Source of the DNA: BD1-7 clade bacterium
GTDB taxonomy: Bacteria; Pseudomonadota; Gammaproteobacteria; Pseudomonadales; DT-91
NCBI GenBank assembly: GCA_902705865.1
Contig: CACSIO010000012.1
Location: 62,001-126,000, forward strand
Direction of reading: 5' to 3'
Length of the DNA: 64,000 bases
The first letter of the stretch is position 1. Each line of letters starts with the position of its first letter. Position numbers and translations under genes: made by a program. Positions 1 through 64,000 of this stretch are shown here, in pieces. The notes beneath the pieces are model-generated. The model saw only the letters and a program-made list of their open reading frames with translations, searched no databases and was not told the DNA's origin.

Positions 1-195
1 GTCTATCACCCCGCGAGTTTTGGCTATGTATTATTCATTGGCGCGATCTTTGTTTATGTCAATACGTGGCGCAAAAAGAAACTCAACGTACCGCGGAATG
101 TACCGTTGACCCTGTCGTTTTCCCTGATGATATGGCTGGTTTGGTTTGTTGTTACTTTTGTGGTTTTAGCGAAGCTTAACGGGCAAATGTCATAG
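1..195 (+). CDS. Membrane protein, C-terminal fragment (5' end outside window)
   Basis: An open frame runs from base 1 to a TAG at 193-195, giving 64 residues. It shows two hydrophobic helices (about residues 8-20 and 39-58) separated by a basic loop with WRKKK, so the loop is probably cytoplasmic. The upstream part of the gene lies outside the window and the family is not recognisable from this piece. It is most likely the last two transmembrane segments of a polytopic inner-membrane protein. Confidence 0.55.
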   Translation, partial: VYHPASFGYVLFIGAIFVYVNTWRKKKLNVPRNVPLTLSFSLMIWLVWFVVTFVVLAKLNGQMS

Positions 196-526
196 CTTAG
201 GCATTTGTTAAGCACACTATGTCAGATGAGGTTGACGGATCAGCGTCGCTGATTTCAATACTGCCTGCTGACATGATATGGAGTAATGCACCACTATCAA
301 GTATTGAGGTGTTTCGGAGGCTTTTTGTCTGGACGTACGCTCAGCTTGTGCTCCTCAGCATCGGGTTTAACGCAGCTTTCGTTGGGTGTGTCCTTCGCCG
401 ACAACGATTCTGTAGATTGCTTCGACGGATTGCATCACTCTGCTCAGGAATTATAATTCTGGGCGTTCACTGCTTTTCTTTGATCTCGTCTGCGCTTTTC
501 AGTACGTGCGACGGTAATGCGGGGCA

Positions 527-554
527 TTGACGCTGTTTGTACTTTTCCTATTGT
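527..554 (+). promoter_or_regulatory. Possible sigma70 promoter for the RIO kinase gene
   Basis: TTGACG at 527-532 and TATTGT at 549-554 are separated by 16 bases and lie about 24 bases before the ATG at 578. The match is good at -35 and moderate at -10. No strong Shine-Dalgarno follows, so the transcript would have a very short leader. The rest of the 196-577 gap shows only a weakly coding-like 103-codon frame (219-530) that I do not accept. Confidence 0.3.
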
Positions 555-577
555 AAAAATTCCGGTATAAACCCCGC

Positions 578-1474
578 ATGAAAATTCCAAAACGACTGCA
601 ACCCTTGGTTGCCGATGGCTTAATTGACGAAGTAATCCGCCCACTGATGAGCGGCAAAGAGGCTGCTGTATTTGTGGTGCGCTGCGGTGATGCGATCCGC
701 TGCGCCAAGGTGTATAAAGAGGCGAGTAAACGCAGCTTTAAACAAGCCGTGCAGTATCAAGAGGGCCGCAAAGTGCGTAACTCTCGGCGGCAGCGAGCAA
801 TGGAAAAGGGCTCAAAATACGGCCGTAAGCAACAGGAAGACAGTTGGCACAACGCCGAAGTTGATGCTTTGTATCGACTTGATCGTGCTGGTGTGCGTGT
901 GCCTGAGCCATTTGGCTGTGTTGAAGGCGTACTGCTGATGGAGTTGATTACTAACGATGAAGGCGAGGTTGCACCACGTTTGAATGATGTGGATATGAGT
1001 GCTGAGCTAGCGCTGGAAGATCATGCAATGCTGATGCACTATGTCAAACTGATGTTGATTGAAGGTCTCGTGCACGGTGATTTGTCAGAGTTTAATGTAT
1101 TGGTAGATGACTACGGCCCTGTGATTATTGATCTCCCTCAGGCCGTTGATGCCGCAGCCAATAATCATGCCTACAGCATGTTGGAACGGGATGTTGAAAA
1201 CATCACTACCTACTATGCGCAGTTTGCACCTCAGTTGAGCCGTTCTCGTTATGCACAAGAAATGTGGGCGTTGTACGAAGAGGGCAATCTGAATGCAGAA
1301 ACCCCACTTACCGGTGAATTTGAAGAAGACGCTGCCAGTGCCGATGTGGATGCCGTATTACTCGAGATTAAAGCTGCTCTGGCTGAAGAAGAAGCAAAGC
1401 AGGCGCGGATGGCGAGTGATGAGCAGAGTGTTGATGGCTCTGATCATGGTGAAAACGAGTGGGAAGAAAAATAG
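578..1474 (+). CDS. RIO-type serine/threonine protein kinase
   Basis: The 298-residue product has the minimal RIO kinase layout. Residues 25-29 (SGKEA) form the flexible P-loop substitute, K44 in CAKVY is the ATP-anchoring lysine, HGD at 166-168 with N173 is the catalytic loop, and D185 in IIDLPQA is the metal-binding aspartate. The family is cytosolic; in eukaryotes and archaea RIO proteins act in ribosome maturation, while the role of bacterial RIO1-like proteins is poorly defined. The last 60 residues are acidic (EEEAK, NEWEEK) and probably disordered. The start is the first ATG; no clear ribosome-binding site is visible. No obvious operon partner. Confidence 0.9.
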   Translation: MKIPKRLQPLVADGLIDEVIRPLMSGKEAAVFVVRCGDAIRCAKVYKEASKRSFKQAVQYQEGRKVRNSRRQRAMEKGSKYGRKQQEDSWHNAEVDALYRLDRAGVRVPEPFGCVEGVLLMELITNDEGEVAPRLNDVDMSAELALEDHAMLMHYVKLMLIEGLVHGDLSEFNVLVDDYGPVIIDLPQAVDAAANNHAYSMLERDVENITTYYAQFAPQLSRSRYAQEMWALYEEGNLNAETPLTGEFEEDAASADVDAVLLEIKAALAEEEAKQARMASDEQSVDGSDHGENEWEEK

Positions 1475-1729
1475 CCCTATTTAGCGTTAGCCAGTAGTGG
1501 ATTCAATTCGCCTCAGGTCATTGAAAACCCGAAAGTCACGGAAGATTTCTAGTAGTCAGTTGTGTCATATCGTTTTGCCTGACGGGGTGATCTACCGCGT
1601 TAAAATCGATTTGTCGGGCGCGAATTACTTTGCTCGAACAGATGTTGTTCTCACACTTTGTCGGTGAAAAGGTAACTTACGAGCGCTGGTCTATACTCTC
1701 CTGTCATCATTCTCAGGACGAGTTTACGT

Positions 1730-3001
1730 ATGAAACAGCTTGGATTGTTGGCGTTGGTTATTCCGTCGTTGAGTCTCCTTCAGCGTTACGGTGAGCGTTT
1801 TTTTAATGTATTGGATATCCCAAGCGCCTCGACATTTACGCTTTTCTTGATGTTATTGTATATCGTTATTGCCATCGGCATCTGGCATAGGTTGTTCAGT
1901 TACTTGAGCGTTGGTGGGCACTTATCGGCTCCGGTATCTTCGCGCAGTTGGTGGATCATTTTCGTTGCTGCGATGTTGTTTATCGTATGTTTGTTTTCGG
2001 TGATTTACCCACTCGCTACTGCGGGTGTTTTCGGCGGCGGAAGTGACCGAGATGAAGCATTAAATATCGCTGTAGAGGCACTTTTTTCAGGCAACCTTCC
2101 GTACCGGGAGGTGACCTATGTACCTGGCAAACCTCATGAACTTGGACTTGATGGAAATCCGATTAGCCCGATGCCTGGTGCATTATTACTGTCGGCACCA
2201 TTTGTAGCTATGGGTAACAGCGCCTATCAAATATTCTTTTGGCTGCCTTTGCTGGTATTTGTATTGAGCCGTTTGCATGTGCCGGTAAAGCATGCTGTTT
2301 TGGTAACGTTGGCGAGTCTTATTTTATGCCCAGCGTTGTTGCATGAATCGCTGACCGGTGGTGATCTATTGGTCAATATGATCTGGGTTTTTATACCTGT
2401 TGTTATTCTTGCAAGAGCGTCGTCCTTGTCTTTGCCAGTGTTAATTATGTTAGCAATCTTCTTTGGCGTTGCGTTATCCAGTCGCTTGAACTTTCTGTTA
2501 GTTACGCCCTTGGTTGCTTGCCTTATCAATCAGCGTTTTGGTTTATCTAGGGCGATAGTACTCAGCAGCGTTGGTGTGGTTAGTTATGTTGCTGTGACGC
2601 TGCCTTTTTATCTTTGGGATCCCGAAGGCTTCTCACCGTTGCATGCCTATTCCAAGCTTGGTCGTTTTGATGGCATATTGCCCGGGGCAGGTATAGTTAT
2701 TCCTTTGTTGGCTGGAACGCTAAGCGTCGCGTTCACTGTTTTTCTCAGGAGCAAACCGGTAGCCGATCACTTAGTTGCGATGGGCGTTGTTCTTTTGGTT
2801 CCCGTCATGGCCGGTACGGTTCTGATGGGTATTCAATATCATCGAATCGATTTTATGGAATTTGCTTGGTATGCCATCAGCGGGGCTTATTTTTTGCTCT
2901 GGGGTGTTTATTCCAGATATGTTGTTTCAGAAGCTGAAGTACTTGTGAATACTAACGATATTCGGTTTTCTGGAACCGAGTGTTGTGTACGCGCGAATTA
3001 A
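1730..3001 (+). CDS. Polytopic membrane protein, possible GT-C-fold glycosyltransferase
   Basis: A 423-residue inner-membrane protein with roughly ten hydrophobic segments. After the third helix, a periplasmic loop carries SDRDEALN followed by ALFSGNLPY and a proline-rich SPMPGALLL stretch. This acidic first-loop motif plus a G-x-x-PY pattern is typical of GT-C lipid-sugar-dependent glycosyltransferases such as GT87/DUF2029 proteins, which transfer sugars from polyprenyl-phosphate carriers on the periplasmic side. That assignment is inferred from topology and motif style only. An AGGACG box precedes the ATG. No polysaccharide genes are adjacent, so the acceptor is unknown. Confidence 0.5.
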   Translation: MKQLGLLALVIPSLSLLQRYGERFFNVLDIPSASTFTLFLMLLYIVIAIGIWHRLFSYLSVGGHLSAPVSSRSWWIIFVAAMLFIVCLFSVIYPLATAGVFGGGSDRDEALNIAVEALFSGNLPYREVTYVPGKPHELGLDGNPISPMPGALLLSAPFVAMGNSAYQIFFWLPLLVFVLSRLHVPVKHAVLVTLASLILCPALLHESLTGGDLLVNMIWVFIPVVILARASSLSLPVLIMLAIFFGVALSSRLNFLLVTPLVACLINQRFGLSRAIVLSSVGVVSYVAVTLPFYLWDPEGFSPLHAYSKLGRFDGILPGAGIVIPLLAGTLSVAFTVFLRSKPVADHLVAMGVVLLVPVMAGTVLMGIQYHRIDFMEFAWYAISGAYFLLWGVYSRYVVSEAEVLVNTNDIRFSGTECCVRAN

Positions 3002-3092
3002 TAGGTCTATATGTAGGGTGGAAGCGTCGAGCGCTGAGCGTTACCTCAGTTGAACGTCGTTAATATCGAATAGGCAATCGAATAAGAACTAG

Positions 3093-3242
3093 TGCGATGA
3101 TGTTTGGAAGTTGTGCGAAACTTCGTTTTTGGAAGCTGATCAGCGAAATGATTGGAAAAATGTACTCACGAAAGAGCAAATCAACAGAGTGATTGATGCT
3201 CATGTAATGCTGGACTTCGGTTATATTAATGAAAACCACTAG
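3093..3242 (+). pseudogene. Remnant of a sulfotransferase-like C-terminus
   Basis: A 49-codon open stretch between stops encodes a tail with NDWKNVLTKEQINRVIDAH followed by LDFGY. The DWKN-x-LT-x-EQ pattern with a terminal GY resembles the end of Sulfotransfer_1-type domains, where a GDWKN-like motif helps bind PAPS. There is no usable start and nothing upstream continues the fold, so this reads as a gene fossil. The rest of the 3002-3465 gap shows no feature I can support. Confidence 0.35.
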
Positions 3243-3465
3243 CATATTGTTAGTCGTGGGGTGGGTATTTCAGTGATCGAAACGTTATAAAAGACAAGAT
3301 TTGAAATGAAATTTGACGTTTACAGATCAATGCTAGTGATTCTACGTTTAAATGTTTCAACGACATCGTTGCAAGACATATAAGGCACTCGCGACAGCAT
3401 TGAGCACTTCAGGGGTGGTGTTGGAGTCGGTGCTGTCTGCGTTATACCTTTGGGGTAGTTGTCAA

Positions 3466-3696
3466 TCAAAACCAGCTTTTTACATCATCCGCAGCGGGCA
3501 CATTACCGCTGAATACGACTTTTTCATCCACCACGACAGCGGGTGTTTTCATCACGCGATACTGCATGATCACTTGCGCGTTTTCTTCTTTCTGCAGTTC
3601 AGTCTCAACCGATAAGCTTGAGCGTGTGGTGTCGATAATGTCGTAGACTCTCAGGCACTTTTTGCAGCCGGTGCCGAGTACTTTGATGGTAAGCAT
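3466..3696 (-). CDS. Small thioredoxin-like protein with GCKKC motif
   Basis: A 76-residue protein starting at the ATG at 3696 (a longer frame exists but the domain begins here). The first strand MLTIKVLGTG leads straight into CKKC, the redox CxxC, and a cis-proline region MKTPAVVVDEKV follows, as in the thioredoxin_3 / redox-active disulfide protein 2 family. These small proteins are usually encoded with a YraQ/ArsP-type permease, and the gene here lies 17 bases downstream of such a permease, which is broken. The thioredoxin-like gene itself looks intact, so it may be a survivor of a decayed module. Confidence 0.75.
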   Translation of the reverse strand: MLTIKVLGTGCKKCLRVYDIIDTTRSSLSVETELQKEENAQVIMQYRVMKTPAVVVDEKVVFSGNVPAADDVKSWF

Positions 3697-3713
3697 AATG
3701 AGACTCTGTGTTG

Positions 3714-4316
3714 TTAGATAAAGGGCGTTCGCAGGTTGAGTATCCAGCCAACCAGCGTAAAGGCGATCAGCAGCATGACAAAAATAATCGCCAATAGGCG
3801 CCATCGCATCACTTGTTTCAGTAGAGTAAATTCAGGAAAGCTCGCCGCGACGGTACTCATGCAAAAGGCCAGCGTGGTGCCAATGGGTAGCCCTTTGAGA
3901 ATCAGGCTTTCCATTACTGGAATCACACCGGTCGCGTTGGAATATAGCTGAATACCCGGCAATACCGCCGCAGGCACTGACTACCACTGCCCATCTCCCA
4001 AATGTGCATCCGGTACAAAGCCGTGTAACGCCGCTCCAAGCCCCACTCCGAGTATTACCCACTTCCATACGAGGCCGAAAACCTCTTTCAGCTCTTCACC
4101 GGTAAAGGCATGACGTTCTCGCGATGATAATGCGGGCGCCGCGTTAGTTTGCGCGGGTTCGTGTTTTTGTTGTTGGGCGGCAGCCAACGCCTCAGCAGCA
4201 GCAAGATGGCCACTTCGTTGATCAATGGCGATGTGACAAGAAATGCCATGGTGATGCCTACGAGAATACTCGCAGAGCTAAAGCCGAGAAATACCTGATT
4301 ACAGGAGGCTAAGCTG
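3714..4316 (-). pseudogene. Frameshifted, truncated YraQ/ArsP-type permease
   Basis: Three pieces in different frames add up to the C-terminal half of a UPF0718 (PF03773-like) permease. The first piece (about 4316-4190) has SILVGITMAFLVTSPLINEV, the family's conserved SPxxNE helix. The second (4187-3981) carries the linker and WKWVILGVGLGAALHGFVP. The third (3977-3714) has VIPVMESLILKGLPIGTTLA and the final helix. Frame breaks occur near 4187 and 3980, and the N-terminal half is missing after a stop near 4317. Intact homologues move metals or arsenicals and commonly travel with the small thioredoxin that follows here. The reading is an inactivated gene unless the breaks are sequencing errors. 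Confidence 0.75.
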
Positions 4317-4406
4317 ATTTATGTAACAAGGCCACGTTCACTGGATGATTACTGATGAACTCAACAAATGGTTGCTGACAACGTCCATTGTGAAAAAGTA
4401 GCAGTA

Positions 4407-4461
4407 TGCATCGCAACCGCTGGCGCAGAGATGTGCCAGCGGTTATTGAGTTGGCGATGCA
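4407..4461. repeat. Long two-part hairpin in a non-coding gap
   Basis: AACCGCTGGC at 4415-4424 pairs perfectly with GCCAGCGGTT at 4435-4444 over a 10-base loop. TGCATCGC at 4407-4414 pairs with GCGATGCA at 4454-4461 across a 9-base bulge. There is no T-run, so it is not a standard terminator. It lies in the 4317-4685 gap between the permease relic and the radical SAM gene; nothing else was recognised there. Confidence 0.6.
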
Positions 4462-4685
4462 TAAACTGACATGTTGTTTAATCAATAAAGTGCAAGTTTA
4501 AACAACCGCGAATCCCAATTTTCGTGAATAATCCCGAGAGGCGCGACCGCTTACAATTTGTAAAATGGTGATTATCGAATACGTTCAAGTATATATGTGC
4601 TGGATGAACGTGTTTGTGGGGCTTCGATTGTGGGTTCTTGTTTTCAATAGCTGCATCCATAAGAGGCAACCTCACTGGATGAGCT

Positions 4686-6242
4686 ATGAAAAAGAAAGTA
4701 CTGATTGTTAACGGATATTTTGACTCAACAAGAAAAGCTGCCAAGCGCCCTTGGAAGGTACCTCAGGCAATGGCGCCGATGTTTCTTTCTGGGGCTTTCA
4801 ATGACGAATATGTCGACATTCGTGTACACAATGAACAAGCGTTAGGCCCGGTTGATCCTGCGTTATTGTCAGGCATCGACATGCTGGTATTGTCAGGGCT
4901 GAATTCTGCCTTTGATCGGTATCTTCATCTAACGGCATATGCCAAGACTCAGAACCTAAACGTTATTGTTGTTGCCGGTGGCGGGCCGGTGCGTATCTTG
5001 CCGGAGCTCTCTAAACGGTACTTTGATTATGTTTGTTTGGGTGATGTTGAGCAGATTCAGGATGCGATTAAAGATGCTTGGGGCAGCCAATACGTTTGCC
5101 CGTTAATGGTTGAAACCGGGTTTGCGTTACCCAAGTATGCGTTAGGCAACACGCGTAGTCGGTTAAAGTACGTTGAAACATCACGAAACTGCAATTTCCA
5201 ATGTGATTTTTGTTCGTTAACCGGCGAGAACAACGCTTATATGAAATACTCGTTGGAATACATCGAGCGGCAGTTTCGTGAGCAGCCGGGTGGCGATCTA
5301 TATGCTGTGATCGATAACAACTTCTATGGCAATAGCCGTAGGCACTTCGAGCAAAAAATTGCTTTGATGGAATCGATAAAAAATGACTGGCATAAACAAG
5401 GTAAATCGTTGTCTTGGGCTGCCCTGGTGACGAGTAATTTTTTCAATGAGAAGAACCTGTCGATGGTAAAAAAGGCGGGTTGCGATTATCTGTTTACTGG
5501 CATCGAATCCTTCAATCAAGAGTTTCACAAGAACCACAACAAACATCAAAATACGCTCAATTCCCAGGTGGACATCATCCGCCAGTGTTTGGATGCCGGT
5601 ATTGCTATGTTTTATGGCTATATGCTGGATGTTGTGAACAGTAGCGTCGAAGATCTTAAAGACGAGATTGATTACATGCTCGACAACCACGACATACCGT
5701 TGCCGAGTTATTTCTCGTTGCCGATACCGATGTTGGGTACACCGTTTTTTTATGAACAGCTGGAGAACGACAAAATCTTACCCAATGTCAGGTTGTGTGA
5801 TTTGGACGATACAACTCTGAGTTTGCGGCCCAAAAGCTCTATTGAAGAAACACTGAAGTTCACACGTTATATTGAAGGGCTGAGTGGCGACAAATCTCGT
5901 GTGTTTATGCACAGTGTTAAACATACGTATCGCCGCAGACGATCCTTGCGCCTGCGCCAGCACTTGGTGGCAACGGTACCAGCGTTATTGCTAACCGCTC
6001 AGCAAAGCCTTGTTAAACGCAAAGGCGGGGCGGCGTCTCAGCAGAGAACACACTTGGCAGGGACAGATCTTCTTCACGAGAGTTACAAACCCGAGATGAC
6101 GGTCGACAGTCGGTACCAAGCGTATTTTGAACCGACCTACCTTACTGATGCCAATGGCGATATCACAGAAGACCTCGCGCCTGATTTAGTGAAGGAAGCA
6201 CCCATTGCGGTTGGGCTTGATAGGCTAGCGATAAAGGCTTGA
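4686..6242 (+). CDS. Radical SAM protein with N-terminal B12-binding-like domain
   Basis: The 518-residue protein has a Rossmann-like N-terminal domain (residues 1-130, IVVAGGGPVRILPE) of the cobalamin-binding radical SAM type. A radical SAM core follows, with C169, C173 and C176 (CNFQCDFC), which would bind a 4Fe-4S cluster and cleave S-adenosylmethionine. The DxHxxG cobalamin motif is not visible, so B12 may not be bound in the usual way. Residues about 385-518 form a basic extension with RRRRSLRLRQH. Class members include methylases and ring-forming enzymes; the substrate cannot be read here. GGATGAGCT precedes the ATG. It converges on the LysR gene 13 bases downstream. Confidence 0.8.
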   Translation: MKKKVLIVNGYFDSTRKAAKRPWKVPQAMAPMFLSGAFNDEYVDIRVHNEQALGPVDPALLSGIDMLVLSGLNSAFDRYLHLTAYAKTQNLNVIVVAGGGPVRILPELSKRYFDYVCLGDVEQIQDAIKDAWGSQYVCPLMVETGFALPKYALGNTRSRLKYVETSRNCNFQCDFCSLTGENNAYMKYSLEYIERQFREQPGGDLYAVIDNNFYGNSRRHFEQKIALMESIKNDWHKQGKSLSWAALVTSNFFNEKNLSMVKKAGCDYLFTGIESFNQEFHKNHNKHQNTLNSQVDIIRQCLDAGIAMFYGYMLDVVNSSVEDLKDEIDYMLDNHDIPLPSYFSLPIPMLGTPFFYEQLENDKILPNVRLCDLDDTTLSLRPKSSIEETLKFTRYIEGLSGDKSRVFMHSVKHTYRRRRSLRLRQHLVATVPALLLTAQQSLVKRKGGAASQQRTHLAGTDLLHESYKPEMTVDSRYQAYFEPTYLTDANGDITEDLAPDLVKEAPIAVGLDRLAIKA

Positions 6243-6255
6243 TTTGCTGGTGGGG

Positions 6256-7149
6256 CTAGGTGTTGTTGCCTCCATGAGAGAGCATCCGCTCCATAAATAT
6301 CTCCAGCGGCGTATTTGGCACCGTCTTCTTGAGTTTTAGTAGAGCAAGAGGGCGTGTTAACTTGGTGTCTCTGATTCTAATGCGCACGAGAGAACCACGC
6401 TGCACTTCCTCATCTACCGTATTCGACGGCACAATAGAGACACCAATACCGGCTTCGACGATCTTTTTGAGGGTATAGATATTGTCGTTAGTCATTCGTA
6501 TATCCACACGGATACCTTTTTCGTCGAGCACTTTGTCGGTGGCTTCTCGTGTTGGCATACCCGATTCGAACGCAATAAATGGTTCGGATTCGATGTGTTC
6601 CAACAAGATGGTCTTCTTGTTGCTGAACCGGTGATCTTTGGCAACGATTAAAACTAACTCATCTTCGCTGTAGGGTATTGCTTCGATGTTGGTGCGTTGT
6701 TCTGGGTAGGCGACGACACCGAGATCGATTTTCTCCTTGAGCAGAAGGCTGTAGATGTCATCAAAGCGTCTGAACTCCATATGAATATGCACCTTCGGAA
6801 AGCTCTTCATAAAACTGGAGAGAAATTCTCCCATCTCATACATGCCGATGCTGTGGATTGTTGCGATGCGGATATTGCCTTCTAACACACCTTGGCTATA
6901 ACTGGAGCGGATTTTTAAGCCCTCGCTGAGTTGCAGAATCTTTTTTACATCGGCAAGAATGATCATGCCTTCCGGAGTTAACTGAATGTTATGTGGGGTG
7001 CGGTTGAAGAGTTTTTTGCCCAGCTCGTCTTCGAGCTTTTTAATGTGAATGCTGACTGCCGGTTGGGTGATGTTATTTTGCCGTGCGGCTTTAGCAAAGC
7101 TGAGCTCTCGAGCGATATCTCTAAACAGGCGTAATTGAATCAGGTTCAT
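6256..7149 (-). CDS. LysR-family transcriptional regulator
   Basis: A 297-residue LysR protein. Residues 1-60 form the winged helix-turn-helix (SFAKAARQNNITQPAVSIHI), followed by the linker helix and a periplasmic-binding-protein-like effector domain (IRIATIHSIGMYEMGEFLSS onward) of the CysB/CbbR/CysL-like branch. The gene is divergent from the polyphosphate kinase gene, and a T-N11-A box sits in the shared 187-base spacer, so autoregulation and control of ppk2 are plausible. Its tail-to-tail neighbour is the radical SAM gene. The effector is unknown. Confidence 0.9.
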   Translation of the reverse strand: MNLIQLRLFRDIARELSFAKAARQNNITQPAVSIHIKKLEDELGKKLFNRTPHNIQLTPEGMIILADVKKILQLSEGLKIRSSYSQGVLEGNIRIATIHSIGMYEMGEFLSSFMKSFPKVHIHMEFRRFDDIYSLLLKEKIDLGVVAYPEQRTNIEAIPYSEDELVLIVAKDHRFSNKKTILLEHIESEPFIAFESGMPTREATDKVLDEKGIRVDIRMTNDNIYTLKKIVEAGIGVSIVPSNTVDEEVQRGSLVRIRIRDTKLTRPLALLKLKKTVPNTPLEIFMERMLSHGGNNT

Positions 7150-7177
7150 GGTGCTATTAAGGGCTTCTCAGAGTTTT

Positions 7178-7198
7178 ATAATGATAACTATATATTAT
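7178..7198. promoter_or_regulatory. Candidate LysR operator (ATAAT-N11-ATTAT)
   Basis: ATAAT at 7178-7182 and ATTAT at 7194-7198 form an exact inverted repeat with an 11-base spacer, the classic T-N11-A architecture. It lies 29 bases upstream of the lysR start and 139 bases from the ppk2 start. The assignment is by position and symmetry; the region is AT-rich, which lowers the weight. Confidence 0.45.
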
Positions 7199-7336
7199 CC
7201 TTAGCATAAGATATTACAATTTTAATTATCGATGGTTGAGTGTCATAATTTTGTTTTCAAAATACAAAAATAGTACTGCACATAGCCGCTGATTTTTCGA
7301 TTGAGCGCTGTTGTGCGTCAACCGTGAGGGGATGAA

Positions 7337-8332
7337 TTGGAAAACATAACAGCAAATATACAGGCCCGTGCAGCAGACAACACAACCCAGCCAGTGACAG
7401 CTCAAAACGAGCCAACGCCGGCGCGTCAGCGGGCAGCAGATGCGAATCACCACCTAGCAGAACTTCGCCATGACCCGGATGCGATTCGACGCTCGTTCGA
7501 AACGGGTGAATACCCGTACCATACCAAGATGCGTCGGGCGACTTATGAGAAACAAAAAGCGCAGTTGCAAGCAGAGCTGTTGAAGGTACAGCGTTGGGTT
7601 GAAGAATCCGGCGAAAAGATCGTTATTATTTTTGAAGGCCGTGATGCGGCGGGTAAGGGGGGCACCATCAAGCGATTTATGGAGCATCTTAATCCGCGCG
7701 CCGCCCAAGTTGTTGCGTTGGCGAAGCCCACAGAGGCTGAGCGTAGCCAGTGGTATTTTCAGCGTTATATCAAGCACATGCCCAGTGCCGGTGAGCTCGT
7801 GTTGTTTGATCGCTCTTGGTACAACAGAGCGGGTGTCGAGCGAGTGATGGATTTTTGTTCGCCGAGTGAATATCTGGAGTTTATGCGTCAGTGCCCGGAA
7901 GTTGAACGTATGTTGGTGCGCTCCGGTGTGCGGCTCTACAAGTATTGGTTCTCGGTATCGCAGGAGGAGCAATTAGCGCGTTTCTCATCACGCCGTGTTG
8001 ACCCGTTAAAGCAATGGAAGCTCTCTGCCATTGACGAAGCATCATTAGACAAATGGGAAGACTATACCGAAGCTAAAGAGGCGATGTTTTTCTATACCGA
8101 TACTGCCGATGCACCATGGACCATTATTAAATCCAATGACAAAAAACGTGCACGCTTAGCGACCATGCAGCACTTTCTCTCAACGTTGCCTTACACAGGC
8201 AAGGATACCAGTGTTGTTAAAGGGCCAGATCCGTTGATTGTTGGGTATGGAGCACATGTGGTTGGCGATAGTGATCACATACTCGGTAAATCTTTGCATC
8301 CTAAGCAACGTAAGAAAAAACAGAAAGAATAA
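7337..8332 (+). CDS. ppk2: Polyphosphate kinase 2 family protein
   Basis: The 331-residue single-domain PPK2 transfers phosphate between polyphosphate and nucleoside di- or monophosphates. Walker A is at residues 101-109 (GRDAAGKGG), and the lid/Walker B region is FDRSWYNR at 157-164. Residues 1-60 are a low-complexity Gln/Thr/Ala-rich extension before the family core. The frame begins with TTG at 7337 behind AGGGG; an ATG five bases earlier opens a different frame that ends after five codons. A GTG at 7394 is an alternative start. The lysR gene is divergent. A single PPK2 domain with this lid points to the short (class I-like) form. Confidence 0.9.
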   Translation: MENITANIQARAADNTTQPVTAQNEPTPARQRAADANHHLAELRHDPDAIRRSFETGEYPYHTKMRRATYEKQKAQLQAELLKVQRWVEESGEKIVIIFEGRDAAGKGGTIKRFMEHLNPRAAQVVALAKPTEAERSQWYFQRYIKHMPSAGELVLFDRSWYNRAGVERVMDFCSPSEYLEFMRQCPEVERMLVRSGVRLYKYWFSVSQEEQLARFSSRRVDPLKQWKLSAIDEASLDKWEDYTEAKEAMFFYTDTADAPWTIIKSNDKKRARLATMQHFLSTLPYTGKDTSVVKGPDPLIVGYGAHVVGDSDHILGKSLHPKQRKKKQKE

Positions 8333-8768
8333 ATCCTTATCTGCGATTTTTTCGTTAGTCACTATGACGTTTGCTTTGTAGGTTATCTGAGGTTAAGTCT
8401 CGAGTAAGCAGGCATTACTTTGTATATCGTTAGGGCGGGGTGAAACTCGTTTCCTAGCGCTATATTTTCTGATTTTATTTCCTTGTTTCTGTGTCGCGAT
8501 ATCGCGTGCGATATTAACCTCTATCCCAATGTTCATAATGCCGGCAGCGATACTCGTCTCTGGGTGTTTACGTTGATATAGCTAGGTATGTTTTTGATAC
8601 CTGCTGAAAAACGCAGGTTTGTAAATAAAAGTTTCACGATAGATTTTTGTATTTAAAGTAGTCATCTAACGAATATGCTTTTGTGATGGCTTTCACATTG
8701 AAGGTTGTGTTTCCCCGATATGATTTTTCGTCAATAAGGCAAAAAAATTGATTCAGGGGAATTTATTG
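8333..8768. other. 436-base non-coding gap
   Basis: No open frame, hairpin terminator or recognisable operator stands out. The 3' part is AT-rich and ends in CAGGGGAA just before the lipoprotein ATG, so the promoter for that gene probably lies here. Confidence 0.4.
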
Positions 8769-11357
8769 ATGTCGAACCAGAAAATAATTTCGATGTTGGG
8801 CGGGCTTGCGCTCCTTCTTTCAGGCTGTGTTGACGACTTGTCTCCAACAGTTCCATTGCCGGTTGATACCGAGGTGGAAGCCGACAGTGATGGCGATGGT
8901 GTTGTTGATTCGAAAGACGCTTTTCCACAGGATTCGTCGGAATCTAAAGATTCTGACAACGATGGTATTGGTGATAATGCGGATCCATTCCCTCACGATC
9001 CAGACAACGGGCAAGGGCAAGCGTTTGTTCTGCAAGGCCAAGAAGAATATGAAACAACGACGCAGACCGCGACAACGTTTTCATTCTCCGTCGCGGGCGT
9101 AGAGGTTGAATCATTTGAACTAGCCAAAGGCGTTTTACCGCAAGGGTTAGAGCTAAACAGTGATGCAGGCAGCCTGAGTATCACGGGAACGCCAGCGTAT
9201 GCCGGCGTTTATAACCTGACATTGCGTGCGACCAAAGGGCAAATCCATAGTGATTTTGTTACCCGCATTCAAATTACCTCTGCAGATACGTCATCTGCCA
9301 GCCTAGAGCGCACAGAGATTCTCAGCCCTAATGCGGATTCCTACGTGACGCATTTTGCGGATTATAAACACGGAAATGAAGATCGCCTTGTTATCGCCGA
9401 TAAACTTGGTAACGGCGGTAAGCAAGGGTTACTGCGTTTTACGATTCCACCAACAACGGATACGCTAACATCGGCGTATATCGAGTTAACGGTTGATCAA
9501 CAATCCGGCGGTGATGTACCCCTTGTGTTCGAAGGTATCGACAATAGCTGGAATGAAACGAACGTTCAGTGGAATACGCTGTTTGTGTTTGGCAGCGCAC
9601 CTTATCAAAAACGATTGCCATCTTTCGGCCCGCAGATCCATCATGTTGTTGGTAGTGCCGAAACTGAAGCGTCTCAGGCTGATGATGCCGCAGGAAGAAC
9701 GGTAACCATAGATATTACCGACCTGATGATGTCTGAGAACCTCGTTGACCCTTCGGAGATCTCATTCCTTTTCGGCCGAGGACAGGCGGGTGAATCATGG
9801 GTGCACTTTCATTCAAAAGAGGCGAGTGACGGGAATCCCAAGTTGAAATTGGAATATCAATTGGACAACACCCGCCAATTTTCGGTTGCTGCCGGTAATT
9901 CTCACCGTTTTTTGAACCCGGATATCATTGAGAAAGTTGATCTGAAATTTTCCAAACCCGTATCTGAATTTCCGCTGGATGCTTTATCGGTGGTTAATGC
10001 AGATCTGTTGGCGTTGGTAAAACTGTCTGACACTGATTATCGGCTGCTACTCGAAAGTGAAAATTCTGCCGGCGATAGAGTATCAATTAATATCGATGAA
10101 TCACGTGTTAAATCGGAGACTGATCAGGTGTTGCAAGCGATGCCTGAGATTGACCTGGCATTGATGGCTCCGACACGACTAACGGCCATTGTTGATCGGT
10201 CGCCTTATTATAATCAAGATGTAGATTTGAATGGCGGCACTGTGTTGTTTGATATCCCTCCGCTAGCTGTTGAAACCCAATCGTTAATACTTCAGTTGTC
10301 GCTGAAAGAACTTCGCGATGACGGTAAGCCGTTGATCATAAGAGATATAACGTCAGGGTCTGCCTCTGAAAAATCTGTATCGAAAATACTTAGGCTGACC
10401 GATTCTGGTGCCACGATCCTGGTAGATATTTCTTCATTGTTTAGTGAGGGGTTATCTGAAGGCCAAGTGAAACTTAGCTTTGAGTTTGAAGCACAAAGTG
10501 ATCCTTCACACGTCACTCGGGCGCAGGGCTTTACCCGAGGTAACCCTTCTGAATTCCCGCAGTTAAGAATTAACGATCATCATCATCTTCCGACCCCTCG
10601 ACCTGCAATTGCAAAACCGGAATGGACTCAAACCCGAATCATGGCGGGTGAGGATCGGGTGAGCGTGAACGGTGGAGCGATTATCGAGTACGATAAAGTA
10701 CCAAATCCGCCAGTTTACTACGTGACTTATTATCCCGAAGATAATCCAGAAACACCCGAGCTAGAGGGTGAAGGCTTGCTTCAAAATGGCCTGACTCGTG
10801 AAGGTAAAACGCCGTATTACGACAACGAAATTCATGTTTGGTTAAAGATGGGGAAAGGTACGTATACCGTATCACCTTACGCCGACGATCAAGTCTGGAC
10901 GCTATTTAATTCTGCAGACGAAGATTATTACAGGATGCCTAACGGAACAGCTAATAACTTTGACGTTGATGTAAAAGCCTACTTTGACTCGATGGAATCA
11001 CGTCTCAACTTGGCCGGTAAACCTCCCATCGAAAAGCTGAGAGCGTTTTACGTGTTCTTCAGCGGCACTAACGATGATGTGTATTACAACTCGAGTGAAG
11101 CGCGCGGTAACTCCCAATTTGTGATGCAACGAATTCTTGAAAATCAACAGGCTGGTAATGGCGATAGACTAGGTATTGCCTGCTGGGGCTATTCAACCAT
11201 GTTGACGGCTTATGCACGCTATTTAGGCTATGAGGCAAGCCAAGGAGATACAAATGGCCATATTTGGACGCTCGTTCGCATCGACGGTTTTTGGAAGGTT
11301 TTTGATGCGACGCCGGGGTACGGCATCTTCAATGCTGTTGGGCGCCCTGGCTATTAA
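8769..11357 (+). CDS. Multidomain lipoprotein with C-terminal transglutaminase-like domain
   Basis: The 862-residue lipoprotein starts at the ATG at 8769, preceded by AGGGGAA; an upstream in-frame TTG is less likely. The signal ends in the lipobox LLSGC (Cys20). Domains in order: calcium-type DxDxDG repeats (DSDGDGVVDSKDAF, DSDNDGIGDNADPF, about 40-80), a putative Ig/cadherin-like module (LPQGLELNSDAGSLSITGTP, about 115-170), a DNRLRE/CBM96-like beta-sandwich (about 185-370), further beta-rich regions, and a transglutaminase-like fold. The last has Cys about 805 (IACWGYSTM), His about 831 (NGHIWTLV) and Asp about 846 (WKVFDATPGY), the Cys-His-Asp triad order. It probably acts at the outer membrane on protein or cell-wall material. 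Confidence 0.8.
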   Translation: MSNQKIISMLGGLALLLSGCVDDLSPTVPLPVDTEVEADSDGDGVVDSKDAFPQDSSESKDSDNDGIGDNADPFPHDPDNGQGQAFVLQGQEEYETTTQTATTFSFSVAGVEVESFELAKGVLPQGLELNSDAGSLSITGTPAYAGVYNLTLRATKGQIHSDFVTRIQITSADTSSASLERTEILSPNADSYVTHFADYKHGNEDRLVIADKLGNGGKQGLLRFTIPPTTDTLTSAYIELTVDQQSGGDVPLVFEGIDNSWNETNVQWNTLFVFGSAPYQKRLPSFGPQIHHVVGSAETEASQADDAAGRTVTIDITDLMMSENLVDPSEISFLFGRGQAGESWVHFHSKEASDGNPKLKLEYQLDNTRQFSVAAGNSHRFLNPDIIEKVDLKFSKPVSEFPLDALSVVNADLLALVKLSDTDYRLLLESENSAGDRVSINIDESRVKSETDQVLQAMPEIDLALMAPTRLTAIVDRSPYYNQDVDLNGGTVLFDIPPLAVETQSLILQLSLKELRDDGKPLIIRDITSGSASEKSVSKILRLTDSGATILVDISSLFSEGLSEGQVKLSFEFEAQSDPSHVTRAQGFTRGNPSEFPQLRINDHHHLPTPRPAIAKPEWTQTRIMAGEDRVSVNGGAIIEYDKVPNPPVYYVTYYPEDNPETPELEGEGLLQNGLTREGKTPYYDNEIHVWLKMGKGTYTVSPYADDQVWTLFNSADEDYYRMPNGTANNFDVDVKAYFDSMESRLNLAGKPPIEKLRAFYVFFSGTNDDVYYNSSEARGNSQFVMQRILENQQAGNGDRLGIACWGYSTMLTAYARYLGYEASQGDTNGHIWTLVRIDGFWKVFDATPGYGIFNAVGRPGY

Positions 11358-11376
11358 GCCTTAGCTGGTGGCCGGT

Positions 11377-11430
11377 TTACCCTCGCTTTGGATTGGCAGT
11401 TTAGAAAGAAATCCAGAGTGAGGGTAATTT
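11377..11430 (+). terminator. 18-bp hairpin after the transglutaminase-like gene
   Basis: Bases 11377-11394 pair with 11410-11427 over 18 positions, two of them G-U, with a 15-base loop, followed by TTT. It begins 20 bases after the stop codon. The short T-run makes termination likely but not certain. The rest of the gap to 11709 shows nothing else. Confidence 0.55.
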
Positions 11431-11709
11431 CCTCGACGATGTAAGTAGCGTTACCTAACGTTATTCTCTGGCTGGAATCAATGTTCGAGATGTTGTGATG
11501 ATCTGATAAGTAATTCCGGTAAAGTAACTAAGGTGCGTTCACGCTTCTGGTTTAACTGACGTGTTAATCAATCTAATCGAGTCTCGAAGCTGGTCTCAGC
11601 GCTTACGATACTTAATTTTTAATAGATCCAAAAAACACAGTATGTAAATTTGATAGAGTCGTTTAGAATATACCGGAACGGATACACGAATATTAAAAGG
11701 AAGCTTCAA

Positions 11710-12564
11710 GTGCCGAATTACACTCGATTTATTCTCGCCCTACCTGTAGCGTTAGCTATCGCGGGTTGTCTACCCGAAGATACTGTAACGCCAACTCCTC
11801 CTGACACATCAACCCCAGATCTCTCTGAATACCAGGGTGCCTGGAAAGCGACGACAACACAAAGCTCTGGCGGTAGTCCCGCTCAGTCTGTCGAAGAGAT
11901 CATCTATGTGACAGTCGACGAGTCTGAGTTGTTTGTACGTCGATGTGGCGAATCTGGTCGTGGTACAGGTTATTCGCTCAATGAAGCTTCTGGAGAATTT
12001 GAGGCGATTGAGGCTGATCCCGCTGCACTTCTTCCGAACATTGAATTCGCCAGTGGCTCTTCAATCAGTCTGAGTTTAGCTGCGAACGGCGTCAGTATCA
12101 GTGGTAGTGGTGCTAAATTTAACAGTAGCACTAGTGTCTCTGTGGGTACCTTGTATGGGGCTGAAGTGTTCTCGTTGGAAGACCTGTTCCCATTGCCCCC
12201 ACCACCGACTGACCCGTCTTCTGCAGAGTATGTGGTCGATTGCTATAAGCTTATGATTCCCAATCTGAACGGCGCTCCACCACCTGATGAAACGCCTCAG
12301 CGAGCATTTGAATTCTCGGGAATCACTGCAGAAGATCTTCGGTATCACTACATCGTTGGCGCAGAAAATACGTCTCTTAAGCTGAATAAAGTAACCGGTG
12401 ATGCAGTGACTGTTCGATTCGACTCGTCAGCGCCGCCGATGCCGAATTATTCGGTTTCAAATTATTTGGAAAGCCCAACCAATTATTCGGCAATTCTCTA
12501 CGGATCGCATTCACAAGTTGCTGAGTTCCATGTTTCAGTGTTTTTTGATCGTCCGATGCCATAA
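11710..12564 (+). CDS. Lipoprotein of unknown function
   Basis: A 284-residue product. I choose the GTG at 11710 because AAAGGAAG lies seven bases upstream and the signal peptide starts there; the frame is open from a TTG at 11650. The lipobox is AIAGC (Cys20), followed by a Pro/Thr-rich linker (TPTPPDTSTPD) and a beta-rich domain with GAWKAT and FVRRCGESG. A proline stretch PLPPPPTDP sits in the middle. The GxW...VRRC...C layout recurs in the lipoprotein at 27920-28930, suggesting a shared family. No function is recognised. Confidence 0.65.
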   Translation: MPNYTRFILALPVALAIAGCLPEDTVTPTPPDTSTPDLSEYQGAWKATTTQSSGGSPAQSVEEIIYVTVDESELFVRRCGESGRGTGYSLNEASGEFEAIEADPAALLPNIEFASGSSISLSLAANGVSISGSGAKFNSSTSVSVGTLYGAEVFSLEDLFPLPPPPTDPSSAEYVVDCYKLMIPNLNGAPPPDETPQRAFEFSGITAEDLRYHYIVGAENTSLKLNKVTGDAVTVRFDSSAPPMPNYSVSNYLESPTNYSAILYGSHSQVAEFHVSVFFDRPMP

Positions 12565-12572
12565 CGCATAAT

Positions 12573-12611
12573 TACTGTGTCAGGATTGAATTGAGATATC
12601 CTGACACAGTA
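12573..12611. repeat. 14-bp perfect inverted repeat between convergent genes
   Basis: TACTGTGTCAGGAT at 12573-12586 pairs with ATCCTGACACAGTA at 12598-12611 over an 11-base loop. It sits just after the lipoprotein stop and before the end of the convergent flavin oxidoreductase gene. No T-run follows on either strand, so it may act as a transcript-end or RNA-stability hairpin rather than a canonical terminator. Confidence 0.6.
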
Positions 12612-12661
12612 TTCTAAAGCCCGTATTAGGGTTGTATTTCGTGATTTTTGGGTTCTCGCCG

Positions 12662-13957
12662 TTAGGCTCGGCGTTTTTTGAATCCATATACCCCCGCGCT
12701 GAATAGTGTTTTAACAACAACTCCCCAGGCATTCAGATTCGGTTTAGGATCTTTGCCGTTCGCAATGAGCCTGAGTTGGTGTTCATACCAAGTCACTCCG
12801 AGCATTACCATGGCATCCATCGTTGGATTTCCTGTCGTCGGATTGTCTAATGGCATGCTGTAGTTGTTATCGGCCAGTAGTTTATTAGGGAACTCAGGAT
12901 CAACGGCGGTCGTTCTCGCTAAGCCAATAAAATCTGTAGCGCCGCTTTGTAGCGCCTCTAGCATTGCCGGCGCGCTGCGAAATCCACCAGTGACGACTAG
13001 CGGTGTGTTCACCAGTTGCCGAACCTTTTCCATATAATCTAAGAAGTAAGCTTCGCGTTTGATAGTACTTTGTTTGCGGGCGTCGCCTTTTTTATCGCTT
13101 CCCATCATCGATGGGCTTTCATATGTTCCGCCGGATATTTCGATAAGATCTATCCCAGCGTTCGCGAGAGCCTGTACTACCTGCATCGATTCATCTTCGG
13201 TAAATCCACCCTTCATGAAGTCGGCACTGTTAAGTTTGATACCGATAGGAAAATCATCACCAACCTGATCTCTTATTGCTTGATAGAGGGCTAACACAAA
13301 GTGCATGCGTCGCTCTAAATTGCCACCCCATTGGTCATCACGTTGGTTATGGCGAGAGGATAAAAACTGGCTCACAAGATAACCGTGAGCACCGTGGATT
13401 TGAACGCCAGTAAATCCGGATTCTTTGGCAAGCCGAGCACTGGTTGCGAACTGATCAATAATCTTGAAAATTTCCAGCTCTGTTAATGCGCGGGGTTGAT
13501 TGAAGCCTTTTTCAAGCCCGTTTTCGAGTGCAATTGCAGACGGAGCAAGCGGCTCTTTTGATATGAAGTTAGGTATTTGTTTCCCTGGGTGATTAAGCTG
13601 TGCCCAGATACTCGCGCCGTTTTTCTTTCCGGCTTCAGCCCATTGTCGAAACAGGGTTAGGTCACTGCGTTCATCCAATACAATGTTTTTCGGCTCTCCC
13701 AGCGCATTGCGGTCGATCATGATGTTGCCTGTTATGGCTAGGCCAATTCCGCCTTGGGCCCAACGCTCATAAAGGGTAATTAGGCCGGGGAGTGGATTAT
13801 GATGTTTGTCGCCAAGCTGTTCACTCATTGCTGACTTAAACAGGCGATTTTTGATGGTCTTGTTTTGACCCAGAGCTTGGTTATCTAAGTTAAAGCTGTC
13901 GCTGAGTGAAAGCGTGCGGGTGTCTGTATTTAATTGTTCTACGTTGTTGTGTGTCAT
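12662..13957 (-). CDS. NADH:flavin oxidoreductase, Old Yellow Enzyme family
   Basis: The 431-residue FMN-dependent ene-reductase-type barrel carries the signature GVQIHGAHGYLVSQFLSS followed by N-x-R-x-DxWGG and a phosphate-binding VVTGG/FIGLAR region near the C-terminus. It is a single TIM-barrel without the 4Fe-4S cysteine cluster and second domain of dienoyl-CoA reductases, so reduction of activated C=C bonds in electrophiles is the expected chemistry. The TetR gene lies upstream on the same strand, the nemR-nemA arrangement known from Escherichia coli. A GACCGGTC palindrome precedes both genes, supporting joint repression. Confidence 0.88.
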   Translation of the reverse strand: MTHNNVEQLNTDTRTLSLSDSFNLDNQALGQNKTIKNRLFKSAMSEQLGDKHHNPLPGLITLYERWAQGGIGLAITGNIMIDRNALGEPKNIVLDERSDLTLFRQWAEAGKKNGASIWAQLNHPGKQIPNFISKEPLAPSAIALENGLEKGFNQPRALTELEIFKIIDQFATSARLAKESGFTGVQIHGAHGYLVSQFLSSRHNQRDDQWGGNLERRMHFVLALYQAIRDQVGDDFPIGIKLNSADFMKGGFTEDESMQVVQALANAGIDLIEISGGTYESPSMMGSDKKGDARKQSTIKREAYFLDYMEKVRQLVNTPLVVTGGFRSAPAMLEALQSGATDFIGLARTTAVDPEFPNKLLADNNYSMPLDNPTTGNPTMDAMVMLGVTWYEHQLRLIANGKDPKPNLNAWGVVVKTLFSAGVYGFKKRRA

Positions 13958-13979
13958 GATTTACCTCGCCGAATATTTA

Positions 13980-13987
13980 GACCGGTC
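13980..13987. promoter_or_regulatory. Candidate TetR operator before the flavin oxidoreductase
   Basis: The palindrome GACCGGTC lies 23 bases upstream of the oxidoreductase start, in the context TTTAGACCGGTCGTATTTT. An identical core, continued by GT on the same side, precedes the TetR gene. NemR-type boxes have a related GACC...GGTC symmetry. Confidence 0.55.
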
Positions 13988-14050
13988 GTATTTTAATGGG
14001 TTTTAAAAAAATGCAGACCTGTCTGCATTGGTTTCAAATTGAATCGATGG

Positions 14051-14665
14051 CTAGCCCGCGCTATTTGGGCGCATGAGGTCATCCAACATTAATGCCATGG
14101 TTTCTATGGCTGGTGCTATGTCTTTGTTCATTTGCAATTTGATTAACGCGCCTTCCCACGTTGCCCAGTAGATCCTGGCTAACTGTGCTGCCGACAGATC
14201 ATTGCGTATGTCACCAGCATCTTGTGCCTGGCTAATAAGGTCGGTAAAAAAATCAATCCATTGCTGCGATGCATTTTTGAGCTCCGCTCGACATTCTTCG
14301 CTTTCAGCGCCGATCTCTATGGATAATGAGCCAATCAAGCAGGAGCTTCGAAAATCTGTGGCGGCAATTTTGCTCACCGAATACTCATAGATCGTTCTCA
14401 GTTGTTCTTTCGCACTTAAGTCTTTGCCTGCACCGGTGATGAAAGCTTGCTGCTGTTGTTGGGTGTCAGCGATATAAGCTTGAATAACTTCGGCAACAAA
14501 GGCCTCTTTACTGGCAAAGAAGTTATAGAAAGAACCTTTCGGCACTTTTACTTCATCCAGTATTTGTTTGATTCCTGTGCCGTGATAGCCGAAATGGGAT
14601 ATTTGCTCCATTCCTGCCTGAATAAGTGCTTCACGGACATGTTCACTGCGTCGTGGTCTGTTCAT
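14051..14665 (-). CDS. TetR-family repressor, NemR-like
   Basis: A 204-residue TetR protein with the helix-turn-helix at about residues 27-50 (GIKQILDEVKVPKGSFYNFF) and an all-helical ligand domain. Cys109 lies in RSSCLIGSLSIEIGAES, matching in position and context the reactive cysteine of NemR (GCL motif), which senses electrophiles and hypochlorous acid; Cys125 is a second candidate. Next downstream on the same strand is an Old Yellow Enzyme gene, the standard NemR target. Duplicate GACCGGTC sites precede both genes. The NemR role is inferred from motif, synteny and operator together. Confidence 0.8.
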   Translation of the reverse strand: MNRPRRSEHVREALIQAGMEQISHFGYHGTGIKQILDEVKVPKGSFYNFFASKEAFVAEVIQAYIADTQQQQQAFITGAGKDLSAKEQLRTIYEYSVSKIAATDFRSSCLIGSLSIEIGAESEECRAELKNASQQWIDFFTDLISQAQDAGDIRNDLSAAQLARIYWATWEGALIKLQMNKDIAPAIETMALMLDDLMRPNSAG

Positions 14666-14679
14666 GCGATTTATAATAT

Positions 14680-14687
14680 GACCGGTC
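14680..14687. promoter_or_regulatory. Candidate TetR operator before the NemR-like gene
   Basis: GACCGGTC, followed by GT as at 13980, sits 15 bases upstream of the TetR start codon, where binding would block transcription and allow autoregulation. Confidence 0.55.
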
Positions 14688-14701
14688 GTCTTGTATGTAA
14701 A

Positions 14702-15268
14702 GCGTGATCACCATGTGGAACATCGTTTATCGGCGGGATCAGATTAAGGGGAGGGAATCGCGATCGAACGGCGAGTAGATTTGGTTGCAAGGTGGCGGAG
14801 CCTGAACCCAAGCACGACCCAATGTGCGAGCTTGTGCTGAGCGGCCTAGGTCAATGTCTCGAGAGGTTCTTCAACCTAGTTTGTGGGGATGTTTACAATC
14901 GGCTAACTAATTGTTGTGTTGCGGTGAGTGAATTCCCGAAGTTAATAGAGGGATAGCTTATTTGGGGTCGCGGAAGATCTGATCGATTTCTGTTTTTCAG
15001 GCGTTATTCAATCTCTGTTTGCGCGTGTTGGTTAGCCAGTAGTTTCTCTAACGTAATGGTTCTTTACCTCTGCTCGAAAAGAGGAGGGCAGTGAGTTTTT
15101 TTAAATTATTGAAATATAAGGCATATCAACTCCTAACGTAACGCCAGCATGAGTTAACGAGTTTGTCTTGGTCAAAAAGCTCGATTTTATTTTATGTGAG
15201 ATTTATTGATAGTGTTAGTCTTGTGGGCGTTACTACCGACGATATGTAAAAGCTTTCAGGGACCTATC
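14702..15268. other. 567-base non-coding gap
   Basis: No credible gene, tRNA or strong hairpin was found. A weak AGCAC/GTGCT inverted pair lies around 14810-14840. The promoter of the LRR gene should be in the AT-rich 3' part. Confidence 0.35.
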
Positions 15269-18070
15269 ATGCTAAAAAGGATTCAGCCACTCCTGTGTGC
15301 TGCGCTATTGCTAGTTGCTGGCAATAGCCATGCTGCGATTCAAGACCCCACCGTTCAAACACTCTTGAACAAATTGCTGCCATTTCCAAACGGCCCACGT
15401 GTTATCGAATGTGATCGATATTGGATTCGGTGCAACGACGATGATCAAGTCATTAGTGTGTTGCATTCGATCGATAGTGTCGATGACCTGAATGCTGACT
15501 TGTCTATTTTGCAAAAACTGGAATCCTATTGGGCAATACTCGATCCAAGTATCGCTGCTTTGCCCGCCAGCCTAGTAAATGTCGACACGCTCGTTGATTT
15601 GCGTATAAATACTCATCAAACGGTGCAGCTGCCCAATGGTTTTAATGCCGATCAGTTGACCCACTTGGATTATGTTTGCGAAGAGGAGACTACGTCGGGT
15701 TGTGACCTGCCCACGTCTTTGAAATCTGGTACGAGTTTACAAGAAATACGCTTAACCAATAGTCATTGGTTAGGTAATGCGCAGTGGCCGAATGCGCTAG
15801 AACTTTTTGTGCACCAGTCGGGTTTGGTTACTGTTGATCTTGACGTGTTGTCTGTTCCGAAACTTCAGGATTTTACACTGACGACGGATGAGCAGATCGT
15901 TCTGGATACGCAATCGGATAAAACCTTGCCTGACCTTCGAACATTGTCTTTGAGTGCTTCTTCGGTTTCTATCTCTGCCGATTTAGGCTTGCCGCAGCTA
16001 CAAAAATTGACAGTGCGGGCATCCGATTTTAGTGGCTTGCCAGACACTTTCTCGCATTACCTGAACCTTGAAGCTTTTGAGTTGAATTCGCTGGACGATG
16101 ATAATGATTTGGAAAGACAGCTCAAATACCAGTATGTATATACCGTCGCTAAGTTGAAAAAACTCGACCTAAGTGACCATCGTCCTGACCTCACAGAGTT
16201 TCCTCCAGAGGTACTGCAAATGACGAGTCTTGAGCATCTAGATATCAGTAAAAACCGCATTGTTGAATTGCCAGACTCGATTAATCAACTGAAAAAACTC
16301 AAAACGTTGAATCTGAGTAATAATAGGCTAATTCGCCTGCCGGCCGTATTTGATCTTCCAGCATTGGAGGAGTTGGCTGTTGGCCGTAATTACAATGTTG
16401 ATTCGCCTGATACGTTGCCTTTGCCGCCGGGGTTATCCAATTCGGTTAACTTCCATACATTGAATCTGACAACCAGTAAACGTATTCAACCACCCGTAGA
16501 TTTGGCCCAGCTAACGTCACTGAAAAACTTGTATATAAGCGGCACACGTATAGGCAGCTGGTTGAGCGATATTCCCAGTTTGAACAATCTGGAGCGTCTA
16601 ACACTGTCGTATATTAGTGCTCTTGATCAACTACCAACCAATCTAGGCGATTTGCAAAATCTCAAGCGTCTCGATATATCCGATAACAATTTGGCGAGTT
16701 TACCCGAGTCTATCATCGAGCTTGCAGGGCTCGAATATCTCAATGCATCCCGGAACGGCATAAGCGTGCTTCCATCGCTCATTGGTGATGCATCTTCATT
16801 GAGAGTAATAAACCTATATGACAATGCACTAACTGAGCTACCGGACAGTATCGGAAACTTATCTGAAGTGACTGCACTCATCCTCTCCAGTAATAAGTTA
16901 TCAGTGGTTCCTGATAGCGTCGCCAATTTAGTGAAGTTGCGTACATTGCATCTTGATAGGAACGCGATTACTAAGATTCCCGATTCAATGGCAGGTCTAA
17001 CTGAACTCGAAGAACTGAAATTGCGCCAGAATCGACTTACACGTTTTCCGAGAGCTTTGGCAGAACTTTCTCAAGTTAAACTTCTCGACCTTTCACATAA
17101 CATGATCAGTGAAATTCCTGCAGATATTGTGTTTGCGGATGGATGGGAAGCAATTAAGTTAAGTTGGAATAACTTAACGGAAATTCCTACGAATATCGTG
17201 GCTATTCCATCACTAAAGACACTGATATTATCGAGCAATGCCTTCAGTGGCGCTTTGCCAGTCGCGTTGTTTGAGTCATTCCAAGATCGACATTTATGGA
17301 TGGATTTATCGGCTAATCGTTATGTGGGTGAGCTACCTGATTACCAGCAGATTGCAGAACCGCTCTTGGCTGTGAGCTTATCTCACAATGCATTGTGGAG
17401 TTCTGATGGTGATGTACGTGCCAAATACTTTGGCGCAGATGATCAGTTGTTCCCGCCGCGCGGGGTTAATGTAGCGACTGCAGCTGATGGCACCCATACC
17501 ATCAGCTGGGGCTTGCCGTTGCTTGATGGCAACATGGGAATGCATCATCAGTACACTGCGGTTCAGCAGCTACGTGGAGGTTTAATTCCTTACTCACCGG
17601 CACGCTTTTACTCAAATAACTACATTGTTCGCATAGAACGGCAGGTAAATGGGCAGCCTGACGTTGAAACTATCGCATTGACGGGGGCGACTTCGATCTT
17701 TGGCATTCCGAACTTTACCAGCAATTACACCCTAGAAGATTACGATCGTACTGTAGTTAACTATCAGTACAGTGGCGATCTGGCTAACGCGCGCGTTAGT
17801 GTATCAAGTTACATGGAAGGCGTTGAGGTAGTTGATGGTAGTATCGTCAGTAATTATTCGCGTCATCAAAACACCCAACGGCTTGAAAGTGAGCCTGCCT
17901 ATGCCGGTGAAACACAGCCGTTTGAAACTAATCTTGATGATCTGCAGCCGGATTTTCAGGATGAATTCAAAGAAATCGCTAAATCCGGCGGTCTGCCTTA
18001 TTTTTGGATGTTTGGATTAATTGTATTGGCGGCTTTCCGACGATATCAACTGCGTTCTTTGAGGCGGTAG
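15269..18070 (+). CDS. Secreted leucine-rich-repeat protein with GlyGly-CTERM-like tail
   Basis: The 933-residue product starts at the ATG at 15269, preceded by CAGGGA; an upstream TTG adds 21 unlikely residues. The signal peptide ends near GNSHA. From about residue 60 to 720 it is built of LRRs of the bacterial/plant-like type with LxxLxLxxNxLxxLPxxI spacing (for example LDISDNNLASLPESI). An FN3-like region follows (GVNVATAADGTHTISW). The C-terminus has SGG, one hydrophobic helix (FWMFGLIVLAAF) and a basic end RRYQLRSLRR, the layout of GlyGly-CTERM sorting signals processed by rhombosortase. Cell-surface recognition or adhesion is the likely role. No neighbour suggests a partner. Confidence 0.85.
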   Translation: MLKRIQPLLCAALLLVAGNSHAAIQDPTVQTLLNKLLPFPNGPRVIECDRYWIRCNDDDQVISVLHSIDSVDDLNADLSILQKLESYWAILDPSIAALPASLVNVDTLVDLRINTHQTVQLPNGFNADQLTHLDYVCEEETTSGCDLPTSLKSGTSLQEIRLTNSHWLGNAQWPNALELFVHQSGLVTVDLDVLSVPKLQDFTLTTDEQIVLDTQSDKTLPDLRTLSLSASSVSISADLGLPQLQKLTVRASDFSGLPDTFSHYLNLEAFELNSLDDDNDLERQLKYQYVYTVAKLKKLDLSDHRPDLTEFPPEVLQMTSLEHLDISKNRIVELPDSINQLKKLKTLNLSNNRLIRLPAVFDLPALEELAVGRNYNVDSPDTLPLPPGLSNSVNFHTLNLTTSKRIQPPVDLAQLTSLKNLYISGTRIGSWLSDIPSLNNLERLTLSYISALDQLPTNLGDLQNLKRLDISDNNLASLPESIIELAGLEYLNASRNGISVLPSLIGDASSLRVINLYDNALTELPDSIGNLSEVTALILSSNKLSVVPDSVANLVKLRTLHLDRNAITKIPDSMAGLTELEELKLRQNRLTRFPRALAELSQVKLLDLSHNMISEIPADIVFADGWEAIKLSWNNLTEIPTNIVAIPSLKTLILSSNAFSGALPVALFESFQDRHLWMDLSANRYVGELPDYQQIAEPLLAVSLSHNALWSSDGDVRAKYFGADDQLFPPRGVNVATAADGTHTISWGLPLLDGNMGMHHQYTAVQQLRGGLIPYSPARFYSNNYIVRIERQVNGQPDVETIALTGATSIFGIPNFTSNYTLEDYDRTVVNYQYSGDLANARVSVSSYMEGVEVVDGSIVSNYSRHQNTQRLESEPAYAGETQPFETNLDDLQPDFQDEFKEIAKSGGLPYFWMFGLIVLAAFRRYQLRSLRR

Positions 18071-18210
18071 ATCACTACTTCTGAGTGTGGTGATCGTCAT
18101 TGCGGCTAGGTGATTTGAAGTTATCATCTGGCCGTTTTTATCTTTTATATCGATATTTAACATTTTCTTAGCAAGAGACAGTTGGTCGTGAAGGCATATT
18201 CCGCACACAG

Positions 18211-18621
18211 TTAGTGAGACCGTTTGACCAACATATCTAATGTGATCTCCCCGAAGCGATTTAGCAGCAGAGCTTCGGCATCCGTCATAGCTGTTTCCAG
18301 TACATAATTAATGGAATTTTCAATGGGGCAGTTAGAGTGCTCGTCTGTTAATCCGATAGTGAACAATGACGTTTCGCCCAATAATTGATGAATATCCAAC
18401 AGTGTTATTTTGTTTAGCGGACACATCAATGCCCACCCACCGTTGCGCCCTTTGGATACTTGAACGTATCCAGATTCCTTGAGCAATCCCATGATGCGCC
18501 TTACCACAACCGGGTTGGTTGATAGCATATCGGCTATCTGGGTCGATGTTATGGGCTCGTCGTTGCCCTCCATGTGAGCCAGGATGTGTAGTATTCGAGA
18601 CAGCCGGCTGTCTTTTCTCAT
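18211..18621 (-). CDS. Rrf2-family transcriptional regulator
   Basis: A 136-residue Rrf2/YwnA-like regulator. The winged helix is at residues 25-65 (STQIADMLSTNPVVVRRIMG, then VSKGRNGGWAL). Only two cysteines are present, in MCPL and NCPI, so the three-cysteine Fe-S site of IscR and NsrR is absent. The gene is divergent from a methyltransferase gene. Two copies of a GTAAC-N7-GTTAC element in the spacer are its probable operators. This pairing is often seen with volatile- or thiol-stress responses, but the inducer is not evident. Confidence 0.88.
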   Translation of the reverse strand: MRKDSRLSRILHILAHMEGNDEPITSTQIADMLSTNPVVVRRIMGLLKESGYVQVSKGRNGGWALMCPLNKITLLDIHQLLGETSLFTIGLTDEHSNCPIENSINYVLETAMTDAEALLLNRFGEITLDMLVKRSH

Positions 18622-18655
18622 GATTTATATCGTCCAATTCGAAAAACACATATAA

Positions 18656-18717
18656 GTAACAAAAAAAGTTACACTATTGATTTGCATATGTTTATTATCA
18701 GTAATAACTGTTGTTAC
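18656..18717. promoter_or_regulatory. Twin inverted-repeat operators (GTAAC-N7-GTTAC)
   Basis: GTAAC-AAAAAAA-GTTAC spans 18656-18672 and GTAAT-AACTGTT-GTTAC spans 18701-18717. Both are 17 bases with the same 7-base spacer, and their centres are 45 bases apart. They occupy the 170-base divergent spacer between the Rrf2 gene and the methyltransferase gene, the expected place for a dimeric repressor controlling both. Confidence 0.6.
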
Positions 18718-18791
18718 ATTATCTTACTGTATAGATATCGACAACTGAACATAGTGAGTGCACTGATTAACCAGTATGTGGTATTCGACAT

Positions 18792-19502
18792 ATGAATAGA
18801 GAAGAAACCAAACAACTATTTGACGAGCAAGCGTCTGAGTATGATCAGAAGTGGGTAAATATGGCGGCTATCAATGATGGCATCTATTTCTTTTTGCCAT
18901 CCATTTTTGCGTCTCTTAGGCCCAATGCTCGAGTGCTCTGTGTAGGGGCAGGAACGGGCAAGGAGCTTTTATTTTTGGCGAAGCAGTTTCCAAGCATTCA
19001 TTTTTCTGTTGTTGAACCATCAGGCGCGATGTTGGAGATCTGCCGTCACAGAGTCGAACGTGGGGGTTTTACCTCACGCTGTACATTCCATGAAGGATTT
19101 CTTGAATCATTCAGCGACGATAACGTACACGATGCTGCTACGTGTTTTTTAGTCTCCCATTTTATTCTTGACCCTATTGCACGGTCAGAGCTTTTTCGAC
19201 AAATTGCGTGCCGGATGGCTCCTGGCGGTGTACTTGTGAGCGCTGATCTAGCCTCAGATATGCGTTCGCCAATTACTGATAATCTGCTGAGAATTTGGGC
19301 GACGACGATGTCAGATTCAGAGGCGGGGGAGGCAGCTGTGAAAAAATTGAAACACGCGTATTCAAATGATGTCGCCGTTCTTTCGCCGGATTCAGTCATC
19401 TCCATTATTACTAACGGCGGATTTGAGTCTGTGACTCAATTTTATCAAGCTGGTGTGGTACATGCGTTTTTTGCGACAACACCGTCGATTGTATCGAATT
19501 GA
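18792..19502 (+). CDS. Class I SAM-dependent methyltransferase
   Basis: A 236-residue cytosolic methyltransferase. Motif I is VLCVGAGTGKELLFLA (about residues 38-53), motif II is the acidic SVVEPSGAMLEICR strand, and post-motif regions follow (FLVSHFILDP, MAPGGVLVSADL). Substrate specificity cannot be read. It is divergent from the Rrf2 regulator, and paired operators lie between them, so it is probably the regulated target. The first ATG after the operators is used; no strong ribosome-binding site is visible. Confidence 0.85.
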   Translation: MNREETKQLFDEQASEYDQKWVNMAAINDGIYFFLPSIFASLRPNARVLCVGAGTGKELLFLAKQFPSIHFSVVEPSGAMLEICRHRVERGGFTSRCTFHEGFLESFSDDNVHDAATCFLVSHFILDPIARSELFRQIACRMAPGGVLVSADLASDMRSPITDNLLRIWATTMSDSEAGEAAVKKLKHAYSNDVAVLSPDSVISIITNGGFESVTQFYQAGVVHAFFATTPSIVSN

Positions 19503-19772
19503 GTTTTTGCATTCGTTTGATGAGGTAACGATCTTGCGGTTTTTGCATTTTTTTCAGATGCCATTTTCATTTACTGTCTTGGTGTCTCATGTATCGATCT
19601 TTTGGAAAGAAGACTATTGAGCTGGCTAGCTAATACCAATATTCAAGGGTTAAATGATTGGTGGCGCATTGTCAGACGCAGGGCAAAAAATACACGCCTG
19701 CAAATTTTTGTCTCCATATGTGTACAATTGCCGGTATGTGAACTCATGTTTTTAACGATCAAGGAAACCAAA

Positions 19773-20201
19773 ATGAAAAGATCCCTATTGTTGATAATGT
19801 TGTCTGTGCTGTCAGTTTCGGCCATGGCGCGGGATGATATTGTGGATTATTCGGTAAAAGAGACGATGGCTGTTGAGAAAATATCGAAAGCCATCGGCGA
19901 AGGGGTAACGTTTTATTTTGATGGACAAAAGCACCCAAAAGTTGAGCAATCATTTGGGGAGTTTAAAACCAGCAAGAAAACCAGCGCGGTCGGTAAAAGT
20001 GATAAAGAAGCTTGTCAGTGGGTTTTTGCCTCGGCCATGAAGCAGCTGAAACAGCGAGCGATCAAAGAAGGCGGGAATGCCGTTATTAATATCAAATCAA
20101 ATTACAAAGGCACACTCACGTCGAGCGATTCTACCTTTAAATGTGGCGCTGGCGGCATAATCGCTGGTGTAGCGCTTGTAGGAGATGTTGTTAAGCTATA
20201 G
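19773..20201 (+). CDS. Small exported protein, YbjQ-like fold suspected
   Basis: A 142-residue protein from the ATG at 19773, with AAGGA ten bases upstream. A signal peptide (MKRSLLLIMLSVLSVSAMA) is followed by a compact domain with ACQWVFASAMKQLKQRA, EGGNAVINIKSNYKG and a final glycine-rich hydrophobic segment (CGAGGIIAGVALVGDVVKL). The GGNAVINI strand after an amphipathic helix resembles YbjQ/heavy-metal-binding-type periplasmic proteins, a group sometimes mislabelled as excinuclease subunit. Function is unknown. A strong terminator follows. Confidence 0.65.
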   Translation: MKRSLLLIMLSVLSVSAMARDDIVDYSVKETMAVEKISKAIGEGVTFYFDGQKHPKVEQSFGEFKTSKKTSAVGKSDKEACQWVFASAMKQLKQRAIKEGGNAVINIKSNYKGTLTSSDSTFKCGAGGIIAGVALVGDVVKL

Positions 20202-20224
20202 GGCTGCAAGCACCTTTGATATCA

Positions 20225-20255
20225 AGCACCGCACATAGATATGCGGTGCTTTTTT
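20225..20255 (+). terminator. Rho-independent terminator
   Basis: AGCACCGCA at 20225-20233 pairs with TGCGGTGCT at 20242-20250 over an 8-base loop, followed by a run of six T ending at 20255. It ends the transcript of the small exported protein. Confidence 0.88.
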
Positions 20256-20458
20256 GCTTTTGAGTATCTACTTATTGATTAGACTGTTTTCGTTGGGCGT
20301 ATGTGAATCATTATCTGTGAGATCATACGAATACTGCATAGGGCAATGCACGGGCAGTTTCTGCAGTTCTCATACAAAGAACGAATAAAATTCTCGCCAC
20401 CAGTTGTCTACAGCAGTAAGATTCGCCACCTCTTTTTACACTTACCAACGAGGCGTTC

Positions 20459-20797
20459 ATGACTTCACTTCCTCCTTGCCCTAAATGTACTTCTGCTTAC
20501 GTCTACCAGGATCAGGATCTATTGATCTGCCCGGAGTGCGCTTATGAATGGAACCCCGAAGAAGTTGCTGCTGAAGAAACCATTATCGTAAAGGATGCCA
20601 ACGGCGCGTTGCTGGCTGAGGGTGATAAGGTGACTTTGATCAAAGATCTGAAGGTGAAGAGCAGCTCTCAAGTGCTTAAAATCGGTACTAAAGCACTTAT
20701 TAAGCGTATCAAGGAAGGCAAAGATCATGAGCTGGATTGCCGTGTTGATGGTGCTGGCGAAATGATGGTGACGGCTAAGTTTGTTAAAAAGGCCTAA
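20459..20797 (+). CDS. yjdM: YjdM/PhnA zinc-ribbon protein
   Basis: The 112-residue protein has an N-terminal zinc ribbon formed by CPKC and CPEC ([20 protein letters not shown]), and an SH3-like C-terminal domain with DGDKV-type turns ([17 protein letters not shown]). Length and motif order match YjdM, formerly called PhnA. Despite that old name it is not a phosphonoacetate hydrolase; its role is unclear. It is monocistronic. Confidence 0.92.
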
Positions 20798-21346
20798 ATG
20801 AACCGAGTGGAAGAGATGCTAGGTATTCGGTACACGTGAATTTAGGTAACGCACGTTACGACAATTCCTCGATTCTTGTGAGTTTTTGGCTATTCGCACG
20901 TGTCTTAGTTTTGAGGGCGTCGAGAAGAACGATAGCGTTCTTCATGTTGTGTGAAAATTTGTTGTGACAGGATTATCTCATCGTTTATCTGATAACGGTG
21001 AGGCCACTCTAAGTGGCGGTGAATTTGCCGAGAGCAGAGCTTTTACCACTCGAAAGAAGGCGAACCTCTAAGGGTTATAGTTAACGTGACTTGTGTATTT
21101 GGCGTTAGTTGTGCTGACCCTGATGGAAAGTATTCATACTGCGCTGTGGCATGCCTGGGTCGCGAAATAGCTTGAAAGTGACCTAGTAAGTTGTTTCTAG
21201 TGGGTCGCATTAGGTGTATTCGTAGATATAAAAACTGAGTGTGGGTATTTTCAATTACAACATCTGAATCGTTAAGTATTTGATATAGGTCAATTACTTA
21301 GCTGTTTAGGTATACTGGGTAAAATACTAACGCTAGGATTGAGGCT
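20798..21346. other. 549-base non-coding gap upstream of the TonB receptor
   Basis: No gene, Fur box or cobalamin-riboswitch core was found, although I looked for these because a TonB receptor follows. AGGATTGAGG at 21336-21345 is a good ribosome-binding site for the receptor GTG. Confidence 0.4.
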
Positions 21347-23482
21347 GTGTTTTACCCGAAGGGTTTCAGCTTACTAACGAGTTGTGCGCTGTCGATGTGC
21401 ATATCTCAGGTTTTTGCCGCCGAGACGACGATTGAAGAAGTCATTGTTGAAGCAAAGGGTAATCGTTCTGTCGAAAAAATCAGAGCACAAAGGTTTTCTG
21501 AATCTTCAGCAACTACGGTTATCGATTTATCTGAAAAACGCAATAGTCGATTAAGTCGACAAAGTGACGTACTCAAAAGTGCGCCTGGTGTCGTCAGTGT
21601 GCCAAACAGCGCCGGTAATGAATCAGCCATATCGATTCGTGGCTCAGATATTTCTTTAACTGCTCGAAATCGCGGCGTCAAAGTCTTCGTAGATGGCACC
21701 TTGATCAACTTTGGTGGGTTGGGTGCCTCTTCTAACCTAATAGATCTTCAGTCGATGAAAGCGGTTGAAGTCATGCGCGGTGGGAACGGTTCTCTCTATT
21801 CGGCTGGCTCCGCGGGCGGCTCTATTTATTACCATGGCTTTACCGGACGAGACATATCCGCGCCATTGGTTCGTATCGAAGTGGGGAGTAGCCGGTATTT
21901 GAGACTGCAGGCAGCAGCCGGTCAAAGTTTTGACCAGCAAGATTATTATGTGTCTGTAAGCTCTTTTAGAACGGATGGTTACCGGGAGCATGAAGCGGAA
22001 CGGCAATTTCAGCTGAGTGCAAATTATGGCTTCCAGTTGACCCCTCAGATCAATAACCGTACTTTTGTCACGTTGACTGACTCTCAAAAACAATATGCTG
22101 GGCGAATTAGTCGTGCGACATGGAATGCCGACCCCTACTCGTCAAATCCAGATGATGTTGCCATTGATAAGCGCAAAGCAGAAAAAAATATTACGGTAGG
22201 AAATCGTTTCTCATGGTTACCGACCCGAAACTCGGCACTGAATATTGGTATGTCTTTCGTTGGTGGCTCTATAGAAGGGCTGGTTGATAGGTTTCAAGGA
22301 ATTATTGACGACAAACTATCGGGCTATACATTGTCGCCAACATATCAACAACAATTCGTGACGGCGCTTGGCGAGCATTATGTCTCTATGGGCTTTCATT
22401 ACAGCGATCAAGAGTACCACTTAAACGCATGGGATTACCCAAAACCAAGCAGGAGGCAGCCTAGTCTGAGTGGCTATGACGGTTATACCAAATTGGCAAG
22501 AACACAAAATGGTGTGTCTAATCTCAGTGATTGGGATTTATTTATACAAGATCGGTGGCGTATTAATGCCGAATGGCAGTTAACAGTCGGTGTTCAAAAA
22601 AATAATTTTAATCGTACATTTAATAGTCGATGCCGTGCATGTGCGGTGTTACCCATAGTACCTACGAAACCTCCCTACGATTATAAAATTGATCATTCAA
22701 AGCTCAATTATCAGCTAGCTCTCGCGTATTTCTTTAGCGAACAACAGCATCTTTACATTAGCCATGCAAGCAGCAGTAACTTCGCTAGTATGTTCGAACT
22801 GAATGGTATGTTGGGGTGGGTAGACCCAAGCAGCTTGAATTTGCAAAATGCTGTTACGAGTGAAGTCGGCTATAAATTTTTCTTTTCTCGATTACAGGGT
22901 GAGGTTGTTCTCTACAATATGAATATTGATGGAGAATACACTACGGAGATTGCTTTGCCGCCTTTGCCAAAGCGGGTGTTGGTAAATATTGGTGACACGG
23001 TGCACCGTGGAGTTGAATTAGGCGTTAACTATCAGATTATTGAAAACTATTTGAACGTGAATTTTGTGTATAACTGGATGAATTTCTATTTCGATGATCA
23101 TCCTATCTACGGCAAGAATAGCTTGCCTCGGACGCCTAAACACACGGCCTTTATGTTAGTTATTTGGCAACCAATTGAAAGCGTAGCTATTGTTCCATCC
23201 TTACAATATATCGGTAAGCAAACAGCAACCTATGATTTGAGTGGAGGAAGACTTTACACGGCGGATGGCTATACACTCTTTAACTTACGTATTGGTTATC
23301 AGCCGTTGGAATCACTCAGCGTGTATGTTGATGGCAGAAACTTGTTGGGAGAAAATTACATCGCTGCCGTTGGTTCACAGCCGACAGAAGGTGCAATATC
23401 TCCTGGGTCCGAACCACGAGGCGATATGATTCTTCCTGGCCAACCAAGAAACGTCTATATGGGCATGGAGTACCGTTTCTAA
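21347..23482 (+). CDS. TonB-dependent outer-membrane receptor
   Basis: The 711-residue receptor starts with GTG at 21347 behind AGGATTGAGG. A signal peptide (cleavage near VFA-AE, residue 24) is followed by a TonB box-like IEEVIVEA. Next come a plug domain (LKSAPGVVSVPNSAGNESAI, AVEVMRGGNGSLYSAGSAGG) and a 22-stranded-type barrel ending in the aromatic MGMEYRF. The ligand is not obvious; no ABC transporter or siderophore genes are adjacent. The barrel contains a CRACAVL loop, possibly a disulfide. The stop codon overlaps that of the convergent hybrid kinase gene, suggesting a sensor-receptor pair. Confidence 0.93.
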   Translation: MFYPKGFSLLTSCALSMCISQVFAAETTIEEVIVEAKGNRSVEKIRAQRFSESSATTVIDLSEKRNSRLSRQSDVLKSAPGVVSVPNSAGNESAISIRGSDISLTARNRGVKVFVDGTLINFGGLGASSNLIDLQSMKAVEVMRGGNGSLYSAGSAGGSIYYHGFTGRDISAPLVRIEVGSSRYLRLQAAAGQSFDQQDYYVSVSSFRTDGYREHEAERQFQLSANYGFQLTPQINNRTFVTLTDSQKQYAGRISRATWNADPYSSNPDDVAIDKRKAEKNITVGNRFSWLPTRNSALNIGMSFVGGSIEGLVDRFQGIIDDKLSGYTLSPTYQQQFVTALGEHYVSMGFHYSDQEYHLNAWDYPKPSRRQPSLSGYDGYTKLARTQNGVSNLSDWDLFIQDRWRINAEWQLTVGVQKNNFNRTFNSRCRACAVLPIVPTKPPYDYKIDHSKLNYQLALAYFFSEQQHLYISHASSSNFASMFELNGMLGWVDPSSLNLQNAVTSEVGYKFFFSRLQGEVVLYNMNIDGEYTTEIALPPLPKRVLVNIGDTVHRGVELGVNYQIIENYLNVNFVYNWMNFYFDDHPIYGKNSLPRTPKHTAFMLVIWQPIESVAIVPSLQYIGKQTATYDLSGGRLYTADGYTLFNLRIGYQPLESLSVYVDGRNLLGENYIAAVGSQPTEGAISPGSEPRGDMILPGQPRNVYMGMEYRF

Positions 23483-25656
23483 TTTCTGTGATTGGCAGGT
23501 TGTGCGGCGAATTGCTTCAACAGTTTGTTGAAGTAGCCTGGGCTTTTAAAGCCAACGGCGAATGCCAGCTCTTTTTGTGTTGTATGTACACCGGCGTCTT
23601 TTAGTTCTAACGCTTTTTTCAGACGATAGTGACGTATATATAGTCCTGGCGTTAGTTCTGTGTTTTTCACGAGCTTTCGAGAAAGCGTTTTAAGGGTCAT
23701 ATTCATCGCACTGGCGAGCGCTTCGCTATCAAACAAAGGGTCTGAGAGGTTTTCATTGATGATATATTCAATGCGCTCGATGTAATCGTCTTTCTCCGAC
23801 ACTTCTTTTTCTTGGGTACTGTTATCTGTTTCTATTGGTTGTGTATAGGCACTGAAATTACCGATGAATAGCTGTTGGTGGTAACGAATCGCCGAAGTGA
23901 TCTTTAAGATAAGCTCTTCGATATCGACAGGTTTCACTAGATAGTCATCAACTAATGAAGCATATCCCAAGCGCTTTTTCTCGATGTCAGAGGCTCCACT
24001 CAAAATGATAACAGGTAGTGTCGCTGTCTCTGGGTTGTCGCGTACGTGATTCAGTAATGTAATGCCGTCCATCTTTGGCATCATCCAATCGGATAATACT
24101 AAGTCGGGTATTTTGTCTTTAATGCTAGTTAGAGCTTCTTCACCATTATTGACACATTTAACCGTGAACTGTGCTTTCAGGCGGTCACTGATGTAGTTTT
24201 GCATGTCTAGATTATCTTCAACAAATAACACATGCGGCTTTTCCGAAAGATCTTCTGAATTCAATTTAACGTGGCCGGGCTTTGTCGTTGATGCCTGAAT
24301 AGGCTTGCCTGAAATTATGTGTTTTTCTGCTTGGTACGGCAGTTTTATCGTAAACATTGCACCACCGTGCGAGTTGTTCGTGGCAGTGATAGAGCCCGTA
24401 TGCAGTTTAGTGATTTCTTTAGCTAGGTTTAGGCCGATTCCCGTGCCTTCAATATGTTGGTGACTTGGAGACTGATAAAATAGGTCAAAGCAGTTTTCGA
24501 TGTCATTATTGCTAAGGCCGGGGCCAGAATCACTAACATTCAAAATTAGTTCATTTCGTCTAATTTCTAGTGAAACATCAATATGCCCATTATTGGGTGT
24601 AAATTTGAGGGCATTGTGTAGCAAGATGCTAACAACCTTACGAAACTGCTTACTATCGATATGAGTTACTAGTCTTGGTGGGCAATAGAGCTCGAGGTAG
24701 ATGTTCTTTTCTTTCGCGCTAAAGCCGAACTCTTCAACAAGTTCTTTAAGCCAATCACTGATATTGATTTCTCTTACTTGAACACGCAATTCACCGTAGT
24801 TTATTTTTGTTAAATCCAGAATATCTTCAACAAAACCATGTAGGCGCCTGGTATTTCGTAACGCCATATCAACGTTATTTTTCTCATGCTCTGCTAAAGA
24901 ATCGCTTAACGTCAATTGCTCTAGTGGCCCTTGAATGAGTGTAATTGGCGTTCTTAATTCGTGGCTGATTCCTGCAAATAGACGAGTCTTTTGAATGTCA
25001 TTGTTGCGCAGCGCTTCTGCCTGACTATGTAGTAATTCATTTTTTGCCTGAAGCTGCTCTGTTTGCTCATCAACTTCCTCTTGTAGCTTTTGGCTAAACG
25101 CTTCTTTGATACGGTAATTTTCTTGAAGTTGTTTGTTAGCGTTATTCAGCGCAGATTCACGTTCGTTTCGCGTATACCTGATAAGGCGGGCAATCATCGC
25201 CATAATACCAATATTGAGAAACATACTGAAAAATACTAACCAACGGCTTTCTAAAAATGCGCGAATATTGCCCGGCCCGTACAATGCAATTTGCATTTTG
25301 TGGATGTTGAAAACCATGTAGACGACAAGTGCCAGCCAGAGCAATAAACAGGTTGCTGCAATACGTCGGTTATCTTGCCAATAAAGTACGGCAAAGAAAA
25401 TTAGGAAGCAGAAAAGAGAATGGATGATGAAAAACTTCGGTTTAGGCAGAGCGCGAGACTGAATACGATGCCGTTCTCTGACCTGTAATTCATTACCTAT
25501 CGTTAGCGGTTGTTTTGTTTCAAGTGCTGCTAGTTCATTGGATAGTGCTACGGCCGGTATCTGCTTTTCTGGTTTGCTCATACTACTTAGCACAAACATA
25601 AGAAAGTAAGCCGCAAATAGTAACCATATTGTGTAGATAGATAATCGCATCGACAT
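23479..25656 (-). CDS. Hybrid histidine kinase with receiver and AraC-type DNA-binding domain
   Basis: About 725 residues from the ATG at 25656 (a TTG at 25698 extends the frame but lacks a ribosome-binding site). Order: N-terminal helix, short periplasmic loop, three or four more helices, coiled coil, HisKA with SHELRTPI, HATPase (NALKFTPNNG, SDSGPGLSNNDIE, GTGIGLNLAKEI), receiver with phosphoacceptor Asp in LVLSDWMMPKMDG, and an AraC helix-turn-helix (MNMTLKTLSRKLVKNTELTP, ELAFAVGFKSPGYFNKLLK). Sensing and promoter binding are thus in one polypeptide, as in hybrid two-component systems of Bacteroidetes, although the large periplasmic propeller is missing. Its convergent neighbour, the TonB receptor, is the obvious candidate target. 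Confidence 0.9.
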   Translation of the reverse strand: MSMRLSIYTIWLLFAAYFLMFVLSSMSKPEKQIPAVALSNELAALETKQPLTIGNELQVRERHRIQSRALPKPKFFIIHSLFCFLIFFAVLYWQDNRRIAATCLLLWLALVVYMVFNIHKMQIALYGPGNIRAFLESRWLVFFSMFLNIGIMAMIARLIRYTRNERESALNNANKQLQENYRIKEAFSQKLQEEVDEQTEQLQAKNELLHSQAEALRNNDIQKTRLFAGISHELRTPITLIQGPLEQLTLSDSLAEHEKNNVDMALRNTRRLHGFVEDILDLTKINYGELRVQVREINISDWLKELVEEFGFSAKEKNIYLELYCPPRLVTHIDSKQFRKVVSILLHNALKFTPNNGHIDVSLEIRRNELILNVSDSGPGLSNNDIENCFDLFYQSPSHQHIEGTGIGLNLAKEITKLHTGSITATNNSHGGAMFTIKLPYQAEKHIISGKPIQASTTKPGHVKLNSEDLSEKPHVLFVEDNLDMQNYISDRLKAQFTVKCVNNGEEALTSIKDKIPDLVLSDWMMPKMDGITLLNHVRDNPETATLPVIILSGASDIEKKRLGYASLVDDYLVKPVDIEELILKITSAIRYHQQLFIGNFSAYTQPIETDNSTQEKEVSEKDDYIERIEYIINENLSDPLFDSEALASAMNMTLKTLSRKLVKNTELTPGLYIRHYRLKKALELKDAGVHTTQKELAFAVGFKSPGYFNKLLKQFAAQPANHRN

Positions 25657-25923
25657 GCTATTGAGCCTATTCCTTGAAACTGAAAGATGTATAAACAAAA
25701 TGAGTAAGCTGCATGCGGCAGAGAAAATCTACTCTAAATTCATGGTGAGTGGCAATGAACAAGTTTTGCCACAGACTGGCCAGGCAGCAACGATAACAGA
25801 TTCAAGTCTGTGGTGAAGCTTCATTAGGCTAGTTCGAACGTATTGTTGGATTTCGCTCTTGCTAGATAACACGCCAAGACGTTCGGCATCGGTTAAACGC
25901 TAGCAGTTATCATATGGCTAGCG
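25657..25923. other. Upstream region of the hybrid kinase gene
   Basis: Part of a 566-base gap. It holds CCACAGACT at 25769-25777 and its inverted copy AGTCTGTGG at 25805-25813, a possible regulator site. Downstream (26155-26180) the short element GCGGT recurs in direct and inverted form, forming a small hairpin. No tRNA fold could be built. Confidence 0.3.
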
Positions 25924-26019
25924 ATGGTGATTGGTTTTGTAGGTGGGTTTGTTGTGCTTTCAAAATGGAAGCACTTATGGGTAATTGCGGAATTGAGAAA
26001 ACTGGAGACGCAATCGTAA
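25924..26019 (+). CDS. Possible 31-residue membrane peptide
   Basis: A short frame with one hydrophobic segment (MVIGFVGGFVVL) followed by a positively charged SKWKHLW and an amphipathic AELRKLE tail, the layout of small single-span proteins with a cytoplasmic C-terminus. There is no ribosome-binding site. It may be a real microprotein, or the anchor of a lost gene. Confidence 0.2.
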   Translation: MVIGFVGGFVVLSKWKHLWVIAELRKLETQS

Positions 26020-26222
26020 TTCTATAGCGATATCCTGATCTCGTGTTGGTACCGATGGCAAACTAGCAAGGATCTTTTTTCATAGCATTTATGTACGGAG
26101 ACGTTTAAGAAAATACTCGTTCGAATATAGGGAAAAGGGAAGCGAGATAGATTGAGGCGGTAATACACCGCTTAAGGCGGTGCGAGTCCGATTCTCATTG
26201 GTGTTACATCGTTAATGACGGC

Positions 26223-27680
26223 TTATGCAGATACAGTATCTTCTGTTGCATTGATCACATCATGTGTTTTGAAGCGCGGAATCAGTGAATGGAAGAGTGA
26301 ATATTCGAACTGGCTGGCATCGATCTTAGCGAAGGTGTCCATGCCGTGTTTGATATGGTGTTCAACGTCTTGTTGCAGGTATTTTCGTAACACTGGGTAT
26401 GAGTACCCTTTGTCGACGCATATCGAGCATGCAAGATGGCACTCGGCTTTCGATGCGACACATTCCCATGCGTGTTGATCTGGGCATAGTAATGCTTGCC
26501 ATGTAGATTGGGTATTAGGGTCTGTGAATAGCGATGTCTCTAGCTGCATAATGTTTTTGGCTGTTTCTTCTGAGCAGAATGCGGTCATCATTAAGTAGCA
26601 GAAACAACACTTTGTGCATTGTTTACACCAGGGTTTGTCGATATTGCATGAATGAGTGAGTTGTAGCTTTTCAGGATATTTCGACAATATTTGGTAGATG
26701 GAGGTATCGTAAAACCCCTTGATGGTACTTTTAAAGCCTTTAAAGGACGAGTTTTCGACGAGGCAATGATACAGGTGGGTGCATATGTCGCGATATTCTG
26801 TCGACTTACACCATTGGTGGTTGATGTCGTCGCCGCGCCACTGGCAGTTTGGTTGATCGGCAGATTTTTCAATGTTGAACAACATCACTTCATACCCGTG
26901 TTCAACAAGCAGCGGAAAGTAGCCAACGTAATTCGACGTGTGGCCGACAGAAAAGTCGACATGATAGTCTGTAACAAATACCCCGTGACGTTCGAAAAAA
27001 TCCTTACCCTGGTTGCAGTAGTTATCGGTAATATCGATAGATACGGGTTCCTTATCCGGCCTGAATGTGGAAGAAAGCTGCTCTAACAAATATTGTTGCG
27101 TTGATGCACAGCCACCGTAGGGTAAGAACCCGTGATAAAATTCGTACTCGCAGTCACTTTGGTGAGATAACAGAACACAGCCGAGCAGCGTATCTTTGCC
27201 GCCGCCATTGGCTAACAGAATTTTGCTATTTTTAGCTCGCACTTGTTTGGAGGCTTTCTGATTGTCAGTGTCGAGAGAGCAGGTTTGAAGCAGCGGGTAT
27301 GCTTTTTCATAGGTGATGCGGTTTTTAAACCGCCATTCACCGAATTGATTGAGAAAGCAGTGTTGCCATGCGGCTTTGTCACTGGCTGGTAGCGCATAGT
27401 TGGCTGGCAAGATCACAGTCGTGCCGCCAAGCGCGAGATAGCGCATAGCGTCCCATGCGGCAATTAATGCAACCATACGCTCAACTTGTGCATCATCGAG
27501 TTTCTGGTGGATAGCCTGCCATGTGGCAATAGATCGATACTTGATGTGGGTGTGAAACTGCATATCGGCAACTTGGTAGTCGATATGGATAGATAGAGGG
27601 TTGTCTAGCAAAGTGATTTGAGTGACGGCGACATCGAACGTGGGGCTCGCGTGGTTAATCATTGGCAGTCTATTTCCCAT
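26223..27680 (-). CDS. MurL-like protein (putative amino-acid epimerase / PP-loop-type)
   Basis: The 485-residue protein carries motifs that I match to MurL, the ATP-dependent epimerase of UDP-MurNAc-L-Ala-L-Glu. These are NGGGKDT at 158-164 (GGGKDS in MurL), EKSAD at 271-275 (ERSA), INHQWCKSTEY at 286-296 (NHQxSKSxEF), then SCN at 344-346 and PWCKQCTKC at 350-358, a metal-binding-type cysteine cluster. The N-terminal region is divergent and the whole is cysteine-rich. MurL normally pairs with MurD2; no mur gene is nearby. It may epimerise another substrate. The ATG at 27680 is used; a second Met follows at residue 7. Confidence 0.55.
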   Translation of the reverse strand: MGNRLPMINHASPTFDVAVTQITLLDNPLSIHIDYQVADMQFHTHIKYRSIATWQAIHQKLDDAQVERMVALIAAWDAMRYLALGGTTVILPANYALPASDKAAWQHCFLNQFGEWRFKNRITYEKAYPLLQTCSLDTDNQKASKQVRAKNSKILLANGGGKDTLLGCVLLSHQSDCEYEFYHGFLPYGGCASTQQYLLEQLSSTFRPDKEPVSIDITDNYCNQGKDFFERHGVFVTDYHVDFSVGHTSNYVGYFPLLVEHGYEVMLFNIEKSADQPNCQWRGDDINHQWCKSTEYRDICTHLYHCLVENSSFKGFKSTIKGFYDTSIYQILSKYPEKLQLTHSCNIDKPWCKQCTKCCFCYLMMTAFCSEETAKNIMQLETSLFTDPNTQSTWQALLCPDQHAWECVASKAECHLACSICVDKGYSYPVLRKYLQQDVEHHIKHGMDTFAKIDASQFEYSLFHSLIPRFKTHDVINATEDTVSA

Positions 27681-27919
27681 CCCTGGTGCGTGACTTATTC
27701 TGAAAACTCGTGTATCTGAATTTTTTTGATAAGAAATAGCGTAGTTCGAACGGCTTGTTTTTCCTCTACAAATGATGTGATTTTCGATCGTACTGCGATT
27801 GTGGCCCTGGTGTTACCATCATCTGACAATCGGATAATGGTGATTTCGGGTATATTGTTATGGCGTAAACGACGACGGTTATGGAGTGAATTTGCCAGCA
27901 ATAGGGCATGTCTCGGCAT

Positions 27920-28930
27920 TTATTCGTAAACAAGATCTATATTTACGTCGATCGTTTTTGTGCTGTCGGATTCTTGGATGAGGGCTTTGAAGCGTTGTTG
28001 GCCCAAGCGAGAATCGTTTAGCGCCTCGTTGCCGCGTTTAATGATATCGAATTGGGCACCGATACTTGTATCGGGAGCAAGGATGCTACGTTGCCTAAGA
28101 ATAAATTCTTGTTCTGGCTCTGAATCACCAATAATTGACGTCTTATCCGTGAATTCTTCGGTGTAAATGAATGTTGTGCTTTCTTGGGCTGGGCTTACCG
28201 CTCGTATAGCGATTTGATCATCAGTGTATTCACCGTAATTGCGCTTGATAATCCCCTGTGAGTCATAACTTTCATCAATCGTGTAGTGGAACTGAGAGTG
28301 ATTGATGCATGACACATCGAATGCGGCATCCTGATATACCAGCTCACCCTGGCTGTTGGTAAGCTCATTGACCGTAAATGCTTGGTTAAAGTTAACGTCG
28401 TCTATTGTCGTTGCATTGGAAATTTTAAAACCTTCGCTTTCGATCAAAAGCTCGGATTCGTATTCAGACGTACCACTGTCATTGGTAAAAGTGTCTGACT
28501 CGGATTCCAGATACTGAATGCTGCCTTCGTCTAAAAATGTGTACCGGAGAATATTCTGTGTGTTATCTGAAGGCACGGTGTAATGGTTTTCACCGGTTTG
28601 TGAAAAAGTGCTTTCTGACCGGCATCGTCGGACATTAATGCTGTCTCCGGTGTCATTGAGGGTAACAATCACGGTGCGAAATCCGTTGATTGTAGCTGTA
28701 GCTAGGGAGTCGACGCCGACGAAGGTTCTCCGTTCCCGAAAGCTTCCTGAATCGGCCAGAAGCCACGTGCCTTCGATGGATCCGTTTGATTCAATGCGCA
28801 TGGATTCGTAGCTGGATAGCGCAGAGTTTGGTGTTGGATTAGGCGGTGGAATCCGATTTGAGTCGTTGCCTGAACCACAGCCTATCAGACTGCTTGCGGC
28901 TATGAATATCAATAGAGTCCGTGTTGGCAT
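27920..28930 (-). CDS. Lipoprotein of unknown function
   Basis: A 336-residue lipoprotein with lipobox SLIGC (Cys18), a proline/asparagine linker (IPPPNPTPNS), then beta-rich sequence. It shares GTWLLA, NVRRCRSE and a later DVSC with the lipoprotein at 11710-12564, in the same order and at similar spacing, so they may be distant paralogues. It is divergent from a LysR gene that starts 149 bases away. No catalytic motif is seen. Confidence 0.65.
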   Translation of the reverse strand: MPTRTLLIFIAASSLIGCGSGNDSNRIPPPNPTPNSALSSYESMRIESNGSIEGTWLLADSGSFRERRTFVGVDSLATATINGFRTVIVTLNDTGDSINVRRCRSESTFSQTGENHYTVPSDNTQNILRYTFLDEGSIQYLESESDTFTNDSGTSEYESELLIESEGFKISNATTIDDVNFNQAFTVNELTNSQGELVYQDAAFDVSCINHSQFHYTIDESYDSQGIIKRNYGEYTDDQIAIRAVSPAQESTTFIYTEEFTDKTSIIGDSEPEQEFILRQRSILAPDTSIGAQFDIIKRGNEALNDSRLGQQRFKALIQESDSTKTIDVNIDLVYE

Positions 28931-29079
28931 AGTGCTTTTTCCGGTTGGTGATGCGTTATTCGATGGAGGCGTACCAGCGGGCCGCTGTATATTTCATGGT
29001 TGGTCGGCGTAGTGTATCCATTTACTTTTGGTTAGGGTATTCATACAATCTCGTACAAATTGGCTGTAAAGATTGGACA

Positions 29080-29925
29080 ATGAGCGATCTAACTCAAATA
29101 CACACCTTTATTGAAGTTGCTGAGAATGGCAGTTTTTCCGAAGCGAGCCGCCAGCTGTCGTTACCACGCTCTACCGTTAGTGCCAGGATTAAAGCGTTGG
29201 AAAAGCGCCTGAATGTGCGGCTATTCAATCGAAATACCCGTAAAGTCTCTCTGACGAATGAAGGGCAAGCCTACTTGCAACAGTGTCAGCAGGCGATTGC
29301 TTTACTTAATAGCGCTGAACAGCAGTTTTCTGACGCCCATGATCTGTCTGGTTCATTGCGGCTTACAGTACCGATGGCGATGCCCAGAAATCCTTTGTCA
29401 GGTTTGCTCTCAGCGTTTGCGGCTCGTTATCCAGATTTAGCGGTTGAGGTCATCATGACTGACGTAGCGTTGGATTTGGTGGCAGATAATATCGATGTCG
29501 CTATTCGCGGCCGTAAACCCGGCGATCTTGATTTGATCGCAAGAAAGCTCGGTGAAACGGCTGTTTTTTATTACGCGAGCCCACAGTTTATGCAATCGAA
29601 TAAAGGCATGAGGAGAGAGGCATTACTCGCCGGCCACTGTATTTTCGATCCGAAAAACCTGCGATCCCGTTCTGCTCAAATAACAACGACGAACTTTGAA
29701 TTCGCACAAACATTGGCAATTAATCATCAGGGTATTGTTGCGTTGCCAGAATCGCTGTGTCGAGAGGCTCTGAATCAGGGGGCGTTAGTTAAAATAGATG
29801 TGCCCGAAGACCTTGGTGTGTTGCCACTTTATGTTGTCTTTTCAAGCCGTGTTCATCTGGCACCGAGAGTGCGGGCATTGATTGATTTCATTGTTGAGTA
29901 CCATTTGGAACATGATATTAGATAG
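29080..29925 (+). CDS. LysR-family regulator (CrgA/aaeR-like branch)
   Basis: 281 residues from the ATG at 29080, where the LysR domain begins (MSDLTQIHTFIEVAENGSFS); the frame is open upstream but carries no domain. The helix-turn-helix is FSEASRQLSLPRSTVSARI and the effector domain starts at GSLRLTVPMAMPRNPLSGLL. The short C-terminal domain and the LPRSTVSARIKALE recognition helix resemble the single-gene LysR regulators that control an adjacent divergent gene, here the lipoprotein. Confidence 0.88.
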   Translation: MSDLTQIHTFIEVAENGSFSEASRQLSLPRSTVSARIKALEKRLNVRLFNRNTRKVSLTNEGQAYLQQCQQAIALLNSAEQQFSDAHDLSGSLRLTVPMAMPRNPLSGLLSAFAARYPDLAVEVIMTDVALDLVADNIDVAIRGRKPGDLDLIARKLGETAVFYYASPQFMQSNKGMRREALLAGHCIFDPKNLRSRSAQITTTNFEFAQTLAINHQGIVALPESLCREALNQGALVKIDVPEDLGVLPLYVVFSSRVHLAPRVRALIDFIVEYHLEHDIR

Positions 29926-30229
29926 TGTGAATATTCTGTGATGGATTCGTATGCGGGGTAGGCTGGTTAGGTAACCGCACCCAACGGTTGTTAATTGCAC
30001 GACCAAACAACTTGAAGTTGCTTGTTACAATAATGCAGTCTGTGTATTTGGCGTTAGTTTAACTGCTTGATATATCACGTACAGAGGTGAAGCGGCCGGA
30101 GATACTATCGACAGTATATATCTTATCGAAGTGCCTGTTTTAGCCGTCGCCGTTCGTAACTTCATTCGTGGGGTGATATTTGGGTGTGGTAGGATGCGTG
30201 CACTTTTATATGTAACGTAAGGGGACGTT
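29926..30229. other. 304-base non-coding gap
   Basis: No feature recognised beyond AAGGGGA at 30219-30225, a strong ribosome-binding site for the ATG at 30230. Confidence 0.4.
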
Positions 30230-32422
30230 ATGAACAAAACAATAAGCGGGGTTTTACTGGCAGCAGCGTGTTTTACGGGATGTAAACCGGTAGATGTCGA
30301 AACCATTATCAATAATCCGAACCAGCATGCATCGCTGGTGTTTCCGTAGGCTTCGTCGTTTTCTGACCAACCGAATCTGCAGGTTAGAGGTTATGCAAAC
30401 GATAATGTAGCGGCTGTTACTGTCAACGGCATCGATGCGGATGTTGATCTTCAAGCCAATCGTTGGATTGCAAACATTACTTTGTCTGAGGGGGATAACC
30501 CTTTAAACATAGCGGCAACGATTTCAGGGCGAACGTATAACGTGGATGGCCATGACGTTGTTATCACAAGAGGGCAGCCGGCTGTTTAGCGAATTAGTCA
30601 TTTGATGGCGTATGATGCAGCTACAAATAGCTTCTATTTTGTCCGCACTCAACTTGGCGCGGTGTATCAAGTGGATGCGCAAACACGGGAACGCCGAGTG
30701 TTGGTTCAATTAAAAGATGTTGAAGACGTCGACGGAAGTTATATCAATGGCCTTGCTGGCCCCCTTGCGTTGTCGGAAGATGGTCAGACCTTGTATGTGA
30801 TTGCTGAAGGCCGCTGGGATGATCAGTTGCTACTTACAGTCGCAGTTGATACTGCCAAGGTCGAGGTTGAGGTTGGAGAGACGCATCCAGGGTACAATAC
30901 TTTTGATGATCATCACACTAACGCAATGACACTGGCACCCAGTCGCGGGGCGCAAGGGCAGCTTCTGTTCGGTACCGATAGCTCCAATGGCTATGTTCTG
31001 GTTTATGATATCGCGTCGCGCGAGCTTAACCGGTTGTCGATTGAACGTGTCAATACGATTACCGGGCAGAGCAATTCCGAACCAGCGTGGGTTGTCATGA
31101 AAGGCGCTAATACGTTAATGCTGGCTGGTGATCATCAATCCGACTTTTTTACCGTCGATGTTGATCTTTCATCTTGCGATGGACAAACCGACTGTACGCT
31201 AACTACATCAAACCTACGCACCAGCTTTGATGGAGCGGCCTGTGTCGGTGCTCGCAACCAACGTGAGATGGCCTTTCATTCAGATGCACTGGCTGCAGTT
31301 TATCTGACAGGTGACAAAGCTTGTGGATTGGATCTAACAACCGGTGTTATTTCTGAGTTTCTAACCAGTGAAGCTGTATTAGTTGAAGAAACGAATGAGT
31401 TTGGTATCGCCGGAAATGCGCTTTATATGAATGGCAGAAGTGCTTTCGAATATCAGACTTTCAGTGTCAATCTACCTGCCGACTTTCTGGTGAATGGTCA
31501 TGGTATGTCACAAGTGTTCTTTGAAGCACCATCGTTTGGTGACCCAACAGTATCAGTCTCAACACCGAGAAAAGTTGTTGTGGATGAAGCGACAGAAACT
31601 GTGTATTGGATTGATCGTGGGGTAGACAAGATTTATCAACTGAAGGGGAATGACTGGTCATTATTTGCAGATGTTAGTGCATCCGATTCGTTGGAGGAAT
31701 CTGTATTCAATCCCACGGACAAAGTGTTATACAGCGTCAATGATTCCGGTGATAGCAAGGTTTTGCGTTACGATGCTGAAACCAGTGCTGAGAGCGAGCT
31801 TTTTGGGCAGGGCTTACCCTACGATAAATATGAATCCATCGCGTTGGATGTCGAGGGCCAGTTGTTATATGTTGCTCACCGATATAATTCGGTGCCAGTC
31901 GGTTTTGGTCGTATGAGTCTGTTGGTATGGGATATTGCCAATGCAAACATGCGTGAAGTTGCGGCAATCACGTCAGATATTGATTTTACCGATATCACTG
32001 CCTCCTACGATATGAGCTATGACGCCGAAAATCGCCGAGTACTCTTTTATTCGTCATGTGACGGTAACCCTATCGTTGCGATCGATGTTGATAATGGTGA
32101 ACGCAGTATTCTATCGTCGGATGCGATGTTTAAGGATGCGCTTTCTACCAGCAACGCTCGCGGCCAGGCTCTCGATGCATCAAACAACCGTTTGCTGATT
32201 ACATCCCAGAGCAATCAACATGTATATGCTGTAGATTTGGATGATGGTACGCGGTCACCTTTGAGTGAACCTATTGCGACTTTTGGACCACTTATGTGGC
32301 AGCCAAAAGGTATTTCACTACTAGAAAACAAACAATTGGTTTATGTCACTGACGAACGTAGAGATGCATTGTTTCAAGTTGATTTAACAACTGGATACCG
32401 TGTATTGGTGCACGACAACTAA
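30230..32422 (+). pseudogene. Beta-propeller lipoprotein gene with two in-frame TAG codons
   Basis: One continuous frame of 731 codons from the ATG at 30230 to the TAA at 32420-32422 is interrupted only by TAG at 30347-30349 (codon 40) and 30587-30589 (codon 120). The first segment has a lipoprotein signal (LLAAACFTGC). The second encodes an Ig-like module (VRGYANDNVAAVTVNGIDAD, WIANITLSEGDNPLNI). The third is a beta-propeller-like domain of about 600 residues (from 30602, a possible internal start) with recurring YVIAEGRW/YVTDERRD-type blades. Both stops could arise from CAG by one C-to-T change. TAG is a normal stop elsewhere here, so recent inactivation is the simplest reading. Confidence 0.75.
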
Positions 32423-32590
32423 TTGTCTCTACTAACTGTTGCTAACGCTTCAGTACTGCTTTAGCAGTTTCTGGGGCGGTAGCCGCTTTCATATGGCGAC
32501 TAAAATCCTGCTTTTGGGTTTGTGCCTAGCGCGATTGCTAGCGACAGCGTAGTATCAAACTTTGGTAACTATTGCCCACTTACCTGTGCG

Positions 32591-33154
32591 ATGTACAATT
32601 CTGATCAACCCCTGCGAAACAACGCTGTGAATAATCTTACTTACCTGACTGGCTACCCCGCACATCTGCACGACCAGGTTCAGCAACTAATCGATGACGA
32701 AAAGCTCGGCACGTATTTGCTGAAGCGCTACCCGACAGTCCATCAAATAAACAATGACCGCGCCGTATACGAGTACTGCCAAGCGCTAAAAAACACCTAT
32801 CTCAAAAAATCGCCGCCGTTAAGCAAAGTGGTGTTTGATCAATCGATTCAAGTGATGAAACATGCGCTTGGTCAGCACACGTCAGTGAGTCGGGTGCACG
32901 GAAAAAAGCTAAAAAACAAACGTGAGATCCGTATCGCCAGCGTCTTCAAAAACACACCGGAAGCCTTTCTAAAGATGATTGTTGTGCACGAGCTAGCGCA
33001 CATCAAAGAGATGAATCATAACAAGGCGTTTTATCAACTATGCGTGCATATGGAGCCTGAGTATCACCAATTGGAGTTCGATCTTCGGCTTTACCTGCTG
33101 CATCTCGATCACTTTGGTGAGCTCTATCCAGCGGACTCATTTCAACAGGGTTAA
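32591..33154 (+). CDS. YgjP-like metallopeptidase-domain protein
   Basis: About 187 residues from the ATG at 32591; the frame is open from a GTG at 32522 and a GTG at 32627 lies nearer the domain start, and none has a good ribosome-binding site. HELAHIKEMNHNKAF supplies the zinc site: His-Glu-x-x-His plus a third His six residues later, typical of the YgjP/WLM-related family. The N-terminal YLTGYPAHLHDQVQQLI matches the usual domain start. Peptidase activity is not established for these proteins. Confidence 0.75.
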   Translation: MYNSDQPLRNNAVNNLTYLTGYPAHLHDQVQQLIDDEKLGTYLLKRYPTVHQINNDRAVYEYCQALKNTYLKKSPPLSKVVFDQSIQVMKHALGQHTSVSRVHGKKLKNKREIRIASVFKNTPEAFLKMIVVHELAHIKEMNHNKAFYQLCVHMEPEYHQLEFDLRLYLLHLDHFGELYPADSFQQG

Positions 33155-33445
33155 AATGTTGTCTGCGGCGCAAGATGTGTTTTCTCGTCTTTGATGAAAG
33201 AGGCAGGGCATGTAGCGGCTTTATGAAGATTACTAACATTAAGTTAGGTCTACTTTTTTCGTTAAATAGTCCGAGTGAAGCGTTTTTCTCGAATTTCATC
33301 TATCCGCATTTATTAGAGTGACAAGATTCCTTTCTGTTGTTCCTTTTTCCCATCTCGATTCCATTGCACCTGTTAAATTCGCTGGCCGTCCTTCTCTGTG
33401 TTGACGCCGTTTGTCGTTGTGTCGCGCGTATGAGTAAAGGTTTGG
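33155..33445. other. Non-coding gap before the GyrI-like/desaturase operon
   Basis: No gene or terminator hairpin recognised. The gap continues into the promoter and palindrome described next. Confidence 0.3.
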
Positions 33446-33473
33446 TTGAGTTTATGATGGATTTTTATATGAT
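33446..33473 (+). promoter_or_regulatory. Putative sigma70 promoter overlapping a palindrome
   Basis: TTGAGT at 33446-33451 and TATGAT at 33468-33473 are 16 bases apart. The -10 box lies in the left arm of the palindrome at 33460-33497, so a protein bound there would block initiation. AAGGA precedes the ATG at 33519. Confidence 0.5.
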
Positions 33474-33497
33474 ACATATATGCCTCATATAAAAATC
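33460..33497. promoter_or_regulatory. 13-bp perfect palindrome, likely operator
   Basis: GATTTTTATATGA at 33460-33472 is exactly inverted as TCATATAAAAATC at 33485-33497, with a 12-base centre. Position over the promoter suggests a repressor site; the cognate regulator is not adjacent. Confidence 0.6.
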
Positions 33498-33518
33498 ATC
33501 TGAATAAGGATAGGTTTC

Positions 33519-34175
33519 ATGCAACTTCCCTATGCGTTAGCTATTACCGCGCTTATTGGCGGATTGGGTTGGCTGGTTGCCGCCATACAGCCTAGTGGCC
33601 CAGCCCACGCTTTGGTGGCATATGTGCAAGAACGTAGCGATCAATCACAGGATGCAGTTGCTGGTATTGCCTCTGCTACGCAAACAACTTTGCCATTAAT
33701 GCAGCGTTTATCGAAACCGCAGGACTCGGGTGTCAAAGCCATTAACTTATCGGAAAAATCCCTGATAGGAGTAAAGCAGCAGATTAAAATCGCAGACGTA
33801 CAGAACCTTTGGGGCACGTTTCAGAATGACGCTACGTTGCAGGGGCGGCTTAATACGATGACGCCGGTAGCCTACGTGATTTATGAGTCGTTCAACGACT
33901 CTTTCGAGGAAGCCACAGTCACCATTGGTTATGAAGCCTCTGCGCTAATGGGTAGCGTTGCCGCGACTGAGCGTATCGAGCCGGGTCGTTATGAACAGTT
34001 ACTGGCGCCGAAGGTCTATGCTGACGAACGCTTCAACAGTGCCTGGTCAGGCATTCGATACAGTGATGAGTTAGAGGCAGTTGTTGAAGTACATGCATTC
34101 AACGCAAACGGTGATATTACATCAAGCCAGCTGTTAGCTTATTACCAAAATCCTAAAGAAGGAGCCGTTCAATGA
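33519..34175 (+). CDS. Membrane-anchored GyrI-like effector-binding domain protein
   Basis: A 218-residue product. One N-terminal hydrophobic helix (YALAITALIGGLGWLVAAI) anchors it. The C-terminal 150 residues (SLIGVKQQIKIADVQNLWGT, PVAYVIYESFNDSFEEATVT, IGYEA) fit the GyrI-like / bacterial-transcription-activator effector-binding fold, which captures small hydrophobic ligands. There is no DNA-binding domain. It overlaps the desaturase-like gene by ATGA, so the two are translationally coupled. The domain may bind the substrate or product of that enzyme (inference). Confidence 0.7.
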   Translation: MQLPYALAITALIGGLGWLVAAIQPSGPAHALVAYVQERSDQSQDAVAGIASATQTTLPLMQRLSKPQDSGVKAINLSEKSLIGVKQQIKIADVQNLWGTFQNDATLQGRLNTMTPVAYVIYESFNDSFEEATVTIGYEASALMGSVAATERIEPGRYEQLLAPKVYADERFNSAWSGIRYSDELEAVVEVHAFNANGDITSSQLLAYYQNPKEGAVQ

Positions 34176-35071
34176 ACCTGACGACTCTCTGGACTGAAGT
34201 ACAAGTTTACGCGCTTGAGCAATATATTGACTACATCGTGTTTTATATAGCGATGGCGTATTTTGCGATTGAGCTCTTTGTTTATTGGCTTAAAAAGCGC
34301 ATGAGCATGGATTTGATCGGCGATTCATTGACGAACTTCGTTACCCTCGGCGTAACATTGGCGGTAAATTATGCTCTGGCCGCGATCTTTTATGTTGCCG
34401 CATTTTACTGGATATACGAAAACATCAGCTTGAGCCATCTGCCCATTAATTTGTGGACGATTTTTGCCTGTGTTGTGCTGGCGGATGTTGCGTATTACTG
34501 GGAGCATCGCTTTTTGCATTCAGTGGGTATTGGCTGGGCGACCCACACAGTCCATCACAGCTCACCGCACTTTAATCTGTCGGTCGCATATCGACATGGC
34601 CCGCTGGATGGATTGTTTCCCTTTCTATTTCACGCGCCGTTGGTGATGCTGGGTTTTAACCCGATAGTGGTGTTCTTTTGTGAAGTGATGGTGCAATTGT
34701 TTCAGACCCTTTTGCACACTGAGACTATTCGTAAATTTCCACGCCCGATTGAAGCGGTTTTTAATACACCGTCGCATCACCGTGTGCATCATGCAACGAA
34801 TCGTCAGTATTTGGATAAAAACTACGCGGGTATCTTTATTATCTGGGATCGGATGTTTGGTACGTTTGCTGAAGAAAAAGAACCCGTGCGGTACGGTGTG
34901 TTTCCGCGAATTAATACGAACAATCCCTTTACTGTGTATTTTAAAGGATTTCAGGTATTGGGTTCGCGTCTTTGGAATGCGCCGAATTGGAAGTACCGTT
35001 TAAATCTATTGGTTAAGTCACCGACATGGGCTTGGCAACAAGAGCAGGTTTCGAAGCGTAACGTGGCATAA
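34172..35071 (+). CDS. Sterol desaturase / fatty acid hydroxylase superfamily protein
   Basis: A 299-residue membrane diiron enzyme. The histidine boxes are HRFLH (WEHRFLHSVG), HTVHHSS and HHRVHHAT, and four hydrophobic segments surround them, as in the FA_hydroxylase family. Such enzymes hydroxylate or desaturate lipids at the inner-membrane cytoplasmic face. It is coupled to the GyrI-like gene by a 4-base overlap. Substrate (fatty acyl, hopanoid or carotenoid) cannot be told from the sequence. Confidence 0.85.
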   Translation: MNLTTLWTEVQVYALEQYIDYIVFYIAMAYFAIELFVYWLKKRMSMDLIGDSLTNFVTLGVTLAVNYALAAIFYVAAFYWIYENISLSHLPINLWTIFACVVLADVAYYWEHRFLHSVGIGWATHTVHHSSPHFNLSVAYRHGPLDGLFPFLFHAPLVMLGFNPIVVFFCEVMVQLFQTLLHTETIRKFPRPIEAVFNTPSHHRVHHATNRQYLDKNYAGIFIIWDRMFGTFAEEKEPVRYGVFPRINTNNPFTVYFKGFQVLGSRLWNAPNWKYRLNLLVKSPTWAWQQEQVSKRNVA

Positions 35072-35112
35072 GACACGGTCGATGTTAGGAGGCGGTGCCT
35101 ATGCAATCACTC

Positions 35113-36141
35113 CTAATTACCGATAAATTTGGATAGCATTCGACGGCCGATAGAAGGGTGGAAATGAGTAATGTCATAGAACGGGCATGAAGTGAGCGGA
35201 TCGCAAGGAAGGCTTTCTCGTTCAATCATGTCTGTAAAATCAATGAGCTTTAGTTTGAGGCCGTCTTTAGAAAGTTCATTCACGATTTCGGATATGCTTT
35301 GCTTCCAATGAATATAGTTTTCGGCGTGTCCGGCCTTATCGAGTGCGTCCAAGTATTTTGAATGTGAAGGATTAATAAATATGTTTATTGAAATATTAGT
35401 TCGGTTTGCGGTTTCGAGAATTTCTGAAAACTGATCTATTGAGATTTGATAATACTCTCTGTTGTGAAATTTGTCGGATACAAAGAGGCGCTCGTAAGCC
35501 AATGCTTGTTGGTCAAGGTCTGTATCAGAAATATGTCGCTCGGGTTCGTTAATCAGAAAACCCGCCGAATTTCGTATAATACTATTACATGTCTTTCCAG
35601 AAAAAAGAATTTTGGCTGTGGCATTCATAGCTTTTGTCGAAAAAATTCCGTGTTTGTATACGATATATTCACTTTGTTGGCTGTAAGATGGAGTCGAGTG
35701 AGATCTTTTTTTTGTTGGCGAGACGAACATTCCATAGTCTAGGCCAAGCCATATGCGGTGTGGATTTTTGTTTTTCATCAAAGGAATGAGAATGCTATGT
35801 ACGTCATTAACACTCGCTCCGCTCATGTAAAGATTGATACTTTGAGTCGACATTAGGCTTTGCCAAATCTTTTGAGTAATACCTTCTTTTATTTTGGAGG
35901 TGCCTATTATTACGTCGTCGACGAATTCAGTTGTTAAAGGCAACAGCCGAGAAACAGAGTCGTCAGGATCTACCTTTACGCCATTCGCGCAGAGTGATGG
36001 AAAACCCCGATGTTCTTGCAGAATACCTAAGGGGTCAATAATCCACGCTGAAAACAATAAAATCAACGTGCCGCACAATGACAGAAAAACTACGGCTAAA
36101 AAATAGCGTTTTGATGTAATAGACTGGTTAGAACTGGACAT
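35113..36141 (-). CDS. SGNH-like membrane protein, DltD/AlgJ-type partner of the MBOAT
   Basis: A 342-residue protein with one N-terminal membrane helix (FLAVVFLSLCGTLILLFSAW), so the domain is periplasmic. Block I is VIIGTSKIKEG with Ser82, and the C-terminal FYDITHFHPSIG provides D323-x-x-H326, the SGNH catalytic pair. The middle INLYMSGASVND resembles block III. DltD, AlgJ and AlgX share this design and act with an MBOAT protein in transferring acyl groups to cell-surface polymers. The start overlaps the MBOAT gene by 14 bases, so the two probably form one transfer unit. It is the last gene of the operon. Confidence 0.75.
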   Translation of the reverse strand: MSSSNQSITSKRYFLAVVFLSLCGTLILLFSAWIIDPLGILQEHRGFPSLCANGVKVDPDDSVSRLLPLTTEFVDDVIIGTSKIKEGITQKIWQSLMSTQSINLYMSGASVNDVHSILIPLMKNKNPHRIWLGLDYGMFVSPTKKRSHSTPSYSQQSEYIVYKHGIFSTKAMNATAKILFSGKTCNSIIRNSAGFLINEPERHISDTDLDQQALAYERLFVSDKFHNREYYQISIDQFSEILETANRTNISINIFINPSHSKYLDALDKAGHAENYIHWKQSISEIVNELSKDGLKLKLIDFTDMIERESLPCDPLTSCPFYDITHFHPSIGRRMLSKFIGN

Positions 36142-37573
36142 AGATAAACCGCCCTGAGTTATCTATCGACATGACGCAGGCGAGTACTAATAAACTAAAA
36201 ACCAGAGCCCAAGGTATTGAAGAATCAAAGCTGATCCAGGATTTTTTTGCGACACCGGGAGGACGGTTATTGAGTGGGCGTAAATCGGTAGCAGTCCAGT
36301 ATTTGTAGAAAATCTGGTGTGTATCGGGTAACAACCATATAACAAATGCTGCCAATAAGAAGAGAGCCCATGCTCTGGAGGTGAGTATGGTGTGAGTATC
36401 ATTCCATACAAAAAGTGATTCATATACCGTACCAAGACCTTCTAATTCAGGCGTTCTGAAAACAATGCCGATCAGGCTATTCACCAAAAATGTCAATGCG
36501 ATGGCGCCAACGATCTTGAGCTTGGATGGAGATAGGGACGGGCCACTCCATTTTTTATGGTAATGGGTTAATAGCATGATGAGCGCCTGAATACCGCCCC
36601 AAATAACGAATGTGATACCTAAACCATGCCATAAACCGGATAAAAGCGCTGTTATGACTAGCGCTATTTCGGCTTTGATACGGGCTTTTCTAACAAGTGG
36701 AACGAATACGTGTGTTCGCATAAAAATCGCGAAACTAATATGCCAGCGGCGCCAGAGGTCAAACCGGTCTCTTGCCTTAAACGGTCTATCGAAATTGAGC
36801 GGTAAGTCGATATTAAAAATCTTTGCCAAACCAATTGCCATATCCGCGTAGGCTGAAAAATCCAAAAATAGTTGAAGCTGGAAGGCGAATATTGCGAACC
36901 ACATATCGAAAGTAGATACTTCAGCAGTACTGAAGACTTGTTCTATCGGTGAATATAGTCGATCGGCTAACAGTACTTTTTTGGCCAGCCCGAACACAAA
37001 GATACTCACGCCGATGGAGATGTTATCCCAAGAAACATTCCCTAACCTTCCTGAATCTAACTGCCGATTTATATCCTGATAGCGCACGATTGGCCCCATA
37101 ACCAACTGCGGAAAGAACGCGATAAAGAACAGATAATTGAGCTTGTTGACCTGCTTGATTTGTTTCGTATAGCACCCATAGACAAAGCCGATCTGTTGAA
37201 AGGTAATAAACGAAAGCGCTAACGGTATCAGTATATCATCTTCGATCCTAAACCCTGCACCATTGCCATCTATTAACGCTATCCACTTAAAACCAAGCAG
37301 ACACGCGATATTTATCGCAATAGATATCCATAATACAGCCAGTCGAGGCTGCTTCTTTGATGTATCGAGTTGGCTAAGTATTGATCCCGCCAGTAGGTTT
37401 GCAATTATCGAAAATACCAAAACGAGACAATTTTCGAAGCCCGAATAGGCGTAAAAAACCAACGACGAAACAATTAACAAGTATTGCCGGTGAGTTTGGC
37501 TTTTGAGTAAGTAGAAAAGTACGACGATACACGGGAGAAAAAGCCCGATAAATTCCCATGAAGTAAAATTCAT
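36128..37573 (-). CDS. MBOAT-family O-acyltransferase (AlgI/DltB-like)
   Basis: A 481-residue polytopic protein with about eleven hydrophobic segments. Family marks: FFPQLVMGPIVRY, DFSAYADMAIGLAK, NFDRPFKARDRFDLWRRWHI (conserved His278) and LSGLWHGLGI with the catalytic His316. MBOAT proteins move an acyl group from a cytoplasmic donor across the membrane to a partner or acceptor. The ATG overlaps the end of the heme-oxygenase-like gene by four bases, and its own end overlaps the SGNH gene. The acceptor is unknown; no alginate, D-alanine or cellulose genes are present. Confidence 0.93.
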   Translation of the reverse strand: MNFTSWEFIGLFLPCIVVLFYLLKSQTHRQYLLIVSSLVFYAYSGFENCLVLVFSIIANLLAGSILSQLDTSKKQPRLAVLWISIAINIACLLGFKWIALIDGNGAGFRIEDDILIPLALSFITFQQIGFVYGCYTKQIKQVNKLNYLFFIAFFPQLVMGPIVRYQDINRQLDSGRLGNVSWDNISIGVSIFVFGLAKKVLLADRLYSPIEQVFSTAEVSTFDMWFAIFAFQLQLFLDFSAYADMAIGLAKIFNIDLPLNFDRPFKARDRFDLWRRWHISFAIFMRTHVFVPLVRKARIKAEIALVITALLSGLWHGLGITFVIWGGIQALIMLLTHYHKKWSGPSLSPSKLKIVGAIALTFLVNSLIGIVFRTPELEGLGTVYESLFVWNDTHTILTSRAWALFLLAAFVIWLLPDTHQIFYKYWTATDLRPLNNRPPGVAKKSWISFDSSIPWALVFSLLVLACVMSIDNSGRFIYVQF

Positions 37574-38316
37574 AACGGTTGGGAAATTGTCCCCGGCTTG
37601 TGGCGGCGATTGAGTGTACCTCCGTGGCCTTCAAACCATGCCGCAGATCCTGCACTTGCTGCGTCAAGCGCCGCTTGTTGGAGTGCCGGCGTGGTAGCGT
37701 TTTCAATAACAAGATCCAAGGCTTCTTGGCCATGCCGACAGTCAGCCTCATTGTGCACAAAAAAGAACGCCAAGTCGTATTGTGAATATCCTTGTTTGGC
37801 GAGCGCTTCCATGATTTTTGCACTAGTAGAGGAAAACCGGAGTTCCTGACCAACTAGTAAATAAGCAATGGATTCGAGCCAGCTGTAGTCACGATTTATG
37901 GCAGCTATGGGAGATTCTGTGTTAGGTCGGGTGCGATGTTGGGACGTTATCTCTGTGTTGTCCGCTCCGCACGCGTTGGCAAATCGGATGGCCAATTCAG
38001 GATGACGCGCAGATGTATTTACAACCAGGCCCCGAGTTGATTTTAATGCGATACCTTCTTCTTCCATAAGGTTTCTAAGCAGTACAAGTCGAGCCTTGTC
38101 ATTCGGTGCAGTTTCGATCAGGTGGGCTAGTGTCGCACAAAATCTTAAAGCCCCGGCCACTAGATTAATCGAGTACCGCGTTAGCATCTCGGGTGGACAA
38201 CGGCCGGTATTAATAAGCCGCCAAAAGCGTGTTGATTCGAAGGGGTATTGATCAACCCTGTCATTTAGCGCTGCGCTAAATGCGTCTGGCGACAAAAGCT
38301 CAATAGGAGAATTCAT
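37570..38316 (-). CDS. Heme-oxygenase-like (TENA/PqqC/HDO fold) putative metalloenzyme
   Basis: A 248-residue all-helical protein. Ligand-like residues follow the pattern of heme-oxygenase-like diiron oxidases (UndA, BesC, SznF, CADD): E85/E86/E87 in NLMEEEG, E158 in LLVGQELRFSS, and H188-x3-D192-x2-H195 in FFVHNEADCRHGQ. The histidine usually seven residues after the first Glu is absent (IALKSTRG), so one site may be altered. Members oxidatively cleave or N-oxygenate small molecules. It lies between the radical SAM gene (17-base overlap) and the MBOAT gene (4-base overlap). A cofactor-free or mononuclear enzyme is an alternative. Confidence 0.75.
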   Translation of the reverse strand: MNSPIELLSPDAFSAALNDRVDQYPFESTRFWRLINTGRCPPEMLTRYSINLVAGALRFCATLAHLIETAPNDKARLVLLRNLMEEEGIALKSTRGLVVNTSARHPELAIRFANACGADNTEITSQHRTRPNTESPIAAINRDYSWLESIAYLLVGQELRFSSTSAKIMEALAKQGYSQYDLAFFFVHNEADCRHGQEALDLVIENATTPALQQAALDAASAGSAAWFEGHGGTLNRRHKPGTISQPL

Positions 38317-39175
38317 TCAATACGATACTCTCGAACATAGGTTCTACGAAACCATCAGGTGTAATTCTTCCTCTAGAAGAACTTCCTAAATCAGGCCATG
38401 CCGTTAGCTGAAACTTAATACTAGTGCCAAGCAGGTATTCTCGATGTGAGGGGGAATCTCCTGTTTTTTTCAAAGATTCAGTACTCTTGCCAAGCGCGTT
38501 GATAAGGCAATCTTCAAGGCCTTCGAGATCATACGGCGTTTCTTTCATATAATTGCCAATCGCGCCGACGGACCTCAGATGGATATCTTTAACGCCTCGT
38601 TCAAGCAGGTAATCGACAAATTCTGGAAGATGTGAATCATTGATGCTAGGGACGAGTATTGTACCTGTTGTTACATTCATTTTTTCAATCAACAGGTTGT
38701 CTAAAGCTTGCAGTTTTCGGTCTGCGCAAGCTAACTCGTCGATTGTTTCGTACAGATCATCACGAAGGCCGCCGTTGAGAGATAAGTATACTGTTCTAAG
38801 TCCAACAGACTTCAAACGTTTTACGTAGGAGTGGCGTCCAAATTTTAGGCCATTTGTTAGAACCACAGGTAGGTGGCCTAAAGCGCGTACTTTACTGATG
38901 ATCTCAGGAAGATCCTCTCGCATCGTTGGCTCAGCGCCGGCTAGACGAATTCGAGTTCTTCGGGGCAAACGTTCTAACACCGTATAGAGCCAGTCGACGG
39001 GCATGTCTGGCAAATCCCTGATCGGAATATAACAGTTCTTACATGTCATATTACATCGATGAGTAATATCGACAAACAGCGTAGAGAATGGTGATTCTTC
39101 AGGTAAGAAGCGCTCTTTTTGTTGTTTATATGATGACTTGAGTTCTGATAGTGTGTCGTCTTCCAGTACAATCAC
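38300..39175 (-). CDS. Radical SAM enzyme without SPASM domain
   Basis: A 291-residue protein with cluster cysteines C41, C45 and C48 (HRCNMTCKNCYIPI), the GAEPTMR version of the GGEP SAM-binding motif, and barrel strands VVLTNGL, TVYLSLNGG and TGTILVPSIND. There is no C-terminal SPASM cysteine cluster, and the last 25 residues (RGRITPDGFVEPMFESIVLN) keep only the strand that usually follows. MoaA/NifB-like cores of this size modify peptides or small molecules. The gene starts 71 bases after a 52-residue ORF and overlaps the heme-oxygenase-like gene. ATG chosen as first start with a complete domain. Confidence 0.88.
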   Translation of the reverse strand: MIVLEDDTLSELKSSYKQQKERFLPEESPFSTLFVDITHRCNMTCKNCYIPIRDLPDMPVDWLYTVLERLPRRTRIRLAGAEPTMREDLPEIISKVRALGHLPVVLTNGLKFGRHSYVKRLKSVGLRTVYLSLNGGLRDDLYETIDELACADRKLQALDNLLIEKMNVTTGTILVPSINDSHLPEFVDYLLERGVKDIHLRSVGAIGNYMKETPYDLEGLEDCLINALGKSTESLKKTGDSPSHREYLLGTSIKFQLTAWPDLGSSSRGRITPDGFVEPMFESIVLNEFSY

Positions 39176-39246
39176 TTCGATAGCCCTTAGTTCAACCTAA
39201 CATAGATTCAGCATCAGAATATCAGCTCGAAGGTACATTTCAATGC

Positions 39247-39405
39247 TCAGTATCGATTAAACGGATGATCCGATGTATCTGAAATGTCCAGCCTTGCTTT
39301 AATCCAAGCCAGTGTGGTCAGATCGCTGATCGTGGGGATTGAGTCGGTGCCTGCCTCGTACTTGTCGAGCGTATAGACTGTGATTGCGTGACGAAGAATG
39401 TTCAC
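39247..39405 (-). CDS. 52-residue ORF upstream of the radical SAM gene (candidate peptide substrate)
   Basis: GTG at 39405, TGA at 39247. The product (NILRHAITVYTLDKYEAG near the start, SDTSDHPFNRY at the end) has no cysteine, mixed composition and no signal. It sits 23 bases after the membrane-protein gene and 71 before the radical SAM gene on the same strand, where precursor peptides of radical-SAM RiPP systems often lie. No ribosome-binding site is evident; a TTG at 39426 is an alternative start. It could also be a gene remnant. Confidence 0.3.
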   Translation of the reverse strand: MNILRHAITVYTLDKYEAGTDSIPTISDLTTLAWIKARLDISDTSDHPFNRY

Positions 39406-39428
39406 TTTTTGGAAAATAGACTGCAATT

Positions 39429-40040
39429 CTATTCGAACGAAATAGGCTGAGGTTTTTTTTCTAACATAATATATCGATGAAATATTATGTGAGTGAATCC
39501 GAGGGTGGTAGTTAGTATCGCTAGATAGAAACTGATTATCTGCCAGGCTGGCGTTGAAAAATTGAGTGACTTCGAAACACCAAGAACAATAGGAAACATC
39601 CAGCTAATAAAAGATATGACGCCGACTGCGATGATTGGCGTTATTTTTTTGTGAGGTAAAACGTCAAACAAGGCTGAGCCAATAGCCCGTTTTAACTCAG
39701 GTAAAACGTAGGTGTGAACGAGAAACCCGTTCAGCGATAGTATGAATACTATGGCCATTTTGGCCCACACTTTTTCGTTGCCTAAGTATTCAGGTTGGTA
39801 AAAGTAATAGAATGCAACAAACGCCAAACCCGACAGCCATAATAAACAAAGGCCCGAGATGACAATGTTCGAAACAAACTGGATAACGTCATATCGTTCT
39901 GATGTTAATACCTGATTTTTGAGATCCTTCAACAACATGGCGTCGAGGATCCAGGCACCACCAACGCCCATTGCTAGACCGGCAATGTGAATAAAAGTAA
40001 TGATGGATTTGAGGTTTGTGGTATCGATGAGTGCTTCCAC
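39429..40040 (-). CDS. Five-helix membrane protein of unknown function
   Basis: A 203-residue inner-membrane protein. The first helix contains FIHIAGLAMGVGGAWILDAM, with a conserved-looking His and Gly-rich turn as in CopD-like or DUF2214-like proteins; four more hydrophobic segments follow, ending in FTHIIFHRYIM. The histidines could bind heme or metal, but this is not shown. It is the first gene of the minus-strand series leading into the radical SAM unit, though the gap of 253 bases to the radical SAM gene makes co-transcription uncertain. Confidence 0.65.
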   Translation of the reverse strand: MEALIDTTNLKSIITFIHIAGLAMGVGGAWILDAMLLKDLKNQVLTSERYDVIQFVSNIVISGLCLLWLSGLAFVAFYYFYQPEYLGNEKVWAKMAIVFILSLNGFLVHTYVLPELKRAIGSALFDVLPHKKITPIIAVGVISFISWMFPIVLGVSKSLNFSTPAWQIISFYLAILTTTLGFTHIIFHRYIMLEKKPQPISFE

Positions 40041-40483
40041 AACTAGGTATCCGTTGTTTGTTATTGTGTTGATAGTTTTTATCAGTAGGGTGATCCATTC
40101 AAATAACGCGTCGTCAGTTTTTGAAATATCACGGGCTTAGAAACAGAGTTGAGGATTGCATCGTAGAAATAATGGTATTGCGTCAAATTATCGATGCGAA
40201 CTGATCTACATTTTTTATTCTGAAAAAATCATTAATGCAGCTGGCGTGAGCAGACACTGGCGAATTTTGATGTGTGCCGACACGGAACGCAGTGAAATTG
40301 TATATGTGGGTAATAGACGGAACAGTCTTCGAAAGGTATTTACCGAAAAGATAGTCAGGGCAAGCTGTCAGCCCCGTTAACTATTGCCGAGGTGTCGTAC
40401 CAAAAACTAACACAAGCTAAGCGTTTGAATTAGCTTTGGTATGATACTCGTTGGTCTTGCTACTACATTGCGTAGAAATTTTC
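40041..40483. other. 443-base gap
   Basis: A 74-codon plus-strand frame (40156-40380) lacks a ribosome-binding site and coding character. No other feature seen. Confidence 0.3.
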
Positions 40484-40966
40484 TTAGTCTTCTTTCTTTT
40501 GCCAGACATTATCGTGATATCGTTTGCCTAACCCTTCGATAAAGCGTCGTAGTATCTGATCTTTGCAAACACGGTAGTGCTTATGCCCTGGGCGTCTGAA
40601 AAACGCGCTTAATTCGTGTTTGCTCATTACGAAGTCGGCACTTTCCATGATGTTCAGGACATCGTCTGCCTGAAGGTTCAATGCGATTTTCAGCTTCATT
40701 AAAATCAAATTGTTATTCAAACGGGATTCTGGCTCAGGCTTTGGTCCATCCTTCTTACCGCGCTTTAATTCGATAAAATTATTCAGAAAGAGTGCCAGCT
40801 GGTTGTCTGGAAGACTTTTGTACTCGTCGTCGGAGTCAGGCTTCATCCAATTGCTGATTTGCGCGCGTGTTGCTTTGCTGTTTTCGGCGGAACAGAGCTG
40901 CATCATTTTTTGGTCGCTAATGTCAAAAATATAGCGCAGGCGGCGAAGGATATCGTTGTTGGTCAT
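40484..40966 (-). CDS. yehS: DUF1456 family protein (YehS-like)
   Basis: 160 residues from the ATG at 40966 (GGAG eleven bases upstream). Two tandem DUF1456 repeats are visible: residues 1-65 begin MTNNDILRRLRYIFDISDQK and contain ISNWMKPD, and residues 85-150 contain NLILMKLKIALNLQADDVLN and ELSAFFRRPGHKHYRVCKDQ. The family is widespread in gammaproteobacteria and its function is unknown. A highly basic linker (ELKRGKKDGPKPEPE) joins the repeats. Confidence 0.88.
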   Translation of the reverse strand: MTNNDILRRLRYIFDISDQKMMQLCSAENSKATRAQISNWMKPDSDDEYKSLPDNQLALFLNNFIELKRGKKDGPKPEPESRLNNNLILMKLKIALNLQADDVLNIMESADFVMSKHELSAFFRRPGHKHYRVCKDQILRRFIEGLGKRYHDNVWQKKED

Positions 40967-41270
40967 AGGGCTGCTTGCTCCAGAAGCACAGTAGGGTCGC
41001 AAAAGAGGGGCTATTGTAGCCTGCCTTGGCCTATCTACCTATGAGAAAGACTGCCCGGGTTGCGTAGCATCGATAACTGGTGCAATTTTAGAGCACTAAT
41101 TGTGTGGGATATGAGAGCAAGAGGTGGGTTTTTGCCAGAGACCACTGCTGCGGAATAGCGTTTGGATGGAGGGTGGGTATAGGGCCAAGCAACAGTCTCA
41201 GGCGCTAACTCCGTTGATATATTGGTAGTTAGCGCATGAACCCGAGCAATGATTGCACCGGCTGCCTTGA

Positions 41271-41298
41271 TTCTAAGTCGCCAAGCGGTGATTTAGAA
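41271..41298. terminator. 12-bp stem-loop after purE
   Basis: TTCTAAGTCGCC at 41271-41282 pairs with GGTGATTTAGAA at 41287-41298 (two G-U pairs) over a 4-base loop, eight bases after the purE stop. It lacks a clear T-run in the purE direction. The remainder of the 40967-41305 gap is featureless. Confidence 0.4.
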
Positions 41299-41305
41299 TT
41301 TGCTG

Positions 41306-41809
41306 TTAGGCGTTCAATTTTTCCTGCAACGCTGCATCTTTAGCGATAACCGCTTCTGCATTGGCTTGGCGTTCAGCAATCAATTTTTCGTGCATGGCCG
41401 CATCGGAAGTACCGATGATTTGTGCTGCTAAATACGCAGCGTTTTTCGCGCCAGCTTTGCCAATAGCAACAGTCGCAACAGGAATGCCTGCAGGCATTTG
41501 TACGGTAGACAGCAATGCGTCAAGGCCGTCGAGTGAAGAATTGATAGGCACGCCAATAACTGGTTTCAGGGTATTTGCAGATACCGCACCGGCTAAGTGA
41601 GCTGCCATGCCTGCTGCACAGATGAAAGCAGCGCAACCACGAGCATCGGCATCTTTGACATAGTTGTGTGTTGCTTCCGGTGTACGGTGTGCAGACGATA
41701 CTTTGACTTCAAAGCGGATGTCGAATTTGTTCAGAATATCGAAGGCTGCTTCCATAACTGGGAGGTCGGAATCAGAACCCATCAAGATGGCGATAAACGG
41801 CTGGCTCAT
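41306..41809 (-). CDS. purE: N5-carboxyaminoimidazole ribonucleotide mutase
   Basis: A 167-residue class I PurE. The N-terminal [15 protein letters not shown] holds the phosphate-binding GSxSD loop and SAHRTP carries the catalytic histidine region; [16 protein letters not shown] and VPVATVAIG-type strands complete the fold. It converts N5-CAIR to CAIR in de novo purine synthesis. purK is not adjacent. It follows the carbonic anhydrase gene by 59 bases on the same strand, which is sensible because both handle bicarbonate/CO2. A basic/alanine-rich tail ([19 protein letters not shown]) is slightly longer than usual. Confidence 0.96.
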
Positions 41810-41868
41810 TGTTTTTTCTCTCTACAAATCTTTACAAACAAACTTCATACAAACTGGCTGATCTGACG

Positions 41869-42489
41869 CTAAGCAGCGTCGTAGTGCTCAGCAATCGGCT
41901 GGAAGTCGCGTTTTTCAGGGTGGCTACAGCACGCTCCGCCGTTACCAATGTCATACACCCAAGCGTGAAGGCTGAGTTCGCCGGAATCTAGCTTGGCTGC
42001 GACAGCAGGGTGGCTTTTTAGGTTTTCTAGCTGAAGCAATACGTTTTCTTCGGTGAGTGTCTTTAGGTCTGGTGTCTGGTTTTCTGCCGCTAAACTCTCA
42101 ACTGCAGGTTGAACAAACTCGAGCCAATCTTTCACGTTGGGGATGGCGGATAGCGTATCCATGGCTAACGCTCCCTTCATGGCACCACAATCACTATGGC
42201 CACAGATGACGATGTGCTTAACACCCAGCACCGTGACAGCAAATTCAATCGAGGCTGTCATGCCGTTTGCCGCATGAGGGTAGGGAGGAACGATATTGCC
42301 CGCGTTGCGGCAAACGAAAAGGTCACCCGGCATGGTTTGGGTGATTAAGTGTGGATCAATGCGCGAATCTGCACATGTGATAAAAAGGACCTCGGGGCTC
42401 TGGCCAGTGGCGAGTTCATCAAACAGGGCTTTGTTGTCGACAAAAGCCTCTTGCTGGAATTTCAGAACGCCTTTTACCAGTTTATCCAT
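41869..42489 (-). CDS. Beta-class carbonic anhydrase
   Basis: 206 residues from the ATG at 42489 (GAGGCG upstream; an earlier ATG adds seven residues). Zinc ligands and partners appear as ITCADSRIDP (Cys and the Asp-Arg dyad) and IVICGHSDCGAMKGA (His and Cys). It interconverts CO2 and bicarbonate in the cytosol. purE lies 59 bases downstream, and an OxyR-like regulator gene is divergent, with an OxyR-type half-site between them. Confidence 0.95.
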   Translation of the reverse strand: MDKLVKGVLKFQQEAFVDNKALFDELATGQSPEVLFITCADSRIDPHLITQTMPGDLFVCRNAGNIVPPYPHAANGMTASIEFAVTVLGVKHIVICGHSDCGAMKGALAMDTLSAIPNVKDWLEFVQPAVESLAAENQTPDLKTLTEENVLLQLENLKSHPAVAAKLDSGELSLHAWVYDIGNGGACCSHPEKRDFQPIAEHYDAA

Positions 42490-42585
42490 GTGTATCGCCT
42501 CACCAAACACGTTGTTTTCTTTGATATTTTCCGAACTATGCAGTTTGATCGATGATAGCTCAATAGAAATGCACGGGTTTTATTG

Positions 42586-42600
42586 ATAGGATTTTACTAT
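42586..42600. promoter_or_regulatory. OxyR-type half-site (ATAG-N7-CTAT)
   Basis: ATAG at 42586-42589 and CTAT at 42597-42600 have exactly seven bases between them, matching one half of the OxyR consensus. A second ATAG lies upstream near 42555 but has no CTAT partner. Position: 41 bases before the OxyR-like start and about 97 before the carbonic anhydrase start. Confidence 0.5.
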
Positions 42601-42640
42601 CAGAAGCGCAATCAAGCGCAACTATGGGATGTGACAGACA

Positions 42641-43573
42641 ATGGCTTCAGGTAACCCGACGATAAAACAACTGGAATATTTTGTGTCTGTGGCAGAATCG
42701 GGAACCTTCCGCCGGGCGGCCGAGCGCTTGGGTATCAGCCAGCCAACTTTGACCGCACAGATCTACAGCTTGGAAAAATCGCTGACACTGACGCTTTTTG
42801 AACGCAGTCGCAGTGGCACGACGCTGACGCCGGCAGGTCGAGAGCTGCTAAACAATGCGAGACAGGTTATCGAAGAGATGCGTGGCCTGATGGATCAGGC
42901 CGCGATGATCAACAGCGGCCCTGGCGGTACTTTCCGTATCGGTGTATCACCAACCGTCGGCCCGTATTTACTCCCGCATATTTTGTCTGGGCTGAATCAT
43001 GCTTACCCGTCACTGAAGCTCTATGTGCGAGAAAACATGCCAAAAGCGCTCGAGCTGGATTTGTTAGAAGGGCGTTTGGATTTGGTGTTGATTCCCCAGC
43101 CCTTTGGTACATCACGGCTGACTACAGAGGTGCTTTTTCACGAACCGCTGCAGTTGATTGTTCCTGAAGGCCATCAACTGGCAAAGCTAAAACAAATCAA
43201 GACGCGTCACCTACGTGATCAAAATATCCTAACGCTAGAAGCACAATACAGTAGTTATCATCAGGTACGAACAGTTTGTGAGGCGTTAGGCGCTAACATT
43301 GCGAGGGATTATGAGGGCACGAGTCTTGATGCATTACGTCAAATGGTAATGATGGGGGTCGGTGTTGCCTTCTTGCCAGCTTTGTATATCTACTCTGAAA
43401 TTCATCAGCCTCAAGGGTTAATCGTACGTGATATCGATGAATTAAAGTTACAACGTACTCATGTACTGGCTTGGCGACGTAACTCGCCTAACCGTGCGTT
43501 TTATCGACAACTGGCTGAGAATATTCGGTCTCTGGTTAAGGAAAATTTAGGGCAGGCAAAAGTGACGTTTTGA
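42641..43573 (+). CDS. OxyR-like LysR regulator lacking the peroxidatic cysteine
   Basis: A 310-residue LysR protein of the OxyR branch: PTIKQLEYFVSVAESGTFRR with recognition helix ISQPTLTAQIYSLE, and a regulatory domain with FRIGVSPTVGPYLLPHIL. Aligning TSLDALRQMV to the OxyR segment TSLETLRNMV puts C213 at the resolving cysteine (208 in E. coli) and Ser204 at the peroxidatic position (199). It therefore probably does not sense peroxide by the canonical disulfide. It is divergent from the carbonic anhydrase gene. Confidence 0.85.
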   Translation: MASGNPTIKQLEYFVSVAESGTFRRAAERLGISQPTLTAQIYSLEKSLTLTLFERSRSGTTLTPAGRELLNNARQVIEEMRGLMDQAAMINSGPGGTFRIGVSPTVGPYLLPHILSGLNHAYPSLKLYVRENMPKALELDLLEGRLDLVLIPQPFGTSRLTTEVLFHEPLQLIVPEGHQLAKLKQIKTRHLRDQNILTLEAQYSSYHQVRTVCEALGANIARDYEGTSLDALRQMVMMGVGVAFLPALYIYSEIHQPQGLIVRDIDELKLQRTHVLAWRRNSPNRAFYRQLAENIRSLVKENLGQAKVTF

Positions 43574-43913
43574 TCCAGTCATCATCGTGGAGGCTCGGTT
43601 GTTGATCGAACGTGTATTTGAAATTGGGGCTCGTAAGCTGGTTTTTCCAATCGTCTGTGAATTAAACGTTAAAAATCAATTGTTGAACACATAACCCATG
43701 GATTAACGTTGATGTCGAATGGCCAGGTGTTTTTTCGCAATCTGTGAGTTTTGGCCAGATATCTTTCGGTGACCCAGTTTGACGTTGTCATCGGCGTTGT
43801 GAATATGAGAGTATCGGCGACATAAAATAAAACGATGGCGTTCTTCTTGAACGGCGAACCTTGCTGATTCAGCGCGTTTTTGAAAAATAATAATACGACC
43901 TGAAATACTTCCT
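43574..43913. other. 340-base non-coding gap
   Basis: Nothing recognised; a 77-codon minus-strand frame here lacks coding character. Confidence 0.35.
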
Positions 43914-45803
43914 GTGACCAAATTTAGAAAAGACATAAACGGTCTGCGTGCAATTGCAGTTGCTGGCGTTATGGTGTTCCACTTTCAACCGACTTGGTTA
44001 ACCGGTGGGTTTGCCGGCGTCGATGTGTTTTTTGTCATATCCGGTTTTTTGATGACATCGATCATTTTTCGAAGTCTCGACTCCGGCCAGTTTAGTTATA
44101 CGGAATATCTTTCAGCCCGCATTAATCGGATTGTTCCTCCCTTGCTAGTGCTGTGTGCTGTATTGCTTGCATTCGGCTTTTGGTTCCTGCCTCCGTCTGA
44201 ATACTCGCTCCTGAGTAAACATGTATTGGGGAGTATTGGGTTTGTATCGAATGGTGTTTATCTAACTGAAGCCGGCTACTTTGATAGTGTTTCCCACGAT
44301 AAGTGGTTGCTGCATACGTGGTCGCTTTCGGTGGAGTGGCAATTCTATTTGCTCTATCCGCTCGTTCTTTGGGGGGCTAGCCGCATACTAAAACCTTCCT
44401 TGTTGAAGGCCATGATACCTCTGGGGGTATTACTGAGTTTCGGCCTCTGTGTTTTTGTCAGTCATGTATGGCCGTCCGGAGCATTTTACCTTTTACCCGC
44501 CCGCGCATGGGAAATGCTGCTCGGAGGTATGGCATTTTTATTCCCGGTGGCATTGTCAGCTAAACAAGCGCGCGTTGTGTTCTATTCTGGCTTGGCGATG
44601 ATTGTTGGGTCATTTGCCTATTTTTCTTCAAAAACTCTGTGGCCTGGTTATTGGGCAACAATTCCTGCAATCGGTACCTATCTGATTATCATGGCTCGGT
44701 GTGAATCCTCAGTGTTGACGAACGTCAATACGATACAAAGCCTTGGCCGTTGGTCTTATTCGATTTATCTCTGGCATTGGCCGATAGCGGTTCTGTTTTT
44801 TAAACTTGGATTTAATACAGCTACAAATTTCGTACCGCAAGTGGTGTTGTCGATTCTTTTGGGGTTTGTCAGTTTTCGCTATGTGGAACGTTTTCGGTTC
44901 GCCAAACGATCGGGTTTTTTACGGTTGGTTCGGTCTCCGGTAAACGTCATTTGTGTGTGTATTCTTACTTGTGCCGTGGTTGTTTTTGAATTTCGAGGGA
45001 TGCCTGACCGAGTTTCTGCGCAAACAGTCTTGATCGAACGAAGTCTGAAAAACAGCCCCATGCGCGGGAAATGCCATGCGGGAGTGGGTAAAGAAGTTGC
45101 TCTAGAGAACACCTGTGTCTATTTTGGCGACACCTATGAATGGGCCATTGTCGGTGATAGCCATGTCGTTGAGCTAGCGTATGCATTGGCGAAACGATTA
45201 GAAACAAAAGACATCGGGCTTAAGCACTTCAGTTATGGCCAATGTAGCCCGTCCTATCAGCGTGACGATACACTCTGTTCAGACTGGTATAGCCGCACCA
45301 TCAAGCATATTATCGACGATCCTGAGATCGACACCGTGGTGGTAAATCATCGCTATGCACTGGCGCTTTTTGGCGAGAATGCAGAGTTCTACCCCGAAGT
45401 ATTCGTCGAATCGAGTATGGGCGAACAGGCTCTTGTTATTCGCGCGATGGATGACTTGATTCGAACTTTGGCAGCGAATAAAAAACGGGTAATCGTGTTG
45501 GGGCCAACACCGGAGTTGGGGCATTCGATTCGTCATTATATTACCCGTCAATTTTTAAAAGGGGACTCACTCGACAGCGTTGTTGGCACCGACCGTTCTT
45601 ACTTTGATGCCAGAACTTCCCCCATTACCGAATATTTCGGAGCAACCACATTTCCTAGTAACGTAGATATCGTCGACATCGCCGATATCTTCTGTGATGA
45701 AGCAACATGTTACGCGATCCGCGACGGTAAACCTTTGTATTATGATGACGACCACCCATCGTTGATCGGTGCAGCGAGAATGGCAGAGCGGATAAGGCTA
45801 TAA
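43914..45803 (+). CDS. OafA/YrhL-type acyltransferase with SGNH domain
   Basis: A 629-residue protein. Acyltransferase-3 (about 1-340): FRKDINGLRAIAVAGVMVFH with the conserved RAxAV...H, GFAGVDVFFVISGFLM, and around ten helices. A linker is followed by an SGNH domain (about 395-629): EWAIVGDSHVVELAYAL supplies GDSH and YYDDDHPSLIG the D-x-x-H pair. Such two-domain enzymes O-acetylate surface glycans such as O-antigen or peptidoglycan. The GTG at 43914 is used, without an obvious ribosome-binding site. No glycan cluster is adjacent. Confidence 0.9.
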   Translation: MTKFRKDINGLRAIAVAGVMVFHFQPTWLTGGFAGVDVFFVISGFLMTSIIFRSLDSGQFSYTEYLSARINRIVPPLLVLCAVLLAFGFWFLPPSEYSLLSKHVLGSIGFVSNGVYLTEAGYFDSVSHDKWLLHTWSLSVEWQFYLLYPLVLWGASRILKPSLLKAMIPLGVLLSFGLCVFVSHVWPSGAFYLLPARAWEMLLGGMAFLFPVALSAKQARVVFYSGLAMIVGSFAYFSSKTLWPGYWATIPAIGTYLIIMARCESSVLTNVNTIQSLGRWSYSIYLWHWPIAVLFFKLGFNTATNFVPQVVLSILLGFVSFRYVERFRFAKRSGFLRLVRSPVNVICVCILTCAVVVFEFRGMPDRVSAQTVLIERSLKNSPMRGKCHAGVGKEVALENTCVYFGDTYEWAIVGDSHVVELAYALAKRLETKDIGLKHFSYGQCSPSYQRDDTLCSDWYSRTIKHIIDDPEIDTVVVNHRYALALFGENAEFYPEVFVESSMGEQALVIRAMDDLIRTLAANKKRVIVLGPTPELGHSIRHYITRQFLKGDSLDSVVGTDRSYFDARTSPITEYFGATTFPSNVDIVDIADIFCDEATCYAIRDGKPLYYDDDHPSLIGAARMAERIRL

Positions 45804-46046
45804 ATCTTACCGTACCTCATTGTTAGTCTTTACTAGTTGTTCGGTTGTGCCTTGAGTATCAGGCCAGCCTCTTTTGGGCGGCATGGCTCTAACAGAAGTT
45901 GTTCTCTGTTTAGATTGGGGGCACTAACCATTATGCAATTTTATGAAACCACTTCTTTTGCCACAGCTTTATGCAGGTATTCAGCGTGTACGTAAGCCGT
46001 TAAACTACCGGTAATAATGATAATCATGTAAATCGGTAGAGCAGTT

Positions 46047-47303
46047 TTGAGAACTTTCATTGATCGGTTAATCGCGCGTGGTCTGGCATTGCTTGTGCCG
46101 TCGCTTTTGCTGATATCCAGTTATGTCGCGTTGAGCTATATCGATCTGCTTGCAGAGCAATGGCAGGTGTTGGTGCTTCAGGCGGGGCCGATTCTTGGTT
46201 TGTTGCTTGCCTCTGCGTTGAGCATACAATTCAGCCGCACCGGCTATTTCTTTGCATTGCTTTTTGTCATTGTTGCAAGTATCGCGAGCGATGCTGGTTT
46301 GGGCGTTGTGATTCCATATCAAACACCTATCTATGTTGTTCTGTTTATTAACCTTCTCATTTTTAGCGGTTTAGAAGATCGTGGGCTGTTTTCTGTTCAC
46401 GGCATTTTGCGCCTGGCCGTGCTGGGCGCCGAGACGGTTTTGGGTGTCTATTTTGTGGAGCACCAACAACAATTCATCGATTATTTTATTGCCCTTCATC
46501 CCTCTGTAGTGGCTTTGAATTCACTAACGTATTCATTGGGTGGTTTGCCATGGTTAATCGGTGTGAGTGTCGTTGCCGTTTGTATTCAACTGCTTTGCTT
46601 GTTGTTTTCCAGTCGGGTTAATCAGCCGATTTTTTTGATAGCACAAGTTGTGCTGTTACTAATGATTAGCGGAGTTCAATCTGAGTTATGGGTACCGCTC
46701 TTGCTCATCGCGTTCAGTACAGCAGTGTGTTTCAATGTTTTGCGTCAATCACATGATATGGCCTATCGGGATGAGCTAACGGCTTTACCATCTCGTCGTG
46801 CATTAAATCAGCTGTTATTACGAGTGGGCAGACGTTATACCGTCGCAATGATGGATATTGATCATTTTAAAAAATTCAACGATACCCACGGTCATGATAT
46901 CGGAGATGAGGTATTGCGAATGGTTGCCAGTAAAATTGCTCGCGTAGGTGGGGGCGGTAAACCCCATCGCTATGGTGGCGAAGAGTTTACAATTGTGTTT
47001 TCCGGAAAGTCACCAGCGCAGGTTGAATTTCATTTAGAAGCATTGCGAGAAACCATTGCCAACTATTCGATGGTGGTGCGTTCGAAGCGCACGAAAGAGA
47101 ATACAAAGAAAACGAAAAGTGATGCAAAAAAAGGGCGGCGCCCTAATAAAGATATGAGTCAGTATAAAACGCTGAGTGTAACTGTGAGTATCGGCGTGGC
47201 TGAACGAACGGGCACACTAAAAACGACCACACAAGTGGTTAAAGCCGCTGATGAAGCTTTGTATCGGGCGAAAAAGGCGGGTCGCAACTGTTTGCAGTAT
47301 TGA
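46047..47303 (+). CDS. Membrane diguanylate cyclase (GGDEF)
   Basis: A 418-residue protein starting at TTG 46047 (an in-frame stop lies just upstream). Residues 1-235 carry about eight membrane segments as the sensor. The GGDEF domain has DELTALPSRRALNQLLL, MMDIDHFKKFNDTHGHDIGD and the active-site RYGGEEF, so it should make c-di-GMP. The RxxD inhibitory site is not present before GGEEF. Between the core and last strands there is a lysine-rich insertion (KRTKENTKKTKSDAKKGRRP). A 13-bp hairpin overlaps the stop codon. Confidence 0.93.
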   Translation: MRTFIDRLIARGLALLVPSLLLISSYVALSYIDLLAEQWQVLVLQAGPILGLLLASALSIQFSRTGYFFALLFVIVASIASDAGLGVVIPYQTPIYVVLFINLLIFSGLEDRGLFSVHGILRLAVLGAETVLGVYFVEHQQQFIDYFIALHPSVVALNSLTYSLGGLPWLIGVSVVAVCIQLLCLLFSSRVNQPIFLIAQVVLLLMISGVQSELWVPLLLIAFSTAVCFNVLRQSHDMAYRDELTALPSRRALNQLLLRVGRRYTVAMMDIDHFKKFNDTHGHDIGDEVLRMVASKIARVGGGGKPHRYGGEEFTIVFSGKSPAQVEFHLEALRETIANYSMVVRSKRTKENTKKTKSDAKKGRRPNKDMSQYKTLSVTVSIGVAERTGTLKTTTQVVKAADEALYRAKKAGRNCLQY

Positions 47304-47320
47304 CGCATCAATACTGCAAA
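47291..47320. terminator. 13-bp perfect hairpin spanning the cyclase stop codon
   Basis: TTTGCAGTATTGA at 47291-47303 and TCAATACTGCAAA at 47308-47320 are perfectly complementary over a 4-base loop. The TGA is part of the left arm. No T-run follows, so it may be a transcript-end stabiliser. Confidence 0.45.
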
Positions 47321-47449
47321 TCAGTGATCGAGAGGCAGTCGGGCTGACGGAAGTCGTGTTATGTGACCTTGAATGCAATCTATCCATACCGAACATATAT
47401 TGGCATCGGTAGGCTGCAATTGTTCAGTCGCGCACTTCGTTCCGCTCAG

Positions 47450-48109
47450 CTATAGCTTTATCCGGAAGTTATCTGTGGTGATAACCCAGTGTTTGCCATC
47501 CCATTGAGTACTGCCCTGAATAGTTTTAGCAAACTGAATGTTGGCAGCCTTATTCACGGCAAGTAGGATAAACCCTGTTTCATCAGCCAGTATCTCGCAT
47601 TCGAGAACACGTTGGTTGGCACCGTAATTGCGACTGTCAGCGGCATTGCCAAACGCACGTTTGTCTTCGGCATCACCAAACTGACGACGTTCCTCATCGT
47701 TGCCAAATTCGCGGTCTTCCTCAGTATCTCCGAACTGTCGGCTGTCTGCGTCGTTACCAAATTTACGTTCATCGGTAGCGTCGCCGAAGTTCCGCCTATT
47801 TTCATCGTCACCGAAGTGTCGTGCATGGGCATCGTTGCCAAACTGGCGGCTATCAGTGCCGTCACCAAATTGCCTTTGGTCTTCACTGCTACCAAAAGAT
47901 CGATCAACTTCGGCCTCTCCAAAGGATCTGCTGTCACTATCGCTGCCCAAAACACGCTCAGCGATTGCGCTGCCGAATACCCGCTGAGGCAAGCAGTTTT
48001 CGGGAATAACGTAGGTTGAATCACCAATCGTCAGTGCAGCCGAGGCCATTGCGTGAAGTGGTATGGTCGCTAGCACTAAAGGCACTGCAATTCGTGTGGC
48101 GGTCCTCAT
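47450..48109 (-). CDS. Secreted protein built of RxFG nonapeptide repeats
   Basis: 219 residues from the ATG at 48109 (it overlaps the upstream stop in ATGA). The signal peptide ends near HAMASA. Residues 43-159 are thirteen consecutive 9-residue units of the form R-x-(F/L)-G-x5, with Asp/Asn/Glu/Ser filling the variable positions, for example RQFGDGTDS RQFGNDAHA; RNYGANQ closes the array. A C-terminal domain (VLECEILADETGFILLAVNK, QWDGKHWVITTD) follows. The acidic loops between aromatic-glycine turns could bind calcium. No family known to me has this repeat. It is the third gene of an operon with a VanZ-like gene. Confidence 0.75.
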   Translation of the reverse strand: MRTATRIAVPLVLATIPLHAMASAALTIGDSTYVIPENCLPQRVFGSAIAERVLGSDSDSRSFGEAEVDRSFGSSEDQRQFGDGTDSRQFGNDAHARHFGDDENRRNFGDATDERKFGNDADSRQFGDTEEDREFGNDEERRQFGDAEDKRAFGNAADSRNYGANQRVLECEILADETGFILLAVNKAANIQFAKTIQGSTQWDGKHWVITTDNFRIKL

Positions 48110-48672
48110 AGCGGGTATGCCGAAATCCAGATAGCCCATGCATACCACCAATTTTCAGCACTAGAGCCGTCGCTGTAGGTTGCTTCCCACTTCATCTTTT
48201 CATAGGCGACTGCAGTTAGTCCGTCACGAGCTGCTTGTAGTTTGTCTTCCGGAATATTAATCATGTAGGACCGACTGGCTGGGCCGGAAGCCGCTTTAAT
48301 CGCTTGGTTAAAAGCAAGAACACCGTGCAATGGCTTCTCGTAGCCGTCTTGATAGATCAGCACCGCTTTACCGCCGTGTGCTAGAGCATTGGGCGCGTGC
48401 TCGACCAGTTTCCCGGCTTCAACAAAAGTGTTTGTGGATGAGTTCCAGTCGTAAACTGAGAAGGGGGTGTCAAAGCGTTTCCCCGGCTCCAGAGTGAAAC
48501 TACCATCGGCAGCAACAATCTTGATACTTTTGTTAGCCAAAACACCGTGCGGAATAGCATGTGCTGTGTAGTCTGTGGTCGAACGCACCGATGGGGTACT
48601 GCCAGATCCAATAGCGAGGCCAAGGAAGGCAATAATCACAATGGCTTGTTTTATGGAGATGGATTTCATCAT
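48106..48672 (-). CDS. Exported protein of unknown function (operon middle gene)
   Basis: 188 residues from the ATG at 48672 (two bases after the VanZ-like stop). A hydrophobic N-terminus (AIVIIAFLGLAIGSGS) acts as signal or anchor. The rest is a globular domain with HGVLANKSIKIVAADGSF, GGKAVLIYQDGYEKPLHGVL and an aromatic C-terminal AENWWYAWAIWISAYPL, ending unusually at a leucine in a hydrophobic patch. No known family recognised. ATGA coupling to the repeat protein suggests the two are made in fixed proportion. Confidence 0.6.
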   Translation of the reverse strand: MMKSISIKQAIVIIAFLGLAIGSGSTPSVRSTTDYTAHAIPHGVLANKSIKIVAADGSFTLEPGKRFDTPFSVYDWNSSTNTFVEAGKLVEHAPNALAHGGKAVLIYQDGYEKPLHGVLAFNQAIKAASGPASRSYMINIPEDKLQAARDGLTAVAYEKMKWEATYSDGSSAENWWYAWAIWISAYPL

Positions 48673-48674
48673 GG

Positions 48675-49121
48675 TTATCGTTTTTCCATTCTTAAATGTA
48701 AGTAGTGATCTGTGAAGCATACCGCGATGGTCATAGCGATGAGGTCGTATATATCAAACGTACCGGGAATAACAGGCAAGAGTTGCACGAGCTCAATCGT
48801 GGTGACGCAAAAAAGGCTTAACCAAAGGCTGCGGGTGTTGCTGTAGTGTTGCAAAAGCGTTGTTAATGCAATGGCCCAGCACACGTCGGCAAACACATCT
48901 GAGATAAACGGTATACCAGGCAGATGAAAAGACGCGCGGGTGCTAATCAAACCTGTCGCTATCGCATCAGGAAGTAGCGAATAGATGATTCGCTCAAGGT
49001 TTGTGATCGGACGCCAACACCAGTAACTAATCGCTCCAAGCGTCAATGGTAAAACGCAAAGAGCCAGCAACTGTCGTGTTGAGCACGAACGTTTACGGGT
49101 GTTGGGTTGTTGTCGTAACAT
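48675..49121 (-). CDS. VanZ-like membrane protein
   Basis: 148 residues from the ATG at 49121. Four hydrophobic segments, a conserved-looking FISDVFADVCWAIALT and the terminal GTFDIYDLIAMTIAV, which matches the D-x-x-D-x-x-x-N/A end of VanZ domains. VanZ-type proteins occur in glycopeptide resistance and beside exosortase-like sorting systems; here it leads an operon with two exported proteins. The role is inferred only. Confidence 0.6.
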   Translation of the reverse strand: MLRQQPNTRKRSCSTRQLLALCVLPLTLGAISYWCWRPITNLERIIYSLLPDAIATGLISTRASFHLPGIPFISDVFADVCWAIALTTLLQHYSNTRSLWLSLFCVTTIELVQLLPVIPGTFDIYDLIAMTIAVCFTDHYLHLRMEKR

Positions 49122-49367
49122 CAAAAGCTTAGGTATTTACATCAATAGCGGGTGTTGGCGTTTGGCTTCGCGGGCGCGATCGGTGCGTCACCTAGTGATA
49201 CCAGTTATTAGTAACATATTACCCATTATTCAGGATTCGTCAGATGCGATCAATATGTCATTCGACATCGGTGATATAACGCACTAGTCAGCTGGAAGTG
49301 CGATGTCTATTGTGGTTGTTAAGGGTATTGATCAGTATAACCATAATCAATATAGGAGGGTTTCATA

Positions 49368-49868
49368 GTGCGCGGTGATCTTGAGATATACGCCACCCGA
49401 AGTGAGGATATCGATGATTTTTATGCCGCGTTAAGCTCAGTTGTTAACGAAGGGCGATTTTTGTTAATGAGCGAGCCTCCGTCGCTAGAGCAGGTGAGAG
49501 CGTTTATCCTTGCGAATATTGAGAATAACAGCGCCCAATATGTCGCGAGAATCGATGGGCGTCTCGTCGGATGGGCGGATATTGTCCCGTCACAACGATC
49601 GACCATGACGCATGGCGCCAGATTGGGCATGGGGATTGTTTGTGGTCACCGCAGGCAAGGGATTGGCTCGGCCTTGTTATCAACCGCACTTTCGCATGCC
49701 TGGCAAACGGGCTTGAAGCGCATTGAACTTGAGGTCTTCGCTGACAACGAAGTCGCTATTCATCTATACAAAACAAATGGTTTTAATATCGAAGGTACCA
49801 AGCGTTTCGCCCGTTATTCTGACGAACACTATCAGGATATTGTGCAGATGGCGCAATACCGAATATGA
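49368..49868 (+). CDS. GNAT-family N-acetyltransferase
   Basis: A 166-residue protein with GTG at 49368 and a strong AGGAGGG eight bases upstream. Motif A is LGMGIVCGHRRQGIGSALLS, containing the acetyl-CoA pyrophosphate-binding R-x-x-G-x-G/A. The later LEVFADNEVAIHLYKTNGF is the motif B helix. The closest style is ribosomal-protein or small-molecule GNATs (RimJ/RimL-like or spermidine-type). The acceptor is unknown. Confidence 0.9.
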   Translation: MRGDLEIYATRSEDIDDFYAALSSVVNEGRFLLMSEPPSLEQVRAFILANIENNSAQYVARIDGRLVGWADIVPSQRSTMTHGARLGMGIVCGHRRQGIGSALLSTALSHAWQTGLKRIELEVFADNEVAIHLYKTNGFNIEGTKRFARYSDEHYQDIVQMAQYRI

Positions 49869-50084
49869 CGAACAAACACCTGAGCGGCGCCTAGTATTGT
49901 GGGTGAAAGTGTTTTTCGCTTTGTGTAGTGAACCAGTTCAGTGCACACCACCTTAGTATTTCTGTTTTTTCACGAATTTACACGGTTTTCATCCAATCCT
50001 GCTGGATTAGCAACTTCCTCTACTTGAAACTGATTCTGCCGAATTTCTCGGCATTTTATCAATAATATCAAGAGGATAGATTGT

Positions 50085-50783
50085 ATGAAAATCAATCAAT
50101 ATGATAACTCAAAAACTTTGTTCTACATCTCTGGCATGTTCGCAGGTAGCTGGATTTGGGATGAAACGCATCCTCAAATTCCTAACGCGCGTCACCTATT
50201 AGTTGATGATGCATTGTGTAATATTGGCGGAAATATCGAAGAGATATCGGAAAAGTTGATTGAGGTGATCAATGAGCTGGATACGCCGGTGACATTGGTG
50301 GGGAACTCCTTGGGGAGCCTGATTGCGCTGAATATTGCCAGTAAGATCGGTGACAAAGTGGAAGGAGTTATCATCTCAGGGTCTGCAGGCTTTGGCGAAG
50401 TGGATTTAGGGATAACGCTCGACAGGCATAACCCACAGGGAATGGCTGATAAGTTGATCAACTTAGTTTGTTACGACAAAGATCGAGTGTCGGATAAGGC
50501 ATTAACGAAAACAGCGGTTAGTTTTGATAAAAACTTCAGGAATATTGTTAGGCTAATTCGCGAAAGTAACTCTGCCAGTGCAGGGGATATTATGGACAAA
50601 ATCAAATGCCCGGTTCACGCAATCTGGGGCACGGATGACATCATTACACCACTGGATGAAACGGTTCCTGTACTGGAGCGATTTGGCATAAGCCCAATCA
50701 CAATCAGTGAATGTGGACACAGCCCGATGTTTGAACGACCCGATGAATTTGCTGCGATCATCAATGAAACCCTAGCAGCGTAA
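50085..50783 (+). CDS. Alpha/beta hydrolase
   Basis: A 232-residue hydrolase. Nucleophile elbow GNSLGSLIAL (Ser after Asn), a short cap region, Asp in WGTDDIITP and His in ECGHSPMFERP complete the catalytic triad. The size and the HGxxMFERP ending resemble MenH/bioH-type esterases. AGAGGA precedes the ATG. A terminator follows directly. Substrate unknown. Confidence 0.88.
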   Translation: MKINQYDNSKTLFYISGMFAGSWIWDETHPQIPNARHLLVDDALCNIGGNIEEISEKLIEVINELDTPVTLVGNSLGSLIALNIASKIGDKVEGVIISGSAGFGEVDLGITLDRHNPQGMADKLINLVCYDKDRVSDKALTKTAVSFDKNFRNIVRLIRESNSASAGDIMDKIKCPVHAIWGTDDIITPLDETVPVLERFGISPITISECGHSPMFERPDEFAAIINETLAA

Positions 50784-50784
50784 A

Positions 50785-51726
50785 TTAAGGGAGGGGCTTT
50801 TGCCCCTCTTTTATGTATTTCGAATCCGGGTAAATTTCGTATTGCGTTAGCTTGTGTCGCAATGTGTGGGCAGGATACCCCATTACTCGAGCAACGGCAT
50901 CGATATCACCGTTTAGTTCTTCCAACGCTTTTTCAATAATCCTCTTTTCTGCAGCCGAGCTAAATGTGTCTGGCTCGATATTACCATTCTCAGACGCCAA
51001 TGTTGGATACGCGACTTTTAGTTTTTGGTAAAACTGTGGCGCATTGTTCGCTGCTTCTGCCGCTTTAGTGCCTGTGAGGTAATAAAATGCTAGGGCTGTA
51101 TACAGCGTAATAATGGGGCCGATAATTACAACTGGAATAGCGTGTTTTGTCATCGATAACGCAACTAACAGTGCGAATACAGCGATGAGTGGGATAAAAG
51201 AAACCAGAGCAGTAATACACTTTGACGTGACGGCGCTATCGAGAGATTCATCGCGCGCACCTTTGATTAGTAATCCTCCGGTAAAAAAGCAGGATGTTAG
51301 GAGATAGACATCCATCAACCAGGCGAGAGGACCATCTGTGTGCATCAGGGAATTATGACGTATTTCATAGCTTTCGACGATCAGCCCCTGTGTATGAACG
51401 ATTGATAGCAGTATGGGCGGTATGAATACGGATAGATGTCGCCATTTGAAAGGACGAGTGAGCCCGATAACAAACAAAGCCAAACACGCGAACATAAAGT
51501 ACAGCGACATAAGATAGGCGTCTGCTGCTATTGAAGCAATGGCAGGCGAAGGAATTGCAAACAGCAAGTAACCTGCAGATTGAAAAAGGTTCATTGCTGC
51601 CAAACAAAGAAACAGTAACCTGAATTCCATTTTGGAACTATTCAGGTGGAGCCTGTATAGCAAGTACAGGCAGCAGCTCGCAACCAGAGCCGGTAGAGTG
51701 GCATAAAACCCTATGTGCTGAATCAT
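50785..51726 (-). CDS. Seven-helix membrane protein with C-terminal Fis-type HTH
   Basis: A 313-residue protein. Residues 1-225 form seven hydrophobic segments, like the 7TM sensor half of some histidine kinases. Residues 255-300 (EKRIIEKALEELNGDIDAVARVMGYPAHTLRHKL) read as a Fis-type helix-turn-helix; the helices pair A-R-V-M-G with L-R-H-K-L. There is no kinase domain and no sigma54 AAA domain, so this would be a one-component membrane regulator that binds DNA from the membrane. Cytoplasmic location of the HTH fits an odd number of helices. Confidence 0.7.
   Translation of the reverse strand: MIQHIGFYATLPALVASCCLYLLYRLHLNSSKMEFRLLFLCLAAMNLFQSAGYLLFAIPSPAIASIAADAYLMSLYFMFACLALFVIGLTRPFKWRHLSVFIPPILLSIVHTQGLIVESYEIRHNSLMHTDGPLAWLMDVYLLTSCFFTGGLLIKGARDESLDSAVTSKCITALVSFIPLIAVFALLVALSMTKHAIPVVIIGPIITLYTALAFYYLTGTKAAEAANNAPQFYQKLKVAYPTLASENGNIEPDTFSSAAEKRIIEKALEELNGDIDAVARVMGYPAHTLRHKLTQYEIYPDSKYIKEGQKPLP
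50791..50812 (+). terminator. Terminator shared by convergent genes
   Basis: GAGGGGC at 50791-50797 pairs with GCCCCTC at 50802-50808 over TTTT, followed by TTTT. It sits inside the last codons of the convergent membrane regulator gene, whose stop is at 50785. Confidence 0.75.
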
Positions 51727-52024
51727 TGTTTCACACCTAACTGTGCTTATCTAACGATATTGAAATGTTTAATTCTATCATAGGTGAATGCTGTTTGATA
51801 TTTAGGCAGTCGCGCACTTGATGTTTACGTGATAAATTTCAACATTGTTGATGGGCCTAACGAAAAGTATTGTTTACTACTTTATTTTCTAACATAGCAC
51901 CTATTTTTTGATAAGCTAGTAGTACGCATCTTGCCTGTGTTCGTTTTTACGTTTCTATTCTCCATATAACGACGGCGTTTTTCGATGTCTGTTGATTCCA
52001 TAGACTTAATAGGGTTTTGTCCTT
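51727..52024. other. About 300-base gap
   Basis: No feature recognised; promoter of the regulator on the minus strand is likely at its 5' side. Confidence 0.3.
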
Positions 52025-52576
52025 TTATGTCTGATCTTCTGTTGACTTAGGTTGTGCCTCCAAGTCCGTTTGTGCGATGTGATGTGCAGCTGGTGAATTG
52101 TTATCAGTGAGTTTGACGACCGCCTTTTGTAGAATTTGTGTGTTGGGGTAGGTGATCATGTCGTTATCTCTACGGATCAAGACGTGGAATAGCGTGATCT
52201 CCTCAATAACCCCCGTAATATCATCGTCTTTGTCGATGACTTTGACTCTGTCGCCAACGCGATAGGGGAATGCAAAGAAGATGACGAGGCTTGCTGTCAT
52301 ATTGCTGAGAATCGACCATTGAGCAACTAGTGCGACTCCAATTACAGCAAACATGGACGACAGAAATACTGATACCTGTGAATAGTGAATGCCTAGCACG
52401 AGCATCGCCAACATAAAGAAGAAGACAGATAGCGTAAGGTTTAGCATCTTCGTCAAGTATGCAATGCGGTAGGCGCTTACCGATTTTTTTTGCCCAAGAC
52501 GCTTAATTAACCGTGAGAGAAATGCCATACAAAGGCCGTACGTACTGATCACAATTAGTAGTGAAAGCACCTTCAT
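52025..52576 (-). CDS. Small MscS-type mechanosensitive channel protein
   Basis: A 183-residue protein with three N-terminal membrane segments; the last, AVIGVALVAQWSILSNMTAS followed by LVIFFAF, is the pore-lining region typical of MscS, and YRVGDRVKVIDKDDDITGVI is the beta domain. It is shorter than standard MscS because the C-terminal cage domain is reduced. The start overlaps the DUF1003 gene by four bases (ATGA). It is likely to protect against hypo-osmotic shock. Confidence 0.85.
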   Translation of the reverse strand: MKVLSLLIVISTYGLCMAFLSRLIKRLGQKKSVSAYRIAYLTKMLNLTLSVFFFMLAMLVLGIHYSQVSVFLSSMFAVIGVALVAQWSILSNMTASLVIFFAFPYRVGDRVKVIDKDDDITGVIEEITLFHVLIRRDNDMITYPNTQILQKAVVKLTDNNSPAAHHIAQTDLEAQPKSTEDQT

Positions 52577-53061
52577 TGAACATCTCCTTTTTCTAGCAAG
52601 CGTTCCAACTTTTCATTAAGGCGCATTATTTCGAGTTCCATTTTTAAATTGATTTCGTAAGCAGCATCTTGCTTGATACGATCTTTTGCCGCCTGTCGAT
52701 TTTGCGACATCATGATGATGGGAGCCTGGAAGGCAGCGAGTGACGATAGTCCGAGATTAAGCAGGATAAAAGGGAAGGGATCGAAGGCCTCCCCTTTAAT
52801 AAACCAAACGGTGTTCGTCAGAATCCAGATAATGATGAACGCGAAAAATAGGATGATAAAGGTCCAAGAACCTCCAAAGCGTGCAATTGCATCTGCCACG
52901 CGTTCACCGACCGATAAACTGTCAGAATAAGTATCGTTTGTGTTCTCGGTAAGTGGGCTTTGTTCTGCAATGCTATTGATAACATGTTGGTCTTGTTTAT
53001 CCAGCTCCGCGTATGGTCGGTTTAGCAATGCTTTTGCAAGATGTTCGAAATATCGTTTCAC
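52573..53061 (-). CDS. DUF1003 membrane protein
   Basis: 162 residues. The DUF1003 core SVGERVADAIARFGGSWTFI, the two following membrane helices and the PFPFILLNLGLSSLAAFQAP signature are all present; a coiled-coil tail (LKMELEIMRLNEKLERLLEKG) ends the protein. It overlaps the MscS-like gene start, suggesting a functional partnership. The molecular role of DUF1003 is not established. Confidence 0.88.
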   Translation of the reverse strand: MKRYFEHLAKALLNRPYAELDKQDQHVINSIAEQSPLTENTNDTYSDSLSVGERVADAIARFGGSWTFIILFFAFIIIWILTNTVWFIKGEAFDPFPFILLNLGLSSLAAFQAPIIMMSQNRQAAKDRIKQDAAYEINLKMELEIMRLNEKLERLLEKGDVQ

Positions 53062-53510
53062 TTTGTTTACCTATTGAAATTTGTGTTTAGTATTCGGCTA
53101 TAAATAGCATGCGGAGCACAGTTCAGCATAGGACACATAGGTTGTTTAAAGGTGCAGGTACCGCCAGAAACTGTATCAGCGATATTTGTGTATAGGCAAG
53201 TTCTGCGTTTGTACCGAGAGTGATGTTTGGCTCTGAGTGGGGGGGCTGATATGTCGTATGGTTGCGGCAAGTGCGACGTACGTGAAGCAAAAACTAGCAT
53301 CGCCTGCGCTTGTGCCGAAAACCAATAGCGGCGCAGCACATGAAGTGTTTAGTTATGCTTTACAAGTCAAATTTATTCTTGGTTCTTACCAACGATATAT
53401 TCACTGTAACACGCTGAACAATCAACGGCCTTCGATATCACCGATGTTGAAAGCATGTATTGGGCTAAAAACGGCTAACGGACTTGAGTAGTTTTATAGA
53501 AAGTACAAAT
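53062..53510. other. 449-base non-coding gap
   Basis: An 84-codon plus-strand frame (53237-53491) lacks a ribosome-binding site and coding character. Nothing else recognised. Confidence 0.35.
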
Positions 53511-53538
53511 AAAAAGCCTGCAAATTTGCAGGCTTTTT
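53511..53538. terminator. Bidirectional terminator, perfect 28-base palindrome
   Basis: AAAAAGCCTGCAAA at 53511-53524 is exactly repeated in inverse at 53525-53538, giving GC stem arms and T-runs on both strands. It ends the repeat lipoprotein gene on the minus strand. Confidence 0.9.
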
Positions 53539-53560
53539 TGATCGCAGTTGTCTGTAATTG

Positions 53561-55252
53561 TTAGAGCAGTTCGTTTTGGCAGGCACTCGAGCCGACAGTG
53601 TCGGTAAAGTAACCTGACGGACACGGTTCAGCTGCTGTGGCCCCTGTTGAATTGACAAAGGTGTTTACAGGTGCGAGTGTGCAAGCACTTGCGCCGATGA
53701 TGCCGGAGAAGCTGCCAACCTGGCACTCGGTTGATTCAGTGCTGCCTGCTGTGCCAACAAATTGCCCCATTGGTGCTGATTGACAGGTCGATGCGCCATT
53801 GATGTTGCTGAATTTGCCTAAAGGACACTCTAGCGCCGAGGTCGCTCCTGGGGTATCTGTAAATTTGCCTGCCGGTACTGTCTGACAAGCACTGGAACCT
53901 TGTACTGGGCTGAAGGTTCCGATAGCGCAATCGGTTGCTACGCTAGCTCCCATCTGGCTAACAAAGCTGCCAGCAGGTGCGATCTGGCAGCTGGTTTGTG
54001 CCGTTAATGTCGCGTAGGTTCCCGGGTTACAAAGTGTTGCTGAGGTCGCACCTGCGGCGTTCACAAATGTTCCACTGGGAGCTGGAAAGGATTCAGTTGC
54101 ACCTGCTGATGGCACAAAATAACCAGGGGCTGCTTGCTCACAACTGCCGTTGGTGTTTTCGAATGAACCCGGGTTACACGGTGTTGATACCGGTTCGTTA
54201 ATGCATGAAGAGCTGCCGGTAGTTTCGGTATACATGCCTGAAGGACATGTAGTTGCTGCGGAGGCTCCAGTGCTTGAAACGAAAGTATTAATAGGCGCCA
54301 AGGTGCACTGCGTTTGCGCGGACATGTCGCTGAATGTGCCAATAGCACAATCTTGCGGTGCGGAAGCGCCAGCTATTGCAACAAATTGTCCAGGGTTTGC
54401 AGGTGTTTGTTCTGTCGCCCCTGTGCTGGAGACAAAATATCCGGGTTCGGATGCCAAGCATGTATCACCTGCATTGGGGTTGTATCTGCCGATTGGGCAC
54501 TCCAATGCTCCTGTGGGCTCATCAATACACGATGAGCTGCCAACAGTTTCGGTATAGGTGCCAGAAGGGCAGTGGGTTGCTGCAGATGCACCGGCGACTG
54601 CGACAAATGTGTTAATGGGCGCCAATGTGCACGCTGATTGGGCTTCGAAACTATTAAACGTACCTGGAGAGCATAGTGTTGGAGCTGTGGCTCCGGCGTT
54701 AGGAACGAAGGTGCCGACCGGAGCTGATTCCTGGGCAGTGGCTCCCTGGTTTGGTACATAGTATCCAGGGATGGCAGAAGTACAGGAGTCATCGGCACTA
54801 TACTGCCCGGCTGGACACATGCCACCAACAGGTTCATCAATACATGCTGTGCTGCCTAACGTTTCGGTGTATGTACCTACTGGGCAATCAGTGGACGCTG
54901 AAGCGCCGGGAGCATCCACAAAAGTACCGATAGGAGCAAGTTGGCAAGCCGTTTGTGCTTCTGAGTTCTGGAATGTTCCAACAGGGCAATTGCTGGCTGC
55001 ACTAGCGCCTGCAACGTTGATAAATGTACCAACCGGCGCAGGCGTTTGTGCGGTAGCGCCGGGGTTGGCAACAAAATAGCCCGGTGCCGCGGGTGTGCAG
55101 ATTAGTGCTCCGGGCGTTCTGAATTGCCCGGCTCTGCAATCCTCTGGTGGTTCGTCTTCTGGGTTGAAGCATCCGCTGAACGCTGTGGCGATCGCCGCAG
55201 CAATAGCGGTACGAACAAAAAGCCCATTGGACTGTTCTGGCAAAAGATTCAT
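53561..55252 (-). CDS. Cysteine-rich repeat lipoprotein (GCC2/GCC3-like modules)
   Basis: A 563-residue lipoprotein: signal peptide, lipobox AFSGC (Cys28), then 18 or so 22-26-residue units of the form GTF-x4-GA-x3-T-x-C-P-x-GTY-x5-G-x-x-x-C, like the ephrin-receptor GCC2/GCC3 (PF07699-type) modules. A higher-order repeat of about 105 residues, starting at each PGYFV, occurs four times; the last copy is extended. Cysteines alternate regularly and are probably disulfide-linked. AGGGA precedes the ATG. It is divergent from the TPR-radical SAM gene and is a possible surface substrate of that system (inference). Confidence 0.85.
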   Translation of the reverse strand: MNLLPEQSNGLFVRTAIAAAIATAFSGCFNPEDEPPEDCRAGQFRTPGALICTPAAPGYFVANPGATAQTPAPVGTFINVAGASAASNCPVGTFQNSEAQTACQLAPIGTFVDAPGASASTDCPVGTYTETLGSTACIDEPVGGMCPAGQYSADDSCTSAIPGYYVPNQGATAQESAPVGTFVPNAGATAPTLCSPGTFNSFEAQSACTLAPINTFVAVAGASAATHCPSGTYTETVGSSSCIDEPTGALECPIGRYNPNAGDTCLASEPGYFVSSTGATEQTPANPGQFVAIAGASAPQDCAIGTFSDMSAQTQCTLAPINTFVSSTGASAATTCPSGMYTETTGSSSCINEPVSTPCNPGSFENTNGSCEQAAPGYFVPSAGATESFPAPSGTFVNAAGATSATLCNPGTYATLTAQTSCQIAPAGSFVSQMGASVATDCAIGTFSPVQGSSACQTVPAGKFTDTPGATSALECPLGKFSNINGASTCQSAPMGQFVGTAGSTESTECQVGSFSGIIGASACTLAPVNTFVNSTGATAAEPCPSGYFTDTVGSSACQNELL

Positions 55253-55422
55253 AATTCCCTGTTCCTGATAGTGACCGATTGCGTATTTGTTGCGCAGGGT
55301 TTTGTCGATATCGACCTACAGCGCAATAATCCGTCTTATATTCCAATCACCCTCTATATCGTGTGGGCAAGAATATGGTTTGGCGTCATGATAGCGGAAG
55401 TAAACCTGGGCGGCATTGACAT

Positions 55423-55500
55423 TCAACAATTTTTTAACAACGCATAGAGTTTGTGGAATTCGTCCTCTGGGTTAAAGCACGACGCTGAGCAAAATGCCAT
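55423..55500 (-). pseudogene. Duplicated lipobox fragment of the repeat lipoprotein
   Basis: A 25-residue frame from the ATG at 55500 has a lipobox-like Cys followed by FNPEDE (SASCFNPEDE), the same residues as the mature N-terminus of the adjacent lipoprotein (FSGCFNPEDE). The DNA over Cys-Phe-Asn-Pro-Glu-Asp-Glu differs at only two third-codon positions. The frame then diverges and stops, so this looks like the broken start of a duplicated gene. Confidence 0.6.
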
Positions 55501-55539
55501 AATGCGCAGCCTTGTAACTTTTGGCGAAGATGTTTTCCG

Positions 55540-56919
55540 ATGGACCAGAACCCTTCAACAGTATCCGCAGCAGGGGATGCTTTATTTCAGCAAGCCTTGG
55601 CGCATCAAAATGGCGGGCAACTAGATAGTGCGATTTTGGCTTACCAGTCGGTCTTGATAGAAGCGCCTCAGCGTTTGGATGCCAGCCATAACCTAGCTGT
55701 TTGCCAGCTTAACAACGGGCAGGTCAAACCCGCATTGTTGCGTCTCGAGGATTTATTTGAACGGCATCCTGAGCATGCCGGTATGCGAGGTACTCCGAAA
55801 CAAGTCGGCATGAAACTCTGGCAGTTACGTTATTGGGAAGCCGCCATTCCGTGGTTCATACGAGCGTTAACAATTGATCCGAGTGATAGCCAATGTGCAT
55901 GGATTCTCGAGCGCATTCGGCCGGCATCTTATCTCGCGCGTGAAGCGTATGATGAGTTAGAACAAGATACCTTGGTGCGTGCGCGGCCCAAAGAAGCAGA
56001 CACCTATGTTTACACCATCGATATCGTTGGCACCTGTAACTTGCGGTGCCCGAGTTGCCCGGTAGGGAATAGCGAAAGCGGCGATCGCTTTACCCGTTCG
56101 ATGCCATCGGAAACCTTCGATGCAATATTGCAAAAAATACACCGAGAGAGCCCAGTCGCGAAACCACAAATTTGGTTATACAACTGGGGCGAGCCGCTGC
56201 TCCATCCGCAATTGCCACAGTTAATAAAAACCGTTAAATCCTATGGTTATACCTGCCACCTTTCTTCCAACCTGAATATTGATAAAGGATTAAAAGAGGT
56301 TATTAAAGCCGGGCCGGATGAGCTGAAAATCTCGTTGTCGGGCTTTTCTCCGGAGACCTATGCGATCAGCCATACACGTGGCAAGTTATGGCTAGTGAAA
56401 TCCAATTTATACAAGCTGCGCGAGTATCTGGATATGTATAGCAGCACATGTCGGGTGTGGGTGAGTCAGCACATATATCACCACAATCGTCATGAAACAG
56501 AAGCGGTTAATCAAATATGTCAGGAGTTAGGGTTTGAATATCAGCCGATTCAAGCGTTTTACCAACCACTAGAGAAACTATTGGCGATCGCTGAGGGTGA
56601 TCAGAGTGTGTTGGATGAGCCCATTATCAGCCAGTTGTTGATTCGACCGGATCAACAGATTGCTTTCTCACAGGCGTATCAGCTCAAACAATACGATTGT
56701 GAATTGCGTTTCAATCAAACCGTTATTAACGCCGACGGCAGTGTTGCTACCTGCTGTAACCAATATGATGCTGCTAATGGTTTGAATCTGCAGTTTCTGG
56801 ATGCTTCTCACAAACAAATTGAGGAAAAAAAGTATCGGAGTACGCTGTGCCAGCGTTGCCGTAAAGCGGGCCTTGATTACGCCCCAAAAGCATTGCCGGA
56901 ATCTCTTCATGAGCACTGA
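55540..56919 (+). CDS. TPR-fused radical SAM/SPASM-like enzyme
   Basis: A 459-residue protein. Residues 1-125 are TPR-type helices (FQQALAHQNGGQLDSAILAY). The radical SAM core has C166, C170 and C173 (GTCNLRCPSCPVG) and IWLYNWGEPLLHPQLPQ as the GGEP-equivalent. A C-terminal SPASM-like region has YDCELRF, GSVATCCNQYD and LCQRCRKAG cysteines, probably for an auxiliary cluster. Such enzymes often modify peptides, with TPRs for target binding. Its end overlaps the next gene by 11 bases, so the pair is co-expressed. The divergent 5' neighbour is the repeat lipoprotein. Confidence 0.9.
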   Translation: MDQNPSTVSAAGDALFQQALAHQNGGQLDSAILAYQSVLIEAPQRLDASHNLAVCQLNNGQVKPALLRLEDLFERHPEHAGMRGTPKQVGMKLWQLRYWEAAIPWFIRALTIDPSDSQCAWILERIRPASYLAREAYDELEQDTLVRARPKEADTYVYTIDIVGTCNLRCPSCPVGNSESGDRFTRSMPSETFDAILQKIHRESPVAKPQIWLYNWGEPLLHPQLPQLIKTVKSYGYTCHLSSNLNIDKGLKEVIKAGPDELKISLSGFSPETYAISHTRGKLWLVKSNLYKLREYLDMYSSTCRVWVSQHIYHHNRHETEAVNQICQELGFEYQPIQAFYQPLEKLLAIAEGDQSVLDEPIISQLLIRPDQQIAFSQAYQLKQYDCELRFNQTVINADGSVATCCNQYDAANGLNLQFLDASHKQIEEKKYRSTLCQRCRKAGLDYAPKALPESLHEH

Positions 56920-58741
56920 TACTTCGACGGATATCCAAAATTTATTGTCAGCCAGTGCCGAGGCATTTGCGCAACAGGATAATACAAAAGCGGATGCGCT
57001 ACTGCACCAGATCCTTGCGCTAGATCCGAACCATGTTGAAGCGCTAACGAACCTAGCCTTTCTTGCCTATCGTGCGGCAGACTATGACTCGTCTATTAAA
57101 TGGGCGGACGAAGCCATACGCCATGATATCGCCTGCGCTCGGGCCTATTCCCACAAAGGCATTGCATTGATGGCCAAGCAGCAAATGGTCGAGGCCCTGA
57201 AGATACTTGAAGCGGGTGCACGCCAACCCGAGCCGCCAGCAGAATTGTGGATTAACCTTGGATTGGCCTATCAAACGGTTCAGCAGTTTGAAAATGCGCG
57301 CCAAGCCATGCAGCGTGGGATCGCGATGGCACCCACTTCAGCCGAAGGCCGCAGTAATCTTGGTTCAGTCTTTCAAGCATCTGGGCAGATTGATCAAGCG
57401 CTTGTAGCTTATCAAGCAGGGTTGGATATCAACCCGATACATCTTGCTTCACTCAGTAACTATCTGATGTGCTTGCAATACACCGACAATACTAATAGCT
57501 CCCAACTTAAATCCGCTGCCGTTGAGCTTTGTCAGGCGCTGGAATCTCATGCAACGCGTCAAGATTCGACGGATTCTGCTTTGTCGGATCCGCCGTCAGG
57601 CAATTACGCAGATACTTGCGCTAAAAGCCCCGCAACTGATCAGATGTTACGTATCGGTTTTGTTTCAGGTGACTTTCGTCAACATCCTGTCGGCTGGTTT
57701 TTTATTGGCGTTTTGCGAGCTCTAACAGAACACAGCAACGTCGAAATCTATTGTTATCAAACCGACTCACGTCAGGATGAATTAACGGCACGGCTCCAAT
57801 CTCTGGCGCATCAGTGGCGTTACGTGCTTACCCATAGTGATAATGAGGTTGCGGAGATGATTCGTTGCGATCGCATTGATGTGCTGATCGATTTAGCGGG
57901 CCATACGGCGGGTAATCGTGTGTGGGTATTTGCTCAACGCCCGGCACGATTACAATACAGTTGGCTGGGTTACCCCGCCAGTGTCGGGCTATCTGCCATC
58001 GACGGGGTCGTGCTCGGTCAATATATGGTTGATCGTGTGAGCCAGTGTTATTTCAACGAGCCTTTGATAGTGCTTGATGCGCCCCAATTTTGTTATACGC
58101 CGCCGGATTATTTGCCGGATGTAAAACCCAGCCCTGTTGATGCCAATGGGCAGATCACATTTGGTTGTTTTAACAATATTGCAAAGTTGAATGACGGTGT
58201 TCTTCGCTGCTACGCCGCACTTTTGCATCAAGTACCGAACAGCCAGTTGATACTGAAATGGAAATCGTTTGCTGATCCAAACCTTGCCGAAACGGTATTG
58301 AAGCGTTTTCATGCGATGGGTATCGTTAAAACACGATTGCAGTTGCGCGGGGCTTCGCCACATATCGATATGCTGAATGAATACGCAGATGTTGATATTG
58401 CGCTCGACCCGTTCCCGTTCAGTGGCGGTTTGACCTCCTATGAAGCGACTTGGATGGGCGTTCCAGTCATTACTTTGTATGGCCACAGGCCGTTGTCGCG
58501 TCAAACTTATGCGATAAACCAAACACTTGGGTTTCCGCAACGATGCGCGACGAACGTTGATGAGTATATTGCTTGTGCGAAAAAGCTAGTTGCGCGGAGT
58601 GGCCAGCTGACCGCAATGCGGTTTGATTTGCGCCAGCGCGCTGAAAGCAGCGCGCTGACCAATCATGGTGTTCAGGCTGACGAGCTTCTCAAATCTATTC
58701 GGCTCTCAAATTTATTCGACTCCCTTGAGCAAACTAACTAG
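56909..58741 (+). CDS. TPR O-linked GlcNAc transferase-like protein (SPINDLY/GT41)
   Basis: 610 residues from the ATG at 56909 (the longer frame starts inside the upstream gene). Residues 10-200 are TPRs (ALTNLAFLAYRAADYDSSIK, AELWINLGLAYQTVQQFENA). The catalytic half has FVSGDFRQHPVGWF, DLAGHTAGNRVWVFAQRPAR (the conserved His-containing loop), DPFPFSGGLTSYEA and WMGVPVITLYG, the GT41 nucleotide-sugar site. Family members put GlcNAc or fucose on Ser/Thr of cytosolic proteins. Coupling to a radical SAM gene is uncommon. It converges on the MpaB-like gene. Confidence 0.9.
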   Translation: MSTDTSTDIQNLLSASAEAFAQQDNTKADALLHQILALDPNHVEALTNLAFLAYRAADYDSSIKWADEAIRHDIACARAYSHKGIALMAKQQMVEALKILEAGARQPEPPAELWINLGLAYQTVQQFENARQAMQRGIAMAPTSAEGRSNLGSVFQASGQIDQALVAYQAGLDINPIHLASLSNYLMCLQYTDNTNSSQLKSAAVELCQALESHATRQDSTDSALSDPPSGNYADTCAKSPATDQMLRIGFVSGDFRQHPVGWFFIGVLRALTEHSNVEIYCYQTDSRQDELTARLQSLAHQWRYVLTHSDNEVAEMIRCDRIDVLIDLAGHTAGNRVWVFAQRPARLQYSWLGYPASVGLSAIDGVVLGQYMVDRVSQCYFNEPLIVLDAPQFCYTPPDYLPDVKPSPVDANGQITFGCFNNIAKLNDGVLRCYAALLHQVPNSQLILKWKSFADPNLAETVLKRFHAMGIVKTRLQLRGASPHIDMLNEYADVDIALDPFPFSGGLTSYEATWMGVPVITLYGHRPLSRQTYAINQTLGFPQRCATNVDEYIACAKKLVARSGQLTAMRFDLRQRAESSALTNHGVQADELLKSIRLSNLFDSLEQTN

Positions 58742-58796
58742 CTTAGGTGCGAAAGTTTCTGCGGTAACGTTGTTGGTTTGTGTCTAAGAAATACAC

Positions 58797-59705
58797 TCAT
58801 ACTTGTCGATACGGACAACCGCTGCCAAGTGGTGCGCGGCGCACAACTTTATCCGGGCCTAAACAATGGCTTTCGTAGCCATCCGGGTAGGTCGGGTAGT
58901 GGGAGGCAATTTTCCCGTTTTCGAAGGCTCTGCTTTGCCAAGGGTTGAAAACCTTTAGTAGCATGCGGCGCACTGCCATGGCTGATCGAACGACCACCTG
59001 GGTTTGGCGCGATGGTGGTTTTATACCCAGAGCATTCAGCAGTGCCGCATCATTGATGAGCACGCACATAATTGAGTGCACAAAGGGTCTAACGAGCTTA
59101 GGAAGCATGGGCTTCATGCCTTCAATTAACCCTGATGCAACTATCGCATTGTTTGGGTGAAAAACTAGATGGTTCTGCCGATAGTCGATATACCAATCCT
59201 TGAATGCGTGGTAGCTACCTGGAATATTTTCAATATGCATGGCTTCGCCCAAGTCACGAAACGACAGATAGGCGGCTTGGCGTTCGTCATCGGAGAGTGA
59301 CCGATACCCGAATGCCTTCATCCAGCGATCGGGTTCGAAGATAAATAGTGCCAGGGTATAGAGATAGTCATCATTGGAGATGTCGTAGTGGCTGTGGATC
59401 CAGTTCAGGTGCTTGACCATATGCGCACCGCGCTCGCTGTGTACAGAATCACGCATGATTTCAATCAGAATCGCCCGCGTGTCGTCTAGGCGTTTGGTGC
59501 CGTGGTGTTCGTATTGGCCGGTGCGGCGAAGTATTTTGCTGATCCTGGGGATGCCAAACGTTTGTAGCTGGGCCAGTTCGCCAGCAATTAGATAGTCTAA
59601 TGGTGCGTCATGGTTGGCAAGGTAATGGATCCGTTCGTGGTAGTTTTCGCTTACGGCTGAGTGTTCCAGTGCGTTTAACAGTTTGCGATTGCGAAAAATC
59701 GTCAT
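58797..59705 (-). CDS. MpaB-family oxygenase (DUF2236-like)
   Basis: A 302-residue helical protein. SERGAHMVKHLNWIHSHYDI and YTLALFIFEPDRWM, with the following GYRSLSDDERQAAYLSFRDL, match the DUF2236/MpaB/rubber-oxygenase heme-binding core. Histidine His66-67 (YEHHGTKRL) sits in the helix preceding the core. Family members bind b-type heme and oxidise isoprenoids or unknown lipids. It is divergent from a TetR gene. Confidence 0.8.
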   Translation of the reverse strand: MTIFRNRKLLNALEHSAVSENYHERIHYLANHDAPLDYLIAGELAQLQTFGIPRISKILRRTGQYEHHGTKRLDDTRAILIEIMRDSVHSERGAHMVKHLNWIHSHYDISNDDYLYTLALFIFEPDRWMKAFGYRSLSDDERQAAYLSFRDLGEAMHIENIPGSYHAFKDWYIDYRQNHLVFHPNNAIVASGLIEGMKPMLPKLVRPFVHSIMCVLINDAALLNALGIKPPSRQTQVVVRSAMAVRRMLLKVFNPWQSRAFENGKIASHYPTYPDGYESHCLGPDKVVRRAPLGSGCPYRQV

Positions 59706-59763
59706 GGGGTGCGCCTCTTATGGATTCACTTGATTTAATAAGAGGGCAGCGTTAGCTTCAATA

Positions 59764-59782
59764 GACACAAAAGACGTGTGTC
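59764..59782. promoter_or_regulatory. Possible TetR operator (GACAC-N9-GTGTC)
   Basis: GACAC at 59764-59768 and GTGTC at 59778-59782 are inverted, in the spacer between the MpaB-like and TetR genes. Confidence 0.35.
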
Positions 59783-59805
59783 AATTAAATGACAAAAGGC
59801 TAATT

Positions 59806-60396
59806 ATGTCGCGAAAAGAAGATCCGCGTGTTATTCGCACGCAATCCATGATTACGCAATCATTGACGCACCTGATGAGTGAAACGCCCTACCAAAAGAT
59901 ACGGATAGCGGATATTGCCGCACATGCGCAGATTGCTCGGCAGACGTTTTATCTGCACTACGGCTCGAAAGACGATGTCTTGCTGGATTACATCAACAAC
60001 GTTTTTGAAGATTTTTATGCCAGCATCGAAGCACATATTGTTGCGTCTGCCGAGCCGGACTCTGTGATCGCATGGCATCTATTTAATCAGTGGAAGACTC
60101 ATTCGGATTTTGCGACATTGATTGTCAGTGCCGATATTTCACACTTGGTTGTGGCCTGTTTCAAAAACTATATCGCTCGTATCATGGGGCTTTATATGCG
60201 CAACCATGAGGTCATTCTGAAAGACCCGGAAGCGCTCGGTTTTATTGTTGATTATCTCGCGGGTGCTTCGTGGATGATGTTAACCCGCTGGATCGAAAGT
60301 GATTTTGAGTATTCGTTAGATAAAATCGCTAAACTTTATTCGGAAATAACTAGACCCGGTATCTTGAAAATATTAACCCAAGGCGGGGAAGTTTAA
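59806..60396 (+). CDS. TetR-family transcriptional regulator
   Basis: 196 residues from the ATG at 59806; AAAAGGC upstream. Helix-turn-helix at about 22-50 (IRIADIAAHAQIARQTFYLH). The C-terminal TetR_C_7-like region has AGASWMMLTRWIESDFEYSL. Divergent from the MpaB-like oxygenase and thus its probable regulator. It ends 18 bases from the convergent nitronate monooxygenase-like gene. Confidence 0.88.
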   Translation: MSRKEDPRVIRTQSMITQSLTHLMSETPYQKIRIADIAAHAQIARQTFYLHYGSKDDVLLDYINNVFEDFYASIEAHIVASAEPDSVIAWHLFNQWKTHSDFATLIVSADISHLVVACFKNYIARIMGLYMRNHEVILKDPEALGFIVDYLAGASWMMLTRWIESDFEYSLDKIAKLYSEITRPGILKILTQGGEV

Positions 60397-60414
60397 CCGG
60401 CGATTAGGCTCGCG

Positions 60415-61464
60415 TCATGTTGCTGATGTGGTTGCTTGTAGCCATAGATTTTCGGTCAGCTGTGTTGCTGATACGGCTTGGCAACCTGAACGGTTTTGCC
60501 CTGACCAAAGCGGCGTGAAGTCAGCCAGCGAGCGTGCTTCGGCGGCCGTGCGCAGAGGGCCGAGGTCTGCCGAAGCGTAAGGGAAATCCGGTACTATATC
60601 GCAAATATCCCCCAGATCTTTCATCAATTGATTACGCATTCCGCGGGCCGGTTTTCCAGAAAATACATTGGTGATAGCCGTGAGAATCCCTTCTTGCTGC
60701 AATAGCTCGCGGTGAATCGGACGTGTGTCGGCTTCGTCACAAAGCATGTAGGCCGTACCAATCTGAACGCCAACAGCGCCAAGTTGCATCAGCGCGTGGA
60801 TGTCGCGTCCATGGCCGATACCGCCTGCGGCAATAACGGGAACAGACAACGCATCGATCAATTGTGAGGTGAGCGGTAATATACCTATCTGGCTGGCAAT
60901 ATCGTCGCTGATAAACATACCGCGATGCCCACCGGCTTCAGCGCCCTGAGCAATCACTGCATCTGCGCCTTTATCCTCCAACCAACGACCTTCTTCGACG
61001 GTTGTTGCTGTTGATAATACCTTACAACCCCAGCGCTTAACGCGGTCGAGCAAATCGTTTTCTGGCAACCCGAAATGAAAGCTCACAATCTCAGGTGGGT
61101 TGTCTTCCAAAGCATCGGCGATGGCATTACTGAATGGCTGCCTCAGCGTGCCAGTATCGTTATTGATGGAGAGCCCAAACGTTCGATAGTACGGCAGTAG
61201 TGCTTGTTGCCATTGCTCACGTTGTTGCGGGTTGGGCGAGGGCATTGGGTGGCAGAAGAAGTTCAGATTACAAGGGGCGTCGGTTTGGCGCCTGAAGGCC
61301 GCCAGCGCTGCGACGGCTTGATCAGCGCTTAACATGCCACAAGGAATTGAGCCTAGCCCGCCGGATTTAGCGACTGCAACAGCAAGCTGCGCGCCGCCAA
61401 TACCCGCCATCGGTGCCTGAATGATCGGGATATTTGCATTAAATAGTTGCTGAAATGACATCAA
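60415..61464 (-). CDS. Nitronate monooxygenase-like FMN enzyme
   Basis: A 349-residue TIM-barrel. IIQAPMAGIGGAQLAVAVAKSG, LGSIPCGML, AVIAQGAEAGGHRGMF (catalytic His region) and PVIAAGGIGHGRDIHALMQL are NMO/FabK-type FMN-binding motifs. It oxidises nitronates or reduces quinones/enoyl groups. The gene is transcribed towards the TetR gene and no target is indicated. Length and motifs fit class I NMO. Confidence 0.92.
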   Translation of the reverse strand: MMSFQQLFNANIPIIQAPMAGIGGAQLAVAVAKSGGLGSIPCGMLSADQAVAALAAFRRQTDAPCNLNFFCHPMPSPNPQQREQWQQALLPYYRTFGLSINNDTGTLRQPFSNAIADALEDNPPEIVSFHFGLPENDLLDRVKRWGCKVLSTATTVEEGRWLEDKGADAVIAQGAEAGGHRGMFISDDIASQIGILPLTSQLIDALSVPVIAAGGIGHGRDIHALMQLGAVGVQIGTAYMLCDEADTRPIHRELLQQEGILTAITNVFSGKPARGMRNQLMKDLGDICDIVPDFPYASADLGPLRTAAEARSLADFTPLWSGQNRSGCQAVSATQLTENLWLQATTSAT

Positions 61465-61662
61465 GCATACTCCCTTGAGTCGGTGAGTTAAGAGCTATCT
61501 TATAGCATTAGAGGGCCTGTTCAATCGATGTTTCCGTGCGGTAGCAAGATTACGACGACGAAACTTACACCGTCAAATACTGAGAACGTTGAGTGACGCG
61601 GAGGATTGCTGACACTATGTCGTCGTCATTCTTTATGAAATTTAAATTGCTTTCACATCATG

Positions 61663-61692
61663 AGAGGAGCCTAATTATTAGGCTCCTCTTTA
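61663..61692. terminator. 12-bp hairpin after the DUF2846-like gene
   Basis: AGAGGAGCCTAA at 61663-61674 pairs with TTAGGCTCCTCT at 61678-61689 over a 3-base loop. TTT follows on the plus strand only; in the direction of the minus-strand gene there is no T-run. Confidence 0.55.
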
Positions 61693-61708
61693 ACGTTAGC
61701 TAATCAGG

Positions 61709-62632
61709 TTAGTCGTCACAGACGACAGATTCGGAACGATAGATTGGCGGCAGTGCACATTGCTCAGGTGTCTTTGCGGTTATTACTGCATCTGATTCAA
61801 TATGAACTTCACGAAACGCCTTAAAATTCTCAGGCAATTCTGCCAGGCGGTCTACTTTATGCGCAGTGGGAGTTGAACTGATCGAGTAAATGGTTGGTTC
61901 ATTGGTAACACGTATTTTGTGCTCGCTCGTGAAATACCCTAAGTCTAGGTGTCCTAGCAGTATGTCGTATTCTCCTTCCGGTAGCTTAAAACGCGAAAAC
62001 TGCTTTTTGTCCAATGAAAATCCAGCGCCGGTAGATAGAGTGATATCGATTTGATTGCGGAATAGTGAGCCGTCTGCATTGAAAATAGTGATCTCTGTCA
62101 GTGGGGTATCTTTGTCGAGATGTTCGAGTGACTGAGTTTTTACCGCTTCAATTTTTTCCGGAGGCTCCCCGGCAATCGCAAGCTTGTATCCTGACATCTC
62201 GGCTTTTGCCGTACGTTCATCCACCTCTGTGTAGGTTTCACGGCAAATACTCTCGCATAAAACAAAACTCATCGAACATCCAGAACTCCCGTTATCGAGT
62301 GTTTGAATTTTTACGAAGTGAGTCGATCCCGCGTCAAATGACATCACGTGACCGTCGCGCTGTGCGGCTGACTTTTTGTTGCCCAAAATAACGTTGCCAG
62401 CGTTCATTTTGACCACCGCGTAAGTGTTTTCGGCCAAACGATTCTGATTAGCATTGTTTACTGTGAGATCGATAGCGTAAAGTTCGCCGCAATTGGCAGG
62501 TTGCCGATAGAAATAGACTGCTGTTTGATCGTTTTGTGGTTTTTGGGTAGGGGTATTCGCATCATAGGCTGGCCCTGTGGAAACACAGCCTGCGATAAAC
62601 AGGCTGTATGCCAATGGGTAAAAAATTCGCAT
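61709..62632 (-). CDS. DUF2846-like lipoprotein
   Basis: A 307-residue lipoprotein. Lipobox IAGC (Cys16) and a short linker are followed by TAVYFYRQPANCG, typical of the DUF2846 beta-domain start. A second half has TPLTEITIFNADGSLFRNQI and YDILLGHLDLGYFTSEHKI, which may be a repeat of a similar beta fold. The protein is exported; four Cys in NGSSGCSMSFVLCESICRET may form disulfides. Confidence 0.7.
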   Translation of the reverse strand: MRIFYPLAYSLFIAGCVSTGPAYDANTPTQKPQNDQTAVYFYRQPANCGELYAIDLTVNNANQNRLAENTYAVVKMNAGNVILGNKKSAAQRDGHVMSFDAGSTHFVKIQTLDNGSSGCSMSFVLCESICRETYTEVDERTAKAEMSGYKLAIAGEPPEKIEAVKTQSLEHLDKDTPLTEITIFNADGSLFRNQIDITLSTGAGFSLDKKQFSRFKLPEGEYDILLGHLDLGYFTSEHKIRVTNEPTIYSISSTPTAHKVDRLAELPENFKAFREVHIESDAVITAKTPEQCALPPIYRSESVVCDD

Positions 62633-63163
62633 GGGCCATTCCTTTATGGTCTTCGTTTAGTATTGATCAATAGGCGGTTATAGCACTAACTCTTTATTCA
62701 ACGGCAAAGATTTTTATGTCGGTGAATTTTTTATTGATGTTTCATGCGCCCTGTCGATGGATTTGGCTATGTGAAACTGTTCCGAAAATAGTTTCTACGT
62801 TCCACAATACTATCGCAATTTCTAACGTTTTTTATACAGGTATTTAGTCAGAGTGACAGTGTGGTGAGTGCAGAAGCTAGAGTGCTTATTCTATGGTGCC
62901 GGGTTAAAGCGGCCTGACATCTTCTGCTTATGTTTAATACCGCTTTAAGATTTACATTGTATGACGTGCATTTTTCGATTATTGGTTGTCAGATTGACTG
63001 AATCGTATCGGGGCGATGATTCTCCAGCGCGGTATTGTGCACATTAGTTAATGGAGTAATCACTGTTTGGTTGGATGTTCTGATATCGAAGATGTGAAAT
63101 AAGAGACTTAAGCCGTCAATCGGATGTGCAGCATCCTTTGGTTTTTCTAACGAGGAGACAGAT
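62633..63163. other. 531-base non-coding gap
   Basis: TTAAAGCGG at 62904-62912 has an inverted partner CCGCTTTAA at 62940-62948. No gene accepted. GAGGAGA before 63164 is the ribosome-binding site of the next gene. Confidence 0.4.
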
Positions 63164-63571
63164 ATGACATACCCCATTGAGGGTTCGTGCCAATGTGGCG
63201 GGGTTGTTTACCAGCTCTTGGCAGAGCCGCAGATAATCTTGGCGTGCCACTGTAAAGAGTGCCAGAAACTATCAACCAGTGCGTTTAGTCTCACTGCTTT
63301 TGTCGATGCTGATGATGTCGTGTTTCATGGCGAAATGACAGAATGGCGCAGAGTTGCAGAGAGCGGCAATATCAGTGCGGCCAAATCTTGCGCGACCTGT
63401 GGTAATCGAATTTATCATTACAACCCTGATGAACCTCGTCAGATAAAGCTGAAACCGGCAGGTTTGTCGGATACCCGAATTTTACAGCCGACGGCGCATA
63501 TTTGGGTGAGTGAAAAGCAGGATTGGTACACGTTGCCTGCCGGCGTGAAAGTCTTTGAAAAACAGCCTTAA
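63164..63571 (+). CDS. GFA/CENP-V-domain protein
   Basis: 135 residues. Seven cysteines in the family pattern: C9-x-C11 (SCQCGGV), C28-x-C30-x-x-C33 (CHCKEC) and C76-x-x-C79 (CATCGNRIY), which bind two zinc ions. The founding member was reported as a glutathione-dependent formaldehyde-activating enzyme, but most relatives have no proven activity. GAGGAGA eight to ten bases upstream of ATG. Confidence 0.93.
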   Translation: MTYPIEGSCQCGGVVYQLLAEPQIILACHCKECQKLSTSAFSLTAFVDADDVVFHGEMTEWRRVAESGNISAAKSCATCGNRIYHYNPDEPRQIKLKPAGLSDTRILQPTAHIWVSEKQDWYTLPAGVKVFEKQP

Positions 63572-63666
63572 AGTGCGAGTTATTAGTGAGTTATTGACGT
63601 GGTTTGAGCCTAATTTTTAATCAGGCTATTCAGTGGCACCTCTTCAATAACGTTTTTAACGTTCAT

Positions 63667-63690
63667 AAAAAAGGCCCCAAAGCGGGGCCT
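63667..63690 (-). terminator. Rho-independent terminator on the minus strand
   Basis: AGGCCCC at 63672-63678 pairs with GGGGCCT at 63684-63690; on the minus strand six T follow (63672-63667). It lies 25 bases after the stop of the partial gene that enters from the right edge. Confidence 0.85.
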
Positions 63691-63714
63691 AAAAGTGCTG
63701 ACCGGTTAGCAAGG

Positions 63715-64000
63715 TTATGGAATCTGCTGGCTCAGATCATTTGCGCCAATGAAGGCGCTATTGTCGTAAGCACTGCCGAAGTTCCGCACAGTTGAGAAAC
63801 TATCAGAATTCGCTAAACCTACACCGTTGGTGTTGATGCGAACCATCAACGTTTTACCATCTGAAGACAACACTGCGCCTGAAGGTGCGCCGGAGTTATT
63901 TGCTGGCGTTTCAGATCCGCTAATTTGTGCCGTGCCAGTGAGCCTGAACGCTTGAGCAACCTGCGCAGCTGTGAGTTTGCGAGTTTTTGCCTGATCTGCC
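63715..64000 (-). CDS. C-terminal fragment of an exported-type protein (start outside window)
   Basis: 95 codons to a TAA at 63715-63717. The fragment is Ser/Thr/Asn-rich (SGSETPANNSGAPSGAVLSS, then GKTLMVRINTNGVG), with beta-strand character and no cysteine; it ends SAFIGANDLSQQIP. Family not recognisable from this piece. A terminator follows. Confidence 0.7.
   Translation of the reverse strand, partial: ADQAKTRKLTAAQVAQAFRLTGTAQISGSETPANNSGAPSGAVLSSDGKTLMVRINTNGVGLANSDSFSTVRNFGSAYDNSAFIGANDLSQQIP

Follow-up and report, generated by a model that had tools for sequence, protein, structure and literature searches.

Why should a radical SAM enzyme and a heme-oxygenase-like protein be encoded in overlapping reading frames with two proteins of a membrane acyl-transfer type? 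This question is raised by a locus of a BD1-7 clade bacterium (GCA_902705865.1, contig CACSIO010000012.1), of which positions 62,001 to 126,000 of the forward strand were analysed. This stretch of 64,000 nt is referred to here as the window. Four ORFs lie on its minus strand in the order radical SAM (rSAM), heme-oxygenase-like dimetal/diiron (HDO), MBOAT, and SGNH, and they overlap by 17, 4, and 14 bases. Their coordinates (35113–39175) match the overlaps that the original prediction for this DNA had claimed. The features are as follows.

38300..39175, minus strand: rSAM enzyme (291 aa, GTG start, PF04055; C-terminus GRITPDGFVEPMFESIVLNEFSY)
37570..38316, minus strand: HDO protein (248 aa, PF14518)
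36128..37573, minus strand: MBOAT acyltransferase (481 aa, PF03062)
35113..36141, minus strand: SGNH acyltransferase, from predicted fold and catalytic residues (342 aa)
35113..35930, minus strand: exchanged SGNH domain, residues 71–342 (other allele in the sister species G003)

The family calls for the first three proteins were borne out by Pfam, with Radical_SAM at 55 bits, Haem_oxygenas_2 at 56 bits, and MBOAT at 80 bits, each above its cut-off.

Limits of the operon

Two further genes had been predicted to lead the operon, and neither was retained. The short ORF at 39247–39426 (59 codons) is not a gene, because a congener (G003, 97% identical) has lost the start codon of this ORF and carries an in-frame stop in place of a Trp codon. 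The membrane protein at 39429–40040 was not counted in the unit because it lies 253 bp upstream of the rSAM gene and because yhbY stands in that place in the distant copy described below. Within the genus, this membrane protein is present only in both genomes that carry the unit.

No RNA families or tRNAs were found. A promoter scan gave a site count below chance expectation, and the anti-phage defence search returned weak viperin-core matches and nothing more.

It may be noted that a fused AT3-SGNH surface O-acyltransferase is encoded on the opposite strand about 5 kb upstream of the operon (43914–45803), and is kept in G003. A fatty acid hydroxylase gene (34172–35071) is convergent to the operon and has a neighbour at 33519–34175. 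In G003 the hydroxylase gene is broken, a deletion of ~170–200 bp having removed its 5' end together with the end of the neighbour.

Recurrence of the four genes in other genomes

The original prediction proposed a search for the same four families in the same order in other genomes. In whole-genome searches, this arrangement was found in G003 (locus L008) and in G031, a genome of a different family within the same order that is also public as SBFY01000034.1. The rSAM gene of G031 is split across two contig ends, and an exact 95-bp overlap joins the halves to full length. Gene order in G031 is yhbY, 3 nt, rSAM, HDO, MBOAT, SGNH, and then a convergent greA into which the last gene of the unit runs; the flanking run, read from the ORFs, is presumably dnaK-dnaJ-dapB-carA-carB-greA / yhbY-rlmE-ftsH. 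As these flanks leave no spare room, the unit consists of exactly four genes, and the G031 copy holds no precursor peptide, carrier protein, ligase, glycosyltransferase, or exporter. The window operon has no DltA ligase or DltC carrier gene either.

Identities between the window and G031 are 50% for rSAM (over its part on contig C167), 29% for HDO, 44% for MBOAT, and 21% for SGNH, and the flanking genes are unrelated. In an MBOAT tree, the copies from the unit form one clade (99/100), apart from the other MBOATs of G031 and from a stand-alone pair of G001. The shared linkage is hence the result of a long common history or of transfer as a unit. Between the window genome (G000) and G003, dN/dS is 0.08 for rSAM, 0.38 for HDO, 0.15 for MBOAT, and 0.24 for SGNH; purifying selection acts on all four genes.

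The unit is rare. It is present in 3 of 391 genomes of the order, two of the three being sisters, and in samples of the class (369 genomes) and the phylum (398 genomes) only the window's own genome carries it. In three of the five genomes sampled in the genus it was not found, one of these being only 84% complete. A scan of public contigs with strict patterns, which may miss relatives, matched only SBFY01000034.1 ('Gammaproteobacteria bacterium isolate M0112'). The unit was not found on viral contigs, and a search of the class of G867, run without a positive control, gave no match. In the open-access literature, most subscription journals being outside the scope, no paper combined three of the terms MBOAT, radical SAM, heme oxygenase-like, and SGNH. 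Together with the distant syntenic copy, this upholds the view of one undescribed four-gene unit.

It could be argued that each half works independently and that only regulation or transmission links them, an rSAM-HDO small-molecule pathway lying beside a surface O-acetyltransferase. MBOAT-SGNH pairs are indeed found elsewhere without rSAM and HDO genes. Against this, the same four genes occur in the same order and with overlapping frames in two families, between unrelated flanks, and no copy of the homologous rSAM was found outside the unit-bearing genomes among several hundred sampled. We consider such a separation distinctly unlikely. Since the four genes are found again, as a self-contained set, in a distantly related genome, they probably act together, placing a chemical group on the cell surface.

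The MBOAT-SGNH half

The MBOAT protein retains His278 (in RRWHIS) and His316 (in WHG), both invariant, and ends in an FXYXXF acyl-shuttle hexapeptide, F476-I-Y478-V-Q-F481 (FIYVQF) in the window and G003 and FIYYQF in G031. Every full-length MBOAT compared has such an end, except a dlt-like MBOAT on contig C5 of the window genome. PatA, which depends on the universal His, acetylates itself on the Tyr of its C-terminal FXYXXF hexapeptide, and the group then goes to its SGNH partner PatB; among the Dlt proteins, DltX carries this motif (PMC12148441).

The SGNH protein has an N-terminal membrane helix, an exported domain from about residue 60, and the residues S82, D323, and H326. Ser82 and His326 are invariant, and Asp323 is Glu in G031. 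No family of Pfam or NCBIfam matched the protein, so that the earlier SGNH call stands on its predicted fold. The AlphaFold2 model had a pLDDT of 56, higher in the core strands and helices. Foldseek placed PatB first (7tlv, E 2.1e-4), and a second structure comparison gave DltD (6pfx_B) a Z of 11.2 over 226 residues and PatB a Z of 11.1, with GDSL esterases tied. Because ordinary GDSL esterases tie with DltD and PatB, the model supports an SGNH fold, from which transferase activity does not follow by itself. The FXYXXF shuttle, the catalytic His, and the match of the SGNH model to PatB and DltD, taken together, strongly support a PatAB-type trans-membrane acyl transfer pair, in agreement with the acyl-transfer function predicted for these two genes.

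Stand-alone MBOAT-SGNH genes with the same shuttle ending, and without rSAM or HDO, were found in G031 and in G001, a genome of the same genus as the window.

L045 2427–6562 (G031, contig C66): one MBOAT and two tandem SGNH genes
L046 6922–9619 (G001, contig C112): MBOAT-SGNH pair

The nearest named MBOAT-SGNH pairs on plasmids lie within glycosyltransferase or O-antigen clusters, which favours a surface glycan as the acceptor. One plasmid pair adjoins an acyl carrier protein gene; hence the neighbourhoods do not fix the class of donor.

The window's genome also has a separate dlt-like operon on contig C5 (L011 1857–9060), with two AMP-ligases, an SGNH-like protein, the MBOAT that lacks the FXYXXF end, and a large protein without a Pfam match.

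The rSAM-HDO half

The rSAM enzyme has its CX3CX2C motif at C41/C45/C48 (CNMTCKNC in the window, CNMECPNC in G031). It has five Cys in all, and as just two of them (C150 and C223) lie beyond the motif, it lacks auxiliary clusters of the SPASM type. No SPASM domain was detected, as had been predicted. The best NCBIfam matches were both under cut-off, TrsS with 101 bits (cut-off 490) and Tes with 67 bits (cut-off 450), and BlsE was among the weak family matches.

In the HDO protein, E86, H105, E158, H188, D192, and H195 align with E81, H88, E142, H174, D178, and H181 of CADD, which we take to be the metal ligands of that enzyme; all six positions are invariant across the three copies. The sacrificial residue of CADD is Lys152 (PMC11965152). 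Its position is occupied by Ile in the window and by Ala in G031, and Tyr27 of CADD falls outside the aligned region. With six ligands kept and Lys152 lost, the HDO protein looks like an intact dimetal oxidase or oxygenase, and its candidacy as a self-sacrificing pABA synthase was rejected. A structure prediction, suggested along with the original prediction, was too poor for use (pLDDT 48), though Foldseek still ranked PqqC and CADD first.

Homologues of the HDO protein elsewhere did not qualify as further copies of the unit. Those of the phylum search (G973, G1038, G867, G1002, G1066) and those on plasmids of Caballeronia and Cupriavidus adjoin neither the rSAM nor the MBOAT of the unit, and that of G043 lies within a siderophore-like cluster. 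A second HDO subfamily, the closest to the HDO of the unit in the phylum samples, is found on a plasmid of Caballeronia sp. SBC2 (L026 4949–12872) and at similar loci (L028–L031). The Caballeronia gene adjoins an aldehyde dehydrogenase and 2Fe-2S proteins, in what looks like a catabolic cluster.

An rSAM beside a PqqC-like protein recalls PqqE and PqqC, and weak matches to these families were obtained. In a peptide pathway of this kind, the rSAM would modify a ribosomal precursor, the HDO protein would finish it, and MBOAT-SGNH would cap it. The G031 copy leaves no place for a precursor gene, having 3 nt ahead of the rSAM and a last gene that runs into greA; in the window, the short ORF is broken in the sister species; and the rSAM has no SPASM domain. 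A peptide-modification version, which the original prediction had allowed, is thus disfavoured, and we regard a PQQ-like pathway as very improbable.

An exported SGNH domain replaced between two sister species

When G000 and G003 were compared, the operon was found to be 95–100% identical, except that from about 35900 to 35000 of the window the identity is only 60–75% (L008 13270–14200). For SGNH residues 1–70, dS is 0.04 and there are zero amino acid changes, and for the remaining operon dS is 0.04–0.08. For residues 71–342, dS is 1.19, dN 0.29, and dN/dS 0.24. Both versions of the protein have 342 aa, and the breakpoint lies just past the membrane anchor. Fast protein evolution alone cannot lift dS 15–30-fold. 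Hence, the exported SGNH domain is replaced by a long-diverged allele, itself under purifying selection.

Should acceptor recognition reside in the SGNH domain, it is the acceptor that varies, against a constant rSAM, HDO, and MBOAT; this would place rSAM and HDO, indirectly, on the donor side. Alternatively, the acceptor may be what these two enzymes produce or alter, for instance an unusual sugar, a lipid, or a small molecule, to which MBOAT-SGNH adds an ordinary acetyl group. Some rSAM enzymes act on sugars, and BlsE is one of the weak matches noted above. The stand-alone pairs of G001 and G031 carry the same shuttle motif without rSAM or HDO, and acetyl-CoA, the donor of PatA (PMC12148441), is presumably theirs as well. 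However, the unit contains no glycosyltransferase, ligase, or exporter, and rSAM and HDO stayed as they were when the SGNH domain was swapped. Mainly on account of this exchange we prefer the donor side, and consider action on the acceptor rather unlikely.

Proposed route of the acyl group

The reading that we favour, with a probability of roughly 45%, is a self-contained surface-acylation operon in which the acyl group comes from rSAM and HDO, or is modified by them, and the SGNH domain sets the acceptor. In a first step, rSAM and an O2-dependent HDO would draw on core metabolites to produce or modify a small carboxylic acid or acyl thioester. The motifs and the precedent of PatA suggest that MBOAT would then take the acyl group from a cytoplasmic thioester onto its own Tyr478 in FIYVQF. 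The thioester is probably that of CoA, a guess at the donor form made because the unit has neither carrier protein nor ligase. The fold and catalytic residues suggest that Ser82 of the SGNH protein, anchored in the membrane, would receive the group from the FIYVQF peptide, and that SGNH would transfer it to an acceptor outside the cytoplasm, most likely a glycan of the cell surface. By analogy, the route would run from thioester to Tyr478, to Ser82, and to the acceptor. Of the predicted sequence of events, an enzyme pair making a group that is then transferred at the membrane, the transfer half is backed by motifs and fold, and rSAM/HDO as the source is plausible. To our knowledge, few HDO or rSAM enzymes have acyl thioester substrates.

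A bolder version, possible and put forward more tentatively, is that rSAM and HDO build a new acyl group dedicated to the acyl-Tyr shuttle and decorating the surface, the SGNH domain being exchanged between strains as the surface polymer changes. If true, this would be the first cassette to combine the making of an acyl group by oxidative or radical chemistry with its transfer across the membrane. For the MBOAT-SGNH pairs of bacteria, acetyl and D-alanyl are the main known groups, and a unit with radical and oxygenase enzymes of its own suggests that unusual groups made for the purpose can also travel by the shuttle. With four genes and both ends defined, the cassette is compact enough for heterologous expression, and the SGNH exchange between sister species offers a natural experiment on acceptor choice.

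Comparison with known systems

Among NCBIfam models, TrsS and Tes match the rSAM core best, but the rSAM of the unit lacks their long N- and C-terminal parts and scores far under their cut-offs. PqqE-PqqC of PQQ synthesis likewise brings together an rSAM and a PqqC-like protein; unlike it, the unit has no PqqA precursor or SPASM domain, and its scores are 17 bits for PqqC (cut-off 240) and 39 for PqqE (cut-off 381). The self-sacrificing pABA synthases CADD and NePabS share the HDO fold family and the six aligned metal ligands. The HDO protein differs from them in its score (48 bits against a cut-off of 200), in not keeping Lys152, and in a 12-residue insertion between ligands 1 and 2.

Exopolysaccharide O-acetylation by AlgI-AlgJ/X and WssH-WssI also relies on a Gram-negative MBOAT-SGNH pair, but the unit has no alginate or cellulose genes nearby and has rSAM and HDO. 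In DltB-DltX-DltD D-alanylation, the MBOAT is related to that of the unit (TIGR04091, 160 bits, under the cut-off of 375), and DltD aligns with the SGNH model over 226 residues; the unit differs in having no DltA, DltC, or DltX, its shuttle being fused to the MBOAT. The peptidoglycan O-acetyltransferase PatA-PatB shares the C-terminal FXYXXF acyl-Tyr shuttle and the universal His of the MBOAT, and an SGNH partner with one N-terminal anchor, PatB being the top Foldseek match. The SGNH protein of the unit is unrelated to PatB by sequence search, and to this pair of activities the unit adds an rSAM and an HDO enzyme.
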